Positions 1 to 64,000 of a stretch of DNA of 64,000 nucleotides are shown here, one piece after another. The notes under the pieces were generated by a model that worked only from the letters and a program-made list of their open reading frames with translations, did no database searches and was not told where the DNA came from. The stretch is taken from the NCBI RefSeq assembly GCF_003144095.1, contig NZ_NSKH01000018.1, forward strand, positions 155,716 through 219,715. The letters are read 5' to 3'. The position numbers were made by a program, and so were the translations under genes. This DNA comes from Streptomyces sp. ICBB 8177. GTDB lineage: Bacteria > Actinomycetota > Actinomycetes > Streptomycetales > Streptomycetaceae. How positions within the stretch are numbered: position 1 is the stretch's first letter; each line of letters opens with the position of its first letter.

Positions 1-274
1 CTAGACACAGCAACCCCGCCAGGACCCCCGGCGTCGCCCGCCTCCAAGGACCACGCCCTACAGCCGAGGCCGGAAGGCCCTCGGCGGACCGCTGAAGGCC
101 CTCGCCCTACCCGGAATGACGGGCCGTGCCGTTTCCGGGCCCCCGCCCGCAGCCTTCTTTCCGGGGATCTCCCGTGCGGGCCCGTAGGAGCCGCCTCCCG
201 CGTCCGTCTTGACGCTCTCCCCGGTCGGGGATTCCCTGGGGACAGGAAGCCGTGGCGGAAGGCTGTGGGGCCGT
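1..274. other. Intergenic stretch before the first gene
   Basis: I see no convincing gene here on either strand. A TTGACG hexamer at 209-214 could be a -35 box for the DUF6274 gene, but no good -10 follows at the right distance. Reading frames on the opposite strand have arginine/serine-rich compositions typical of non-coding GC-rich DNA. Confidence 0.4.
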
Positions 275-478
275 ATGGCGGCTGCTGCGGGACGACGGGA
301 GGCCGGGCGGACTCCCCCAACTCCCCCGCGCGCGCCCGCACATGACGTGCGGGCGCTGCTGCGGGCGCATCTGGCCGCCGCTGCCGGGCAGGGGCATCTG
401 ACGCGGCACTGCCCGGTCTGCCACCGGCTGCTGCGGCTGGCGATGGAGGCCTCCCGTGACGGGACGCGGGATCGCTGA
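275..478 (+). CDS. DUF6274 family small protein
   Basis: This 67-residue protein has a conserved C-terminal half containing RALLRAHLAAA, a CPVCHRLLRLAME segment with a Cys-x-x-Cys-His group, and a charged tail. I recognise it as the small DUF6274 protein usually found beside bldC in Streptomyces; no function is known. The CxxCH group could bind a metal, but a single pair makes this speculative. The ATG at 275 is chosen because the conserved part begins shortly after it; an in-frame upstream start at 209 would add 22 atypical residues. The ribosome site is weak (GGGG about 6 nt upstream). The gene converges with bldC. Confidence 0.6.
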   Translation: MAAAAGRREAGRTPPTPPRAPAHDVRALLRAHLAAAAGQGHLTRHCPVCHRLLRLAMEASRDGTRDR

Positions 479-518
479 ACGCCATTACCGCACCCGTACG
501 TCAGGGCGCAAGTACGCC

Positions 519-540
519 TCACGTGACGGGAGTCACGTGA
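519..540. repeat. Perfect 9-bp inverted repeat between DUF6274 and bldC
   Basis: TCACGTGAC and GTCACGTGA are separated by GGGA. The site lies 41 bp past the DUF6274 stop and could act as a U-less terminator or a protein-binding site. No T-run follows on either strand. Confidence 0.55.
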
Positions 541-622
541 ACTGCCCGGAACCGGGCGTACCGATCGCCCCTCCGAACCCCCGTCAATTTAATATGTGAA
601 ATTGCACTCTTGCGCACAAAAA

Positions 623-656
623 GATCGCGTCGGACCCGGCGGAGTCCGACGCGATC
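623..656 (-). terminator. Rho-independent terminator of bldC
   Basis: A perfect 13-bp stem (GATCGCGTCGGAC with its complement) and 8-nt loop are followed, in the bldC direction, by TTTTT (the A-run at 618-622 on the + strand). It starts 100 nt after the bldC stop. This is the most canonical terminator in the window. Confidence 0.9.
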
Positions 657-755
657 AAGCGGCCGCCCTGTTGGGGACAGGGGCCGGGAAGTGCGATGGG
701 TGCGCACCGGGCTGGGGGACCCGGATCACCCGACTTCGGGGCGTTCTACGGTGTC

Positions 756-962
756 TCAGCTCTCGGTACGCTGCTGCGGGATACCCGCGAGCAGAGCCCT
801 GACCTCCGCCTCGCGGTAGCGGCGGTGGCCGCCGAGCGTGCGGATCGACGTGAGCTTGCCGGCCTTGGCCCAGCGCGTGACCGTCTTCGGGTCCACGCGG
901 AACATGGTGGCGACCTCAGCGGGGGTCAGCAGCGGCTCGGCATCAGGGGTGCGAGCGGTCAT
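756..962 (-). CDS. bldC: Developmental transcription regulator BldC
   Basis: BldC is a 68-residue MerR-like winged-helix DNA-binding protein that controls the onset of morphological differentiation and antibiotic production in Streptomyces by binding AT-rich direct repeats. The whole protein is one DNA-binding domain: LLTPAEVATMFRVDPKTV forms the helix-turn-helix at residues 11-28 and TLGGHRRY is the wing. Length and sequence match the BldC family end to end, with no effector domain. A GAGGAGG ribosome site lies just before the ATG. It is monocistronic, with its own terminator and a long leader region. Confidence 0.97.
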   Translation of the reverse strand: MTARTPDAEPLLTPAEVATMFRVDPKTVTRWAKAGKLTSIRTLGGHRRYREAEVRALLAGIPQQRTES

Positions 963-1463
963 GAGCGGCCTCCTCGGGAGAACCGAACCATCACGGTTCT
1001 TTCCTCTAAATTCTGCACCTTGACCCGCGTTGCCCGAAATGGCAGACGCGAGCCGAGTCGGTAATAGGACGAACGGCTTGTCCTCGGCACTACAACTACA
1101 CCATCTGTCCAGCCGTGTCGGCCAAACCGATGGAATTGCCCTCTCAGGTGTTCAAGCTCGGCGGATGCCGATGGACCGGGCCATAACGGACAGTCACACG
1201 TGCGTGACGATCAGTCACAGCGCGATCATGGAGCCCGAGAGCCCGCAAGAGAACGCAAGTTGTCCTATTTTGGCACGAGGGCTGGGTATGGAAGCAAGAG
1301 TCAGGAACGTGCTTTCCATCACGCTTTCCGGCCGCTTGTCCCGGGCTCGCCCCATTGACCCGGAACGGGATCAAGGACCCCGGTCCGGCAGGACTCCCGG
1401 GGCACCGCCCCGGATAAGCGTTCGGTAAGGGTACACATCCGCCCTGGGTGGTCGAACCCGGGT
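963..1463 (-). promoter_or_regulatory. bldC upstream region with leader hairpin
   Basis: About 500 bp without a gene separate bldC from the next gene upstream. It must hold the bldC promoter. Visible structure: an inverted repeat AGAACCG-N8-CGGTTCT at 979-1000 just ahead of the bldC ribosome site; an AT-rich patch at about 1002-1016; a near-palindrome GTCACACGTGCGTGAC at 1193-1208; and a 7-bp stem CCGGGGC/GCCCCGG at 1397-1413 that may terminate the upstream gene. I could not assign -35/-10 boxes with confidence. Confidence 0.45.
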
Positions 1464-2399
1464 TCAGCTCGCGAACTGGAGCTCGCGGACGCTCCGCCAG
1501 AAGTCGGTGAGGAGGCCGTACGCCTCGCCCGCCCGCGCGCCGTCCCCCTCGCGCAGCGCCGCCAGGCCCTCCGCCACCCGCGCCGCGCTGCGGTCCGCGG
1601 CCAGCCGCTCGGGCGGGATGACGTGCACCAGACCGCCGTAGTCCAGTTCGACGAGCGAGCGGGGGTGGAACTCCTCCAGCCAGCGCCCGGTGTCGGTCAG
1701 CGCGTCGATCAGCGGGCTGTCGTCCAGGCTGTCGCGCAGCACCCGCAGGGCCCGCGCCACTCGCCGCCTGGCCTGCACCATCTGCGTGCGGTACCGCATG
1801 ACCGGCGCGATGCGCTGCTTCTGCCCCGCGGCGCCCGCGGGCCGGTCCCCCTCCGCCGGGGGACCCGCCCCCTCCGGGCCCTCCGCCGCCGCGTCCGGCT
1901 CCGTGCCCGGGTCGTAGTGCCGTTCCGCGTCGTCGAACAGGGCGAACCACCGCACCGGCACGTGCCAGGTCGCCGTCCTGATCCACGGGCGGGCGTCCGG
2001 ATTGCGCTCGCGCCAGCGCTGGTAGTCGGCGGCGGCCTGGTGGCGCACGACCTCCGGCAGCATCGCGTCCAGCGCGGGGCCGGGCAGCCGGTCCGCCAGA
2101 TCCTCCAGCGCCATCCAGCCGCGCAGCCGGGTCCGCCAGGGGCACACGACCACCACGTCGTCCACCACGGCCACGAACGCCTCCCGGCTCTCGTGCACCG
2201 GGACGGCGACCGGCGGCACCGGCACGAGGCCCGCCAGCGACTGGCGCAACTCGTCCTGGGCGCTGGGGTGTCGACCGCCCGCCGCGTAGCGCTTCCAGTG
2301 GCCGCGTTCAGGCTCGGGGAAGGCCGCGAGCGGCTCGTAGACCCGCAGGTACGACGCGTACGGGACCGGAGCCCCGGAAAACCCTGACGACGCCGACAA
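1464..2399 (-). CDS. Conserved uncharacterised protein between bldC and vdh
   Basis: This 311-residue soluble protein has no catalytic motif that I recognise. It has an N-terminal [19 protein letters not shown] block, a hydrophobic [22 protein letters not shown] segment (split here only for description), a Pro/Ala/Gly-rich low-complexity linker around residues 165-195, and a Leu-rich C-terminal half. Such a protein is commonly seen next to vdh in Streptomyces; the role is unknown. The start is uncertain: the frame opens with TTG at 2399, preceded by GAGAGGG. It is divergent from vdh. Confidence 0.75.
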
Positions 2400-2523
2400 G
2401 CCCTCTCACGCTCCCCTTCAGGTCGCGGTCACCCGCATCGTGTCACGCCCGTACCCCCCATGGGGGTGATCCATCACACCACGGGTTCCGGGGCGCGGAA
2501 CTGGGCCTACCCTTGCGTCAACC

Positions 2524-2549
2524 GGCTCTCCCCTACCCTCCGGAGAGCC
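2524..2549 (+). repeat. 8-bp inverted repeat in the vdh leader/promoter
   Basis: GGCTCTCC and GGAGAGCC are separated by 10 nt that include TACCCT. The repeat ends 27 bp before the vdh start and may be an operator or a leader hairpin. A second smaller repeat (ACCCCC/GGGGGT) lies at about 2453-2467. Confidence 0.4.
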
Positions 2550-2576
2550 CTCTCACCGACCTCGGGAGTCACCACC

Positions 2577-3689
2577 GTGACCGACGTCCGTCCACCGCAG
2601 ACCGTGGTCTCCAAGCTGTTCCGATCGGAGCAGGGGGGACACGAGCAGGTCGTGCTCTGCCAGGACCGCGCGAGCGGCCTCAAGGCCGTCATCGCCCTCC
2701 ACTCCACCGCCCTCGGCCCGGCCCTCGGCGGCACCCGCTTCTTCCCGTACGCGAGCGACGAGGACGCCGTCGAGGACGCCCTCAACCTGGCCCGCGGCAT
2801 GAGCTACAAGAACGCGCTCGCCGGGCTCGACCACGGCGGCGGCAAGGCCGTGATCATCGGTGACCCGGCCGTCGACAAGTCCCCCGAACTGCTGCGCGCC
2901 TACGGCAGGTTCGTCGCCTCGCTCGGCGGCCGCTACGTGACCGCCTGCGATGTCGGCACCTACGTGGCCGACATGGACGTCGTCGCCACCGAGAACCCGT
3001 GGACGACCGGCCGCTCCCCGGAGAACGGCGGCGCGGGCGACTCGTCGGTGCTGACCGCCTTCGGCGTCTTCCAGGGCATGCGGGCCTGCGCGAAGGCCAA
3101 GTGGGGCGAGCCGACGCTGCGCGGGCGCGCGGTGGGCGTGGCGGGCGTCGGCAAGGTCGGCCACCACCTGGTGGAACACCTGCTGGAGGACGGTGCGCGG
3201 GTCGTGATCACCGACGTGCGCGACGACGCGGTGGCCCGGGTGCGCGAGCGGCACCCCGAGGTCGAGGCCGCCGCCGACAACGCCTCGCTGATCCGCGCCG
3301 GTCTCGACGTCTACGCCCCCTGCGCGCTGGGCGGCGCCCTCAACGACGAGAGCGTGGCGGCCCTGACCGCGACGGTGGTCTGCGGCGCCGCCAACAACCA
3401 GCTGGCCCACCCCGGCGTCGAGAAGGACCTCGCCGACCGCGGCGTGCTGTACGCGCCGGACTACGTGGTGAACGCCGGCGGCGTCATCCAGGTCGCCGAC
3501 GAGCTGCACGGCTTCGACTTCGACCGGGCGAAGGCCAAGGCGACGAAGATCTACGACACCACGCTGGCGATCTTCGAGCGGGCCGCCGCCGACGGCATCC
3601 CGCCGGCCGCCGCGGCCGACCGCCTGGCCGAGCAGCGGATCGCCGACCGCGCCCCGGCCGAGACCTGGCTGCGTCCCACGGTCGCCTGA
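2577..3689 (+). CDS. vdh: Valine (branched-chain amino acid) dehydrogenase
   Basis: The enzyme oxidatively deaminates L-valine and related amino acids to 2-oxo acids with NAD+, feeding branched-chain precursors to polyketide and fatty acid synthesis. The protein has 370 residues. The N-terminal catalytic domain carries [16 protein letters not shown] with the two active-site lysines at about 78 and 90, and the C-terminal Rossmann domain carries GVAGVGKVG. Length matches Glu/Leu/Phe/Val dehydrogenases. The GTG at 2577 is chosen because MTDVRPPQ starts like the family and GGGAG precedes it; an upstream ATG at 2460 would add 39 unlikely residues. The position beside bldC supports the vdh identity. 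Confidence 0.93.
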
Positions 3690-4191
3690 CGCCGTCCGTC
3701 CGGCCCGCGGCCGTCCACGGCCGGCCCACGCGCTCAACGCCCGCGTAGACCGGCCGTACGGAGGGCCTGAGGGCGGCCGGACGCGGGCCGGACGGACGAC
3801 CTCCGTAGACCCGCGTAGACGGCCGTAGAACGCCGTAGAGCGCCGCGCGACGAGTGCTGGGCGTCCCTCCCGCGTCACCCGCCGTACACCCCGCGCGGCG
3901 GGTCGCGAAAGGGTGCGCGTGGTAGGGGTCACGCAGGGACGCGCGTGACCCGTACCACGCCCCGCCCGCGATCTCCGGGTGGAAGAAGGTAAAATCGCAG
4001 CTGACCAGCCAGGACGGGGCCCGTAACGGCCCCTGCTTCGACGCGCGTCGTGCGGGCGACGTACCGTGCGGGCGCGGAAGCAGGTACCGTTGAAGCCCTA
4101 CGGTCCGGTCTTCGCCGAGAAGGCCGTTCCAGATCAGATACGCGTGTCAAGACTCGGGGCCGTCGAGCCCCGCCGTTGAGGGGGTCGAGCC
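3690..4191 (+). promoter_or_regulatory. Long gap between vdh and DUF3073 with several hairpins
   Basis: About 500 bp without a gene. At 3921-3956 there is a strong hairpin (GGGTCACGC/GCGTGACCC core, extended by GGTA/TACC after one mismatch). Smaller stems are GGGGCC/GGCCCC at 4016-4033 and CGGGGC/GCCCCG at 4155-4172, the latter just before the DUF3073 ribosome site. CGTAGA-type words recur between 3740 and 3840 without a regular period. The promoter of the DUF3073 gene must lie here; I could not fix it. Confidence 0.4.
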
Positions 4192-4443
4192 ATGGGGCGC
4201 GGCCGGGCCAAGGCCAAGCAGACAAAGGTCGCCCGCCAGCTGAAGTACAACAGCGGCGGAACGGATCTCTCACGTCTGGCCGAGGAGCTGGGCGCATCGT
4301 CGAGCCGGCCGGCGAAGCCGGAGCCGGTACAGGACGATGAGCTGGAAAACGACGACCCGTACGCACAGTACGCGGATCTCTACAACGACGAGGACGACGA
4401 GGACGAGAGCTCCGAGCACTCGTCGCAGCGCCGTCGCGCTTGA
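4192..4443 (+). CDS. DUF3073 domain protein
   Basis: This 83-residue protein is very polar. It has a basic N-terminus (MGRGRAKAKQTKVARQLKYN), then a conserved NSGGTDLSRLAEELG block, and an acidic C-terminus (DDPYAQYADLYNDEDDEDE). This is the DUF3073 pattern found across actinobacteria; the function is unknown. A strong GAGGGGG site precedes the ATG. It is followed closely by a large terminator. The charge-split layout suggests a nucleic-acid-associated or disordered protein, but that is inference. Confidence 0.88.
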   Translation: MGRGRAKAKQTKVARQLKYNSGGTDLSRLAEELGASSSRPAKPEPVQDDELENDDPYAQYADLYNDEDDEDESSEHSSQRRRA

Positions 4444-4462
4444 CGCTCTCCACGTCTCGCTC

Positions 4463-4494
4463 ACCCGGTCCGGGGCCTGCCCCGGACCGGGTTT
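4463..4494. terminator. Bidirectional terminator between DUF3073 and purM
   Basis: A perfect 14-bp stem (ACCCGGTCCGGGGC and its complement) has a 2-nt loop and is followed by TTT on the + strand. It sits between the two converging genes. Confidence 0.85.
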
Positions 4495-4525
4495 CGTCGT
4501 CACCTGCCGCGCGGGGCACGGGGCG

Positions 4526-5596
4526 CTACGCCGCGTAGTCGCCGGTCAGTCCGACAGCCTCCCGGTGGTCGCCGCGTTCGGTGATCTCGCCGGCGACCCA
4601 GGCGCCGACTCCACGGTCACCGAGCGTGGCCAGCGCCGCGTCGGTGGAGTCGGCCGGTACGACCGCGATCATGCCGACGCCCATGTTCAGCGTCTTCTCC
4701 AGCTCCGGCCTTGCCACCTCGCCGAGCCTTCCGACCAGGTCGAAGACCGGCCCCGGGGCCCAGGTCGAACGGTCCACCACGGCGTGCAGGTGGTCGGGGA
4801 TCACCCGGGCGAGGTTGTTGGCGAGGCCGCCGCCGGTGATGTGCGAGAACGCGTGCACTTCAGTGGTCCGGGTCAGCGCCAGGCAGTCCAGCGAGTAGAT
4901 CCGGGTCGGCTCCAGCAGCTCCTCGCCCAGCGCGCGTCCGAGTTCCGGCACCTCGCGGTCCAGCTCCCAGCCCGCCCGGTCGAAGAGCACATGGCGGACG
5001 AGCGAGTACCCGTTCGAGTGAAGACCGGAGGACTCCAGTGCGATGACGACGTCACCCTTTCGGATGCGTTCGGCACCCAGCAGCCGGTCCGCTTCGACCA
5101 CTCCGGTGCCCGCGCCCGCCACGTCGAACTCGTCCGCGCCCAGCAGCCCCGGGTGCTCCGCGGTCTCGCCGCCGACCAGCGCGCAGCCCGCGAGCGAACA
5201 CCCTTCGGCGATGCCCTTGACGATGGCGGCGACCCGCTCGGGGTGCACCTTGCCGACGCAGATGTAGTCCGTCATGAACAGCGGTTCCGCGCCGCACACC
5301 ACGAGGTCGTCCACGACCATGCCGACCAGGTCGTGCCCGATGGTGTCGTAGACGCCCATGCGGCGGGCGATGTCGACCTTGGTGCCGACGCCGTCGGTCG
5401 CCGAGGCCAGCAGCGGCCGCTCGTAGCCCTTGAGGGCGCTGGCGTCGAAGAGGCCGGCGAAGCCGCCGAGGCCGCCGACGACCTCCGGGCGGGTGGCCTT
5501 CCTGACCCATTCCTTCATCAGCTCGACGGCGTGGTCGCCCGCCTCGATGTCGACGCCCGCCGCGGCGTAGCTGGCACCCTGCGTGGTCTCTGACAT
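4526..5596 (-). CDS. purM: Phosphoribosylformylglycinamidine cyclo-ligase (AIR synthetase)
   Basis: PurM closes the imidazole ring, converting FGAM plus ATP to AIR, step five of de novo purine synthesis. The protein has 356 residues. Recognisable family blocks are YAAAGVDIEAG at the N-terminus, ASATDGVGTK at about 65-74, GGETAEHPG, SSGLHSNGYSLVR and HITGGGLANNL. The ATG at 5596 gives the usual MSETT start of streptomycete PurM. It lies 86 bp downstream of purF on the same strand and is probably co-transcribed with it. Confidence 0.96.
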   Translation of the reverse strand: MSETTQGASYAAAGVDIEAGDHAVELMKEWVRKATRPEVVGGLGGFAGLFDASALKGYERPLLASATDGVGTKVDIARRMGVYDTIGHDLVGMVVDDLVVCGAEPLFMTDYICVGKVHPERVAAIVKGIAEGCSLAGCALVGGETAEHPGLLGADEFDVAGAGTGVVEADRLLGAERIRKGDVVIALESSGLHSNGYSLVRHVLFDRAGWELDREVPELGRALGEELLEPTRIYSLDCLALTRTTEVHAFSHITGGGLANNLARVIPDHLHAVVDRSTWAPGPVFDLVGRLGEVARPELEKTLNMGVGMIAVVPADSTDAALATLGDRGVGAWVAGEITERGDHREAVGLTGDYAA

Positions 5597-5682
5597 GGCC
5601 AATGAGATCTTTCGTTTCGTGAAGGAAGTCGCGGTACGCGGCCGGTCGCGATCCGGTCCCGGCCGCGACCGGTCCGGGTCGG

Positions 5683-7200
5683 CTACGGGCGGCGCAGCGC
5701 GTCGGCCGCCGACGGACCGCCGGCCAGCTCGGTCTCCAGCAGCTGCTTGCCCAGCAGCTCCGGGTCGGGCAGCTCCATCGGGTACTCGCCGTCGAAGCAG
5801 GCGCGGCACAGGTCGGGCTTGGCGATGGTGGTCGCCTCGACCATGCCGTCGATGGAGATGTACGCCAGCGAGTCGGCGCCCAGCGACTTGCCGATCTCCT
5901 CGACCGACATGCCGTTGGCGATCAGCTCGGCGCGGGTGGCGAAGTCGATGCCGAAGAAGCACGGCCACTTCACCGGGGGCGACGATATGCGCACGTGGAC
6001 CTCGGCGGCGCCCGCCTCGCGCAGCATCCGCACCAGGGCCCGCTGGGTGTTGCCGCGCACGATCGAGTCGTCCACGACGACCAGGCGCTTGCCCCGGATG
6101 ACTTCCTTGAGCGGGTTGAGCTTGAGGCGGATGCCGAGCTGGCGGATGGTCTGCGAGGGCTGGATGAAGGTCCGGCCCACGTAGGAGTTCTTCACCAGGC
6201 CCGAGCCGTACGGGATGCCGCTCGCCTCGGCGTAGCCCACGGCGGCCGGGGTGCCGGACTCCGGCGTCGGTATCACCAGGTCGGCCTCGGCGGGCGCTTC
6301 CTTGGCGAGGCGGCGGCCCATCTCCACGCGGGAGAGGTAGACGTTGCGCCCTGCGATGTCGGTGTCGGGGCGGGCCAGGTAGACGTACTCGAAGACGCAG
6401 CCCTTCGGCCTCGCCTCGGCGAAGCGGGAGGAGCGCAGCCCGTTCTCGTCGATGGCGACCATCTCGCCGGGCTCGACCTCGCGCACGAAGGAGGCGCCGA
6501 CGATGTCCAGGGCGGCGGACTCGGAGGCGACGACCCAGCCGCGCTCCAGACGGCCGAGGACCAGCGGGCGGATGCCCTGCGGGTCACGGGCCGCGTACAG
6601 CGTCTGCTCGTCCATGAAGACCAGGCAGAACGCGCCCTTGACCTGCGGCAGCACGCGGTGGGCGGCGTCCTCGACGGACAGCGGCCTGCCGTCGTCGTCC
6701 GCCTGCCCGGCGAGCAGCGCGGTCACCAGGTCGGTGTCGTTGGTGGCGGCCACCTTGGTGGCGCGGCCGTCGCCCTGCGGGAGCGCGGCGACCAGTTCGG
6801 CCAGCTCGGCGGTGTTGACCAGGTTGCCGTTGTGGCCCAGGGCGATCGAGCCGTGGGCGGTGGCCCGGAAGGTCGGCTGGGCGTTCTCCCACACGGAGGC
6901 ACCGGTGGTCGAGTAACGGGCATGCCCGACCGCGATGTGTCCCTTGAGGGAGCCGAGGGAGGTCTCGTCGAAGACCTGGGAGACCAGGCCCATGTCCTTG
7001 AAGACCAGGATCTGGGAGCCGTTGCTCACTGCGATACCGGCGGATTCCTGTCCGCGGTGCTGCAGGGCGTACAGCCCGAAATAGGTGAGCTTGGCGACCT
7101 CTTCGCCCGGAGCCCAGACACCGAAGACGCCGCATGCGTCCTGGGGGCCCTTTTCGCCGGGAAGGAGATCGTGGTTGAGTCGTCCGTCACCACGTGGCAC
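5683..7200 (-). CDS. purF: Amidophosphoribosyltransferase
   Basis: PurF catalyses the first committed step of purine synthesis, making phosphoribosylamine from PRPP and glutamine. The 505-residue protein has a short propeptide, then the N-terminal nucleophile Cys23 in DACGVFGVW, the glutaminase core (HRGQESAGI, GHARYSTTG, GHNGNLVN) and the C-terminal PRPP-binding VVVDDSIVRGNT segment. The GTG at 7200 is chosen because the propeptide MPRGDGRLNHDLLPGEKG is typical of streptomycete PurF. TAGACT lies 7 nt upstream of it, so the mRNA is probably leaderless. Confidence 0.96.
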   Translation of the reverse strand: MPRGDGRLNHDLLPGEKGPQDACGVFGVWAPGEEVAKLTYFGLYALQHRGQESAGIAVSNGSQILVFKDMGLVSQVFDETSLGSLKGHIAVGHARYSTTGASVWENAQPTFRATAHGSIALGHNGNLVNTAELAELVAALPQGDGRATKVAATNDTDLVTALLAGQADDDGRPLSVEDAAHRVLPQVKGAFCLVFMDEQTLYAARDPQGIRPLVLGRLERGWVVASESAALDIVGASFVREVEPGEMVAIDENGLRSSRFAEARPKGCVFEYVYLARPDTDIAGRNVYLSRVEMGRRLAKEAPAEADLVIPTPESGTPAAVGYAEASGIPYGSGLVKNSYVGRTFIQPSQTIRQLGIRLKLNPLKEVIRGKRLVVVDDSIVRGNTQRALVRMLREAGAAEVHVRISSPPVKWPCFFGIDFATRAELIANGMSVEEIGKSLGADSLAYISIDGMVEATTIAKPDLCRACFDGEYPMELPDPELLGKQLLETELAGGPSAADALRRP

Positions 7201-7207
7201 GTCACCG

Positions 7208-7213
7208 AGTCTA
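7208..7213 (-). promoter_or_regulatory. purF -10 box (leaderless start)
   Basis: TAGACT on the minus strand ends 7 nt before the GTG start codon, so transcription would begin at or next to the start codon. The -35 region (TTCTGG, 18 nt upstream) is poor. Confidence 0.55.
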
Positions 7214-7289
7214 GGGCAGGTCGCGGATTCCCCAGAACCCACCGGCTGCGACCGGCTCGCGGCACGCTGTCGCCTTACCGCCCCCACCT

Positions 7290-7332
7290 GGGGTTTTGCG
7301 GGGTGGGCGGGGCGGGGTGCCGGGGCGGGGGG
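7290..7332 (+). other. G-quadruplex-prone G-run cluster upstream of purF
   Basis: Seven runs of 3-6 G occur in 43 nt on the + strand (7290-7293, 7300-7303, 7305-7307, 7309-7312, 7314-7317, 7322-7325, 7327-7332). This is the template strand for purF, starting about 90 nt upstream of its start. Confidence 0.55.
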
Positions 7333-7425
7333 TGAGGCGAGGATCACGTCCGCGACGCCCCCGCGGTCCCGTCGGCACCGGGTCCTCCAGCGCAACCGGG
7401 CCCCGTCCCACCGCCCCTCGGCGCC

Positions 7426-8607
7426 TCAGACCTCGCGGCCGTGGGCCAGGACCAGGCGGACCCGGCCGAGCGCGGCGACGTCGGTGAGCGGGTCGCCGTC
7501 GACGGCCAGCACGTCGGCGCGGTGGCCCGCGGCCAGACGGCCGGTGACGTCGGCCACGCGCAGCGCGTCGGCCGCGTCGGCGGTGGCCATGTCCACCAGC
7601 CGGGGCGCGGGGACGCCGAGGTGCGCGTAGAAGGCGAGGCTGTCGGCGAGCCGGTCGAACTCCGCGCGCGGCACGCCCGCGTCGGTGCCCGCGATCAGCC
7701 GCACGCCGGAGTGCGCCATCCAGCGCACCGACGAGAACAGCTCGGCGGCCCGCTCGGGCCCGACGCGTTCGGCGAAGGCCCGCCAGTTGGGGCTGGCGGC
7801 GGTGCACACATGGATGCCGGCGGCCTTGATCCGCTCCAGCAGCTCCTCGCGGCGGTCGAAGCCGCCGTCCGGACCCATCCAGGTGCAGTGCTCGATGGTG
7901 GCCACCCCCGCCGCCACGGCCGCCTCGATGCCGGCGGTGCCGTGCGCGTGGACGGCGACCGGCAGCCCGGCGCGGTCCGCCTCCTCGACGACCACGCGCA
8001 GGTCGTCGGCGGTGAACTGGGCCTGCCAGATGGCGGGGCCGCCCTTGGTGAGGCCGCCGCCGGTGGCCATCACCTTGATGACCTCGGCGCCCGCGTCCGC
8101 GTTGCGCCGTACCAGGGCGCGCAGGGCGTCGGGGCCTTCCGCCTCGCCGCCGAGGAACCAGCAGTGGCCGCCCGGCGAGGTCAGCGGGGTGCCCGCGCTC
8201 ACCACGCGGGGCCCGGGCAGCCGCCCCGAGTCGATCGCGGCGCGCAGCCGCAGCGCGAGGTGGCTGCGGTCGCCCAGGTCGCGCACGGTGGTGACGCCCG
8301 TGGCGACCGCCCGGGCGGCGCGCTCGGCCATGCCCTTGAAGACGGTCTCGTCGTCCGCGTCGCGCAGCGCGCCCACCGGGTCGGCGCTCGCGTCGAAGGC
8401 GAGGTGGACGTGGGCGTCGATGAGGCCGGGCAGCACGGTGCCGCCGGGGAACCGGCGCACCGGCGCGTCCGGCGCCGCCCGCTCGACCTCGGCCCGCGGT
8501 CCCACGGCGGCGATCAGGCCGTCCCGTACGAGGACCGCGCCGTCCGTCACGCACGCGCCGTTCCGGCCGGTGACGACCCGGTCGGCGGTGATCAGCAGTC
8601 CCCCCAT
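7426..8607 (-). CDS. Metal-dependent amidohydrolase
   Basis: This 393-residue member of the amidohydrolase superfamily is closest in layout to the imidazolonepropionase/Xaa-Pro dipeptidase-like branch. Metal and catalytic motifs are present: PGLIDAHVHLAF at about 60-71, a KVMATGG segment supplying the bridging lysine region, the metal histidines HAHGTAG and IEHCTW, and GTDAGVP with the catalytic Asp. No signal peptide is visible, so it should be cytosolic. The substrate cannot be named; lying between purF and purL does not by itself make it a purine enzyme. The ATG has a GGGACGGGG site upstream. Confidence 0.87.
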   Translation of the reverse strand: MGGLLITADRVVTGRNGACVTDGAVLVRDGLIAAVGPRAEVERAAPDAPVRRFPGGTVLPGLIDAHVHLAFDASADPVGALRDADDETVFKGMAERAARAVATGVTTVRDLGDRSHLALRLRAAIDSGRLPGPRVVSAGTPLTSPGGHCWFLGGEAEGPDALRALVRRNADAGAEVIKVMATGGGLTKGGPAIWQAQFTADDLRVVVEEADRAGLPVAVHAHGTAGIEAAVAAGVATIEHCTWMGPDGGFDRREELLERIKAAGIHVCTAASPNWRAFAERVGPERAAELFSSVRWMAHSGVRLIAGTDAGVPRAEFDRLADSLAFYAHLGVPAPRLVDMATADAADALRVADVTGRLAAGHRADVLAVDGDPLTDVAALGRVRLVLAHGREV

Positions 8608-8712
8608 GAGCCCCGTCCCTCCCTCACGCGGTGCGTGGCCACCAGCTTGCCACGGCGGCCGGACGCGTACGGGCGGAACGTCAGCCGAGTGGAACGTGAG
8701 CAGAGCGCGGGG

Positions 8713-9516
8713 TCAGGCCAGCACCGGCAGGTACTGCGACAGGTCGGCGCGTTCACCGCTCGCGGAGACCTCGGCGGCGTCCAGCGCGCCGTCCCACGTG
8801 GTGCGTCCGGTCGCCAGCCGCAGCCACGTCACCGGATCGGTCTCGACCACGTTGGGCGGCGTGCCGCGGGTGTGGCGGGGGCCGGCCACGCACTGCACGG
8901 CGGCGAACGGCGGCACCCGCAGCTCGACGGAGTTGCCCGGCGCCTTCTCGGCGAGCGCGTCCGCCAGCAGCCGGGTCACCGACGCCAGCGCCCGCCGTTC
9001 CAGCGGCACGTCGGCACCGGTGGCCGCCGCGAGGTCGTCGGCGTGCGCCACGAGTTCCACCAGCCGGGTCACCGCGAAGTCCGGCGCGGTCATCACCCCC
9101 GGCATCACGCGCACCGTGCGGTCCGGCACCGTGCCGTCCGCCAGGGCGGCGTGCAGGGCGCGTACGGCGTCCTCCAGCCGCGCGAGCGGATCGGCGGTCG
9201 CCGACGCCGCCGCCCGGGTCTCCTCGTCCAGCCGCGCCGCCAGCGGCCCGGTCGCGCCCGCCCACGCGACGAGCGTCAGCCCGGCCGGGCCGGCGGGCGG
9301 CTCCTCGCCCAGCACCCTGGGCAACGCCTCGGTCTCCAGGCAGAAGTGGACGACCAGGTCGCGCACGGTCCATCCGCCCAGCCGCGTCGGCAGGCCGTAC
9401 GCCCCGGCGTCCAGCCCCCGTACCGCCGTCAGCACCGCGTCCGCCTGCGCCCGCAGCGCGGCGGCGGTCTTCACCGGATCGTGGACGCGGGCTCTGCGGC
9501 GGGAACGCGGTGGCAT
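8713..9516 (-). CDS. Sterol-carrier / maleylpyruvate-isomerase-like (DinB-fold) protein
   Basis: The protein has 267 residues. The N-terminal half ([28 protein letters not shown]) resembles the mycothiol-dependent maleylpyruvate isomerase/DinB-like helical bundle. The C-terminal half ([19 protein letters not shown]) looks like a sterol-carrier-type domain. A protein of this type regularly sits behind purL in Streptomyces. The function is unknown; a thiol-transfer role is inference from the fold. The ATG at 9516 (MPPRSRRR) is chosen because the open frame upstream runs antisense-like into purL. Confidence 0.8.
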
Positions 9517-9533
9517 GCGGTGAGGGTACGCGA

Positions 9534-9565
9534 GAGGCGGCGGCCCTCGAAGGGACCGCCGCCTC
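9534..9565 (-). terminator. purL terminator hairpin
   Basis: GAGGCGGCGGCCCT pairs with its complement around a 3-nt loop with one bulged A. It starts 13 nt after the purL stop and overlaps the leader of the next gene, so it may attenuate rather than fully stop transcription. Confidence 0.65.
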
Positions 9566-9577
9566 CATGGCACATGA

Positions 9578-11823
<2,246 letters not shown>

Positions 11824-11827
<4 letters not shown>

Positions 11828-12558
11828 GCGCTGACCAGCTTCTTCAGGATCGAGGCGAAGAACCCGAGCCCGTCGGTGCCACCGGTGCCGACCAGCGGCT
11901 CGACGGCGTGCTCGGGATGCGGCATGAGGCCCACCACGTTGCCGGCCGCGTTGGTGATGCCCGCGATGTCGCGGAGCGAGCCGTTGGGGTTGCCGTCCAC
12001 GTAGCGGAAGACGACCCGGCCCTCGGCCTCCAGTTCGTCGAGCGTGCGCTCGTCGGCGGTGTAGCGGCCGTCGATGTTCTTGAGCGGGATGCTGATCTCC
12101 TGGCCCGCGGTGTACGCGTTGGTCCAGGCGGTGTCCGCGTTCTCCACCCGCAGCCGCTGGTCGCGGCAGATGAAGTGCAGGTGGTTGTTGCGCAGCATCG
12201 CGCCGGGCAGCAGGTGGGTCTCGGTGAGGACCTGGAAGCCGTTGCAGATGCCGAGGACCGGCAGGCCCTCCTTGGCACCCTCGATGACCATGTCCATGAT
12301 CGGCGAGAACCGGGAGATGGCCCCGGCGCGCAGGTAGTCCCCGTAGGAGAAGCCGCCCGGCAGCACGACCGCGTCGACCCGCTGGAGGTCGGGGTCGCGG
12401 TGCCACAGCGGCACCGCCTCGGCGCCCGCGAGGCGGACCGCGCGCAGGGCGTCGCGGTCGTCCAGGGAGCCGGGGAAGGTGATGACGCCGATCCGCGCAC
12501 CGGCGAGGCCGCCCGTGGGGGCCGCGTCCGGGGTCGAGGCGGGTGACGTGCGGGTCAC
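11824..12558 (-). CDS. purQ: Phosphoribosylformylglycinamidine synthase glutaminase subunit PurQ
   Basis: PurQ is a class I glutamine amidotransferase that supplies ammonia to PurL. The 244-residue protein has the nucleophile Cys105 in VLGICNGFQ, the oxyanion region [11 protein letters not shown] and the His214-x-Glu216 pair in LMPHPEHA. It begins with about 20 extra Thr/Ala/Pro-rich residues before [11 protein letters not shown]. The start overlaps the purS stop by 4 bp and its stop overlaps purL by 4 bp, so the three subunits are coupled in order S-Q-L. Confidence 0.96.
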
Positions 12559-12800
12559 GATTCGACCTTCACGACGAAGTCCTCGATGACCGTATTGGCG
12601 AGGAACGATTCGGCGATCTTGTGAATGCGGGCGAGGGCGTCGTCGTCGACCGGCCCCTCCACCTCAAGTTCAAAGCGCTTGCCCTGTCGGACGTCCAAGA
12701 TCCCCTCGAAGCCCAGGCGCGGAAGTGCGCGCTGCACCGCCTGGCCCTGGGGGTCGAGGATTTCCGGCTTGAGCATGACGTCGACTACGACGCGTGCCAC
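12555..12800 (-). CDS. purS: Phosphoribosylformylglycinamidine synthase subunit PurS
   Basis: PurS is the small structural subunit that links PurQ and PurL and helps channel ammonia. The protein has 81 residues, with [14 protein letters not shown] and [12 protein letters not shown] blocks typical of the family. The GTG at 12800 ([12 protein letters not shown]) is chosen because GGGAG sits about 7 nt upstream and the length fits. It is the first gene of the purSQL operon and is divergent from lsrL. Confidence 0.94.
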
Positions 12801-13136
12801 TGGCACTCCCGGTGGTGTGGTGCTGCGTGAAGTGCCTTCAGCGTACCCGGCCGAAAAATCTACGCGCATAGATATCCTCGTGGGCCCATCACGGTTACGC
12901 ATCGGCCGGGGTAACCTCTGGGGCATAACGAGGGGAAAACCGTAAGGTCCCGATTGCGGGGCGAGAGGCCGGGAGAATTCTTCACCGCTTCCGCACGCGA
13001 TATCTCTTCGTGCCCAAATGAAAAGTATTGACGCCGACCCGTCGGCTGCGGTACATACCCGCACGTCAACGCGGGTACCGCTGGGGTCACAGGACTCCGG
13101 CGGCAAGCCGTTTGCCGAGCGAAAGGACCGATATCC
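12801..13136. promoter_or_regulatory. Divergent purS / lsrL control region
   Basis: A 336-bp gap. On the + strand TTGACG (13028-13033), an 18-nt spacer and TACATA (13052-13057) make a good lsrL promoter. Near the purS side lies a 16-bp near-palindrome ATCTACGCGCATAGAT at 12858-12873, a candidate operator, and a GGTTAC-N12-GTAACC repeat at 12893-12916. No riboswitch-like fold was recognised. Confidence 0.5.
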
Positions 13137-13454
13137 ATGGCGCAGCGCGTGGTGGTCACCCTCTCCGACGACATCGACGGCGGCGAGGCCGCGGAAACGG
13201 TTTCGTTCGGCCTCGACGGTAAGGCGTACGAGATCGACCTCTCCGCCGCCAATGCGGACAAGTTGCGCAATGCGCTGACGCCTTACCTGGAGGCCGGCCG
13301 CCGCCGCAGTCGCTCCGGCAAGACCTACCAGCGCACCTCCGTCGCGCCCGACCCCGCGGCGGTCCGCGCCTGGGCCCGGTCCAACGGCATGGAGGTCCCG
13401 CCGCGCGGGCGCATCCCCAAGCGGGTCTACGAGGCGTTCGACGAGGCGAGCTGA
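13137..13454 (+). CDS. lsrL: Lsr2-family nucleoid-associated protein (LsrL type)
   Basis: Lsr2 proteins bridge AT-rich DNA and silence foreign genes in actinobacteria. This 105-residue copy has the N-terminal dimerisation region (QRVVVTLSDDIDGGEAAETV, SFGLDGKAYEIDLS) and a C-terminal DNA-binding segment ending with PPRGRIPKRVYEAF, whose RGR inserts in the minor groove. Streptomyces usually carries two paralogues; the one beside the pur genes is LsrL, so the paralogue call rests on position. The ATG has an AAAGGA site. A compound terminator and four 11-bp repeats follow. Confidence 0.92.
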   Translation: MAQRVVVTLSDDIDGGEAAETVSFGLDGKAYEIDLSAANADKLRNALTPYLEAGRRRSRSGKTYQRTSVAPDPAAVRAWARSNGMEVPPRGRIPKRVYEAFDEAS

Positions 13455-13462
13455 GGCCGCGC

Positions 13463-13506
13463 CACGAACGCGGCACGAACGCGGCACGAACGCGGCACGA
13501 ACGCGG
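13463..13506 (+). repeat. Four tandem 11-bp repeats after lsrL
   Basis: The unit CACGAACGCGG occurs four times without gaps, directly behind the lsrL stop codon. It looks like slippage-generated DNA; no function is evident. Confidence 0.8.
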
Positions 13507-13518
13507 CAAGCACCGGAC

Positions 13519-13570
13519 GGCCCCGGCGGCCAGCCGCCCCCGCGATGGGGCGAGTTGGGCCGCCGGGGCC
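13519..13570 (+). terminator. Compound hairpin terminator of lsrL
   Basis: GGCCCCGGCGGC at 13519-13530 pairs perfectly with 13559-13570, enclosing an inner GCCCC/GGGGC hairpin. No T-run follows. Confidence 0.65.
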
Positions 13571-13596
13571 CCGGGCGGGGCGCTGGGGAGGGCCGA

Positions 13597-13628
13597 TTGG
13601 ACAGCGGCCCCGGGTGATCCGCTAGAGT
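13597..13628 (+). promoter_or_regulatory. Probable promoter of the tRNA-Gly genes
   Basis: TTGGAC and TAGAGT lie about 48 nt before the first tRNA, but the 20-nt spacer is long. A second TAGAGT at about 13771-13776 precedes the second tRNA. Confidence 0.4.
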
Positions 13629-13675
13629 CTGGAGCACGCCAGGGGGCGAGGCCGGAAGGTCGAGCCACCGACAGT

Positions 13676-13747
13676 GCGGGTGTAGCTCAGTAGCAGAGCG
13701 CCCCTTTTCCAAAGGGGAGGCGCAGTGTGCAATTCCTGTCACCCGCT
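13676..13747 (+). tRNA. tRNA-Gly (UCC) with aberrant D- and T-loops
   Basis: The acceptor stem GCGGGTG/CACCCGC, the D stem GCTC/GAGC and the anticodon stem CCCCT/AGGGG are perfect, and loop TTTCCAA gives anticodon UCC. Two core features are missing. The D-loop AGTAGCA has no GG pair. The T-loop reads GTGCAATT instead of GTTCRANN, with poor T-stem pairing in the canonical register (better as GCAGT/CCTGT with one mismatch). CCA is not encoded. Loss of the G18-Psi55 contact on both sides suggests a tRNA excluded from translation rather than random decay; see findings. A promoter-like TTGGAC...TAGAGT lies at 13597-13628. Confidence 0.85.
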
Positions 13748-13815
13748 CCGACTGCCTCTCACCATCGGGTAGAGTGGGCAGCGCGCCGGGCGGTGAGAGC
13801 CGCTCGGAGGCGAAT

Positions 13816-13888
13816 GCGGACGTAGCTCAGTTGGTAGAGCGCAACCTTGCCAAGGTTGAGGTCGCGAGTTCGAGCCTCGTCGTCCGCT
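13816..13888 (+). tRNA. tRNA-Gly (GCC), copy 1
   Basis: A canonical 73-nt tRNA: acceptor GCGGACG/CGTCCGC, D-loop with GG (AGTTGGTA), anticodon stem CAACC/GGTTG with loop TTGCCAA (anticodon GCC) and T-loop TTCGAGC. CCA is not encoded. It lies 68 bp after the odd tRNA-Gly and is followed by a strong terminator. Confidence 0.97.
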
Positions 13889-13894
13889 CAAGGG

Positions 13895-13926
13895 AACGGC
13901 CCCGGTCCTTCGGACCGGGGCCGTTT
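13895..13926 (+). terminator. Terminator of the tRNA pair
   Basis: A perfect 14-bp stem (AACGGCCCCGGTCC with its complement), a TTC loop and a following T begin 6 nt after the tRNA. Confidence 0.88.
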
Positions 13927-13988
13927 GCGTAGGAGGCCGCCCGCCCCTGGCGGGCGACCCGCCGGGTGGCAGCTGATGCGGTCCGGGG

Positions 13989-14140
13989 ACGTTCTGGTCC
14001 TGCGGGCGTTCCGGCCCGGCAGGCGTTCCGGCCCGGCGGACGTTCCGGCCCGGCGGACGATTCGATCCGGCGGGCGTTCCGGCCCGGCGGACGTTCTGGC
14101 CTGGCGGACGTTCTGGCCCGGCGGACGATTCGATCCGGGG
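13989..14140 (+). repeat. Nine tandem 17-bp degenerate repeats
   Basis: The unit is close to ACGTTCCGGCCCGGCGG. Copies start at 13989, 14006, 14023, 14040, 14057, 14074, 14091, 14108 and 14125 (the last is 16 bp). Units 5 and 9 share a variant (ACGATTCGATCCG), suggesting block duplication. The period is not a multiple of three, which argues against coding. Confidence 0.85.
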
Positions 14141-14340
14141 ACGTTTACGTTCTGACGGGCGCTTGATCGGATGACGTTTGGCTGGCCTTCGTCGGGGCTG
14201 TGAAGGGCGGGCGGCTGGGCGTATACCGGGGCGCGAGAGCAGCGCAGCAAGCAGGACGGCGGTTGCTTGCGGTCGTTCGCGACCTCCGAGGGGTCAACTC
14301 CCCCTACGAAGCGGCCTGTTGGGGGGTTACGGGTTCGGGT
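14141..14340. other. Gene-free stretch between tandem repeats and inverted repeat
   Basis: No gene, RNA or regulatory signal recognised. Short open frames here have no ribosome site or family resemblance. It may be debris of the same deletion that broke the neighbouring ABC locus. Confidence 0.4.
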
Positions 14341-14463
14341 GGGCGGTGGCGGAGTGTCACGTCTGCGCCGCTGCGCGGCTTGGGGGCAGGAGGGGAGGGC
14401 CAGGCGCTGTGCGCCGTGCTGAAGGCCGTGCGCTGCGCCCCGGCACGTCCTCCGCGGAATCGC

Positions 14464-14487
14464 TTGTCACCCCGTTGCCGATGACAA
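14464..14487. promoter_or_regulatory. 24-bp palindrome, copy 1
   Basis: TTGTCACC-N8-GATGACAA. It matches copy 2 in spacing with one mismatch in the right arm. It looks like an operator for a dimeric regulator; the regulator is unknown. Confidence 0.55.
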
Positions 14488-14519
14488 GGTTTTTCGGCAC
14501 GCCTGGTTGACGGAAACCC

Positions 14520-14543
14520 TTGTCACCGGCAAGGGGGTGACAA
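14520..14543. promoter_or_regulatory. 24-bp palindrome, copy 2
   Basis: TTGTCACC-N8-GGTGACAA, with perfect arms. It lies 56 bp centre to centre from copy 1, a little over five helical turns, so bound dimers would face nearly the same side of the DNA. Confidence 0.55.
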
Positions 14544-14783
14544 CTAATCCGCAGACCCATCACCCGCGACCCGGCCCGGCCCCGAGTCGGGCGCGCAGCG
14601 CACGGCCGTCAAGCGGAGCGCGCAGCGCAGGAGCCCTCCCCTCCTGACCCTCAAGCCGCGCAGCGGCGCAGACGCGACACTCCGCAACACCACCCCGACC
14701 GCCCAGCACACGTCCACCACAGCGAGGCGCGCAGCGCCGGGCCCTCCGCCGCCGCGTCCACCGCCCGGCCGGTTTCACCCCCG

Positions 14784-14797
14784 ATGACAAATGTCAT
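14784..14797. promoter_or_regulatory. Candidate operator of the broken ABC/two-component locus
   Basis: ATGACA-AA-TGTCAT is a perfect inverted repeat centred about 64 bp before the ABC start; another GATGACA follows at about 14805. Such sites are often seen before ABC-exporter genes paired with DesR/NarL-type regulators in streptomycetes. The cognate regulator here is truncated. Confidence 0.45.
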
Positions 14798-14854
14798 CCG
14801 CATCGATGACACACCGCACCCCCCGCAGCCCCAAGCCGGCGGGACGCTGGACAC

Positions 14855-15250
14855 ATGGACGACGTGATCGAGGTCTCGGGGCTGCGGCGGCGGTACGGGG
14901 CCGGCGGGGGCGGCGGGCACGAGGCGGTGCGGGGGGTTTCCTTCGGCGTTCGGCGCGGGGAGGTGTTCGCGTTGCTGGGGACCAACGGGGCGGGCAAGAC
15001 CTCCACCGCGGAAGTGCTGGAGGGGCTCGCGCCTCCCACCGCGGGGCGGGTGCGGGTGCTGGGCCACGATCCGTACCGCGAACGCGCCGCCGTACGGCCG
15101 CGGATCGGCGTGATGCTCCAGGAGGGCGGCTTCCCGGCGGAGTTGACCGTCGCCGAGACCGCCGCGATGTGGGCGGGGTGCGTGAGCCGGGCGCGGCCGT
15201 CAGGGAGGCACTGGAACTGTTCGGGTTGAGGGGGCGGGGCGCGGCGCGGG
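14855..15250 (+). pseudogene. Truncated ABC-transporter ATPase fragment
   Basis: The fragment encodes the first ~130 residues of a drug-export-type ABC ATPase: VIEVSGLRRRYG, the Walker A loop LLGTNGAGKTST, and the Q-loop region IGVMLQEGGFPAELTVAETA. A one-base frameshift near 15195 moves the continuation (VREALELFGL) into another frame; the original frame stops at 15229. The ABC signature, Walker B and the whole second half are absent, so it cannot hydrolyse ATP. The sequence runs straight into a response-regulator fragment at about 15250. Confidence 0.85.
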
Positions 15251-15723
15251 CGCACTGCCCGGACGTCGCCGTGCTCGACCTGGAGATGCCGGGCGGCGAC
15301 GGTGTGACGATCGCCACTTCCCTGCGGGCCGAACTGCCCGGCTGCCGGGTCATGATCGTCACCGGTCACGGGCGCCCCGGGCACCTCAAGCGGGCGCTGG
15401 CCGCCGGGGTGCGGGCGTTCGTCCCCAAGACGGTCTCCGCCCAGCGGCTCGCCGAGATCATCCGCACCGTGCACGCCGGAGGCCGTTACGTGGACCCGGA
15501 GTTGGCGGCCGACGCGATCAGCGCCGGGGAGTCGCCGCTGACCGCGCGGGAGGCGCAGGTGCTGCGGCTGGCCGCCGACGGCGCGCCGGTCGCGGAGATC
15601 GCCGAGCGGGCCGCGCTGTCGCCCGGAACGGTCCGCAACTACCTGTCGTCGGCCGCCGCGAAGCTCGGCGCCGGCAACCGTCACGCGGCCGCGCGCATCG
15701 CACGCCGCAGAGGTTGGCTATGA
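15250..15723 (+). pseudogene. Response regulator fragment (DesR/NarL type) lacking its N-terminus
   Basis: The fragment starts inside the receiver domain at HCPDVAVLDLEMPGGDG, keeping the phospho-acceptor Asp but lacking the first ~45 residues with the acidic pocket. It continues through VMIVTGHGRPG and FVPKTVSAQRLAEIIRTV to an intact LuxR-type DNA-binding domain (LTAREAQVLRLAADG, LSPGTVRNYLSSAAAKLG). It is preceded by the ABC fragment, so permease, kinase and regulator N-terminus were lost in one deletion. An in-frame fusion is read from about 15190 to the stop at 15723, but no proper start precedes it. Confidence 0.85.
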
Positions 15724-15742
15724 TGGTCCCGCAACACCGCCT

Positions 15743-15815
15743 GCGGACGTAGCTCAGTTGGTAGAGCGCAACCTTGCCAAGGTTGAGGTCGCGAGTTCGA
15801 GCCTCGTCGTCCGCT
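15743..15815 (+). tRNA. tRNA-Gly (GCC), copy 2
   Basis: Identical over all 73 nt to the copy at 13816-13888. It starts 20 nt after the response-regulator remnant; TATGAT at 15718-15723, inside the remnant's last codons, can serve as its -10 box. Confidence 0.97.
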
Positions 15816-15903
15816 CTGGGAACGCAAGGCCCGGTCGGCTCCCGCCGCCGGGCCTTCGTCGTACGCGCGCCCGCCGACGGCCTCGGCGCACAAGATCAAC
15901 CCG

Positions 15904-15932
15904 TTGACATGGGCCTGACGCCGGTCTACGTT
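15904..15932 (+). promoter_or_regulatory. Consensus promoter of the MFS gene
   Basis: TTGACA at 15904-15909, a 17-nt spacer and TACGTT at 15927-15932. The ATG at 15939 begins 6 nt after the -10 box, predicting a leaderless transcript. Confidence 0.75.
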
Positions 15933-15938
15933 CCGCAG

Positions 15939-17198
15939 ATGCTGAGTACGGTACGGGAGCAAGCGCGCGGCCTGACCAAGGACCAGCGCAACGCGTTCCT
16001 CGCCGCCTATCTGGGCTGGACGATGGACGCCTTCGACTACTTCCTCGTGGTCCTCGTCTACAGCGAGATCGCCGACGACTTCCACGTGTCGCTGACAACG
16101 ATGGCGTACCTGACGACGGCGACCCTCGTGATGCGCCCGGTCGGCGCGTTCGTCTTCGGCCTGTGGGCGGACAAGCGCGGGCGGCGCGTGCCGCTCATGG
16201 TCGACGTGGTGTTCTACTCCGTGGTCGGCTTCGCCTGCGCCTTCGCGCCCGACTACGCGGTCCTGCTGGTGCTGCGGCTGCTGTACGGGATCGGCATGGG
16301 CGGCGAGTGGGGGCTCGGCGCGGCGCTGGCGATGGAGAAGATCCCGCCCGCCAAGCGCGGCTTCTGGTCCGGCATGCTGCAAGGCGGTTACTCCTTCGGC
16401 TACTTGCTGGCCGCCGTCGCCTTCCTGTTCATCGAGCCGTCCTTCGGCTGGCGGGGGCTGTTCGCGTTCAGCCTGGTGCCGGCGCTGGTCGCGCTGTGGG
16501 TGCGGAGCAAGGTGGGCGAGTCCGAGGTGTGGCAGCGCAGCGCCCGGCTGACCACGACGCGGCCCGGCGAGGTCTTCCGCGACCCGGTCATCCTGCGGCG
16601 GTTCGTCTACCTGGTGCTGCTGATGACCGCGTTCAACCTGATGTCGCACGGCACCCAGGACATCTACCCGACCTTCGTCAAGAAGGGCCTGGGCATGTCC
16701 GCGGACACCTCGATCGTGATCGCCATCGTCTACAACGTCGGCGCGATGATCGGCGGCCCGCTGCTCGGCGCGTACTCCGAGCGCCTGGGCCGCCGCCGTA
16801 CCGTGATGATCGCGGCGGCGGCCGGGGTGCTGGTCGTGCCGCTCTTCGCGCTGTCGACGACGGCCGGGTGGCTGGCGTTCAGCTCGTTCCTGATGCAGCT
16901 GTGCGTGCAGGGCGCGTGGGGTGTGATCCCGGCGCACCTGAGCGAGCTGAGCCCGGACGCCATCCGCGGCTTCTACCCCGGCGTGACCTACCAACTCGGC
17001 AACCTGATCGCCGCGTTGAACCTCCCGATCCAGGAGGCGCTGGCCACGCACTACAGCTACCCGACCGCGCTGATGCTCACCGTCTTCCCCACCCTCGCCC
17101 TGGTCATCGTGCTCAGCGCGATCGGCAAGGAGGCGCGGGGCATCGCCTTCGGCACGGCGGCGACCCGCGATCGGGCACCGGAGACCACGACGGGGTGA
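15939..17198 (+). CDS. MFS transporter, sialate:H+ symporter (SHS) / lactate-permease-like
   Basis: A 419-residue integral membrane transporter with about 12 helices. AAYLGWTMDAFDYFLVVLVY at the N-terminus is characteristic of the SHS subfamily of carboxylate:proton symporters (lactate, sialic acid). The A-loop between helices 2 and 3 reads GLWADKRGRR and is repeated as AYSERLGRRR in the second half, as expected for MFS. The substrate cannot be fixed. The ATG at 15939 is chosen because a consensus promoter places the transcript start there; the ATG at 15909 overlaps the -35 box. It converges with purC. Confidence 0.85.
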   Translation: MLSTVREQARGLTKDQRNAFLAAYLGWTMDAFDYFLVVLVYSEIADDFHVSLTTMAYLTTATLVMRPVGAFVFGLWADKRGRRVPLMVDVVFYSVVGFACAFAPDYAVLLVLRLLYGIGMGGEWGLGAALAMEKIPPAKRGFWSGMLQGGYSFGYLLAAVAFLFIEPSFGWRGLFAFSLVPALVALWVRSKVGESEVWQRSARLTTTRPGEVFRDPVILRRFVYLVLLMTAFNLMSHGTQDIYPTFVKKGLGMSADTSIVIAIVYNVGAMIGGPLLGAYSERLGRRRTVMIAAAAGVLVVPLFALSTTAGWLAFSSFLMQLCVQGAWGVIPAHLSELSPDAIRGFYPGVTYQLGNLIAALNLPIQEALATHYSYPTALMLTVFPTLALVIVLSAIGKEARGIAFGTAATRDRAPETTTG

Positions 17199-17223
17199 CG
17201 CCCACGGCCGCGTGGGGCGTCAC
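17195..17223. terminator. Hairpin spanning both stop codons of MFS gene and purC
   Basis: GTGACGCCCACG pairs with CGTGGGGCGTCAC (one bulge) around a short GC loop. The TGA of the MFS gene (17196-17198) and the TGA of purC (17222-17220) lie inside the stem, giving a compact bidirectional terminator. Confidence 0.7.
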
Positions 17224-18122
17224 GTCCAGGGCGTGCCGGTGAGCCGCTCGTACGCCTCGACGTAGCGGGCGCGGGTCTGCTCGACGACCTCGTCCGGCAG
17301 GGGCGGCGGGGGAACGTCCGCCTCGCGGTCCCAGCCGGAGGCGTCCGAGGTGAGCCAGTCGCGGACGAACTGCTTGTCGAACGAGAGCTGCGGGCGGCCC
17401 GGCTCCCAGGAGTCGGCGGGCCAGAAGCGCGAGGAGTCGGGGGTGAGGACCTCGTCGCCGAGGACCAGGCGGCCGTCCGCGTCGCGCCCGAACTCGAACT
17501 TGGTGTCGGCCAGGATGATGCCGCGTTCGCGGGCGATGTCGCGGGCCCTGCCGTACACCGCGAGGGTCTGCTGGCGCAGCTCGGCCGCGGTCTCGGCGCC
17601 GACCCGGCGGGCGACCTCCTCGTAGCTGACGTTCTCGTCGTGCTCGCCGACCTCGGCCTTGGTGGCCGGGGTGAAGATCGGCGCGGGCAGCTCGGAGCCG
17701 TCCACCAGGCCCTCGGGCAGCGCGAGCCCGCAGACCGTGCGGTGGGCGTCGTACTCGGCGAGGCCTGAGCCGGTCAGGTAGCCGCGGGCGACGCACTCGA
17801 CGGGGACCATCGCCAGGTCGAGGCAGACGGTGGTGCGGCCCTCCCAGTCGGCGGGGGCGCCGTCGGGGACCTCGGTGGAGATGACGTGGTGCGGGACGAT
17901 GTCGGCGAGCTGCTCGAACCACCACAGCGACAGCCGGGTCAGCACCCGTCCCTTGTCCGGGATCGCCGTGGGCAGCACCCAGTCGTACGCCGACATCCGG
18001 TCGCTGGCGACCATGACCAGGCGGCCGTGCGCGTCCCGGTAGAGGTCGCGCACCTTGCCGGTGTGCAGATGCACCAGGCCCGGCACCTGTACGGGCTCGG
18101 GCTTCTCGACGAATCCGGACAC
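17220..18122 (-). CDS. purC: Phosphoribosylaminoimidazole-succinocarboxamide synthase
   Basis: PurC joins aspartate to CAIR using ATP to give SAICAR. The 300-residue protein has HTGKVRDLYRD for nucleotide binding, SDRMSAYDWVLPTAIPDKG, VECVARGYLTGSG, ILADTKFEFG and LSFDKQFVRDWL, all strongly conserved in the family. The GTG at 18122 is supported by GGAGGA 4-5 nt upstream. It is a single gene convergent with the MFS gene. Confidence 0.96.
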   Translation of the reverse strand: MSGFVEKPEPVQVPGLVHLHTGKVRDLYRDAHGRLVMVASDRMSAYDWVLPTAIPDKGRVLTRLSLWWFEQLADIVPHHVISTEVPDGAPADWEGRTTVCLDLAMVPVECVARGYLTGSGLAEYDAHRTVCGLALPEGLVDGSELPAPIFTPATKAEVGEHDENVSYEEVARRVGAETAAELRQQTLAVYGRARDIARERGIILADTKFEFGRDADGRLVLGDEVLTPDSSRFWPADSWEPGRPQLSFDKQFVRDWLTSDASGWDREADVPPPPLPDEVVEQTRARYVEAYERLTGTPWT

Positions 18123-18205
18123 GCTTCCTCCATGTGTGTTGCTCCCAACTGCCTCGATTCTCCGTCAACGGGTGGGCACCGGCGGCGGGCGGGGTGGCAT
18201 ACGGG

Positions 18206-19786
18206 TCAGTCGCGCTTGCAGATGCGGTCCAGCAGGTTCGCGGTGGCGCGCTGGACACGGGGGTCGACGTGGCCGGGGCGGTCGAGCGCCGGGGACCAGG
18301 CGAAGGTGCCGGAGGCGAAGACGTAGGCACCGCTGGGGGCGCGGTAGAGCGAGGTCTCCTGGTGGACCCGGTGTCCCGAGGTGTCCTCGTACGGGGAGTG
18401 CGCGAGCAGGATGCGGTCGGTGTAGCGGGGCAGCGGGGTGCGCGGGAAGTAGCGGTCGGCCTCACCGGCGACCAGCCCGGGCAGTTCGTCGCCCTCGCCG
18501 GTGCCCGCGGCCTGCCACAGCCAGTGCTCGGCGTTGCGCACCACCAGCGGGGACGGCTCGGGCACCCGGCCCGCGTACTGCACGCCCATCAGCAGCTGCT
18601 CGGGGTCGCCGGCGTCCCGCCACAGGGCCGTGCGGCCGCGGGCGTCGCTGCGGCGCTTGCGGCAGGTCAGCAGGTGGTCGGGCTCGCCGGTCGGCGCGGC
18701 GGACAGCTCGACCTGCCAGTACATGGTGTTGGCGGACAGGAAGACCAGCGAGGTCCCCCCGTCCCGGGCGCGCTGCGCGGCCTGGCGCATCGGCACCGAC
18801 CAGTACTCGTCGTGTCCGGGGAAGACCAGCCCCCGGTAGGCGCCGGGGTCGACGCGTCCGGCGTGCAGGTCGCGGGTGTCGGCGTAGGCCAGGTCGTAGC
18901 CGTAGCGCTCGGCCCAGCGGATGAAGTCGTAGGCGTGCCCCACGTGCAGCGGCAGGCCCGCGCCCGCGTAGGGGCGGTCGAAGGAGACGGTGACCGCGGC
19001 CTCCTCCTCCCCCAGCAGCCGCCCGCGTTCGTCCCAGGCGTGGTAGAGGCTCGCGCCGGTGCGGCCGTCCTCGGGGTAGAGGTTGTACGCCTGCCAGGTG
19101 ACGTCGGGCAGCAGGAGCAGCAGGTCCGCGGGTTGCGCGCTGCGCACGGTGAACGGGACGTGGCTGCGGTAGCCGTCCGCGGTGGTCAGCACGGCCACGT
19201 AGGCGCCGCTGTTCCAGTACGACGGGATCTGCAGCCGCCACGACAGCCACCAGTGGTGGCACGAGACGGTGCGCCCGGCGGCGAGCGGGGGCGGCTGGAC
19301 GATGCCGGACAGTCTGGGGCTGGTGGTGATGTGGGCGGCGCCGTCCCCGCCGTAGTGCCCGATGCGGTAGACGTCGACGCTGAACTGCTGGGGCGGGTTG
19401 ACGGTGACGTGGAAGTCGACCGAATCGCCGGGGACGACCGAGCCGGACGAGGTGAAGCCCTTGATCTGCAGACCCACGTCGTCGGCGGTGCGGGGCCCGG
19501 AGTGGTGGCGGCGCCCGGCGCGCTGGACCGGCAGCCCGCGCGCGTCGCGGACGACGGGCACGCCTCGCGCGCCGTGTGCTCCCGATGCGCCCTGCACACC
19601 ACTTGCGGCGGGCACCGGGGAGTCGTCGATGGCGGCCAGGTCCACGTACCAGGGCAGCAGTTGCCCGCTGTCGTCGAGGTAGTGCTCCCGGCCGCGCAGC
19701 CAGGGAAGGGGGCCCTGCCCGAAGGGGTCGGTCACGGCATGCGCCAGCGCCCCTGAATCCCAGCGCCGGATCTGCTCCGTCTCCAC
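18206..19786 (-). CDS. N,N-dimethylformamidase beta-subunit-like protein
   Basis: The 526-residue protein contains an N-terminal beta-sandwich-like region (PGDSVDFHVTVNPPQQFSVD, YRIGHYGGDGA) and a large C-terminal ThuA/amidotransferase-like region (VFPGHDEYWS, FLSANTMYWQVEL, DRPGHVDPRVQRATANLLDR). This is the layout of the dimethylformamidase large-subunit family, which hydrolyses the amide of DMF in specialised bacteria. Here the partner small subunit is absent nearby, so the reaction may differ. No clear signal peptide. The GTG at 19786 follows a strong AGGAGGGG site. Confidence 0.78.
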   Translation of the reverse strand: METEQIRRWDSGALAHAVTDPFGQGPLPWLRGREHYLDDSGQLLPWYVDLAAIDDSPVPAASGVQGASGAHGARGVPVVRDARGLPVQRAGRRHHSGPRTADDVGLQIKGFTSSGSVVPGDSVDFHVTVNPPQQFSVDVYRIGHYGGDGAAHITTSPRLSGIVQPPPLAAGRTVSCHHWWLSWRLQIPSYWNSGAYVAVLTTADGYRSHVPFTVRSAQPADLLLLLPDVTWQAYNLYPEDGRTGASLYHAWDERGRLLGEEEAAVTVSFDRPYAGAGLPLHVGHAYDFIRWAERYGYDLAYADTRDLHAGRVDPGAYRGLVFPGHDEYWSVPMRQAAQRARDGGTSLVFLSANTMYWQVELSAAPTGEPDHLLTCRKRRSDARGRTALWRDAGDPEQLLMGVQYAGRVPEPSPLVVRNAEHWLWQAAGTGEGDELPGLVAGEADRYFPRTPLPRYTDRILLAHSPYEDTSGHRVHQETSLYRAPSGAYVFASGTFAWSPALDRPGHVDPRVQRATANLLDRICKRD

Positions 19787-20002
19787 GAATGTCCCCTCCT
19801 CCACGGAAGCTCCACACAACTGGCTGTACGCTCCCAGCACATCACACAACGCGCCGTGTCCGTCACCCTTCGTGGCTAATTATCGGAACACATTGGCGAT
19901 CGAAGGGTGGTTTCCGGTCACTCGTCCGAGGCGACGCGAATCGTCTGACAACAGGATGAAACGACCGCGCGGGCCTGTCGTGCGGCAGGACGCGGTACGG
20001 CG

Positions 20003-21892
20003 TCAGGCCAGCCGGACGGGCTTCTCCAGCCGGACGCCGACCTCGCCGAGCCAGGCCCGCAACGGCCCCGCGTCGCCGTGCTCCACCAGCCGCAGCACCG
20101 GGTGTGACAGATCGGACCTGCGGGCACCGGCCACCATCAGCGTCGGCCCGTCCAGCCAGTCCATCCCGGGCAGCGCGCCCGCGGTGTCCACGGCGGCGCA
20201 GCAGATCATCGCGGTGACGTGGTCGGTGAGCAGCTCGCGGCCGGTGCGCGGCGGCAGCAGCCGCCAGACCGGGGTGAACGGCTCGCCGTCCGGGCCCGCG
20301 CCCGCCTCCCACTGCGGCGCGCCGTCCGGCACGTGCGCCGCGTCCGCCAGCTCGCGTATGCGCTCCTCGCGCTGCTGGTGGGCGCTGATGCGGGCCGCCA
20401 GCTCGTCGCTGCCGCCCTGCGCCAGCCGGTCCAGCACCCTGGCCAGCGTCGCCTTGCCGGGGCCCGGCCCGTCCCCCACCGGCCGATCCACCGCGAGCGA
20501 GGCCGCGAGGCCGGCCGGGCCGGGGAGCCCGCCGGGGCCGGCCGGGTCGGCGGACGCGGAACCGGGCGGCGACAGCTCGTCCAGGACGCGGTGCAGCCGG
20601 GCTGCGTCGGTGCGCCATATGCGGTCCACCACTTCTTCCGGGTAGGCCTCCCAGCCCACCGGCGACCAGTCGTGGCCGGTGGCGGCCGGGCCGCCGTGGA
20701 AGAGCCGGGCGGCCAGCAGCGAGGCCGCCTCGTCCACGGAACCGGGCTCTTCCAGCAGGTCACAGGCGGGGCGCTCGCCGAGCCTGGTCTCGAACCCCTC
20801 CGCCAGCCGGTCCCGCCGGGACAGCTCGGTCAGCGCCGCGACCACACCCGCGTCCAGCCGGGACGGCCAGCGGCCCATCCGCCAGGCGGGCAGCGCGACC
20901 CTGGTCAGCAGCCGGTCCCAGCCCGCGTACGCGAGGCCGACCTGCTCCTGGGCGACGATCCGCAGGCCGTAGTCGACGGCCTGCGCGGTCTCCGACGCGA
21001 AGGCGGCGACCGCGCGCTCCATCTCGGCGACGTGCCCGCGGCAGCGCCGCAGCAGCAACCGGGCGGTCCAGCCCGCGAAGGCGGCGGCCGGACCGCGCAG
21101 CGCCGCGGCCACGTGTCCCAGCGGGCCCGGCCGCCGGGGGCGGTCGGCGGCGCAGACCGCCACGGCCGCGTCCAGGCCGCGCACGAACCGGCGAGCCGCG
21201 GCTATGTCCGGGTCGGCGGCCGGGCCGGTGCCCGCCACGACGGGGGCGAGCAGGGCGCGCAGCTCGGCGACCCGCATCCACCACATGAACGGCGAGCCGA
21301 TCACCAGCACCGGCGCGGGCGCCGACCGCCGGGCGGCCTCACCCTCCTGCCGGCCGCGGGCGCGATCGCCCTCCTGCCGGTCCCGGGCACGACCTCGCTC
21401 CTCAGGCGCGGCAGGGCCGCGTCCGGCGAGGGCCGAGCGATGGCTGCGGTCCTCCAGCCAGCTGTCGCAGTCGGGCGTCAGGGCTATCGAGGAGGGAACG
21501 GGCACGCCGAGCCGTCCGGCCAGGTCGCGCACCATGCGGTACAGCTCGGGGGCGGACTCCTCGGCCACCGGGACGGTGGGACTGACGGCGGGGGCCGACC
21601 GGGCGATCACGGCCGCCACACCGGCCGCCGCGGCCAGCGCGACCACCGCCAGCACGACGAACGCCCAGCTCACCGCGGCCCATCCGGCGCCGGAGACCCG
21701 CCCGCCGGCGGCCGCCACCAGCAGCACCACCGCGACCGCCGCGGGCAGCAGGGCGGCCGCCAGCGCGGCGCCCCGAATGCGGAGCACCGCGAGGGCGCGG
21801 GCACGCGCCGCGTCTTCACCGGACACCGAGCTGTTCACCCCCAAAGCGCAGACAGCTGAGTCGTCAGCGGACGCCGACTGGCGTTGCTTCAT
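20003..21892 (-). CDS. Large two-TM membrane protein with M48-peptidase-like traces
   Basis: A 629-residue protein with two N-terminal membrane helices at about 40-66 and 70-95, then a long cytosolic or extracytosolic region. The segment VPVPSSIALTPDCDSWLEDRSHRS and the later VLVIGSPFMWWMRVAELRALLAPVVAGT recall the start of M48-type metalloproteases (inner-membrane protein, LGLPLL...ELRAVLAHE), but the HExxH zinc motif is missing, so no protease activity is expected. An Arg/Glu-rich low-complexity insert lies near 150-190. It is probably a conserved structural membrane protein of unknown role. Confidence 0.7.
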   Translation of the reverse strand: MKQRQSASADDSAVCALGVNSSVSGEDAARARALAVLRIRGAALAAALLPAAVAVVLLVAAAGGRVSGAGWAAVSWAFVVLAVVALAAAAGVAAVIARSAPAVSPTVPVAEESAPELYRMVRDLAGRLGVPVPSSIALTPDCDSWLEDRSHRSALAGRGPAAPEERGRARDRQEGDRARGRQEGEAARRSAPAPVLVIGSPFMWWMRVAELRALLAPVVAGTGPAADPDIAAARRFVRGLDAAVAVCAADRPRRPGPLGHVAAALRGPAAAFAGWTARLLLRRCRGHVAEMERAVAAFASETAQAVDYGLRIVAQEQVGLAYAGWDRLLTRVALPAWRMGRWPSRLDAGVVAALTELSRRDRLAEGFETRLGERPACDLLEEPGSVDEAASLLAARLFHGGPAATGHDWSPVGWEAYPEEVVDRIWRTDAARLHRVLDELSPPGSASADPAGPGGLPGPAGLAASLAVDRPVGDGPGPGKATLARVLDRLAQGGSDELAARISAHQQREERIRELADAAHVPDGAPQWEAGAGPDGEPFTPVWRLLPPRTGRELLTDHVTAMICCAAVDTAGALPGMDWLDGPTLMVAGARRSDLSHPVLRLVEHGDAGPLRAWLGEVGVRLEKPVRLA

Positions 21893-22214
21893 TCCCCCAC
21901 TGTGGCACCGCCCACTGACATCGCAATGCCGGTGCGGCCAGTTGCCTTAAGCCCCGCGGTGAGGGCCGGGCAAGCGTCGCGGTGGTGGCCGGTCCGCTTG
22001 CCGGGCACCCTAGTTGGGCCCCGTGCCGCCGTCAGCCGGAAAGCCAAGACCTCACTCGATGGAATGGCTTTGGGGAGAGGAGGGCAACCGTGTGCGTTCG
22101 GGCCACGGCCGCGAAGTCCGCGTGCCGGGAACCTCGCGGCGCCCGCGCCGGGAACCCACGGTGCCCGGCCGACCCGTCGCGCGACCGGCGCCCGGGCCCG
22201 CGCACGACGCCGGT
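21893..22214. other. Gap between purD and the two-TM gene
   Basis: A 322-bp gap. A possible short + strand frame (GTG 22090 to 22293) has an unusually good AGGAGGG site 5 nt upstream but would overlap the purD 3' end antisense; I leave it as a finding. Otherwise only GC-rich sequence with a GAACC/GGTTC-type word around 22120-22160 is seen. Confidence 0.4.
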
Positions 22215-23465
22215 TCAGCCCTCCGCGGCGGCGCGTGCGATGTCCGTACGGTGGTGCGAGCCATCGAGACGGAGGCGGGCCACTCCGGCGTAGGCGCGCT
22301 CGCGAGCTTTGGCCAAATCCGATCCCGTCGCGGTGACGGAGAGTACCCGTCCGCCCGCGCTCACTACGCGCCCGTCGTCGTCCCGCCTCGTACCCGCGTG
22401 GAGTACCCAGGTACGCGAATCGTCGGAGGCGAACTCGTCAAGTCCCTCGATCACGTCACCCGTGCGGGGCGTGCCGGGGTAGTTGTGCGAGGCGATCACC
22501 ACCGTGACGGCTGCGTCGGGGGACCAGCGCAGCGGGGGCTCGTCGGCGAGGCGGCCGGTGGCGGCGTTGTGCAGCACCCCCGCCAGCGGCGTCTTGAGGC
22601 GGGCCAGCACCACCTGGGTCTCCGGGTCGCCGAAGCGCGCGTTGAACTCGATCACCCGCACGCCGCGCGAGGTGATCGCGAGACCGGCGTACAGCAGGCC
22701 GGAGAACGGCGTGCCGCGACGGCGCAGTTCGTCGACGGTGGGCTGGAGCACGGTCTCCAAAACCTCGTCGACCAGCTTGGGATCGGCCCACGGCAGCGGC
22801 GAGTAGGCGCCCATGCCACCGGTGTTGGGGCCCTCGTCGGCGTCGTAGGCGCGCTTGAAGTCCTGCGCGGGCTGGAGCGGCAGCACCGTGTCGCCGTCCG
22901 TGATCGCGAACAGCGAGACCTCGGGGCCGTCGAGGAACTCCTCGATGACGACCCGGCCGCAGGCGAGCGCGTGCTCGCGGGCGGCGTCGAGGTCCTCGGT
23001 CACCAGGACGCCCTTGCCCGCGGCGAGGCCGTCGTCCTTGACCACGTACGGCGGGCCGAAGGCGGCCAGCGCGGTGTCGATCTCCTGCGGGCTCGCGCAG
23101 ACGTAGGAGCGGGCGGTCGGCACGCCGGCGGCGGCCATCACGTCCTTGGCGAAGGCCTTGGAACCCTCCAGCCGGGCGGCCTCCTTCGACGGCCCGAAGC
23201 AGGCGATCCCCCGCTCGCGCACCGCGTCGGCGACCCCCGCCACGAGGGGGGCCTCGGGGCCGACGACGACGAGGTCGGCCTCGAGCCGGGCGGCGAGGTC
23301 CGCGACGGCGGCGCCGTCGAGCGCGTCCACCGGGTGGGACTGCGCGATCGGCTCGGTGCCTGCGTTGCCGGGGGCGCAGTGCAGCGCGGTGACGTGGGGG
23401 TCGAGGGACAGAGCGCGGCACAGGGCGTGTTCGCGGGCGCCGCTGCCGATTACCAGTACCTTCAC
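22215..23465 (-). CDS. purD: Phosphoribosylamine-glycine ligase (GAR synthetase)
   Basis: PurD ligates glycine to phosphoribosylamine with ATP, the second purine step. The 416-residue ATP-grasp protein has [14 protein letters not shown] at the N-terminus, [48 protein letters not shown] and [13 protein letters not shown]. The GTG at 23465 (VKVLVIGSG) is the only plausible start. TAGGCT lies 7 nt upstream and no ribosome site is visible, so the mRNA may be leaderless. Confidence 0.96.
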
Positions 23466-23863
23466 GGGGGCCAGCCTACGGGCAGCGCGCCGCCCGGCCG
23501 CGCGCGGGCGCCGGTCCGTACCGCCCTCGGCGCCGCCGCCCCACGGCGCGCCGCACCCCTGCCGCCGCGCCCCCTTCTGTCCGCCCTCCTGTCCGCCCCC
23601 GCGTCCCGCGCCCCCTGCCCCCGCGTCCCCCTCCCCCTTGCCGCCGCGTCCCGCTTTCCCGCCCCGGCGTGGTCGCTCCTTCGGGTGATGCGGGGAGCCG
23701 GTCGCGGGCCTCGTGACGTCGTACGTTGCGGGCGGGCGGGGCGCTCGGCAGGACCGGGCGTCAGCCGTTCGGCGGTAGATCGACGGTAAGAAGAGGGATT
23801 CGTGTCCGTGGTGCGGGCGGTGACGGGGCCGCGCCGGCGGGAAGGCCGAGAGGGAGTTCGCGG
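23466..23863. promoter_or_regulatory. Divergent purD / SLATT gap with strong G-quadruplex motif
   Basis: A 398-bp gap. Between about 23500 and 23680 the + strand is very C-rich. At 23611-23637 four runs of five C are separated by 1-4 nt, which makes a tight G-quadruplex motif on the purD coding strand about 150 nt upstream of its start. TAGGCT at 23473-23478 (minus strand) is a candidate purD -10. No gene recognised. Confidence 0.55.
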
Positions 23864-24787
23864 GTGAGCCAACCGGACAAGCACCCCGAGGGAGCCCCCC
23901 GGGAACCGGGCCCGGACGGCGGCCCCGGCCTCGGCCACGGCACGGGCCACGGGACGGGCGACGGCGCGGCGCCCGACGGCGGAACGGGTCCCGGGACGCA
24001 AGCGGGCGCGGGCCCCGCGGTGAGGCCGGGCTCCGGGCCGGGACCCGGGTCCGGCGCGTGGCCGGGTGCGGGGCCGGGCGCCCTGTTCGGACGCGGTCTG
24101 ACGCGCGGTCCCGGGGACCTGCGCGGCGCGCCGTTCCCGGTGGGCGACTGGGGCGATCCGGCGGCCCGGCTGGAGGAGCTGTACCGCTGGGCGGAGACCG
24201 GCGCCCTGCACACCGTCGACTGGTACCTCGCCGACCGGGTGTGGAAGCGCGCCGGAGCGCGCGCGGCGCGGGTGACGACGATCGTGGGCGCCGGCGCCAC
24301 CGTGGTTCTGCCGCTGCTCCAGCTCGCCGGTGTAACCCGCGACGTGACCGCCTGGGGCTACCTCGGGCTGCTGGCGGCGGCCGTGAGCGCGGGGCTCGAC
24401 CGCTGGTTCGGGCTGACCTCGGGCTGGATGCGGGACGTGGCGACCGCGCAGGCGGTGCAACGGCGGCTGGAGGCGCTGCGGTTCGACTGGGCCTCGGAGA
24501 GCGTACGGGAGGTGCTGGGGCCCGCCGAGGGCACCGCGAGCGAGGCGGCCGAGCGCTCCCTCGGGTTGCTGCGGCGGTTCTGCGAGGACGTCTCGGAACT
24601 CGTGCGGGGCGAGACGGCGGACTGGATGGTGGAGTTCCGCGCCGGAGCCGCTCCCTTGCACACGCAGTCCCTGGCCGGCTGGGGGCAGCGCGAGGCCGTC
24701 CGGCACCCCAGCCGTCTGCCGCCGCTGCCGGGCGGCCGCCCGAGCATGCCCCGCCAACGGCCGCCGGAGGGCCCGGGACGACCGTGA
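23864..24787 (+). CDS. SLATT-domain two-TM protein
   Basis: The 307-residue protein starts with about 85 Gly/Pro-rich, probably disordered residues containing GHGTG-type repeats. A SLATT-like core follows: [21 protein letters not shown], two membrane helices around 140-160 and 165-185 ([19 protein letters not shown] and [16 protein letters not shown]), then a coiled helical part with [17 protein letters not shown] proteins are 2TM effectors linked to nucleotide-signalling conflict systems. No sensor or cyclase gene is next to it here, so a housekeeping role is as likely. GTG start with AGGGAG upstream. Confidence 0.75.
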
Positions 24788-24893
24788 GCTGGCTCTCTCC
24801 ACGGTGAACGCTCCACGGTGAACGGTGCACGCCGCGGGTGCCCACCTCGGCCCGAACGAGAGGGCCCCGCCTCGGCCGAGTCAGGTGCGCGCC

Positions 24894-25541
24894 TCAGCTG
24901 AAGACGATCATCGAGCTCTGCGCCAGGCTGCGGGTGGCCGCCGCGTGCAGGCCCAGCCACACGTGCCGCTCCCGCGCGAAGGGCCCGTCGTCGAACGGCA
25001 CGGCGGCGGGCTCGTCCAGCCCGGTGGGGCGCTCCGGCGGCACCGGGGGCGCCGGGGGGTTCGCCGGGTCGATGCCGATCGACGGGGCGACCGCCTCCAG
25101 TTCGCGCAGCAGCCCGTGGCTGGAGCCCAGCGGCCCACCGCCCGCGAGCAGTTCGTCGTTGGCGACCGGGGCGGCGAAGTCCAGCGGCACGTAGGCGCCC
25201 GCGTGGTCGTAGTGCCAGACCAGGTGCGACTGCTGGGCGGCGGTCTCGAACATCTCCAGCAACTGCTCGTAGTCGCCGCCGAGTTCACCGACCGGGGTGA
25301 CCTCAAGGCCGCACAGGCCGAGCATGTGGGCGCGGCGCAGGAAGTGCAGCGCCTCGTAGTCGAAGCCGGCGACGGGCGCGACGTCGCCGGAGAGCCCGGG
25401 CATGTAGCCGTGCACCGGAACCGGGGGCAGCCCCGCCTCGCCGAGCGCCTTGTCGTACGCCGCGATCTCCTCGGCGAACGGGTTGTCAGGACTGTGGCAC
25501 AACACGTCCACCAGGGGAACCAGCCACAGGTCACAGGCCAC
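24894..25541 (-). CDS. Conserved uncharacterised protein
   Basis: A 215-residue soluble acidic protein. I do not recognise a named family or catalytic motif. Conserved-looking blocks are MACDLWLVPLVDVLCHSPDNPFAEEI at the N-terminus (residues 1-26), HGYMPGLSGDVAPVAGFDYEA in the middle, and a Pro-rich loop around 160-175. The GTG at 25541 has GGAG about 7 nt upstream. It converges with the SLATT gene; the intervening 106 bp hold a 14-bp direct repeat (CTCCACGGTGAACG, twice) at about 24798-24825. Confidence 0.72.
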   Translation of the reverse strand: MACDLWLVPLVDVLCHSPDNPFAEEIAAYDKALGEAGLPPVPVHGYMPGLSGDVAPVAGFDYEALHFLRRAHMLGLCGLEVTPVGELGGDYEQLLEMFETAAQQSHLVWHYDHAGAYVPLDFAAPVANDELLAGGGPLGSSHGLLRELEAVAPSIGIDPANPPAPPVPPERPTGLDEPAAVPFDDGPFARERHVWLGLHAAATRSLAQSSMIVFS

Positions 25542-25653
25542 GAGCGCTCCATCCGGTCGGTCCGGCGGCCTAGCGTAGCGTCGCGGTTCGCGCCGCGTCA
25601 GGCGGAACGGACACCAGGGATCACGGGGGACGCGTACCCGGGATCAGCGGAGA

Positions 25654-26367
25654 TCAGGCGTCACGGCGCTGGGCTGCCGGGCCGGGACCCGAGCGCTCCA
25701 CGAGGCCGTCCACGACGGTCAGCGAGTGCTCGTTGTAGGCGGCCATGATGCGCCGCGCGGCGCCGTGGTCGCCGTCGCGCACCGCGTCGGCCAGTTCCTC
25801 GTGACCGGTCCAGCACACGCCCGCCAGGTCCGGCACCCCGCGCAGGTAGGGGACGGCGAAGACCCAGGACTGCCCGCGCAGCCGGTCGAGGAACTCGCTG
25901 ACGTGCACGTTCCCTGCGAGCATGCCCAGCTCCCGCCAGAACCTGAGGTCGCAGCCGACCAGCACGTCCAGCGTGCCGGCCCGGGCGGCGCCCGCGGCGG
26001 CCTGCGCCCGTCTGCGCACCGACTCCAGCGCCTCGGCGCGGCGGCACCAGGAGTCCGGGTCCTCGGCCATCGTGCGCAGCAGGCCGTCGGTGACCAGCGT
26101 CCTGGCCCGCACCAGGTCGCGGTAGTCGTCGTGGGTGAACCGCCGTACCTGGAAGCCGCGGTGGTGCTCGACGTCCAGCAGACCCTGCGCCGCGAGGTCG
26201 ACCAGCGCCTCGCGCACCGGCGTCGCGGAGACCCCGTACAGGTCGGCGATCTCCTTGACGGTGAAGTGGCGTCCCGCGCCGAGGCGTCCGGTCAGCACCT
26301 CCTCGCGCAGGGCTTCGGCGATCTGCTGCCGCAAGCTGCTGCGCCGCAGCGGCCCGCTGCCGGGCAT
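25654..26367 (-). CDS. GntR-family (FCD) transcription regulator
   Basis: A 237-residue regulator. The N-terminal winged helix spans about residues 10-75 (SLRQQIAEALREEVLTGRLG, FTVKEIADLYGVSATPVREAL, GLLDVEHHRGFQV), typical of GntR. The C-terminal helical region resembles the FCD ligand-binding domain (DYRDLVRARTLV, ELADAVRDGDHGAARRIMAAY) that senses small acids in catabolic operons. It lies 206 bp downstream of the class III aminotransferase on the same strand, so it may control that gene. The ATG at 26367 follows GGAGA. Confidence 0.88.
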   Translation of the reverse strand: MPGSGPLRRSSLRQQIAEALREEVLTGRLGAGRHFTVKEIADLYGVSATPVREALVDLAAQGLLDVEHHRGFQVRRFTHDDYRDLVRARTLVTDGLLRTMAEDPDSWCRRAEALESVRRRAQAAAGAARAGTLDVLVGCDLRFWRELGMLAGNVHVSEFLDRLRGQSWVFAVPYLRGVPDLAGVCWTGHEELADAVRDGDHGAARRIMAAYNEHSLTVVDGLVERSGPGPAAQRRDA

Positions 26368-26573
26368 GCCGTCGTCTCCTCGGATAGGCGGTCGCGGGGG
26401 CGTTTCCCCGCCGCCGGACAACATACGGCACCCGGCCGCCGGTGAGCGGGCGCGCGCTCCGGGGCGCACGCCCGCTCACCGGCCTCGGACCGGTTCTGGG
26501 CGGTCGGTCGCGGTCGTCGGTCACGCGGCCGGTCGGTGGCCGTCGTGGCCGTCGTGACCGCCGCGGTCGCCGG

Positions 26574-27935
26574 CTACGCGGTCGTCGCCTCGTCGGCGAC
26601 GGTCAGGGCCGCGTCCAGCGCCGCCAGGCCCTCCTTGACCTCCGCCTCCGTCACCGTGCACGGCGGCACGACGTGGGTGCGGTTCATGTTGACGAACGGC
26701 CACAGCCCGCGTTCCTTGCAGGCCGCCGCGAAGCGGGCCATCGGCGCGTTGTCGGCGCCGGAGGCGTTGTAGGGCACCAGCGGCTCCCGGGTCTCCTTGT
26801 CCTTGACCAGGTCGAGTGCCCAGAAGACGCCCATGCCGCGCACCTCGCCGACGCTCGGGTGGCGTTCTGCCAGGTCGCGCAGGGCGGGGCCGATGACGTT
26901 CTCGCCGATGGCGGCGGCGTTCTCCACGATGCGCTCCTCGCGCATGGCGTTGATCGTCGCGACGGCGGAGGCGCAGGCCAGCGGGTGGCCGGAGTAGGTG
27001 AGGCCGCCGGGGTAGGGACGCTTGGCGAAGGTGGCCGCGATCTTCTCGGAGATGGCGACGCCGCCCAGCGGCACGTAGCCGGAGTTGACGCCCTTGGCGA
27101 AGGTCATCAGGTCGGGGGTGACGCCCCAGTGGTCGGCGGCGAACCACTTGCCGGTGCGCCCGAACCCGGCCATGACCTCGTCGAGGATGAAGACGATGCC
27201 GTGGCGGTCGCACAGTTCGCGCACGCCCGCGAGGTAGCCGGCCGGCGGGACGAGGATGCCGGCGGTACCGACGACGGTCTCCAGGATGATCGCGGCGACG
27301 GACTGCGGTCCCTCGAAGGCGATCAGTTCCTCCAGGTGCGCCAGCGCGCGCTCGCACTCCTGCTCCTCGCTGTCCGCGTGGAACGGCGACCGGTACAGGA
27401 ACGGGCCCCAGAAGTGCACGACGCCCGCCGACGCGGTGTCCGAGGGCCAGCGGCGCGGGTCACCGGTGAGGTTGATCGCGGTGGAGGTGGCGCCGTGGTA
27501 CGAGCGGTACGCGGACAGCACCTTGGGGCGGCCGGTGTGCAGCCGGGCCATGCGCACCGCGTTCTCCACGGCCTCGGCGCCGCCGTTGGTGAAGAAGATC
27601 TTGTCCAGGTCGCCGGGGGTCAGCTCGGCGACCAGCCGGGCGGCCTCGGAGCGCACGTCGATGGCGAAGGCCGGCGCGAAGGTGGCCAGCCGGCCGGCCT
27701 GCTCCTGGATCGCGGCGACGACCTTGGGGTGCTGGTGGCCGATGTTGGTGTTGACCAGCTGGGAGGAGAAGTCCAGGTAGCGGTTGCCCTCGTAGTCCCA
27801 GAAGTACGAGCCTTCGGCACCGGCGACCGCGAGCGGATCGATCAGCTCCTGCGCCGACCAGGAGTGGAAGACGTGGGCGCGGTCAGCGGCCTTGACCGCC
27901 GCACCGGTGGCCGGATCTACGTGAGGGGTGGTCAT
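26574..27935 (-). CDS. Class III (omega) aminotransferase, PLP-dependent
   Basis: A 453-residue fold-type I enzyme of the aspartate aminotransferase family, class III. Seen: HVFHSWSAQELIDPL at the N-terminus as in taurine/beta-alanine:pyruvate transaminases, TNGGAEAVENAVRMAR for PLP phosphate, SYRSYHGAT, ILDEVMAGFGRTGKWFA with the PLP-pyridine Asp, and TFAKGVNSGYVPLGG with the Schiff-base Lys. The substrate is an omega-amino acid or amine; which one is unclear. TACGCT ends 7 nt before the ATG and no ribosome site is seen, so the mRNA is probably leaderless. Confidence 0.88.
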   Translation of the reverse strand: MTTPHVDPATGAAVKAADRAHVFHSWSAQELIDPLAVAGAEGSYFWDYEGNRYLDFSSQLVNTNIGHQHPKVVAAIQEQAGRLATFAPAFAIDVRSEAARLVAELTPGDLDKIFFTNGGAEAVENAVRMARLHTGRPKVLSAYRSYHGATSTAINLTGDPRRWPSDTASAGVVHFWGPFLYRSPFHADSEEQECERALAHLEELIAFEGPQSVAAIILETVVGTAGILVPPAGYLAGVRELCDRHGIVFILDEVMAGFGRTGKWFAADHWGVTPDLMTFAKGVNSGYVPLGGVAISEKIAATFAKRPYPGGLTYSGHPLACASAVATINAMREERIVENAAAIGENVIGPALRDLAERHPSVGEVRGMGVFWALDLVKDKETREPLVPYNASGADNAPMARFAAACKERGLWPFVNMNRTHVVPPCTVTEAEVKEGLAALDAALTVADEATTA

Positions 27936-28105
27936 GCCGACCAGCGTAAGGACACCGGCCCTGCCGGGGGAACGGTCACCTTGTATGGCCCGCGCCTCCT
28001 CCACCGACATGTTGTCAGCGCCGCGAGCCCCCGAGCTGCCCGCGGGCGGGGGCGGCGGCCAGGGTCCGGGGCGGACCGGAACGGCCGCCCGCGCGGGCGG
28101 GAACG

Positions 28106-28140
28106 TCCTCCCGCGCGCTCGCCAAGAGCGCGCGGGAGGA
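28106..28140 (-). terminator. purA terminator
   Basis: TCCTCCCGCGCGCTC and its exact complement form a 15-bp stem with a 5-nt loop, 38 nt after the purA stop. The T-run is lacking, as is common in streptomycetes. Confidence 0.8.
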
Positions 28141-28177
28141 ATCGTCCCCGCACGGGCGGACCCCGGCCTTCCGCTCC

Positions 28178-29461
28178 TTACAGGAACGAGTTGATCTCGA
28201 TCGTCTCGTCGCGGCCCGGGCCGACGCCGATGGCCGAGATGGGGGCTCCGGACATCTCCTCCAGCGCCTTCACGTACGCCTTCGCGTTCTTCGGGAGGTC
28301 GTCGAAGGACTTGGCCTTCGTGATGTCCTCCGTCCAGCTGGGGAGGGTCTCGTAGATCGGCTTGGCGTGGTGGAAGTCGGTCTGGCTGTACGGGAGTTCC
28401 TCGACGCGCTCGCCGTCGATCTCGTACGCGACGCACACCGGGATGTTCTCCCAGCCGGTCAGGACGTCCAGCTTGGTGAGGAAGAAGTCGGTCAGGCCGT
28501 TGACGCGGGTCGCGTAACGGGCGATGACCGCGTCGAACCAGCCGCAGCGCCGGTCGCGGCCGGTGGTCACGCCGCGCTCGCCGCCGATCCGCCGCAGCGC
28601 CTCGCCGTCGTCGTCGAACAGCTCGGTCGGGAACGGGCCCGCGCCGACGCGCGTGGTGTACGCCTTGAGGATGCCGATGGTGCGGGTGATCCGGGTCGGG
28701 CCGATGCCGGAACCGGTGCAGGCGCCGCCCGCGGTCGGGTTGGAGGAGGTCACGAACGGGTACGTGCCGTGGTCCACGTCCAGCAGCGTGCCCTGGCCGC
28801 CCTCCAGCAGGACGACCTTCTCCTCGTCCAGCGCCCTGTTGAGCACCAGCGTGGTGTCCGCGACGAAGTCCTTGATCTGCTCCGCGTAGCCGAGGTACTC
28901 CTCGACGACCTGGTCGGCGGTGATCGCCCGGCGGTTGAAGATCTTGACCAGGATCTGGTTCTTGTCGTCGAGCGCGGCCTCGATCTTCTGGCGCAGGATC
29001 GACTCGTCGAACAGGTCCTGGACCCGCACGCCCACCCGGTTGATCTTGTCCGCGTAGGCCGGGCCGATGCCGCGGCCCGTGGTGCCGATGCGGCGCTTGC
29101 CGAGGAAGCGTTCCGTCACCTTGTCGATGGTCTGGTGGTACGGCGTGATCAGATGGGCGTTACCACTGATCAGCAACTTGGAGGTGTCCACGCCACGAGC
29201 CTGGAGCCCGCTCAGCTCGGAGAGCAGGACCGCCGGGTCGACGACGACTCCGTTGCCGATCACCGGGGTGCATCCCGGCGAGAGGATCCCGGAGGGGAGC
29301 AGGTGGAGCGCGTACTTCTGGTCGCCCACCACGACCGTGTGGCCGGCGTTGTTGCCGCCCTGGTAGCGCACCACGTAGTCGACGGAACCACCGAGCAGGT
29401 CGGTGGCCTTCCCCTTGCCCTCGTCACCCCACTGAGCACCGAGCAGCACAAGTGCGGGCAC
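28178..29461 (-). CDS. purA: Adenylosuccinate synthetase
   Basis: PurA links IMP and aspartate with GTP, the first step from IMP to AMP. The 427-residue protein opens with [20 protein letters not shown] (P-loop and catalytic Asp/His region), and has [46 protein letters not shown] and [12 protein letters not shown], all hallmark segments. The GTG start at 29461 gives the standard N-terminus. It is a single gene divergent from the DAG-kinase-like gene. Confidence 0.97.
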
Positions 29462-29536
29462 AGGCGTACACCCCTTCCGGGCGGGGCATGTCCAACGTGC
29501 GTAAGAGCCGTCGAACCGGTGCCCCGGAATAGACGA

Positions 29537-29564
29537 AGCCCCTGGCGCAAAGGCGCAAGGGGCT
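29537..29564. repeat. Hairpin in the purA / DAG-kinase divergent region
   Basis: AGCCCCT/AGGGGCT and GCGC/GCGC form one stem with a G-A mismatch and an AAAG loop. It lies between two divergent starts, so it is not positioned as a terminator of either; it may sit in a leader or be an operator. Confidence 0.45.
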
Positions 29565-29598
29565 CTTGCACCGAGATTTTACCTGAGGAAGGACCAAG

Positions 29599-30474
29599 GT
29601 GTCGGCTCAAGCCTCGGCCGGGCAGTCTCCGCCAGCGCCACACGGGTGCCCCCTGCTCGTGGTCATCGACCCGGTGGCCCGCACGATGGACGGCGAATCG
29701 GTACGGATCGCGAAGGACGTCCTGCGCGCCGGGGCGCCTTCGCTGAAGTTCTGTTTCCCCGACTCCACCGGCGAACTGGCGAAAATCATCGAGCACCGGG
29801 GCCGCCGCAGGCCCGTGGTGATCGGTGACGACACCGCACTGCTGCGCACCGTACGGCTGCTGCACCGGGAGGGCGCGCTGGCCGAGGCGGCGCTGTCGCT
29901 GGTCCCGGTCGGCCAGCGGGCGGCGCTGTCGCTGGCCAGGTCACTGGGCGTGCCGCTGTCCGCGGTCGCGGCGGCCCGGGCGGCGCTGGACGGCGCGGAG
30001 CGCACCTTCGACGCCCTGGTGGACGACAGCGGCGGCATCGTGGTGGGAGCGTTGCGCATCCCGGGCGTGTCCGGGGCGCCGGCCGTCGCGCCGCCGGAGC
30101 ACTCCGGGTGGCTGGAGCGCGGCGCCCGCACGCTGGTGCGGGCCCTGACCGCGCCGCTGCCGGGGGTGTCGGGCGGCGGGCACCGGCTGCGGGTGGAGGC
30201 GGACGGCGTGGTGCTGGCCGACCTGGACCGGCCGGTGCGCGAGGTGTCGGTGCGCTCGCCCGCGGGCGGGATGGCCGAGGTCGTGGTGCGCGGCACGGAC
30301 CCGGCCTTCGACGACGAGGGACCGCTGCCGGTGCGGGCGCAGGCGGTCACGGTCTCCGGCCGCGACTTCCGCTACCGCGCCGACGAGGCGGCGGGCGGCC
30401 CGGTGCGCAGGCGGACCTGGACGGTGCGGGAGAACGCGTGGCGCCTGACCCTGCCGACGACCGCCGCCGGATAG
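29599..30474 (+). CDS. Diacylglycerol kinase-like lipid/NAD kinase family protein
   Basis: A 291-residue protein with the layout of the DAGK catalytic fold: LLVVIDPVARTMDGESVR near the N-terminus, a shortened VVIGDDTALLRTVRLLH where functional kinases have GGDGT, LSLVPVGQRAALSLARSLG, and a C-terminal beta-rich domain. The altered nucleotide motif (GDDTA) leaves activity open. It is regularly found beside purA in Streptomyces. GTG start at 29599 after a strong GAGGAAGGA site. Confidence 0.75.
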   Translation: MSAQASAGQSPPAPHGCPLLVVIDPVARTMDGESVRIAKDVLRAGAPSLKFCFPDSTGELAKIIEHRGRRRPVVIGDDTALLRTVRLLHREGALAEAALSLVPVGQRAALSLARSLGVPLSAVAAARAALDGAERTFDALVDDSGGIVVGALRIPGVSGAPAVAPPEHSGWLERGARTLVRALTAPLPGVSGGGHRLRVEADGVVLADLDRPVREVSVRSPAGGMAEVVVRGTDPAFDDEGPLPVRAQAVTVSGRDFRYRADEAAGGPVRRRTWTVRENAWRLTLPTTAAG

Positions 30475-30549
30475 CCCCCCGGGCCGGATGGCCTCCGGGC
30501 CGGCACCACGGTCGGCGGCCTCGTGGGGCCGGGCCCGCGCGCGACCCCC

Positions 30550-31782
30550 TCAGAGCTCGACCAGCAGCTCCCGCAGGCCCCTGATGACGTACCCCGGCTT
30601 CCACTCCGGCTCGCCCGCGAGCCTCAGGCCCGGCGCGCGGCGCAGCAACTCGCCGAAGGACGCCGCCAGTTCCACCCGGGCCAGCGGCGCGCCCAGGCAG
30701 TAGTGGATGCCCGCGCCGAACGTCACGTGCGGGTTGTCGGCCCGGGTGAGGTCCAGCGTGTCCGGGTCGGCGAACCGCGCCGGATCGCGGTTGGCGGAGC
30801 CGAAGAGCAGCGCGACCTCACTGCCGCGCGGCACGAGGGTCCCGCCGATCTCGATGTCGTCCAGCACCCAGCGTTCGAACATCTGCAACGGGGTGTCGTA
30901 CCGCAGCAGTTCCTCTATCGCGGTCGGCAGCAGCGCGTGGTCCGCGCGCAGCGCCGCCAGCTGTTCCGGGTGGCGCAGCAGGGTCCACCAGCCGTTGGCC
31001 GTGGTGTTGACGGTGGCCTCGTGCCCGGCGTTGAGCAGCAGCACGCAGGTGGACACCATCTCCTGCTCCGACAGTGTCTCCCCTTCGTCGTACGCGGCGA
31101 TCAGCGCGCTGATCAGATCCTGACCGGGGTCAAGGCGGCGGGCGGCGATCAACTCGCGCAGGTACGCGGAGAACTCGGCGCTCGCGGTGACCGCGGCCCG
31201 CGCGGTCGCCTCGTCCGGGTTCAGCTCGAACATCCCGCAGATCGCCGCCGACCAGGGCCGCAGCAGGTGCCGGTCGGGCTCGGGCACGCCCAGCATCTCG
31301 GCGATCACCGCGACCGGCAGCGGCTCGGCGACCCGGGCCAGCAGGTCGCCGCCGCCGTCCGCCACGAGTCCGTCCACCAACTCACGCGCCAGCCGCTCCA
31401 CCACGGGACCCAGCTCGCGCACCGTGCGCGGGGTGAACGCCTTGGAGACCAGCCGCCGGATGCGGGTGTGGTCGGGCGCCTCCAGGTCCAGCAGCCCGTT
31501 GCCGTTGAGCACGTGGAACGGCTCGTGGGCGGCGGGCGGCGCCTCGCGGCCGAACTCCTCGTGGGTGAAGCGGTGCAGGTACGTCCGGCCGAGCCTCCGG
31601 TCCCGCAGCAGCGCGGCGACGTCCTCGTGGTGCGGGACCAGCCACTGGCGGCTGGGCTCGTAGTACAGCGCCCGGCCGCGTTCGCGCAGCCGGGCGTAGA
31701 CCGGGTAGGGGTCGGCGACGAACGCCGGTGACCACGGGTCGAAGCCCGCGTCCGCGACGCCCTCGTCAGCGCGTGTGGCCAT
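30550..31782 (-). CDS. Cytochrome P450 coupled to the kynurenine operon
   Basis: A 410-residue soluble bacterial P450. The heme-binding loop FGAGIHYCLGAPLAR has the axial Cys362, the I-helix reads NAGHEATVNT (252-261), and the K-helix ExxR is E291-R294. The oxygen-activating motif has Ala-Thr after Glu (AGHEAT), a subfamily variant. It resembles the CYP107 group. The ATG at 31782 lies inside the 3' end of the formamidase gene (17-bp overlap), so it is the fourth cistron of the tryptophan-degrading operon. A substrate such as kynurenine or anthranilate is inference only. No ferredoxin gene is adjacent. Confidence 0.93.
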   Translation of the reverse strand: MATRADEGVADAGFDPWSPAFVADPYPVYARLRERGRALYYEPSRQWLVPHHEDVAALLRDRRLGRTYLHRFTHEEFGREAPPAAHEPFHVLNGNGLLDLEAPDHTRIRRLVSKAFTPRTVRELGPVVERLARELVDGLVADGGGDLLARVAEPLPVAVIAEMLGVPEPDRHLLRPWSAAICGMFELNPDEATARAAVTASAEFSAYLRELIAARRLDPGQDLISALIAAYDEGETLSEQEMVSTCVLLLNAGHEATVNTTANGWWTLLRHPEQLAALRADHALLPTAIEELLRYDTPLQMFERWVLDDIEIGGTLVPRGSEVALLFGSANRDPARFADPDTLDLTRADNPHVTFGAGIHYCLGAPLARVELAASFGELLRRAPGLRLAGEPEWKPGYVIRGLRELLVEL

Positions 31783-32509
31783 CTGCGTGCCCTCCTTGCG
31801 TCAGCTCCGCCAGCGCCGCCAGCAGTTGCGGGTACGACGCCGAGCCCGGCGTCAGCGGGCCGAAGTGCTCCGCGCCCGGCAGTTCCCGCAGCACGCCACC
31901 GCGCGCGGCGGCGTAGCGGCGCGAGACCTCCACCGGCACGTCCGTGTCCTCGGTGCCGTGCAGGATCACCACCGGCGCGGGCGGCGGCGGCAGCAGCGCC
32001 GGGTCGAAGGGGGCCGGATCGCCGTCGGGGCCGATCAGCTCGTCCACGGCGCCGTCGCTCAGCCGCGTTTGCCGCGCGTACGTGAGGTCGGCGAGGGGGG
32101 CCACCGCGAGGACCCCGGTGGTCCGCGCCGGATCGCGCCGGGCCGCCCACAGCGCGAGGTGGCCGCCTGCCGAGTGCCCCAGCAGGATCTGCGGCGCGCC
32201 GTCCCAGGCGGTCCGCACGACCTCCGCGACGTCGTCGAAGGTCCCGGGCACACCGCCGCCCCCGCCGACCCTGCGGTACTCCGCCAGCGCGACCGCGTAC
32301 CCGCGCCCGGCCAGGTCGGTGGCGGCCGGCGTCAGGTACGAGCGGTCGTAGCGCTCGCGCCAGTAGCCGCCATGGAGCACGGTCAGCCGCCGCCCGGCGC
32401 CACCCGCGGGGCCGTAGTAGTCGATGACCTGCGAGGGGTGCGGTCCGTAGCGCAGCGAGCGCCGCGGCGCGACCGGTTCCGTCGCGAACGGCGGCGCGCT
32501 CTCGGTCAT
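31766..32509 (-). CDS. kynB: Kynurenine formamidase-like alpha/beta hydrolase
   Basis: This 247-residue hydrolase should convert N-formylkynurenine to kynurenine plus formate. It has the HGGYW motif (residues 46-50) typical of the eukaryote-like kynurenine formamidases, the nucleophile Ser113 in GHSAGG, and probable Asp190 and His215 (EDTDVP, GAEHFG). Function is strongly supported by its place between kynureninase and tryptophan dioxygenase genes. It overlaps the kynureninase stop by 4 bp. It is of the alpha/beta type, unrelated to the metal-dependent KynB of Pseudomonas, so the symbol is by role. Confidence 0.86.
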   Translation of the reverse strand: MTESAPPFATEPVAPRRSLRYGPHPSQVIDYYGPAGGAGRRLTVLHGGYWRERYDRSYLTPAATDLAGRGYAVALAEYRRVGGGGGVPGTFDDVAEVVRTAWDGAPQILLGHSAGGHLALWAARRDPARTTGVLAVAPLADLTYARQTRLSDGAVDELIGPDGDPAPFDPALLPPPPAPVVILHGTEDTDVPVEVSRRYAAARGGVLRELPGAEHFGPLTPGSASYPQLLAALAELTQGGHADGHTR

Positions 32510-33756
32510 CGCACGACCTCCCCCAGCACCCGTGCCGCCCGCAGCACGTCCGCGTACCGCGTGTACAGCGGCGTGAAGCCGAAGCGCAGTATGTCGGGGC
32601 GGCGGTGGTCGCCGACCACGCCGCGCCGGATCAGCTCGGTCATCACCGCGCCCGCCCGCGGGTGCCGCAGCGATATCTGGCTGCCGCGCTCCGCGTGCGC
32701 CGCGGGCGTGACCGGCTCGACCTGCCCTGCGGGCACCAGCGCGGCCACGCAGTCGAGGAAGAAGTCGGTCAGGGCCAGGCTCTTGTCCCGCACCTGTTCG
32801 ACCGCCACGCCGTCCCAGACGTCGAGCGCGGCGTCCAGCGCCATCATCGACAGGATGTCCGGGGTGCCGACCCGGCCGCGTGTCGCGCCGTCGGCGGGCG
32901 TGTAGCCGGCGGCCATGCCGAACGGGTCGGCGTGCGAGGTCCAGCCGGGCAGCGGCGAGTCGAAGCGCGGTTGCAGGTCGCGCCGCACGTACAGGTACGC
33001 GGGCGAGCCCGGGCCGCCGTTGAGGAACTTGTAGGTGCAGCCCACCGCGAGGTCGACGCCGTGCGCGTCCAGCCCGACGGGCAGGGCGCCCGCGCTGTGG
33101 CACAGGTCCCACACCGCGACGGCGCCCGCCGCGTGCGCGGCGGCGGTGGTGCCGGGCAGGTCGTGCAGCCTGCCGGTGCGGTAGTCGACGTGGTTGACCA
33201 GCGCGACCGCGGTGCGCGGGCCGACCGCGTCCGCCATCGCGGGGGCCGCGACGGGGCGCACGGTGTGGCCGGTGAGGCGGGCGGCGGCGGTCGCGATGTA
33301 GCCGTCGGTGGGGAAGGTCGCCTCGTCCACCAGGATCTCGTCGCGCTCGGGACCCGCGAGGCGGGCGGCGGCGACGACGGCTTTGAAGACGTTGACGCTG
33401 GTGGAGTCGCCGACCACGACCTGGCCGGGCGCGGCGCCGATCAGCGCCCCGACCCGGTCGCCGATCCGTTCTGGCGCCTGCCACCAGCCGCTCTGGTCCC
33501 AGGAGCGGATGCGCAGCGAGCCCCACTCGCGCTCGATGACGTCCAGCAGCCGGGGGCCGACGCCGGACGGCAGCGCGCCCAGGGAGTTGCCGTCCAGGTA
33601 GGTGACCTCGTCCAGGGTGAAGCGCTCGCGGACCTTCGCCAGCGGGTCGCGGGCGTCGAGATCCGCGGCGCGGGCGGTGAGGGCCGCTTGGTCGCCGCGA
33701 GCCGCCGCCGGCTCAGGAGTGGCCGCGGGCTCAGGAGTGGCTGCGGGCTCAGACAT
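32506..33756 (-). CDS. kynU: Kynureninase
   Basis: Kynureninase is a PLP enzyme that cleaves kynurenine to anthranilate and alanine. The 416-residue protein has YLDGNSLGALP (51-63 region), GDSTSVNVFKAV for PLP phosphate, WDLCHSAGALPV with the PLP Asp, and the Schiff-base Lys243 in CTYKFLNGGPG. The N-terminus carries an unusual Pro-Glu-Pro-Ala-Ala-Thr repeat made by 18-bp tandem DNA repeats at about 33714-33752. The start overlaps the dioxygenase stop by 8 bp. Confidence 0.95.
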   Translation of the reverse strand: MSEPAATPEPAATPEPAAARGDQAALTARAADLDARDPLAKVRERFTLDEVTYLDGNSLGALPSGVGPRLLDVIEREWGSLRIRSWDQSGWWQAPERIGDRVGALIGAAPGQVVVGDSTSVNVFKAVVAAARLAGPERDEILVDEATFPTDGYIATAAARLTGHTVRPVAAPAMADAVGPRTAVALVNHVDYRTGRLHDLPGTTAAAHAAGAVAVWDLCHSAGALPVGLDAHGVDLAVGCTYKFLNGGPGSPAYLYVRRDLQPRFDSPLPGWTSHADPFGMAAGYTPADGATRGRVGTPDILSMMALDAALDVWDGVAVEQVRDKSLALTDFFLDCVAALVPAGQVEPVTPAAHAERGSQISLRHPRAGAVMTELIRRGVVGDHRRPDILRFGFTPLYTRYADVLRAARVLGEVVR

Positions 33757-34603
33757 GGCTGCGCGCCGTCCACAGCTCGGGGAAGACGTTCTTCGAGGCG
33801 CGCTTCTCCAGCCACGCCACGCCCGCGGAGCCCCCGGTGCCGGTCTTGGCCCCCATCGCGCGCCGGGTCGCCACCAGGTGGTCGTTGCGCCAGCGCCAGA
33901 CCAGCTCGGCGACCTCGGTCAGCACCTCGCCGAGCCGCACCAGGTCGCTGTCCTGGTCGCCGGTGTAGATCTCCTGCCAGGCGCGCTCGACCTCGGGGTC
34001 GTGCTCGTGGCGGGTGGTGAGGTCGGCGGGCACGGAGATCCGGTAACCGCGGCGGGCGAGGAAGCGCAGCACCTCGTCGTACAGGCTCGGCTGGTGCAGC
34101 GCCTTCTCCAGTTCGGCGTGCACGCGCGGCGCGCCCCGGTGCGGGACCAGCATCGACGCGGACTTCTCGCCCAGCAGGAACTCCAGCCTGCGGTACATCG
34201 CCGACTGGAAGCCCGAGCCCTCGCCGAGCGCGGCGCGGTAGGAGTTGAACTGGGCCGGGGTCAGGTGCGCCAGCGGCTGCCAGGAGGCGTTGAGCGACTG
34301 GAGTTCGTACACGCTGCGCCGCAGTGCGGCCATGGCGGTGGGCAGGTCGTCGGCGGCGAGCGCGGCCGACGCGGTCTCCCACTCGTGGACGAGCACGGTG
34401 AACCACAACTCCATGACCTGCGTGGTCACCAGGAAGACCATCTCGCCGGGGTCGTCGGAGAGCGGGTGCTGCAGATGGGTGAGGACGTCGGCCTTCACGT
34501 AGTCCTCGTACGGCGTGGTGCCCTGGAAGTCCAGGTTCGGGTCCACGGCTGCGCCCTGCGGGCCCTCCGGGCCGGTGGCGTCGGGCAAGGGACGATGGGA
34601 CAT
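33749..34603 (-). CDS. kynA: Tryptophan 2,3-dioxygenase
   Basis: This heme enzyme opens the indole ring of tryptophan to N-formylkynurenine. The 284-residue protein has PYEDYVKADVLTHLQ, QVMELWF..HEWE (63-75), SGFQSAMYRRLEFLLG, the heme-ligand His in WRWRNDHL and the substrate loop GTGGSAG. The ATG at 34603 (MSHRPLPD) follows GAGGAGACAGCG. It is the promoter-proximal gene of a four-gene operon: dioxygenase, kynureninase, formamidase, P450. No genes for degrading anthranilate follow. Confidence 0.96.
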   Translation of the reverse strand: MSHRPLPDATGPEGPQGAAVDPNLDFQGTTPYEDYVKADVLTHLQHPLSDDPGEMVFLVTTQVMELWFTVLVHEWETASAALAADDLPTAMAALRRSVYELQSLNASWQPLAHLTPAQFNSYRAALGEGSGFQSAMYRRLEFLLGEKSASMLVPHRGAPRVHAELEKALHQPSLYDEVLRFLARRGYRISVPADLTTRHEHDPEVERAWQEIYTGDQDSDLVRLGEVLTEVAELVWRWRNDHLVATRRAMGAKTGTGGSAGVAWLEKRASKNVFPELWTARSHV

Positions 34604-34748
34604 CGCTGTCTCCTCGATCGTGCTACCGGGTAGCGGTCCGCCCCTTCCGTCGTCGGCATCGGAGCCCCGGTCCCCTCGGGCCACAGCGGCGTACCGGACG
34701 CTGCGCCGGGCCCACCCGCATCATTGTTCGATCTCCGCGCCACGGCAA

Positions 34749-34781
34749 GACCTGTCCGGTGAGCCGGTCACCGGACAGGTC
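34749..34781 (-). terminator. Terminator of the DUF3151 gene
   Basis: A perfect 14-bp stem (GACCTGTCCGGTGA and complement) with a 5-nt GCCGG loop begins 13 nt after the DUF3151 stop. Confidence 0.8.
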
Positions 34782-34793
34782 GGCGAAGAACGC

Positions 34794-35207
34794 TCAGGTG
34801 AGCGTGTCCGCGGCGGTCGGCGAGGAGTCGCGCAGGAAGGCGGAGCAGCGCTCGTACTCCTCGTCCTCCCCGATCGCCTGCGCGGCACGGGCCAGCGCGT
34901 GCAGGGCGCGCAGGAAGCCCCGGTTCGGCTCGTGCTCGAACGGGACCGGGCCGTGGCCCTTCCAGCCGTTGCGCCGCAGCGCGTCGAGGCCGCGGTGGTA
35001 GCCGGTCCTGGCGTACGCGTAGGACTCGACGACGCGGCCCGCCTCGAAGGCGTCGTCGGCCAGCTGCGCCCAGGCGAGCGAGGACGCCGGGTACTTCGCG
35101 GCGACCTCGGAGGGCGCGGCCCCCGAGGCCAGCAGCTCGCGCGGCTCGGGGTCGTCGGGCAGGTGGGTCGGGGGCGGGCCCCCGAGCAGGTTCTCGTGAA
35201 TCGACAT
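34794..35207 (-). CDS. DUF3151 domain protein
   Basis: A 137-residue helical protein. ENLLGGPPPTHLPDDPEPRE at the N-terminus and SLAWAQLADDAFEAGRVVESYAYARTGYHRGLDALRRNGW (described in parts) with TPR-like spacing are the DUF3151 hallmark. Function unknown; it is regularly linked to fba in actinobacteria. The ATG at 35207 is chosen because the family starts with MSIHENLL. CAGACT ends 7 nt upstream, so it may be leaderless. It lies downstream of fba on the same strand, separated by a terminator. Confidence 0.88.
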   Translation of the reverse strand: MSIHENLLGGPPPTHLPDDPEPRELLASGAAPSEVAAKYPASSLAWAQLADDAFEAGRVVESYAYARTGYHRGLDALRRNGWKGHGPVPFEHEPNRGFLRALHALARAAQAIGEDEEYERCSAFLRDSSPTAADTLT

Positions 35208-35304
35208 GTGTTCCAGTCTGCCGCGTCCCGCCCGTCGCGTGTCACCCACCGGCCACATGGACCGGACCCCGGCGGGGACCTGCGGCGGCCCGGCCGCCGC
35301 ATGC

Positions 35305-35347
35305 GCGGCGGTCCCGCCCCCGGCCTTGCCGGAAGCGGGACCGCCGC
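35305..35347 (-). terminator. fba terminator
   Basis: GCGGCGGTCCCGC pairs with its complement at 35335-35347 and encloses an inner CCGGC/GCCGG hairpin. It starts 17 nt after the fba stop. Confidence 0.78.
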
Positions 35348-35363
35348 GGGGCGAACGCGGGCG

Positions 35364-36386
35364 TCAGCCGATCTTCTTGCCGGCCGAGCGCAGGTTCTCG
35401 GTGGCGGTGACCACGCGGGCGGCCATGCCGGCCTCCGCGGCCTTGCCCCAGGTGCGCGGGTCGTAGGTCTTCTTGTCGCCGACCTCGCCGTCGACCTTCA
35501 GCACACCGTCGTAGTGGGTGAACATGTGCGCCGCCACCGGGCGGGTGAAGGCGTACTGGGTGTCGGTGTCGAGGTTCATCTTGACGACGCCGTTCTCCAG
35601 CGCCTCGTTGATCTCCTCGATCGTGGAGCCGGAACCGCCGTGGAAGACGAAGTCGAACGGGCGCTGCTTGCCGTACTTCTCGCCCACCGCTTCCTGGAGC
35701 TCCTTGAGGATGGAGGGGCGCAGCACGACGTTGCCCGGCTTGTAGACGCCGTGGACGTTGCCGAACGAGGCGGCCAGCAGGTAACGGCCCTTCTCGCCCA
35801 GGCCGACCGCCTCGGCGGTGCGGAACGCGTCGTCGACCGAGGTGTACAGCTTGTCGTTGATCTCGTGGCTGACGCCGTCCTCCTCGCCGCCGGTCGGCGT
35901 GATCTCCATCTCCAGGACGATCTTCGCCTTGGCGGCCTCGGCCAGCAGCTCCTGGGCGATGGCGAGGTTGTCGGCGAGGTTCTCCGCCGAGCCGTCCCAC
36001 ATGTGCGACTGGAACAGCGGGTTGCGGCCCTTGGCGACCCGCTCCTGGGAGATCGCGATCAGCGGACGCACGTAGCCGTCCAGCTTGTCCTTCGGGCAGT
36101 GGTCGGTGTGCAGCGCGATGTTGACCGGGTACTTCTCGGCGACGACGTGCGCGAACTCCGCCAGCGCGACCGCGCCGGTGACCATGTCCTTCTTGTACTG
36201 ACCGCCCAGGAACTCCGCGCCACCGGTGGAGATCTGCACGATGCCGTCGCTCTCCGCCTCGGCGAAACCGCGCAGGGCGGCGTGCAGCGTCTGGGACGAC
36301 GTCACGTTGATGGCCGGGTAGGCGAACCCGCCTGTCTTCGCCCGGTCGAGCATCTCGTTGTAGACCTCGGGGGTTGCGATGGGCAT
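35364..36386 (-). CDS. fba: Fructose-bisphosphate aldolase, class II
   Basis: A zinc-dependent glycolytic/gluconeogenic enzyme interconverting fructose 1,6-bisphosphate with DHAP and glyceraldehyde 3-phosphate. The 340-residue protein has FAYPAINVTSSQTLHAAL, NIALHTDHCPKDKLD with the zinc His/Asp, EMEITPTGGEEDGV, FGNVHGVYKPGNV and HGGSGSTIEEI, matching the long (type IIA) class II aldolases. The ATG at 36386 has AAGGAG 7 nt upstream. Confidence 0.97.
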   Translation of the reverse strand: MPIATPEVYNEMLDRAKTGGFAYPAINVTSSQTLHAALRGFAEAESDGIVQISTGGAEFLGGQYKKDMVTGAVALAEFAHVVAEKYPVNIALHTDHCPKDKLDGYVRPLIAISQERVAKGRNPLFQSHMWDGSAENLADNLAIAQELLAEAAKAKIVLEMEITPTGGEEDGVSHEINDKLYTSVDDAFRTAEAVGLGEKGRYLLAASFGNVHGVYKPGNVVLRPSILKELQEAVGEKYGKQRPFDFVFHGGSGSTIEEINEALENGVVKMNLDTDTQYAFTRPVAAHMFTHYDGVLKVDGEVGDKKTYDPRTWGKAAEAGMAARVVTATENLRSAGKKIG

Positions 36387-36491
36387 GTGTCCGCTCCTTG
36401 AGGTGTGCGGGTACGTAGTGCAGACGTGACGTCGTCGTCGCCCACATCTTCCCAGACTCCCCACGATGGTCCACACAGCCTCTAGCACACA

Positions 36492-36541
36492 AACGAGGGT
36501 GCGGCCGCCGTTTCACGTGAAACAACGACCGCACCCTCGTT
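36492..36541 (-). terminator. pyrE terminator with parS in its loop
   Basis: AACGAGGGTGCGG (36492-36504) and its exact complement (36529-36541) form a 13-bp stem 44 nt after the pyrE stop. The 24-nt loop holds the parS site. Confidence 0.75.
36510..36523. promoter_or_regulatory. parS: parS centromere site
   Basis: GTTTCACGTGAAAC is a perfect 14-bp palindrome identical to the streptomycete parS consensus bound by ParB. ParB-parS complexes near oriC organise the chromosome for segregation during sporulation. Presence of parS places this window in the oriC-proximal core of the chromosome. Only this exact copy was noticed in the window. Confidence 0.88.
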
Positions 36542-36584
36542 GACGCAGGTCAGCGCCGGTTGACGGTGACCCGCGGAGACCGGG

Positions 36585-37124
36585 TCAGCCCAGGCCGAGG
36601 TCGGCCAGGTCGTACGCCGTGACGTACGGCAGACCGGCCTTCTCGATCGCGGGGGCGGCGCCGCGCTCGACGATGACCGCGACGGCGACGACCTCGGCGC
36701 CCGCCTCGCGCGCCGCCTCGACGGCGGTGAGCGGGGAGCCGCCGGTGGTCGAGGTGTCCTCCACCACCAGCACGCGGCGGCCCTTGATGTCCGGGCCCTC
36801 GATGCGGCGCTGCATGCCGTGCGTCTTCTGGGCCTTGCGGACCACGAAGGCGTCCAGTCCGCGGCCCCGGGCGGCGGCGGCGTGCAGCATCGAGGTCGCG
36901 ACCGGGTCGGCGCCGAGGGTGAGCCCGCCCACCGCGTCGTACTCCAGGTGGGCGGTCGCGTCCAGCATGACCTGCCCGACCAGCGGGGCGGCCTCGCCGT
37001 CGAGCGTGATGCGGCGCAGGTCGATGTAGTAGTCGGATTCCAGCCCCGAGGAGAGCGTCACCTTGCCGTGGACCACGGCCTTGTCCTTGATCTGCCGCAG
37101 CAGGGCGTCACGGGCGTCAGTCAT
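36585..37124 (-). CDS. pyrE: Orotate phosphoribosyltransferase
   Basis: PyrE converts orotate and PRPP to OMP in pyrimidine synthesis. The protein has 179 residues from the ATG at 37124. Seen: LSSGLESDYYIDLRR, GADPVATSML, VVRKAQKTHGMQRRIEGP with the catalytic lysines, and the PRPP loop VLVVEDTSTTGGS. TAACCT ends 7 nt before this ATG and no ribosome site is seen, suggesting a leaderless mRNA; a GTG two codons upstream is the alternative start. Confidence 0.94.
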   Translation of the reverse strand: MTDARDALLRQIKDKAVVHGKVTLSSGLESDYYIDLRRITLDGEAAPLVGQVMLDATAHLEYDAVGGLTLGADPVATSMLHAAAARGRGLDAFVVRKAQKTHGMQRRIEGPDIKGRRVLVVEDTSTTGGSPLTAVEAAREAGAEVVAVAVIVERGAAPAIEKAGLPYVTAYDLADLGLG

Positions 37125-37163
37125 GGTCACGAGGTTATCCGCTCCCGTGTCGCGGTCGCCGCG

Positions 37164-37979
37164 CTAGCCCAGCCGCTCCCAGGTGAACGACGCCGTGATC
37201 TCCAGCGGGTCGATCTTGGTGACCAGCCGGGGGCAGGTGTTGAGGCCGTTGGGCGGGCCGGACTGCGGCTCGACGCAGACCGCCTCGGGTTGCTCGTCGT
37301 AGACCACGACCCACGGCGTGGGGCTGGTGACCCGCAGGCGCAGCTGCTCGGGCCAGGTCAGCGCGACATCGACGCCGTCCGGCATGCCGAAGCAGTCGTC
37401 CCAGGGGCCGGGTCGCGGCTCGATGCGGTCACCGGTGGGCAGGTGGTCGGCGCCGCGCTCCTCCTGCCAGACCGGGGAGAAGTCCAGGGCGACGTCCTTC
37501 CCGCCGAGGTTGCGGCGGAACCACGGGTGCCAGCCCGCCTGCGCGGGGAAGGAGTCGTCGGCCGTCTCGACGCCCATCGTCAGGCGCAGGCTGTCGGGCG
37601 TCAGCTCGAAGGACTGCACGACGCGGCCGGGGTACGGCCACGGCTCGGCGAGTTCGTACGAGAAGGCGGCCTCGTTGTCCTCCAGGGTCGGCAGCCGGTC
37701 CCACGCGACGTCCCGGCCGGTGCCGTGGATGGCGTGGGGCGCGGCGTTGACGGGGAGCTGGTGGGTCACGCCGCCGTTGCGGAAGCGGCCCTGCGCGGTG
37801 CGGCCGCACCACGGCACCATGGGGAAGCAGCCGTAGTGGTCGCCCTGGCGCAGCAGTTCCAGGCCGCCGACCCGCAGGCTCGCGATGCGGCAGCCCGCGG
37901 CGGGCAGGATGGTCACCTCGGCGTCGCCCGCGGTGAGGCGGACGGAGGGCGCGCCGGACGCCCCGGGAGTCTCGGTCAT
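37164..37979 (-). CDS. Aldose 1-epimerase family protein
   Basis: A 271-residue beta-sandwich sugar mutarotase-like protein. GDAEVTILPAAGCRIASLRVGG, PMVPWCGRTAQGRFRNGG, IHGTGRDVAW with the catalytic-type His, AGWHPWFRR with the second His, and VCVEPQSGPPNGLN with the general-base Glu region all fit. It may act on free or phosphorylated hexoses; the substrate is not determined. TAGATT ends 6 nt before the ATG, so it is a probable leaderless gene. It lies 39 bp upstream of pyrE on the same strand. Confidence 0.88.
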   Translation of the reverse strand: MTETPGASGAPSVRLTAGDAEVTILPAAGCRIASLRVGGLELLRQGDHYGCFPMVPWCGRTAQGRFRNGGVTHQLPVNAAPHAIHGTGRDVAWDRLPTLEDNEAAFSYELAEPWPYPGRVVQSFELTPDSLRLTMGVETADDSFPAQAGWHPWFRRNLGGKDVALDFSPVWQEERGADHLPTGDRIEPRPGPWDDCFGMPDGVDVALTWPEQLRLRVTSPTPWVVVYDEQPEAVCVEPQSGPPNGLNTCPRLVTKIDPLEITASFTWERLG

Positions 37980-37988
37980 ACCGCGAAT

Positions 37989-38810
37989 CTACCGGCGCCG
38001 CCGCAGCACCCGGCCCACCACGACCGCCGAGGCGAGCAGTGCCGCCGCGGCCGGGGCGGCCCAGCGCAGGGTGTCGGTCGCCGAACCGGTCTCCGGCGCG
38101 GGCACGGGGGCGTACCGCCCGCGCGGCGGCGCGTGGTCGACCTCTTCCGCGCTGCGGCCGATCATGGTGCGGCGGGCGTGCGCGGCCTCGGCGGGCGGCT
38201 CGTCGCCGTCGCCGCCGGTCGTGCGCAGGTCGTCCTCGATCTCGGCGACCGTCTCCGGTACCTCGACCCCGAGCACGGCGACCCCGTCGTCGTCCTCGCC
38301 GTCCGCCCCGTCCTCCGCCTCGCCCTCGCCGGAGGCGTCGGCCCCGGCCGGGTCCGCGGGCTCGGGCAGGGTGACCGGTTCGGCCTGGAGGTCGGTGGTC
38401 AGGTCGCTGACGAAACGGTCCAGCAGGCGCCGCCCGGAGGCCTCCGTCGTCGCCTCGTCGTACTCCGTCAGCCGGCCGTCGGCCTGCACGGCTCCCGAGA
38501 AGTCCATCCGGGTGCCGCCTTCGGCCGGGTCGAGTTCGATGACCAGGGCCACCTTGATCGCGCCGGTGCCGCGCGCCTCGGTGCCCTCGCCCTCGATCTC
38601 GAAGCCCCCGTCGCAGGCGGCGATGCGCAGCGAGCCGCGGTACGTGATCGTCGAACCGCCTATCCGCAGCCGCAGCCGCCCCGCGAGCGTGCCGGCCGAG
38701 GAGGCACCGTCGCGCTGCAACGCGGACACGCAGCGCGCCACCCGGTCCGGCTCGGTCAGCGCCTGCCGGACGACCTCCACCGGGAACGGAACGAACGCCT
38801 CATGCTCCAT
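37989..38810 (-). CDS. SRPBCC/CoxG-like protein with C-terminal membrane anchor
   Basis: A 273-residue protein. Residues 1-140 form an SRPBCC-type fold (MEHEAFVPFPVEVVRQAL, GTRMDFSGAVQADGRL, RLLDRFVSDLTTDL) like the CoxG group. A long acidic Glu/Asp/Gly-rich linker follows, then a C-terminal membrane helix (AAPAAAALLASAVVVGRVL) ending in four arginines, so it is tail-anchored with the fold in the cytosol. Function unknown. The ATG at 38810 lies 8 nt behind TAGGCT and is probably leaderless; a start 9 codons upstream is less likely. Confidence 0.82.
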   Translation of the reverse strand: MEHEAFVPFPVEVVRQALTEPDRVARCVSALQRDGASSAGTLAGRLRLRIGGSTITYRGSLRIAACDGGFEIEGEGTEARGTGAIKVALVIELDPAEGGTRMDFSGAVQADGRLTEYDEATTEASGRRLLDRFVSDLTTDLQAEPVTLPEPADPAGADASGEGEAEDGADGEDDDGVAVLGVEVPETVAEIEDDLRTTGGDGDEPPAEAAHARRTMIGRSAEEVDHAPPRGRYAPVPAPETGSATDTLRWAAPAAAALLASAVVVGRVLRRRR

Positions 38811-38929
38811 ACCGGCTGAGCCTACCCACTGGTTCACGGCTCAGGCAGCGTCCGCGCCCCGCGTTCCGGCGTGCCGCGCCGCCGCCCCGTTCTGCGACCG
38901 CCGGCCGGCGCGGCGGCGGCCGGTCCGGC

Positions 38930-39472
38930 TCAGGCCAGCCCCGACACCCGGGTCCGGGTGGCGACCAGCCGTCTTTCCTGCGGGTAGGCGTGCCAGGTGC
39001 GCCACTGCACCTCGGCGCCGCCCTCGGGCCCGCGCTGTACGAGCATCGCGGTGAACGCGTTGGGGTCACCGGGGAAGCGTCCGGCCAGGCCGTTGGGGTG
39101 TTCGGCGACCAGCGCCAGCAGTTCCTGGGCCCGTCCGGCGAACGCGCCGCGCGGCAGGGTCTCGACGCGGGCGGCGAACTCGTACTCCCAGTCGCCCACG
39201 CGTTCGGCCACGCCGAGCGGCAGGGGTGTTCTGCTGCCCGGCAGGCAGGCGACGGTCTCGGAGCAGCCGCCGCCCGAGGCCTCGACGAGCACCTGGTGGG
39301 AGGCGCCGAGCAGCCGCATCTGCACCTGGACCCGGGAGGTGCGGGAGGCACCGAGGTCCAGGTCGAGGTCGAGGTCGACCACGGCGAGCGCCGGCAGCGG
39401 TTCCTTGCCCAGGCGCCAGGCCAGGTCCCCGGCGCGGGTATCGGTGTAGGCGGTCTGGAGGGTGGTGAGCAT
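38930..39472 (-). CDS. DUF2617 family protein
   Basis: A 180-residue protein with TLQTAYTDTRAGDLAWRLG at the N-terminus, ALAVVDLDLDLDLGASRTS and VQVQMRLLGASHQVLVE in the middle, and WRTWHAYPQERRLVATRTRV near the end. I recognise this as the actinobacterial DUF2617 family, function unknown. The ATG at 39472 fits the family length. Confidence 0.85.
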   Translation of the reverse strand: MLTTLQTAYTDTRAGDLAWRLGKEPLPALAVVDLDLDLDLGASRTSRVQVQMRLLGASHQVLVEASGGGCSETVACLPGSRTPLPLGVAERVGDWEYEFAARVETLPRGAFAGRAQELLALVAEHPNGLAGRFPGDPNAFTAMLVQRGPEGGAEVQWRTWHAYPQERRLVATRTRVSGLA

Positions 39473-39844
39473 GGGTCGGCTCCGCAAGCACGCAGTGCAG
39501 TGGTGAGTGGGCCGGCCCGCCCCTGTTCCCTCGCTGTCGAGGGGGTGTGTGAACGGACCCAGGGAACGTCCGCCGGCTCGGTGTCCACGGGGGGTGAAGT
39601 CCACGGGGGTCTGGAGAACACGGAATCACGAAACCGGCCGTGCACACAGCTTCTTTACCCATTCACGCCCGGTTTTACATCCGCACGGGCACGTACCAGT
39701 TCACGTGTTCACCCGCGCGTCGGGCGCGATCGGCCGTGCCCCGGCGCGCGCATATGCGCGAGGCGATTCAACGGCGTTGCCGCGCAAGCGGTTTGTGCCC
39801 CCGACGGCCCTCGGGCCGACCCCCGCCGCCCCCTCGTTCGGCCC
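39473..39844. other. Gap with little recognisable content
   Basis: A 372-bp gap. It is somewhat less GC-rich around 39630-39690. It must carry the DUF2617 promoter on the minus strand, but no convincing -35/-10 pair was found. A GCGC/GCGC palindrome with a CATATG centre lies at about 39747-39758. No gene seen. Confidence 0.4.
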
Positions 39845-40117
39845 TCAGTGGTGGCCGCCTCCGCCGCCGCCGTGGCCGCCGGAGAAGCCGCCGCCGTGGT
39901 GGCCGCCGCCGAAGATCCCGCCCCCGTGGTGGTGGCCGTGGTGGTGCGTGCCGGTCCGCGTGCCGGCGTCGGCGCCGGGCAGCCAGGCGCCGTCGTCGAG
40001 GCCCGGGTCCGACGAACCGCGTCCGCCGCACCGCCGCTGGTCCGGCCGCCGCGCCGAGACCGCCGCCAGGATCACCGCGCACGCCACGCAGCCGATGATG
40101 ACGAGTCCGAAGCCCAT
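39845..40117 (-). CDS. Small membrane protein with His/Gly-rich tail
   Basis: A 90-residue protein with one N-terminal membrane helix (GLVIIGCVACAVILAAVSA, residues 4-22) and a C-terminal tail of about 35 residues made of His-His-Gly and Gly-Gly-His groups. At least 12 His occur in the tail, as in metal-binding peptides. The function is unknown; a metal-buffering role is inference. The ATG at 40117 follows GGGGG at 6 nt. It is divergent from the aminotransferase gene. Confidence 0.65.
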   Translation of the reverse strand: MGFGLVIIGCVACAVILAAVSARRPDQRRCGGRGSSDPGLDDGAWLPGADAGTRTGTHHHGHHHGGGIFGGGHHGGGFSGGHGGGGGGHH

Positions 40118-40340
40118 GGGGCACCCCCGTTCCGATCGCCGCCCGCCGCGCCCCCCTGGTGCAGGGGCGGGCGGTGTGTGCCGGACCACATTCCCCACCG
40201 GCCGCGGGGTAAAGCGGAGTTGAGCGGTTCCAGAGGTTCGGCGGGCGGTCCGGGCGCGGTGTGCCGTGGTTGTCCGGGGCCCGCCGGGTGCCGGAGGATG
40301 GCGCCGGATCCACGAGGACCCCAGGGACCAGGGAGCGGGC

Positions 40341-41501
40341 ATGGCGGGCAGGCCGGTGTTGAATCGCAGGCTGGACGGGCACGGAACCACGATCTTCGCG
40401 GAGATGTCGGCGCTGGCGGTGGCGACCGGCGCGATCAACCTGGGCCAGGGCTTCCCGGACACCGACGGCCCCGAGGAGGTCCGGGAGGCGGCGGTGCGAG
40501 CGCTGCGCGAGGGACGCGGCAACCAGTACCCGCCGGGGCCCGGCGTCCCCGAACTGCGGGTCGCGGTCGCCGACCACCAACGCCGGTTCTACGGCCTGGA
40601 GTTCGACCCCGACCGCGAGGTGCTGGTGACCGCGGGCGCCACCGAGGCGATCGCCGCCGCGCTGCTCGCGCTGCTGGAGCCGGGCGACGAGGTGATCGCG
40701 TTCGAACCCTTCTACGACTCCTACGCCGCGTGCATCGCGATGGCGGGCGCGGTACGGGTGCCGCTGACGCTGCGCGCGCCGGACTTCCGGCCCGACCTGG
40801 ACGCGCTGCGCGACGCGGTCACCCCGCGCACCCGGCTGCTGCTGCTCAACTCCCCGCACAACCCCACCGGCATGGTGCTCACCCGCGACGAGCTGACCGC
40901 CATCGCCGCACTCGCCGTCGAGCGGGACCTGCTGGTGGTCACCGACGAGGTCTACGAGCACCTGGTCTACGACGGCGAGCACGTCCCGCTGATCTCGCTG
41001 CCGGGGATGCGCGAGCGCACGGTGTCGATCTCGTCGTCCGGCAAGACCTTCTCGTTCACCGGCTGGAAGGTCGGCTGGGTCACCGGCAGCGCCGAGCTGG
41101 TCGCCGCCGTGCGGACGGCCAAGCAGTACCTGACCTTCGTCAGCTCCGGGCCCTTCCAGTACGCGATCGCCGAGGCGCTGCGGCTGCCGGACGGCTACTT
41201 CGGCACCTTCCGCGAGCAGCTGCGCGGCAAGCGCGACCTGCTGACCGCCGGGCTGGCCGACGCTGGCCTCGAGGTCCACCGCCCGCAGGGCACGTACTTC
41301 GTCACGGCCGACATCGCCCCGCTGGGCGAGAAGGACGGCATCGCCTTCTGCCGGCAGCTGCCCGAGCGCTGCGGCGTGGTCGCGGTGCCCAACGCGGTCT
41401 TCTACGACGACCCCGACGCGGGCCGCAGCCAGGTGCGCTTCGCGTTCTGCAAGCGCGAGGAGGTGCTGCGGGAGGCCGTGGCACGGCTGCGCGGGTGCTG
41501 A
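40341..41501 (+). CDS. Class I/II PLP-dependent aminotransferase
   Basis: A 386-residue fold-type I aminotransferase similar to the methionine/kynurenine-oxoglutarate transaminase branch (YbdL/KAT). Seen: INLGQGFPDTDGP for substrate carboxylate, GRGNQYPPGPGVPELR, TAGATEAIAAALLAL, NSPHNPTGMVL, VVTDEVYEHLVYDG with the PLP Asp/Tyr, and the Schiff-base Lys in SSGKTFSFTGWKVGW. The ATG at 40341 follows GGGAG. The exact amino donor cannot be named; a link to the kynurenine operon 6 kb away is possible but unsupported. Confidence 0.9.
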   Translation: MAGRPVLNRRLDGHGTTIFAEMSALAVATGAINLGQGFPDTDGPEEVREAAVRALREGRGNQYPPGPGVPELRVAVADHQRRFYGLEFDPDREVLVTAGATEAIAAALLALLEPGDEVIAFEPFYDSYAACIAMAGAVRVPLTLRAPDFRPDLDALRDAVTPRTRLLLLNSPHNPTGMVLTRDELTAIAALAVERDLLVVTDEVYEHLVYDGEHVPLISLPGMRERTVSISSSGKTFSFTGWKVGWVTGSAELVAAVRTAKQYLTFVSSGPFQYAIAEALRLPDGYFGTFREQLRGKRDLLTAGLADAGLEVHRPQGTYFVTADIAPLGEKDGIAFCRQLPERCGVVAVPNAVFYDDPDAGRSQVRFAFCKREEVLREAVARLRGC

Positions 41502-41530
41502 CGCGCGCCGGCTACGGACAGGCAGCAGCG

Positions 41531-41563
41531 GTTCACCCTGTGTTCGCCCGGCGTTCGCGAACC
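41531..41563 (+). promoter_or_regulatory. Candidate PHO box (three 11-bp direct repeats)
   Basis: GTTCACCCTGT, GTTCGCCCGGC and GTTCGCGAACC follow each other without gaps. The first two fit the 11-bp direct-repeat units bound by the phosphate regulator PhoP of Streptomyces; the third is weaker. The site is 30 bp after the aminotransferase stop and about 230 bp before the mannosyltransferase. Confidence 0.5.
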
Positions 41564-41792
41564 GGGGGATGACTTGCAGGAAGCTGTGAACAGGCCCGGG
41601 CGACGGCAGACCTGACGCAACCCGTTCCCGTTTTCCACCGTCCTTCACCTTTGGTGGTGGATACGCGGATCCCGGCGCGCCGACGACAGCCGGTCGGTGA
41701 TGCGTCCGGGCCCGATATCCGTCAGGCTTTGTCAGAGGCTTGTCGTCAGCACGGTGCCGCGAGGCGGTCGCCCCGGGAGGAGCGAGAACAAG

Positions 41793-43016
41793 GTGTATAC
41801 GGCCGAGCCGGTCCCGACGCAGGCTCCTCCCGCACCCGGGGGCCCGCCCGGCCTGGGCCCCTCGGTCCGCTCCCGGGCCGGCCGGGTGAGGGCGTCACTG
41901 CGCAGGTCGGCGCCCGCGCTCGCGGTCTACGCGGCGGTGCGCGCCGCGGGGCTGCTGTTCCTGACGGCCTACGCCTGGTACTCCGGCGCACATCCGCGCA
42001 CCCTGCTGGGCACCTCCTGGGACGCCCGCTGGTACCTGCGGATCGCCCAGTACGGCTACGGGACGGTCATCCCGTCCGGTACCCAGCACGCCGTGATCTA
42101 CAACGACCTGGCGTTCTTCCCGCTCTACCCGATGACCGTGCGGGCGGTGCACACCGTGCTGCCGATCGGCCTGGTCAACGTCGCGCTGCTGGTCGCCTGG
42201 GCGGCGGCGGGACTGACCGCCTGGGCGGTCTACCTGATCGGCGAGCGGCTGTACGGCCACCGCGTCGGCATGGCGCTGGTCCTGCTGTACGGGCTGCTGC
42301 CGCACGCGATCATCCAGACGATGGCGTACACCGAGCCGGTGCTGACCGCCCTTTCGGCCTGGGCGCTGTACGCGGTGCTGACCCGGCGGTGGATCGCCGC
42401 GGGCGTCCTGGCGGCGCTGGCGGGCTGCGCGCGACCCAACGGCTGCGCGGTGGCCGCGGCGGTGTGCGCGGGCGTGCTGGTCGACGCCTGGCGCAAGCGG
42501 AAGGCCGGCAGACCCTGGTTCGAGCCGCGGGCCTGGGCGGGGGCGCTGATCGCGCCGCTGGGGTGGTTCGGCTACGTGCTGTGGGTGGGCCTGCAGACCG
42601 ATGACCTCAAGGGGTACTTCACCGTGCAGGCGGGCTGGGGGTCGCGCTACGACTTCGGGTGGAGCGCGCTGCGCTACTTCAAGCACCTGCTGACGCACCC
42701 CAGCTACTTCACGTACTACGTGGCGGCCTTCATCGTCGCCGGGTTCGTGATCCTCTTCGTGCTGTGCGTGACCGACCGCATCCCGGTCGCACTGCTGGTG
42801 TACAGCGCGGTGCTGCTGCTGATCGGCATCGGCGGCGCCGGCTTCTTCCAGTGCAAGCCGCGCTTCCTGATGCCCGCCTTCCCGGTGCTGATCCCGGCGG
42901 CCATCGCGCTGGCGAAGGCCCGGCCGCGGACGGCCGCGGTGGCGGTCGTCTCGCTGGCCGGGTTCTCGTTCTGCTACGGCACCTACCTGCTGACGGTCTC
43001 CCCGCTCGCGCTGTAG
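41793..43016 (+). CDS. PIG-V-like membrane mannosyltransferase
   Basis: A 407-residue polytopic membrane protein with about 9-10 predicted helices. GTSWDARWYLRIAQYGYG (an Asp-Ala-Arg-Trp-Tyr loop) is the hallmark of PIG-V/GT-C-type lipid-linked mannosyltransferases, and FFPLYPMTVRAV and QCKPRFLMPAFPVLIP also match. It would transfer sugar from polyprenyl-phosphate to an extracytoplasmic acceptor. The acceptor is unknown. GTG start at 41793 after GGGAGGAG (a longish spacing). Confidence 0.84.
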   Translation: MYTAEPVPTQAPPAPGGPPGLGPSVRSRAGRVRASLRRSAPALAVYAAVRAAGLLFLTAYAWYSGAHPRTLLGTSWDARWYLRIAQYGYGTVIPSGTQHAVIYNDLAFFPLYPMTVRAVHTVLPIGLVNVALLVAWAAAGLTAWAVYLIGERLYGHRVGMALVLLYGLLPHAIIQTMAYTEPVLTALSAWALYAVLTRRWIAAGVLAALAGCARPNGCAVAAAVCAGVLVDAWRKRKAGRPWFEPRAWAGALIAPLGWFGYVLWVGLQTDDLKGYFTVQAGWGSRYDFGWSALRYFKHLLTHPSYFTYYVAAFIVAGFVILFVLCVTDRIPVALLVYSAVLLLIGIGGAGFFQCKPRFLMPAFPVLIPAAIALAKARPRTAAVAVVSLAGFSFCYGTYLLTVSPLAL

Positions 43017-43059
43017 CGGCGGCGGGTCCGGACCGGGCGGAGGGCGGGGACGGCCGGGG

Positions 43060-43590
43060 TCACTCCCCCGGCTCGTCGCCCTCCTCGGCGTCCTGCTCCA
43101 GGCCGAGCTGCTCCACGACCCACTTGTCGAAGTCGATCGAGGCGCGCACCCAGCTGACGGTGGAGGAGACGAAGTGCTCCAGGCCGACGCCGAGGCCCAG
43201 CAGCAGCTGCGCCTCGCCGATCAGCCGCACCGTGCCGTCGTCGTGGGTGTGGGTGTAGACCTTCGGCCACAGCGTCTGGCGGTTCCAGCCGTCGATGACC
43301 TCCAGCAGCCTGCCCTTGTCGTCCAGGCTGTAGGGGCGGTCGTAGAACGTGCGGACCGCGAAGACCTCCTGCTCGCCCTCGCCCCGGAACATGAAGTACG
43401 TCCGGAAGTCCTCCCAGGGAGCGGCGAGGTCGCCCTCGTCGTCCACGACGTACTTCAGCTCCATCTGGTCCAGCAGTTGCTTGACCAGATCCTGGTCCGG
43501 CCTGATCACGCCGCCTCCGGGCGGTCCGGCGGGCGGCTCGTTGGCGGGCCGGCCGCCGAAGTTCGGAATCGAGGACGGGTCAATGCTCAC
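43060..43590 (-). CDS. YbjN domain protein
   Basis: A 176-residue acidic protein with a Pro/Gly-rich N-terminus and a YbjN fold: DQDLVKQLLDQMELKYVVDDEGDL, FRTYFMFRGEGEQEVFAVRTFYD and VYTHTHDDGTVRLIGEAQLL (the last conserved). YbjN-like proteins resemble type III secretion chaperones structurally, but the role in actinobacteria is unknown. The GTG at 43590 (VSIDPSSIPNFGG) matches the usual family start; an ATG 11 codons upstream is less likely. Confidence 0.85.
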   Translation of the reverse strand: MSIDPSSIPNFGGRPANEPPAGPPGGGVIRPDQDLVKQLLDQMELKYVVDDEGDLAAPWEDFRTYFMFRGEGEQEVFAVRTFYDRPYSLDDKGRLLEVIDGWNRQTLWPKVYTHTHDDGTVRLIGEAQLLLGLGVGLEHFVSSTVSWVRASIDFDKWVVEQLGLEQDAEEGDEPGE

Positions 43591-43713
43591 CGCGGGTTTC
43601 CCTTCGTACGCCGATTGCGCCATCCTCCCGCACTCCGGCGGGGGCGTGGCAACCCCCACCGGCAGCGGGTCGCCGGTGCCCCCGAGGCACCGGCCGGGCG
43701 GCGCCGCGAGGGG

Positions 43714-46377
<2,664 letters not shown>

Positions 46378-46435
46378 GTGTGGGTGGACCTCCTCGGCGC
46401 GTCCCGTGGTTCCTGCCATGTCAAGTGTAAGGCAA

Positions 46436-46456
46436 CTTGAGTCGAGTGTGCTCAAC
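46436..46456 (-). promoter_or_regulatory. HAIR operator of clpB (HspR site)
   Basis: CTTGAGT-N7-GCTCAAC matches the HAIR consensus CTTGAGT-N7-ACTCAAG with two changes in the right half. It is 60-80 bp upstream of the clpB start. A TCAAGT-N8-ACTTGA repeat overlaps it at 46421-46440. Confidence 0.85.
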
Positions 46457-46516
46457 TTTGGCGGACGAGATGAGCCGGACCGCCTCGCGGTGCGCCGGCC
46501 CCCTCCCCGCCCGGGG

Positions 46517-46882
46517 TCACAGGCCCCAGCTGCGGACCGAGCGGGGGTGGACGCGTATCACCTCGGGGCTGAAGTGCGGGCCCAGGCCGTGCGAGCCGGT
46601 GAGCAGCTCCGCCTCGCCGCGGATGTCCACGCCGCGCACGGTCCACGGCTCGACGCTCACCACGTCGTCGACGACGAGCGCGATCCGCGGATTGTGGGTG
46701 AGGTTGCGCCACTTCTTGGTGGTCCCCATGGCCAGGCCGCCGATCAGGATCGTGCCGTCGTCCTGGAGGAAGAAGCCGACCGGGTTGGCCTGCGGCTGGC
46801 CGTGCCGGTCGACGGTCGCCATGCGGCCGATGCGCTGCCCCGCCAGGTAGGCGCGCTCGGCCTCGCTGAAGAAGGTGGTCAT
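46517..46882 (-). CDS. PPOX-class flavin/F420-type oxidoreductase
   Basis: A 121-residue split-barrel protein of the pyridoxamine-phosphate-oxidase superfamily: [55 protein letters not shown] and DIRGEAELL fit the F420/flavin-binding group. It probably reduces a small substrate with F420H2; the substrate is unknown. It is divergent from a second PPOX gene. Confidence 0.82.
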
Positions 46883-46940
46883 ACCGCCATCGTCACGCGC
46901 CGCCCGCCCGGGCGCATCGGCCGCCGGTAGCGTCTGGCCC

Positions 46941-47372
46941 ATGTCGATCGACCTCGGCCGTCCCGGGCCCGACTTCCTGGCCTTCTGGCGCACCCCGCTC
47001 TACAGCGCGCTGACCACCCCGCGCCCCGACGGCACCCCGCACGTCGCCCCCGTCGGCGCGACCTACGACCCCGAGGCGCGGCTGGCGAGGGTCACCGCGC
47101 GCCGCACCAGCGTCAAGGTGCGCAACGTCCTGGCGGCGGGCGCGCCCGGCCTGCGCGCCGCGCTCTGCCAGGTCGACGGGGGCCACTGGGCCACGCTGGA
47201 GGGCGTGGCCCGGGTCAGCGAGGCCCCGGAGGCGATCGCCGAGGCGGTCCACCGCTACGAGGAGCGTTACGGCAGGAAGGTCAACCCGAACCCGGACCGC
47301 GTCGTCATCGAGATCGCCCTCACCCGGGCCATGGGCCGCATCCCTGCGGCGACCACCGCACAGCGGCCCTGA
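46941..47372 (+). CDS. PPOX-class F420-dependent oxidoreductase, second copy
   Basis: A 143-residue split-barrel protein: FLAFWRTPLYSALTTPRPDGTPH, VAPVGATYDPEARLARV, RTSVKVRNVLA and ALCQVDGGHWATLEGVARV. The Trp-Arg-x-x-x-Tyr-Ser-x-Leu pattern is typical of TIGR03618-like F420 enzymes. TAGCGT ends 7 nt before the ATG at 46941 and no ribosome site is visible, so it is leaderless. The two PPOX genes are only 58 bp apart and divergent. Confidence 0.82.
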   Translation: MSIDLGRPGPDFLAFWRTPLYSALTTPRPDGTPHVAPVGATYDPEARLARVTARRTSVKVRNVLAAGAPGLRAALCQVDGGHWATLEGVARVSEAPEAIAEAVHRYEERYGRKVNPNPDRVVIEIALTRAMGRIPAATTAQRP

Positions 47373-47443
47373 AGCCGGCGGGCCCGAAGCGCCGGCCGGG
47401 CTGAAGGGCCCCTGCCCCGGCCACGCCCCGCCTGCCCCGTGCC

Positions 47444-48898
47444 TCAGGCCGCGCGGTCGAAGCGCCGGCGCGCGTCGTACGAGGCGAGCGCCCTGGCCAG
47501 TTCCGCGCGGCCGGGGGCCAGCAGGTGCGTGGAGGTGCCGATGGCCGGGGCGCGCCGCACCCGGGCGCGGAACTGCGCGTCGTCGAAGACCTGCTCGCGC
47601 GTGCGCAGGCCCATCAGCATCCGGGTCAGCCCCCGCCAGACCTCCCCGTCGCTCGCCGCCGCCGCGCACGCCTCCGACAGCAGCGGCCGGCCGCCGAGCG
47701 CGGTGGGCACCGACGGCGCCGGGCGTCCGGCGATCGCGGCCCGCCACTGGGCGATCCGGATCCGGTCGTCGTCCACCGACTGCCGGAACCACGGCCCGTA
47801 CAGCGCCTCGTTGGACCGGGCGACGCGGCGGCTGAGCGCGATGTCCACGGCGGGCGCCGAGGCCAGCAGGTCCGCCAGCCGGAACGCGCCCGCCAGCGCC
47901 AGCGACACCCCGCGACCGTAGAGCGGATCGGTGACGCACACCGCGTCGCCCACCGCGAACAGCCCCGCGACCGGCCGCTGCCGGGTGGTGGCCGGGCCGC
48001 GCAGCGCGTTGTGCGGCGCGGTCATGGTGTGCACCGGCGAGACGGGGTCGGCCTGCTCCAGCCACGGCGCGAGGCCGGGCGTCAGGCGGGCCACCGCTGC
48101 GAACCGCTCCGGGTCGCCGAGTGCCGCCAGCGTCTGGTCGCCGGGCAGCGCGCCGATCAGCACGCCGAACGTGCCGTGCTCCCCCGGATGCAGCAGCCCG
48201 GCGTAGTGGCGTCCCAGGATCCCCGCCGCGTTGCCCCGGCCCAGCGGTCCCGGACGGGCGCCGGGACGCAGGCGGTGGAAGCGGGAGAAGACGCTCAGGC
48301 CCGAGGGCGCGGTCTCGTCGTCGGCGACCGGCACGCCCGCGGCCGTCAGCCAGCGCCGGGACTCGGCGCGCCGGCCGGTGGCGTCGATCACGACGTCGGC
48401 GCGGAGCGGACCGCCCGCGGTGACGACGGCGGCCACCCGGCGGCCGTCCGGATCAAGGCGCAGCGCCCGCACCCCGTCGCCGTACGCGATCCGCACGTCG
48501 GGCAGCGCCCGCACCGTGCGTTCGAGCACCAGGTCCAGCGTGCCGCGGCGGCAGCCCAGGGCGGTCAACTCCGCGTCGTCCGCGCGTGGTTCGCGGTCCG
48601 CGACGGTCGGCGGCAGCGCGGCGGTGAGGTCCAGCTCGACCGCGCCCGCCTCGCGCAACGCGGCCAGCACCCGCGGCGCCCGCTCCCGCAGGACCTTCAC
48701 GCCGAGCGCGGCCAGTGTGTGGGAGTGCGCGGCCTGCGGCACCAGCGGGCGGTGCCAGTCGCCGACCACCTCCCCGTACGGCCCCTCGGGTGGGCGCGGC
48801 CCGCGTTCCAGGACCACGATGTCGTGCCCCTGCCCGGACAGCGCCAGCGCGCTGGCGAGTCCGGCGACGCTGGCTCCGGCGATGACGACGGCGGCCAT
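47444..48898 (-). CDS. FAD-dependent oxidoreductase (monooxygenase-like)
   Basis: A 484-residue protein with an N-terminal FAD-binding Rossmann motif (VVIAGASVAGLASALALSG, GxSxAG) and the second FAD motif GDAVCVTDPLYGRGVSLAL. RGTLDLVLERTV and VVIDATGRRAESRRWL are like those of group A aromatic hydroxylases and geranylgeranyl-reductase-type proteins. No TM helix. The substrate is not determined. Position between PPOX genes and the dnaK operon gives no clue. Confidence 0.84.
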   Translation of the reverse strand: MAAVVIAGASVAGLASALALSGQGHDIVVLERGPRPPEGPYGEVVGDWHRPLVPQAAHSHTLAALGVKVLRERAPRVLAALREAGAVELDLTAALPPTVADREPRADDAELTALGCRRGTLDLVLERTVRALPDVRIAYGDGVRALRLDPDGRRVAAVVTAGGPLRADVVIDATGRRAESRRWLTAAGVPVADDETAPSGLSVFSRFHRLRPGARPGPLGRGNAAGILGRHYAGLLHPGEHGTFGVLIGALPGDQTLAALGDPERFAAVARLTPGLAPWLEQADPVSPVHTMTAPHNALRGPATTRQRPVAGLFAVGDAVCVTDPLYGRGVSLALAGAFRLADLLASAPAVDIALSRRVARSNEALYGPWFRQSVDDDRIRIAQWRAAIAGRPAPSVPTALGGRPLLSEACAAAASDGEVWRGLTRMLMGLRTREQVFDDAQFRARVRRAPAIGTSTHLLAPGRAELARALASYDARRRFDRAA

Positions 48899-49042
48899 GG
48901 CTTCCTCCTGGTGTCCTCATGCGGCGTGTCCCGTGCTCGGGTCTCCTCGTGCGGGGGTGAGCCCGGTCACTGTCAACCCGGCTTCTCGATTCCCGCTCGC
49001 GCGGACGTGCGGGCACGACCGCCCGGGCCGCCCGGACACGCC

Positions 49043-49081
49043 GAAGGGGGCGGACCGCCTCCTCGACGGTCCGCCCCCTTC
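49043..49081 (-). terminator. Terminator of the dnaK operon
   Basis: GAAGGGGGCGGACCG and its exact complement form a 15-bp stem with a 9-nt loop, 25 nt after the hspR stop. Confidence 0.85.
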
Positions 49082-49105
49082 CGGGAAGCGCCTGCGCGAA
49101 CGCCC

Positions 49106-49558
49106 CTACTCGTGCGTCCGCTTGGGCCGCCACACCACCAGCGCGCTCGCCTGCCGCACGTCCTCGTAGGGCACGAGGTCGCGCCGGTAGGAGGCGTGCA
49201 CCGCGGCCTCGCGCTGCCGCATCGCCGCCGCCGCGCTCTCCAGGCCCGACTGGAGTTCTGCGACCCGGGCCTTGAGCGCGGCGACCTGGTTCTCCAGCTC
49301 GATGATGCGCTTGATCCCGGCGAGGTTGATGCCCTCGTCCTGGCTCAACTGCTGCACCTGACGCAGCAGTTCGATGTCACGCGCGGAGTAGCGGCGGCCG
49401 CGGCCCGCGGTGCGGTCGGGGGAGACCAGGCCCAGCCGGTCGTACTGCCGCAGGGTCTGCGGGTGCAGCCCGGAGAGCTGGGCCGCCACCGAGATCACGT
49501 ACACCGGTGACTCGTCCGTCAGCTCGTAGGGGTTGCGCCGTACGCTCCGGCCGTCCAT
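49106..49558 (-). CDS. hspR: Heat-shock repressor HspR
   Basis: HspR is a MerR-family autorepressor that, with DnaK as co-repressor, shuts the dnaK operon and clpB by binding HAIR sites. The 150-residue protein has VYVISVAAQLSGLHPQTLRQYDRLGLV (HTH and wing, about 19-45), RRYSARDIELLRQVQQLSQDEG and a coiled coil (RIIELENQVAALKARVAELQ). The ATG starts 1 nt after the dnaJ stop. It is the last gene of the operon it controls. Confidence 0.96.
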   Translation of the reverse strand: MDGRSVRRNPYELTDESPVYVISVAAQLSGLHPQTLRQYDRLGLVSPDRTAGRGRRYSARDIELLRQVQQLSQDEGINLAGIKRIIELENQVAALKARVAELQSGLESAAAAMRQREAAVHASYRRDLVPYEDVRQASALVVWRPKRTHE

Positions 49559-49559
49559 C

Positions 49560-50738
49560 TCATGCTCCCTTCGCGGCCTTGAACAGCTCCGCCCGCGGAT
49601 CCTCACCCGCGGTCGCCTTGCGGTACGACTCCAGCGCCTGCAAGGCCTCGCCGTCAACCGTCGCGGGCACCGCGACCTCGACGGTCACCAGCAGGTCGCC
49701 GCGGGTGCCGTCCTTGCGGGCGGCACCCTTGCCGCGCGCCCGCAGGGTGCGGCCGTTGGGCGTGCCGGGCGGGAGCCGCAGCGTCACGGCGGGGCCGTGC
49801 AGCGTCGGCACCTTGATCTCGCCGCCCAGCGCCGCCTCCGGGAAGGAGACCGGCACGGTGACGGTGAGGTTGTCGCCCTTGCGCCCGAAGACGGCGTGGG
49901 TGCCGACGTGGACCACCACGTACAGGTCTCCCGCGGGGCCGCCTCGTTCGCCCGGGGCACCCTTGCCGCGCAGCCGGATGCGCTGCCCGTCGCTGACGCC
50001 CGCCGGGATGCGCACCTGCATGGTGCGGGCGCTCTTGGCCCGTCCGCTGCCCTTGCAGACGTCGCACGGGTCCTGGGCGATCATGCCGCGGCCCTTGCAC
50101 TCCATGCAGGGGTCGGTCAGCGAGAAGCCGCCGCCCGCGCCCCGGGAGACCTGACCGGTGCCCACGCAGGTCGGGCAGACCCGCGGGGTGCCGTTCTTGT
50201 CCCCGGTGCCGGCGCACGCCTTGCACGGCGCCGACGAGGACATGCGCAGCGGCACGGTGGCGCCGTCGACGGCCTCGGTGAAGCTCAACGTGACCTCGGA
50301 CTCGATGTCCTGGCCGCGCCGCGGCTGGGTACGGGTGCCCGCGCCGCGGTTGAACAGCCCGCCGAACACGTCGCCCAGGCCGCCGCCGAAGCCGCCCGCG
50401 TTGCCGGTCCCGCCGGGCTGGCCGCCGCCGAACAGGTCGCCCAGGTCGAAGCCGAAGCCACCGGCCCCGCCCGCGCCGCCCGGCGCGCGGAAGCCCCCGC
50501 TGCCGAACAGCGTGCGCGCCTCGTCGTACTCCTTGCGGCGCTTGGGGTCGGACAGCACGTCGTTGGCCTCGGAGATCTCCTTGAAGCGCTCCTCGGCCTT
50601 GGCGTCGCCCTTGTTGGCGTCCGGGTGGAACTCGCGGGCGAGCTTCCGGTACGCCTTCTTGATCTCCGCCTCGGTCGCGTCCTTGGGGACGCCGAGGACC
50701 TTGTAGTAGTCCTTCTCGACGAAGTCCTTGGTGCTCAT
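49560..50738 (-). CDS. dnaJ: Chaperone DnaJ
   Basis: DnaJ delivers substrates to DnaK and stimulates its ATPase. The 392-residue protein has a J domain at 10-75 with the HPD tripeptide (EFHPDAN), a Gly/Phe-rich linker, the zinc domain with four Cys-rich repeats (CKACAGTG, CPTCVGTG, CMECKGRG, CDVCKGSG), and the C-terminal substrate domain. This is the operon-type DnaJ1 of actinobacteria. The gap to grpE is 51 bp. Confidence 0.96.
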   Translation of the reverse strand: MSTKDFVEKDYYKVLGVPKDATEAEIKKAYRKLAREFHPDANKGDAKAEERFKEISEANDVLSDPKRRKEYDEARTLFGSGGFRAPGGAGGAGGFGFDLGDLFGGGQPGGTGNAGGFGGGLGDVFGGLFNRGAGTRTQPRRGQDIESEVTLSFTEAVDGATVPLRMSSSAPCKACAGTGDKNGTPRVCPTCVGTGQVSRGAGGGFSLTDPCMECKGRGMIAQDPCDVCKGSGRAKSARTMQVRIPAGVSDGQRIRLRGKGAPGERGGPAGDLYVVVHVGTHAVFGRKGDNLTVTVPVSFPEAALGGEIKVPTLHGPAVTLRLPPGTPNGRTLRARGKGAARKDGTRGDLLVTVEVAVPATVDGEALQALESYRKATAGEDPRAELFKAAKGA

Positions 50739-50789
50739 CCCCGGCGTCCCTCCTTCCCCGCTTCCGGTCCGGCCTGCCCGTACCGCGCG

Positions 50790-53521
<2,732 letters not shown>

Positions 53522-53551
53522 TTAGCGGGTAGTCTCGGAAGACCACGTAAG

Positions 53552-53565
53552 TTACCGCTTAGTAA
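53552..53565. promoter_or_regulatory. Candidate operator before the EtfD-like gene
   Basis: TTAC-CGCTTA-GTAA has perfect 4-bp arms in an AT-richer patch and follows a possible -10 box TAGTCT at 53530-53535. Palindromes of this look are bound by TetR-type fatty-acid regulators, but the regulator is unknown. Confidence 0.35.
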
Positions 53566-53644
53566 GAACGTCGTTCCCCGCCGTAGCGAGCAGCACGAGC
53601 GCTACCGCTGGCACAACGTCCGCGCAGGTACGAGGAGCCCCTCC

Positions 53645-55918
53645 ATGCAACTCGCCGCGATCATCGTGTCGCTGGTACTCGCCGCGGTCGGCGTGGCGTT
53701 GTTCGGCCGAGCCATCGCCCAGATCTACCGGTTCACCCGGCTGGGACAGGACGTGCCCGCCGGCACCCGCACCGACGAGCCGGTCGCGCGTACCGTCACC
53801 GTCGCCAAGGAGTTCCTCGGCCACACGCGGATGAACCGCTGGGGCGTGGTGGGCGTGGCCCACTGGTTCGTCGCGGTCGGCTTCTTCACCCTGGTGCTCA
53901 CCCTGGTCAACGCCTTCGGCCAGCTGTTCAAGGCCGACTGGCTGCTGCCGGTCATCGGTGACTGGACGATCTACGGCGTCTTCGTGGACTTCGTCGGCGT
54001 GATGACCACCCTCGGCATCCTCACCCTGATGGTCGTCCGCCAGCTGAGCCACCCGCGCCGCCCCGGCCGCAAGTCGCGCTTCGCGGGCTCCAACTTCGGC
54101 CAGGCGTACTTCGTCGAGTACGTCATCCTGATCATCGGCGTCTGCATCTACTCGCTGCACGGCCTCGACGGCGTGCTGCACGGCGCGACCCACTACCAGG
54201 CGACGTACTTCCTGTCGTACCCGCTGGTCGCCGCCTTCCGCGGGCTGTCCACCGCGACGCTGCAGAACCTCGTCTACCTCTTCGCCACGATCAAGATCGC
54301 CACCTCGTTCATCTGGATGATCACGGTCTCGCTCAAGACCGACATGGGCGTCGCCTGGCACCGCTTCCTGGCGTTCCCCAACATCTGGTTCAAGCGCGAG
54401 GCGGACGGCGACGTGGCGCTCGGCGCGCTGCAGCCGATGGTCTCCGGCGGCAAGCCGATCGACTTCGATGACCCGGGCGAGGACGACCAGTTCGGCGTCT
54501 CCCAGATCGAGCACTTCTCCTGGAAGGGCATCCTCGACTTCTCCACCTGCACCGAGTGCGGCCGCTGCCAGTCGCAGTGCCCGGCCTGGAACACCGGCAA
54601 GCCGCTCTCCCCGAAGCTGCTGATCATGTCCCTGCGCGACCACGCGCACGCCAAGGCCCCGTACCTGCTGGCCGGCGGCGGCAAGGACGCCGAGGGCGAG
54701 GAGAAGGGCACCGAGGAGCAGCTCGCCGGTGTCCCGGCGGCCGCGCTGGCCGAGGCCGAGCGCCCGCTGATCGGCACCGCCGAGGAGAACGGCGTCATCG
54801 ACCCCGACGTGCTGTGGTCGTGCACCACCTGCGGCGCCTGCGTCGAGCAGTGCCCGGTGGACATCGAGCACGTCGACCACATCGTGGACATGCGCCGCTA
54901 CCAGGTGATGATCGAGTCCGCGTTCCCGTCCGAGGCGGGGACGATGCTCAAGAACCTGGAGAAGAAGGGCAACCCGTGGGGCCTGCCGAAGAAGCAGCGC
55001 CTCGCGTGGGTCAAGGAGGTCGACTTCGAGGTCCCGATCGTCGGCGAGGACGTCGAGGACCTGACCGAGGTCGAGTACCTGTACTGGGTCGGCTGCGCCG
55101 GCGCGCTGGAGGACCGGGCGAAGAAGACCACCAAGGCCTTCGCCGAGCTGCTGAACATCGCGGGCGTCAAGTTCGCGATCATGGGCGGCGAGGAGAACTG
55201 CACCGGTGACTCGGCCCGCCGCCTGGGCAACGAGTTCCTCTTCCAGCAGTTGGGCGCGGAGAACGTCGCCACGCTGAACATGGCGTTCGGCGAGGACGAC
55301 GAGGACGAGTCGACGAAGAAGCCCGCGTCGAAGAAGAAGATCGTCGCGACCTGCCCGCACTGCTTCAACACGATCGCCAACGAGTACCCGCAGCTCGGCG
55401 GACACTACGAGGTCATCCACCACACCCAGCTGCTCCAGCACCTGGTGGACGAGGGCAGGCTGGTGCCGGTGACCCCGGTCGAGGGCATCATCACCTACCA
55501 CGACCCGTGCTACCTGGGCCGCCACAACAAGGTCTACACGCCGCCGCGCGAGATCATCGCGAAGGTGCCGGGCCTGCGCAACGAGGAGATGCACCGCCAC
55601 AAGGAGCGCGGCTTCTGTTGCGGCGCGGGCGGCGCGCGGATGTGGATGGAAGAGCGCATCGGCAAGCGCATCAACAACGAGCGCGTCGACGAGGCGCTGT
55701 CCCTCAACCCGGACATCGTCTCCACCGCCTGCCCGTTCTGCCTGGTCATGCTGACCGACTCGGTCAACGGCAAGAAGAACGACGGCGTGGCCAAGGAGTC
55801 CATCCAGGTCGTGGACGTCGCCCAGCTCCTGCTGGACTCGGTGAAGACCCCCAACGACGGCACGGGCGAGCCGGAACCGTCCAGCGCGCCGGAGCCGGAA
55901 CCGGAACCGGCGAAGTAG
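53645..55918 (+). CDS. Membrane-bound Fe-S oxidoreductase, EtfD-like
   Basis: The 757-residue protein has five to six N-terminal TM helices (3-25, 72-92, 105-130, 155-175, 205-230) carrying a heme-b/quinone type domain, then two [4Fe-4S] motifs (CTECGRCQSQCP from Cys302, and CTTCGACVEQCP), and two C-terminal CCG domains (YHDPCYLGRHN, ERGFCCGAGG). This is the layout of mycobacterial EtfD, which passes electrons from acyl-CoA dehydrogenases via ETF to menaquinone in beta-oxidation. No etf genes lie nearby, so the role is by similarity of layout. ATG with GAGGAG upstream. Confidence 0.88.
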   Translation: MQLAAIIVSLVLAAVGVALFGRAIAQIYRFTRLGQDVPAGTRTDEPVARTVTVAKEFLGHTRMNRWGVVGVAHWFVAVGFFTLVLTLVNAFGQLFKADWLLPVIGDWTIYGVFVDFVGVMTTLGILTLMVVRQLSHPRRPGRKSRFAGSNFGQAYFVEYVILIIGVCIYSLHGLDGVLHGATHYQATYFLSYPLVAAFRGLSTATLQNLVYLFATIKIATSFIWMITVSLKTDMGVAWHRFLAFPNIWFKREADGDVALGALQPMVSGGKPIDFDDPGEDDQFGVSQIEHFSWKGILDFSTCTECGRCQSQCPAWNTGKPLSPKLLIMSLRDHAHAKAPYLLAGGGKDAEGEEKGTEEQLAGVPAAALAEAERPLIGTAEENGVIDPDVLWSCTTCGACVEQCPVDIEHVDHIVDMRRYQVMIESAFPSEAGTMLKNLEKKGNPWGLPKKQRLAWVKEVDFEVPIVGEDVEDLTEVEYLYWVGCAGALEDRAKKTTKAFAELLNIAGVKFAIMGGEENCTGDSARRLGNEFLFQQLGAENVATLNMAFGEDDEDESTKKPASKKKIVATCPHCFNTIANEYPQLGGHYEVIHHTQLLQHLVDEGRLVPVTPVEGIITYHDPCYLGRHNKVYTPPREIIAKVPGLRNEEMHRHKERGFCCGAGGARMWMEERIGKRINNERVDEALSLNPDIVSTACPFCLVMLTDSVNGKKNDGVAKESIQVVDVAQLLLDSVKTPNDGTGEPEPSSAPEPEPEPAK

Positions 55919-55943
55919 CGGCGGACGAACGCCCACCACGGCA

Positions 55944-55980
55944 GACGGCCGGTGCCCCGGGTCGGGGGGCGCCGGCCGTC
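55944..55980 (+). terminator. Terminator after the EtfD-like gene
   Basis: GACGGCCGG at 55944-55952 pairs with CCGGCCGTC at 55972-55980, extended by a GCCCC/GGGG inner part. Confidence 0.7.
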
Positions 55981-56067
55981 GGCGTGGGGGGGCGGCGCGA
56001 AGGCGGAGGTGTCGTACGTCGGTGGGACGATGAGAACGTTCGCCGATGACGACAGGAGAGCATCGCC

Positions 56068-56640
56068 ATGGACTATGCCCGGATGCGTGCGATCGCCGAG
56101 GAACTGCTGCGGCATGCGCCCGATCCCGTCATAGGAGCCGAGATCGGCGGCAGCGGGATCGTCATGATGATGTCCCCGTCCAGGCCGCACGAACTCATCG
56201 CCATGCGGCTGCGCAGACAGCTGGACGCACAGCTGGCGGAAGGCCTGGTGGCCCACACCGGTGGTGAGGTCGAGGATCCGGCACTCGGCAGGCTGCGCCG
56301 CCCCGACCTGATCGTCGTCCCCGAATCCGTCTTCGCCGAGGAGACGATGGCGCCCTTCCGCCCCGGTGACCTGGCCATGGTGGCCGAGATCGTCTCGCCG
56401 TCCAACCACGTCAACGACTACGAGCAGAAGACCCACGACTACCCCGCCATGGGCATCCCGCTCTACCTCCTCGTCGACCCCCGCAAGGGAACGGTCACCG
56501 TCTTCTCCGACCCCGGAGGCGTGGACGCCGACGGGCGGGCCTGCTACCGGGCCCGGCACGACTACGTCTTCGGCGACAAGGCTGCGGTCGGGGACTGGAC
56601 GATCGACACGAGCGAACTGCCCACGTACAAGCTCCCGTAG
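56068..56640 (+). CDS. Uma2 family (DUF820) PD-(D/E)XK nuclease-like protein
   Basis: A 190-residue protein of the Uma2 restriction-endonuclease-like fold: RMRAIAEELLRHAPD, then VVHTGGE-type and LGRLRRPDLIVVPESVF with the catalytic Asp, and VAEIVSPSNHVNDYEQKTHDY with the Glu-x-Val-Ser-Pro-Ser motif and Lys. YPAMGIPLYLLVDPRKGTVTVF is also typical. Uma2 genes are abundant in Streptomyces; function is mostly unknown. ATG after GGAGAGC. Confidence 0.9.
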   Translation: MDYARMRAIAEELLRHAPDPVIGAEIGGSGIVMMMSPSRPHELIAMRLRRQLDAQLAEGLVAHTGGEVEDPALGRLRRPDLIVVPESVFAEETMAPFRPGDLAMVAEIVSPSNHVNDYEQKTHDYPAMGIPLYLLVDPRKGTVTVFSDPGGVDADGRACYRARHDYVFGDKAAVGDWTIDTSELPTYKLP

Positions 56641-56655
56641 GCAGCCCCGGAGGGC

Positions 56656-57978
56656 TCAGGCCCTCGGGGTCGGCTCGCGGCGGGGGCGTACTGCCGCCGC
56701 CAGGAGGGCTATCGCGGCGGCCAGGGCGGCCGGGATCGCCAGGGCGCCGCGCAGGCCCGCCGCCTGGGCGGTGAAGCCGATCACCGGGGGGCCGGCCAGG
56801 AAGCCCAGGTAGCCGATGCCGGTGACGCGGGAGATGGCGGAGGCGGACGGGGTTCCGGGGAGGTTGCCCGCGGCGCTGAACGTCACCGGGGCCACGAGCG
56901 CCACACCCGCGCCGAACAGCGTGAACCCCGCGATCGCGGCGGGCTGGGCGACGCCCGTGGACGCGGCCTGCGACGGCAGCGCCAGCCCCGCGCCCAGGCC
57001 GAACGCGGCGACCAGCGCGCCCGTGCGCAGCACCGCGACCGGGCCGAAGCGGGCGACCAGGCGGTCCCCGGCGAGCCGTACGACGGTCATCGCCGCCGAG
57101 CACCCCGCGAACCCCAGGCCCGCCGTGCCCGCGGCGGCGTGCAGCCCGTCGCGCAGGTAGACCGCGCTCCAGTCCTCGACCGCGCCTTCGCCGGTGAAGG
57201 AGCACAGGCCGATCAGGCCGAGGAGGAGGACGGCCAGGGGCCAGCGGGCGGGGCGGGGCCTCGCCGCGGCGGCGGTCGCCGGAGAGCTTGGCGCGGCCGG
57301 GTCCGGCTCGTCGGCGGGCAGGAGGTGCCGCGATCCGCACCACACCGTCGCGGCGCTCACGACCGCGATCACGGTGAAGTGCGTGAGCGGGGCGACGTTC
57401 AGGTGCGCCGCCGTCGAGCCCAGCAGCGCGCCGAGCAGACCGCCCAGGCTGTACGCGCCGTGCAGGCCCGACATCACGGGGCGGCGCAGGGCGCGTTCGA
57501 CGGCGACGCCCTGGGCGTTCATGGCCACGTCCGTGAGTCCGAGCGCGGCGCCCAGGAGCAGCAGTGCGGCGGTCAGCGTCACGGCGTTCCACGCGACCGC
57601 GACCAGCGGCAGCACCGCGCTCAGCACGACCGCGCCGCACCGGGTCACCCGGCGGCTCCCCCAGCGGCCGACCGCCCAGGACGCCAGCCGCACCGCGCAG
57701 ACGGTCCCCACCGGCGCCCCCAGCAGCGCCACCCCCAGGCCGCCGTCGCTCAGCCCGAGCGCGTGCTTGATCTGCGGAACGCGCGGCACCCAGTTCGCGT
57801 AGACCGCGCCGAAGCACAGGAAGACCGCGAAGACCGACCGCCGCGCGGCCACCGCCTCCCGGGGGACGGCGTCACCCGGTTGCGGGACATGCCGTGACGC
57901 GGTGGCGCAGTCGCCCTCGGGGGCTTGCGCGGCGGCCGGGACTTCGGCGGCGTCTGGTGCTTCGAAGGCGTCGGGCAC
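56656..57978 (-). CDS. MFS transporter (FucP/YbjJ-like)
   Basis: A 440-residue protein with 12 predicted helices after a ~45-residue polar N-terminus. AVYANWVPRVPQIKHALGLSDG (in two parts) and LGLTDVAMNAQGVAVERALRRPVMSGLHGAYSLGG (conserved in parts) are typical of the YbjJ/fucose-permease-like MFS subgroup. The substrate is unknown. GTG start at 57978; a later start is possible because the N-terminus is long. It converges with Uma2 (15-bp gap, with an AGCCC/GGGCT hairpin at 56643-56656). Confidence 0.83.
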   Translation of the reverse strand: MPDAFEAPDAAEVPAAAQAPEGDCATASRHVPQPGDAVPREAVAARRSVFAVFLCFGAVYANWVPRVPQIKHALGLSDGGLGVALLGAPVGTVCAVRLASWAVGRWGSRRVTRCGAVVLSAVLPLVAVAWNAVTLTAALLLLGAALGLTDVAMNAQGVAVERALRRPVMSGLHGAYSLGGLLGALLGSTAAHLNVAPLTHFTVIAVVSAATVWCGSRHLLPADEPDPAAPSSPATAAAARPRPARWPLAVLLLGLIGLCSFTGEGAVEDWSAVYLRDGLHAAAGTAGLGFAGCSAAMTVVRLAGDRLVARFGPVAVLRTGALVAAFGLGAGLALPSQAASTGVAQPAAIAGFTLFGAGVALVAPVTFSAAGNLPGTPSASAISRVTGIGYLGFLAGPPVIGFTAQAAGLRGALAIPAALAAAIALLAAAVRPRREPTPRA

Positions 57979-58045
57979 GTGTCACAGCTTCGCAGCAAAC
58001 CCGCCTCCCGATCAGCCCCCGGCGTCGCCCTCCGCCCGTTACGGG

Positions 58046-58051
58046 TACGTT
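58046..58051 (+). promoter_or_regulatory. -10 box of the Yip1 gene (leaderless)
   Basis: TACGTT ends 6 nt before the GTG start. No -35 match. Confidence 0.45.
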
Positions 58052-58057
58052 CGTGGG

Positions 58058-59038
58058 GTGGCAGGATTCAGGATCGGACGCGGCCGAGCCGCCCAGCAGC
58101 CCCCGCAGCGGGCGCCCCGCCCCCAGCCGGGCGGTGCTCCGCAGTGGCAGCAGCCTCCCGCGCAGCCCCCGACGGGCCGCCCGGAGTACTTCGGCGAGCC
58201 CACGTCGTACGGCCGCACTCGCGACGACGCCCCGGGCCACACCCAGTCCTTCGCGGTCAGCGGCGAGGACCCGTACGGCGGTTACGGCAACGCGCCCTAC
58301 GGTGCGAGTGGCGCGGGCCCGTACGGCTCCCACGGCAACGAGCCGTACCCGGGCAACGGGCCGTACGCCGACACCGGTTACGCCGACGGCTCTTACGCGG
58401 GCGCCCCTTACGCGGACGGTCCCTACGGTGGCGGTCCGGGCGAGGGCGGCGCCGCGGCGACGTACCGCGCCGGCACGCCGAGCGGCCCGCCCCCGGGCCC
58501 GCGTCTGCACTGGCGCGACCTGCTGAGCGGCATCGTGATGCGTCCGGGCCGCACGTTCTGGCAGATGCGCGACTACCAGGTGTGGGGCCCCGCGCTGCTG
58601 GTCACGTTCGTCTACGGCCTGGTCGCGGTCTTCGGCTTCGACTCCGCCCGGCAGGACGTCCTCAGCTCCAGCACCTCGCAGAGCGTGCCGTGGGTGCTGT
58701 GCACGGCGGTCGCGGTGGTCTTCAGCGGCCTGATGACGGGCGCGGTGACGCACACCCTGGCCCGTCAGTTCGGCGGCGACGGCGGCTGGGCACCGACGAT
58801 CGGCCTGTCGATGCTGATCACGTCGCTCACCGACGCCCCGCGTCTGCTGTTCGCCGTCTTCCTGGGCGGCGCCAACGGCTTCGTGCAGCTGCTGGGCTGG
58901 CTGACCTGGCTGGCGTGCGCGGCGCTGCTGACGTCGATGGTGAGCAAGTCGCACGACCTGCCGTGGCCGAAGGCGCTGGGCGCTGCGTCCATCCAACTGG
59001 TCGCCCTGCTGGTCCTGTTCAAGCTGCCGACGCTGTAA
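58058..59038 (+). CDS. Yip1-family membrane protein with Tyr/Gly-rich N-terminus
   Basis: A 326-residue protein. Residues 1-155 are a disordered Pro/Gln, then Gly/Tyr/Ala-rich region with repeated Pro-Tyr-x-x and Gly-Tyr-Ala-Asp units. Residues 155-326 hold a Yip1-type domain with about five membrane helices (DLLSGIVMRPGRTFWQMRDY, PALLVTFVYGLVAVFGF, WVLCTAVAVVFSGLMTGAVT and others). Function unknown. GTG at 58058 (VAGFRIGRGRAAQ) 6 nt behind TACGTT. Confidence 0.82.
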   Translation: MAGFRIGRGRAAQQPPQRAPRPQPGGAPQWQQPPAQPPTGRPEYFGEPTSYGRTRDDAPGHTQSFAVSGEDPYGGYGNAPYGASGAGPYGSHGNEPYPGNGPYADTGYADGSYAGAPYADGPYGGGPGEGGAAATYRAGTPSGPPPGPRLHWRDLLSGIVMRPGRTFWQMRDYQVWGPALLVTFVYGLVAVFGFDSARQDVLSSSTSQSVPWVLCTAVAVVFSGLMTGAVTHTLARQFGGDGGWAPTIGLSMLITSLTDAPRLLFAVFLGGANGFVQLLGWLTWLACAALLTSMVSKSHDLPWPKALGAASIQLVALLVLFKLPTL

Positions 59039-59075
59039 CCGCGGGCCGCGGGCGCTGCGAGCCCCCGGCCCGCGG
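59039..59075. terminator. Bidirectional terminator between the Yip1 and E1-beta genes
   Basis: CCGCGGGCCGCGGGC pairs with the complement at 59061-59075 (one mismatch) around a 7-nt loop. It starts directly after the Yip1 stop and ends 13 nt from the E1-beta stop. It marks the border between core genes and the biosynthetic cluster. Confidence 0.75.
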
Positions 59076-59088
59076 CGGACGGCCTCCG

Positions 59089-60132
59089 TCAGTACGGACC
59101 GACGAAGCCCGCCGTCACGTTCTCCAGCTGCCGCAACGGGGTGCGGGGGGAGTCGTCGAGGAGGTCGAGGCAGGCCGCGGCGATGGTGTCCGCGTTGGGG
59201 TGGAACGCCTCGTCCAGGGGGTGCGAGACCGGGGCCGGGCAGTCCGGCGGGGTGACCCGGCGGACCGGGCGGCGCAGCGCCTCGGGCACGTTCTCCGCGA
59301 CCACGGCGGCGACCTCGGCGGCGAAGCCGTACCGCTCCCAACTGGTGTCCGCGACCACCAACCGGCCGGTCCTGCCGACGGATTCGCAGATGATCCCGGT
59401 GTCCAGCGGGCGGATGCTGCGGACGTCCACCACCTCGACACTGACCCCCTGCCCGGCCAGCAGTTCCGCCGCGCGTTCCGCCTCGTGGACCATCAAGGAG
59501 GCGGCGACCACCGTGACGTCGCCGCCCGCGCGGGCGATCCGCCCCTTGCCGAACGGCACCGCCACCGGTTCCTCCGGCACCTCGCCGGTGAGCTGGTAGA
59601 GGCTGCGGTTCTCCAGCAGCACCACCGGGTCACCGCCGCGCAGCGCCTGGGTCAGCAGGCCCTTGGCGTCGGCGGGTGAGGCGGGGGCCGCGACGTGCAG
59701 GCCGGGGAAGTGGCCGAAGACCGCGTGCGGGCTCTGCGAGTGCGTCGCGCCCTGCCCCCAGCCCCGGCCGACGACAGCCCGGGTGACCACCGGCACACCC
59801 CCCTGCCCGCCGTACATGTAGCGCCACTTGGCGGCGAGGTTGATCAGCCCGTCCATCGCCAGGAACATGAAGTCGGCGCGGGAGTGCACCACCAGGGGCC
59901 GCCGGCCCATCGCGGCGGCGCCGACGGCGATGCCCGCGCAGGCGTTCTCGGAGTTGGGCACGTCGATGACCCGGGAGCGGCCGAAGCGTTCGAATGCGGC
60001 GCGGGTGGTGCCCTGGATGCCGCTCACGTCGTCGACGCCCTCCCCGACGACGAAGACGGACGGATCGGCCTCCATGCACTGGACGGTGGCCTCGCTGATC
60101 GCCTGCCAGTAGGTGAGCGTGCGTGTGGTCAC
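59089..60132 (-). CDS. 2-oxoacid dehydrogenase E1 beta subunit
   Basis: A 347-residue protein of the transketolase C-terminal type: LTYWQAISEATVQCME, VVGEGVDDVSGIQGTT, VPNSENACAGIAVGAAAMG, RADFMFLAMDGLINLAAK and VEVVDVRSIRPLDTG are E1-beta signatures. It should pair with the upstream E1-alpha; the start overlaps the E1-alpha stop by 4 bp. No E2 or E3 gene is beside it. In a polyketide cluster such a pair could make a branched acyl starter from a 2-oxo acid. It converges with the Yip1 gene. Confidence 0.9.
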   Translation of the reverse strand: MTTRTLTYWQAISEATVQCMEADPSVFVVGEGVDDVSGIQGTTRAAFERFGRSRVIDVPNSENACAGIAVGAAAMGRRPLVVHSRADFMFLAMDGLINLAAKWRYMYGGQGGVPVVTRAVVGRGWGQGATHSQSPHAVFGHFPGLHVAAPASPADAKGLLTQALRGGDPVVLLENRSLYQLTGEVPEEPVAVPFGKGRIARAGGDVTVVAASLMVHEAERAAELLAGQGVSVEVVDVRSIRPLDTGIICESVGRTGRLVVADTSWERYGFAAEVAAVVAENVPEALRRPVRRVTPPDCPAPVSHPLDEAFHPNADTIAAACLDLLDDSPRTPLRQLENVTAGFVGPY

Positions 60133-61184
60133 TGGTTCCTCCCGCTGTACGCGATCTGCGGTTCGTGGCACGAGCCGCCGCCGGCCGGCCCGTCGGCGCT
60201 CGCGGCCGGGGCGTACGCACCGTCCAGGAGGGTGCGCACGTCGGGGAACGGATCGGCCTCCGCCTGCGCGACGGCCTGCCGGGCCTCGTCGCGGAACCGC
60301 TCGGTCCACGCCGCGATCCGCCCGTCGATCCCGGCGTCCTCGGGGCGCAGCGCGTCCGCCGCGCGGCGCACCGGGCAGCGCTCCAGCCAGCCGTCCACTT
60401 CCGCCTTGGGCCGGTAGCCGCGCGGCTCACCGTCGTGGTCCCATCCGGGCCCGACGTGTTCGCGCCAGCGGTACGTGGCCAGTTCCAGGAAGTACGGGCC
60501 CCGGCCCGTCCGGCACCACTCCACGGCGTCCCGCGCGGCGTCGTGCACGGCGAACACGTCGTTGCCGTCCACCAGCCGGGCCGGCATGCCGTAGGAGCGG
60601 GCCCGCTCGCGGATGCTGCTGTCGGCCGGCTGCCGGGCCGAGAGCGGGGAGGCGATGGAGTAGCCGTTGTTCTCGCAGACGAACACCACCGGAAGCCGGC
60701 GCACCTGGGCGAAGTTGAGCGCCTCGTGGCAGGCGCCCTCCTCGGAGGCGCCGTCGCCGAAGAAGGTCAGCGCCACCCGCGGCTCGCCGTCCAGGGCGAA
60801 CGCCCAGGCGGCACCGACCGCCACCGGGATCATCTCGGCCAGGATCGCCGCCGAGCCGCCGAACCCGGCGGCGTGGTCGACGAGGTGGACCGAGCCGCCG
60901 CGGCCGGCCGCGCAGCCGGTGCGCTTGCCGTGCAGTTCCGCGACCATCGCCCGCAGGTCACCGCCCTTGGCGAGGTAGGGGGCGTGCGACCGGTGGCCGC
61001 TGTAGACGACGTCGGTGGGGCGGGTGGCGGCACACACCCCCACCGAGGCGGCCTCCTGGCCGATGGAGAAGTGCACGGGGGTGCGCATGCGCTGGTCGCG
61101 GTACGCGTCCGCCAGGGTCTCCTCGACGCAGCGGACGCGGACCATGTCGCGCACCAGCCGGTGCCGGAGCGTGGGTGGTGTCAT
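60129..61184 (-). CDS. Thiamine-dependent 2-oxoacid dehydrogenase E1 alpha subunit
   Basis: A 351-residue E1-alpha. Seen: VRCVEETLADAYRDQRMRTPVHFSIGQEA (in parts), VVYSGHRSHAPYLAKGGD, GCAAGRGGSVHLVDHAAGFGG and the ThDP motif GDGASEEGACHEALNFAQ...ENNGYSI. HSPRS-type acetoin/pyruvate branches share GQEA and GHR. The ATG at 61184 follows AGAGGAA. It is coupled to the E1-beta gene by a 4-bp overlap. Substrate: an alpha-keto acid; pyruvate or branched-chain cannot be decided by eye. Confidence 0.9.
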   Translation of the reverse strand: MTPPTLRHRLVRDMVRVRCVEETLADAYRDQRMRTPVHFSIGQEAASVGVCAATRPTDVVYSGHRSHAPYLAKGGDLRAMVAELHGKRTGCAAGRGGSVHLVDHAAGFGGSAAILAEMIPVAVGAAWAFALDGEPRVALTFFGDGASEEGACHEALNFAQVRRLPVVFVCENNGYSIASPLSARQPADSSIRERARSYGMPARLVDGNDVFAVHDAARDAVEWCRTGRGPYFLELATYRWREHVGPGWDHDGEPRGYRPKAEVDGWLERCPVRRAADALRPEDAGIDGRIAAWTERFRDEARQAVAQAEADPFPDVRTLLDGAYAPAASADGPAGGGSCHEPQIAYSGRNQ

Positions 61185-61220
61185 GGGGATTCCTCTCAAC
61201 AACGATGACGGCTGCCGCCG

Positions 61221-61255
61221 CGTGCGTACGGGTGCGTGGGGGCCGCGTACGCACG
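61221..61255. repeat. 10-bp inverted repeat between E1-alpha and aromatase genes
   Basis: CGTGCGTACG (61221-61230) and CGTACGCACG (61246-61255). The repeat lies in the 97-bp gap between the two same-strand genes, so it may be a terminator or an internal promoter operator. Confidence 0.5.
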
Positions 61256-61281
61256 ACCGCGAACGCCGCGCGGGTACACGG

Positions 61282-62211
61282 CTACGAGTGCGGCTCGCCG
61301 GCGAGACCCAGGTCCGCGGTGGCCCGGTCGTCCAGCCAGGCCAGCAGTGCCGGCCGGCGGGAGTCGTCGGCCGCGGACTGCGGGTCCAGGACGGCGAGCC
61401 GCTGCGCGGTCACCCGCACGCCGCCGGCGGCCGACCGCAGCCGCCACACCCGCCGGTGCAACGCGAACGGCGCCCCGGGGTCGAGGTACTTGAGGACGAC
61501 GGTGTGCGGGGCCCGCACGATGCGCACCGCGCGCCCCTCGGCCACCGTGCCGTCCGGCCGGTCGACGGGCGTGTCGACGAACTCGGCGGCCTCGGTGGCC
61601 ACCGGCTCCGCGCGGCCGAGCGCCCGCGTCAGCCGGGCCTGGACCTCGTGCGGGGTGCCGGGCAGGACCGCGCTGCGCTCGGCGCGCAGCACACGCCGCT
61701 CCTGGTGCTCGCGCTGCTCCACGGCCTCCTTGAGGGTGCGCATCTGGAGGGCGCCGTGCCGGTCGAGTTCGGCCGCGGTGAGCGCCGGGTCCTCGCCGGA
61801 GGTGAACCAGTGGTGCGACTCGACGCGGCAGCCGTCGCGGCCGTCGGGCAGGAAGCGCCACTCGCCGCCGAGCCGCCGAATCGCGCCGACCGTGCCCTGC
61901 TGCTCGAACTCCATCCGCAGGTCGGCGTCGTGCAGGCGGCGGGCCGACTGCCAGATGCGCAGACCGCCTTCGGGGCCGGGGCGTACCGCCCAGAAGCGGG
62001 CGAGGTCCTCGGCCCCGCGTCGCTCCAGCACCTCGGTGTGGGTGATCCACGGGTACAGCAGCGGCCAGCCCGCGACGTCGGTGAGGGTGCGGTAGACCAG
62101 GGCGGCGGGGGCCGCCACGGTGATGGCGGCCTCGGTGCGCCCGGCGCGTTCGGCCGTGCCGTCGGCGGCGTGGAGGGCGTCGGCGTGGACCGGGTGGACG
62201 GTGGTGGTCAT
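61282..62211 (-). CDS. Di-domain aromatase/cyclase (type II polyketide)
   Basis: A 309-residue protein made of two SRPBCC/START-like halves: ITVAAPAALVYRTLTDVAGWPLLYPWI, VLERRGAEDLARFWAV, RLGGEWRFLPDGRDGCRVESHHWFT in the first (residues 30-160), and EVQARLTRALGRAEPVATEAAEF to VTAQRLAVLDP in the second. This is the di-domain ARO/CYC layout that folds and aromatises the first ring of aromatic polyketides. It is translationally coupled to the glycosyltransferase (4-bp overlap). No ketosynthase is in the window. A di-domain protein usually acts on C9-reduced chains. Confidence 0.86.
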   Translation of the reverse strand: MTTTVHPVHADALHAADGTAERAGRTEAAITVAAPAALVYRTLTDVAGWPLLYPWITHTEVLERRGAEDLARFWAVRPGPEGGLRIWQSARRLHDADLRMEFEQQGTVGAIRRLGGEWRFLPDGRDGCRVESHHWFTSGEDPALTAAELDRHGALQMRTLKEAVEQREHQERRVLRAERSAVLPGTPHEVQARLTRALGRAEPVATEAAEFVDTPVDRPDGTVAEGRAVRIVRAPHTVVLKYLDPGAPFALHRRVWRLRSAAGGVRVTAQRLAVLDPQSAADDSRRPALLAWLDDRATADLGLAGEPHS

Positions 62212-63428
62212 GCTGCTCCTCGCAGTGTGCGCGGGCGGACGTCGCCGGGGCGGGCTTCCTCGACCCTGCGCTCCAGGTAGCGGACGGCTTCGGAGACCGG
62301 CGGCATGGCGTCGATCTCGGCGCGGATCTCCCGGGCGCGGTCGCGGTGTTCGCGCTCGCCGAGGACCCTCGTGACGGCGGCGGCCAGGGCTCCGGGCTCG
62401 CGGCGCCGATCGGGGGCCAGGTTGATCCCGGCCCCCGCGGTCTCGATCAGGTGGCCCCACAGCCACTGGGTGTCGTCGTCGCCCTGCGGCACGACGACCT
62501 GCGGCAGACCCTGGGCGAGCCCGGTGAGACCGCTTCCGGCGCCACCGTGGTGAACCAGGGCGTCGCCGCGGTCCAGCAGCGCGCGCAGCGGAACCCACCC
62601 GGTGACCCGGATGTTGGACGGCAGGGTGCGCCCGTCGACCTCGGCGTCGTTGACGGCCAGCAGCACGGAGGCGTCGACCTGGGACAGCTCGTCGATCAAC
62701 TGGGGCAGCCGGTCGTTGAAGTTGGTCGTGGTGATGCCGCCGGTGACGCACACCCGCGGCCGGTCGGACGGCCCCCACAGCCACTCGGGTGCGGTGCCCG
62801 GGCCGTTGTACGGGATGTGGCGCATGGGGACGCGCGGCACCCGGGAGGGACGGCGCAGGGCGGGTGGGCAGGGGTCGAGCCAGACGTCGGTGCCCAACCG
62901 CGGCTCCAGGCCGAAGCGTTCGAACATCCGCAGGTAGGCGGGCGGGACCTCGTCGCGGTCCAGGAAGTACGCGCCGATCGGCTGGCACCAGCCGTAGCCG
63001 ACGGCGGGCACGCCGACCGCGGCCGCCGCGACCAGGCCGCAGACCGCGCCGATGTCGTAGACCACCAACTCGGGCTGCCAGGCCCGGGCGAACTCCACCA
63101 GGTCGTCGGCGAGCGAGTCGCCCAGCCCGATCAGCTGCGCGCCCCAGTTGAGCCTGCGCTCCTCGGACCACGGCAGCGGCCCCATCGGCCAGTCCGCGGG
63201 CAGGCGGCGCGGGCGTGCGGCGGAGCCGGGCAGCCGGCCCTTGGCGAACGCGTCCCCGGCGTCGCGGGACCCGATCCGCACCGCGATCAGACCGGCCGAG
63301 GCGACCCGGTCGGCGGCCTGCGGCCGGGCCGCCACCCGTACCTCGTGCCCGGCGAGCTGCGTGGCCCAGGCCAGGGGCACGGCCCACGGGACGTGACTCG
63401 CCCCGTGGGCTACGAAGAGAACGCGCAT
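62208..63428 (-). CDS. GT1-type glycosyltransferase
   Basis: A 406-residue GT-B glycosyltransferase of the macrolide/aromatic-polyketide family. The N-terminal acceptor domain has VLFVAHGASHVPWAVPLAWATQLAGHEVRV; the C-terminal donor domain has VCVTGGITTTNF, VRVTGWVPLRALLDRGDALVHHGGAGS-GLTG (split by me) and VVVPQGDDDTQWLWGHLIE, fitting NDP-deoxysugar binding. The ATG at 63428 follows GAGGA. It is followed without gap by the aromatase/cyclase. No deoxysugar genes are in the window. Confidence 0.9.
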   Translation of the reverse strand: MRVLFVAHGASHVPWAVPLAWATQLAGHEVRVAARPQAADRVASAGLIAVRIGSRDAGDAFAKGRLPGSAARPRRLPADWPMGPLPWSEERRLNWGAQLIGLGDSLADDLVEFARAWQPELVVYDIGAVCGLVAAAAVGVPAVGYGWCQPIGAYFLDRDEVPPAYLRMFERFGLEPRLGTDVWLDPCPPALRRPSRVPRVPMRHIPYNGPGTAPEWLWGPSDRPRVCVTGGITTTNFNDRLPQLIDELSQVDASVLLAVNDAEVDGRTLPSNIRVTGWVPLRALLDRGDALVHHGGAGSGLTGLAQGLPQVVVPQGDDDTQWLWGHLIETAGAGINLAPDRRREPGALAAAVTRVLGEREHRDRAREIRAEIDAMPPVSEAVRYLERRVEEARPGDVRPRTLRGAA

Positions 63429-63503
63429 TCAGTCCTCACCTGCTTCGAGTGGATGGGGGGTGCGGGGTGTGTGCCGGTGCGCCCGGGGCGCCAGGAGTGG
63501 CGC

Positions 63504-64000
63504 TCAGTCACGCGGGCGGCCCGGGAGGGCCAGTGCCGGCAGCAGGGTGACCGCGCTGATGCCGAAGGCCCACCAGAAGGCCGTGCCGAACGCGGAGGCC
63601 GCACCGTGCCGGGTCAGCGCCTCCTGCACCACGATCACCTGGGCCGCGGTGCCGAGCGAGCCGCCGACCCGGTTGACCACGTTGTTGATGCCGGCGGCCT
63701 GCGGCATCTGGTGCCGCTCGACGCTCTGGAAGACCGCGGTCACCATCGGGTTCATCGCCGCGCCCAGCCCCAGCCCGCGGACGAACAGCGCGGCGGTGAG
63801 CAGGAGTTCGGAGGGCGCGGCGCCGACCTGGGTGAACTCCAGCGTGCCGGCCATCGACAGCAGGATGCCGCAGGTCATGACCGCGCGCAGGCCGAACCGG
63901 GCGGTGAGCCGTCCGGCGAAGTACATGGCCACGGCGATGCCCAGGTCCTGCGGGATCAGCAACAGGCCCGCGTGCAGGGCGTCCTGGGCACGCGCTTGCT
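63504..64000 (-). CDS. MFS drug exporter, DHA2 family (C-terminal part, cut by window)
   Basis: Only the last ~165 residues are present; the gene starts beyond the window end. It has about four helices with GRLTARFGLRAVM, RGLGLGAAMNPMVTAVFQSV and AAGINNVVNRVGGSLGTAAQVIV, typical of the second half of the 14-helix EmrB/QacA exporters. The reading frame stays open to the last base. It likely exports the product of the adjoining cluster. 75 bp separate its stop from the glycosyltransferase start. Confidence 0.88.
   Translation of the reverse strand, partial: QARAQDALHAGLLLIPQDLGIAVAMYFAGRLTARFGLRAVMTCGILLSMAGTLEFTQVGAAPSELLLTAALFVRGLGLGAAMNPMVTAVFQSVERHQMPQAAGINNVVNRVGGSLGTAAQVIVVQEALTRHGAASAFGTAFWWAFGISAVTLLPALALPGRPRD

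Follow-up and report, generated by a model that had tools for sequence, protein, structure and literature searches.

What is a glycine tRNA for when its D-loop, T-stem and T-loop all depart from those of the tRNA-Gly genes that read the same codons? The question is raised by an odd tRNA-Gly(UCC) gene in the window, the whole 64,000-nucleotide stretch of Streptomyces sp. ICBB 8177 DNA that was analysed, where it is flanked upstream by lsr2 and downstream by an ordinary tRNA-Gly(GCC) gene. A first-pass annotation had interpreted the product as excluded from translation and possibly dedicated to cell-wall glycine bridges, and this interpretation is partly supported by the analysis presented here.

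Anatomy of the gene and its locus

The position of the gene, its UCC anticodon and its perfect acceptor (GCGGGTG/CACCCGC), D (GCTC/GAGC) and anticodon (CCCCT/AGGGG) stems, all described in that annotation, were borne out. The features of the locus are:

13137..13454, + strand: lsr2 (Pfam Lsr2, 7.4e-29), conserved upstream neighbour of the odd tRNA
13597..13628, + strand: promoter-like TTGGAC ... TAGAGT upstream of the odd tRNA, read by eye
13676..13747, + strand: odd tRNA-Gly(UCC), 72 nt, no encoded CCA; Rfam RF00005 54.1 bits, R1 model 105 bits
13689..13695, + strand: D-loop AGTAGCA, with A in place of G18 and G19 retained
13706..13712, + strand: anticodon loop TTTCCAA; 32–38 able to pair, U-A here and C-G in others
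13722..13727, + strand: T-stem 5′ strand GCAGTG, with an extra bulged U at 13726 (from the Rfam model alignment)
13728..13734, + strand: T-loop TGCAATT, position 55 being G
13816..13889, + strand: ordinary tRNA-Gly(GCC) (ARAGORN; Rfam 70.2 bits)
15743..15816, + strand: second ordinary tRNA-Gly(GCC) (ARAGORN and Rfam), identical to the first

The D-loop had been said to lack its GG pair. It does read AGUAGCA, but the substitution, by A, is confined to G18: sister sequences read AGUGGCA, and G19 is present in 109/109 homologues. The T-loop carries GTGC in place of GTTC, as described (G53-U54-G55-C56). Of the claim that the contact between the two loops is lost, the alteration of 18–55 stands, but the partners G19 and C56 are unchanged in all 109 homologues, so that one tertiary contact is altered and not both. 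Two further oddities lie beyond the earlier description: the T-stem (GCAG-T-G versus CCTGT) has a six-base 5′ strand that leaves one U bulged, and positions 32 and 38 could form a Watson–Crick pair.

The gene combines a cloverleaf containing compensatory pairs with a score above the gathering cut-off: in a 4-kb search with the Rfam tRNA model RF00005, it reached 54.1 bits (E 4.7e-10) against a cut-off of 29. The R1 model scored it at 105 bits, versus 59–68 bits for canonical tRNA-Gly. ARAGORN called the odd gene neither in the window nor in the genome, and ARAGORN-based annotation would therefore miss it. Energy-only folding gave no cloverleaf for the odd tRNA of the window, nor for the canonical tRNAs tried, and was not used.

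Elements similar to TTGGAC ... TAGAGT were seen by eye upstream of the odd tRNA in relatives too; a sigma-70 consensus scan found no site at 13597..13628. Degenerate direct repeats of ~17 bases, GTTCCGGCCCGGCGGAC-like, were noted by eye at 14000–14150. Between both tRNA-Gly(GCC) genes, at 14791–15723, the N-terminal part of an ABC-transporter ATPase and the C-terminal part of a LuxR-type response regulator lie in different frames, as might result from internal deletion of a transporter/two-component cassette. In some Kitasatospora loci, ABC genes likewise lie 3′ of the paired tRNA-Gly genes. Searches of phage and plasmid collections gave no match to the odd tRNA, and a mobile-element or phage tRNA was rejected on that ground.

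Conservation and covariation

The alignment comprised 109 homologues of the odd tRNA, representing 40 distinct sequences. Across the 109 homologues, 99.6% of pair cells were standard and eight helix pairs had changed on both sides, with compensatory changes seen in the acceptor, D and anticodon stems. Every homologue (109/109) has six bases in the 5′ strand of the T-stem, with the bulge; at locus L119 the bulge is shifted by one position (ACA-U-GG) and still present. Positions 18 and 55 were A and G in 104 homologues and G and U in five (g2 and g5 genomes), and were never mixed (n = 109).

Positions 32 and 38 were U-A in 72 of the 109 homologues and C-G in 36, with one gap, corresponding to 20 U-A and 19 C-G distinct sequences; the pair is Watson–Crick wherever both bases are present. 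The covariation score was reached by 0/500 shuffles and 32–38 was paired in 100% versus 75% in shuffles; kinship alone can beat shuffles, yet U-A and C-G both recur across different genera. Covariation at 32 and 38 is of the Watson–Crick type and extends the anticodon stem to six base pairs. Among the 53 tRNAs of this genome, 32–38 is C-A in 30 and C32-G38 in one, and the canonical UCC genes have C32-A38.

Besides positions 26, 32 and 38, variability is highest in the anticodon stem; the acceptor and T-stem hardly vary, as though the functional surface lay on the acceptor/T side. Among the 40 distinct sequences, A51-U63 is found in 40, G49-U65 in 37 and A49-U65 in three. The UCC anticodon and bases 33–37 are invariant, as are G1-C72, C2-G71, U73, C35 and C36, the determinants of glycine identity.

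Distribution and FemX

Conservation across related genomes, which the first-pass annotation had proposed to check, was found: 320/395 Streptomycetaceae genomes carry the odd tRNA. BLAST of the 395 family genomes gave 348 matches, of which 30, all from genus g15 and none better than about 6e-6, were set aside as too weak; when one of these genomes (G015) was re-examined by covariance model, its best match was the canonical gene. The total comprises 318 genomes matching at E 2e-12 or better and two g5 genomes found by covariance model. Besides g15 and g12, the genomes identified as lacking a match were G001 and G137 (71% complete); a few more make up the count. In G001, which is of the same genus, the absence is probably an assembly gap, because only one of three tRNA-Gly(GCC) genes was found there either.

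In a class-wide covariance search, model matches above 84 bits were confined to Streptomycetaceae. Matches of 72–75 bits outside the family were rejected as odd tRNAs, those read (L131–L140) being ordinary tRNA-Gly. Similarly, a GTGC pattern search over the class found no convincing tRNA outside Streptomycetaceae; pattern matches in G406 and G428, outside the family, were one common sequence that is not tRNA-like.

Tandem arrays of two to four odd tRNA copies were present in 11 loci among those read (L046, L224, L044, L048, L052, L225, L232, L043, L217, L092 and L093), where L046 and L224 belong to one genome, as do L052 and L232. The copies lie ~41–47 bases apart in most arrays and 86 apart in L092. 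A homologue at L218:301-371 (G081) is 71 nt long with one anticodon-arm base missing, and is perhaps a decaying copy.

The streptomycete wall has one glycine bridge, for which FemX is presumably the glycyl transferase. The genome encodes two FemAB proteins: FemX (372 aa, L081, Pfam FemAB 1.3e-47), whose gene precedes one resembling alanine racemase, and L082. The odd tRNA and femX are about 200 kb apart. FemX-like proteins were found in 28/28 family genomes examined and, in a class sample, in 167/395 genomes, including 40/40 with the odd tRNA. FemX without the odd tRNA occurs in about 127 genomes of other families, and also in Kitasatospora (g15) and its sister genus g12. At the syntenic site in g15 and g12, two tRNA-Gly(GCC) genes come immediately after lsr2, with no odd gene in between, and 23 named loci had no odd gene. 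The FemX tree groups g15 with g12 (support 96/87), and the absence in both is compatible with a single loss. We guess that Embleya and Yinghuangia correspond to g5 and g2, and Peterkaempfera to g12; a published phylogeny places S. scabrisporus (now Embleya) on an early branch outside the Streptomyces–Kitasatospora clade (PMC6113628).

The odd tRNA thus goes with FemX. Because FemX persists without it in g15, g12 and other families, FemX does not need the odd tRNA, and strict dependence is ruled out.

Proposed role and known systems

The genome has canonical tRNA-Gly genes for UCC and CCC and three for GCC, and 199/200 family genomes were found to have canonical UCC; the expectation that another tRNA must read GGA/GGG was therefore confirmed. 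As these ordinary genes coexist with it, the odd tRNA-Gly is not needed for decoding, which makes a non-translational glycine donor its likely identity. The T-stem bulge and the 32–38 pair further suggest exclusion from translation. FemX, being present in every odd-tRNA genome checked, is the best candidate partner, and it is plausible that the odd tRNA is dedicated to cell-wall glycine bridges. It is proposed, with moderate confidence, that the odd tRNA is charged by GlyRS, is kept out of translation and most likely feeds FemX.

In this proposal, the fixed G1-C72, C2-G71, U73, C35 and C36 would allow the ordinary glycyl-tRNA synthetase to charge the odd tRNA. EF-Tu contacts the T-stem and acceptor, and the bulged U and A51-U63 sit where it grips aminoacyl-tRNA. 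A51-U63 ranks among the weak EF-Tu pairs (PMC4052509). The altered 18–55 contact would change the elbow between D-loop and T-loop, and the 32–38 pair would lengthen the anticodon stem. Together, the bulge, the altered elbow and the longer stem should lower ribosomal use, probably with exclusion from EF-Tu, and spare glycine charging. The spared Gly-tRNA could then pass to FemX, which would add the single glycine to LL-diaminopimelate of lipid II; streptomycete walls contain LL-DAP (PMC7601586). The two to four tandem copies in some streptomycetes would fit the dose demand of a bulk supplier. Against this explanation, the odd tRNA is unnecessary for FemX, it is not beside femX, and 37/40 sequences retain G49-U65, a strong EF-Tu pair. 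The invariance of UCC and bases 33–37 would also be explicable by decoding, though recognition by GlyRS could suffice.

A non-translational donor may serve an acceptor other than FemX, such as a Fem paralogue, a tRNA-dependent natural-product ligase or another transferase found mainly in Streptomycetaceae. This is unlikely, but it would account for FemX persisting in Kitasatospora and other families without the odd tRNA; L082 is at hand as a second FemAB protein, and Gly-tRNA-dependent Fem-like ligases exist in streptomycetes, for example, Orf11 of BD-12 (PMC12945691). In eight genomes with the odd tRNA (G003, G004, G006, G008, G011, G013, G014 and G016), by contrast, FemX is the sole FemX-like match at E 1e-30. 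Furthermore, natural-product ligases are strain-specific, whereas the odd tRNA is family-wide. Because FemX persists where the odd tRNA was lost, a limited chance is also given to an acceptor that is not only FemX, in which case the bulge and long anticodon stem would withdraw the tRNA from the ribosome, family-wide, for a glycine pathway of another kind.

A translational tRNA-Gly(UCC) that functions slowly, as a minor decoder or reserve, is a more doubtful reading. The invariance of UCC and bases 33–37, the retention of G19 and C56 and the intact glycine identity agree with it. It is hard to reconcile with a canonical UCC gene in 199/200 genomes, with a bulge that is conserved and not repaired, with covariation of 32–38 and with joint change at 18 and 55.

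Regulation, by a tRNA that is sensed uncharged or cut into fragments controlling other RNAs, is very improbable. By its title, a reference listed in PMC7583486 concerns a staphylococcal non-proteogenic tRNA-Gly that also acts on a glyS T-box, but this genome has one T-box match only, at a sub-threshold 42 bits (L266, G000:C11:1452613-1452726), on which ground T-box regulation was set aside, and invariant glycine identity bases would be needless in an uncharged RNA. A decayed pseudogene or chance cloverleaf, which the missing ARAGORN call might suggest, is ruled out by family-wide conservation and compensatory changes.

The canonical Streptomycetaceae tRNA-Gly(UCC) matches the odd tRNA in anticodon, in acceptor identity bases and in overall length, but has GG in the D-loop, a GTTCGA T-loop, an unbulged T-stem and C32-A38. 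Dedicated non-translational tRNAs are described from very few bacteria, and the open-access full-text literature searched (subscription papers lying outside it) reports no such tRNA for Streptomyces. Kitasatospora, which has lost the gene and whose wall differs across the mycelium in having LL- or meso-diaminopimelate (PMC7601586), provides a comparison made by nature. As the gene can be deleted in a tractable laboratory host, diversion of aminoacyl-tRNA from translation becomes directly testable.

In staphylococci, charged tRNA-Gly(UCC) species with D- and T-loop variations are poorly bound by EF-Tu and are used for pentaglycine bridges (PMC8007984, PMC4052509). In common with these FemXAB isoacceptors, the odd tRNA is a UCC tRNA-Gly with a low tRNA-model score, D- and T-loop changes, the weak EF-Tu pair A51-U63 and several gene copies in some genomes, and it coexists with a Fem transferase and with ordinary tRNA-Gly genes that cover GGA/GGG. 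The first-pass annotation had seen the same two loop changes in both: GUGC does occur in the T-loop here (104/109), its staphylococcal counterpart being given by that annotation, since the reviews go no further than a variable loop, but replacement of G18-G19 by UU or CU does not (AG in 104 and GG in five of 109). Of the weak EF-Tu pairs of the staphylococcal type, A51-U63 and A49-U65, the first is in 40/40 distinct sequences here and the second in 3/40. The odd tRNA loses G18 alone and mostly keeps G49-U65; its T-stem bulged U and 32–38 Watson–Crick pair may be further differences. In Fem transferases, donor recognition is directed at the acceptor arm of the tRNA (PMC4052509); for Weissella viridescens FemX, G2-C71 underlies a preference for Ala-tRNA, whereas the odd tRNA has retained C2-G71, the glycine pair. 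The staphylococcal and Streptomycetaceae tRNAs are likely convergent. If withdrawn from translation, the odd tRNA would be a second, apparently independent way of dividing glycine between the ribosome and the wall, with escape from EF-Tu by another route, the bulge, in the main antibiotic producers. Judged by its sequence features, the odd tRNA is a Streptomycetaceae counterpart of the staphylococcal cell-wall tRNA-Gly, differing in detail.
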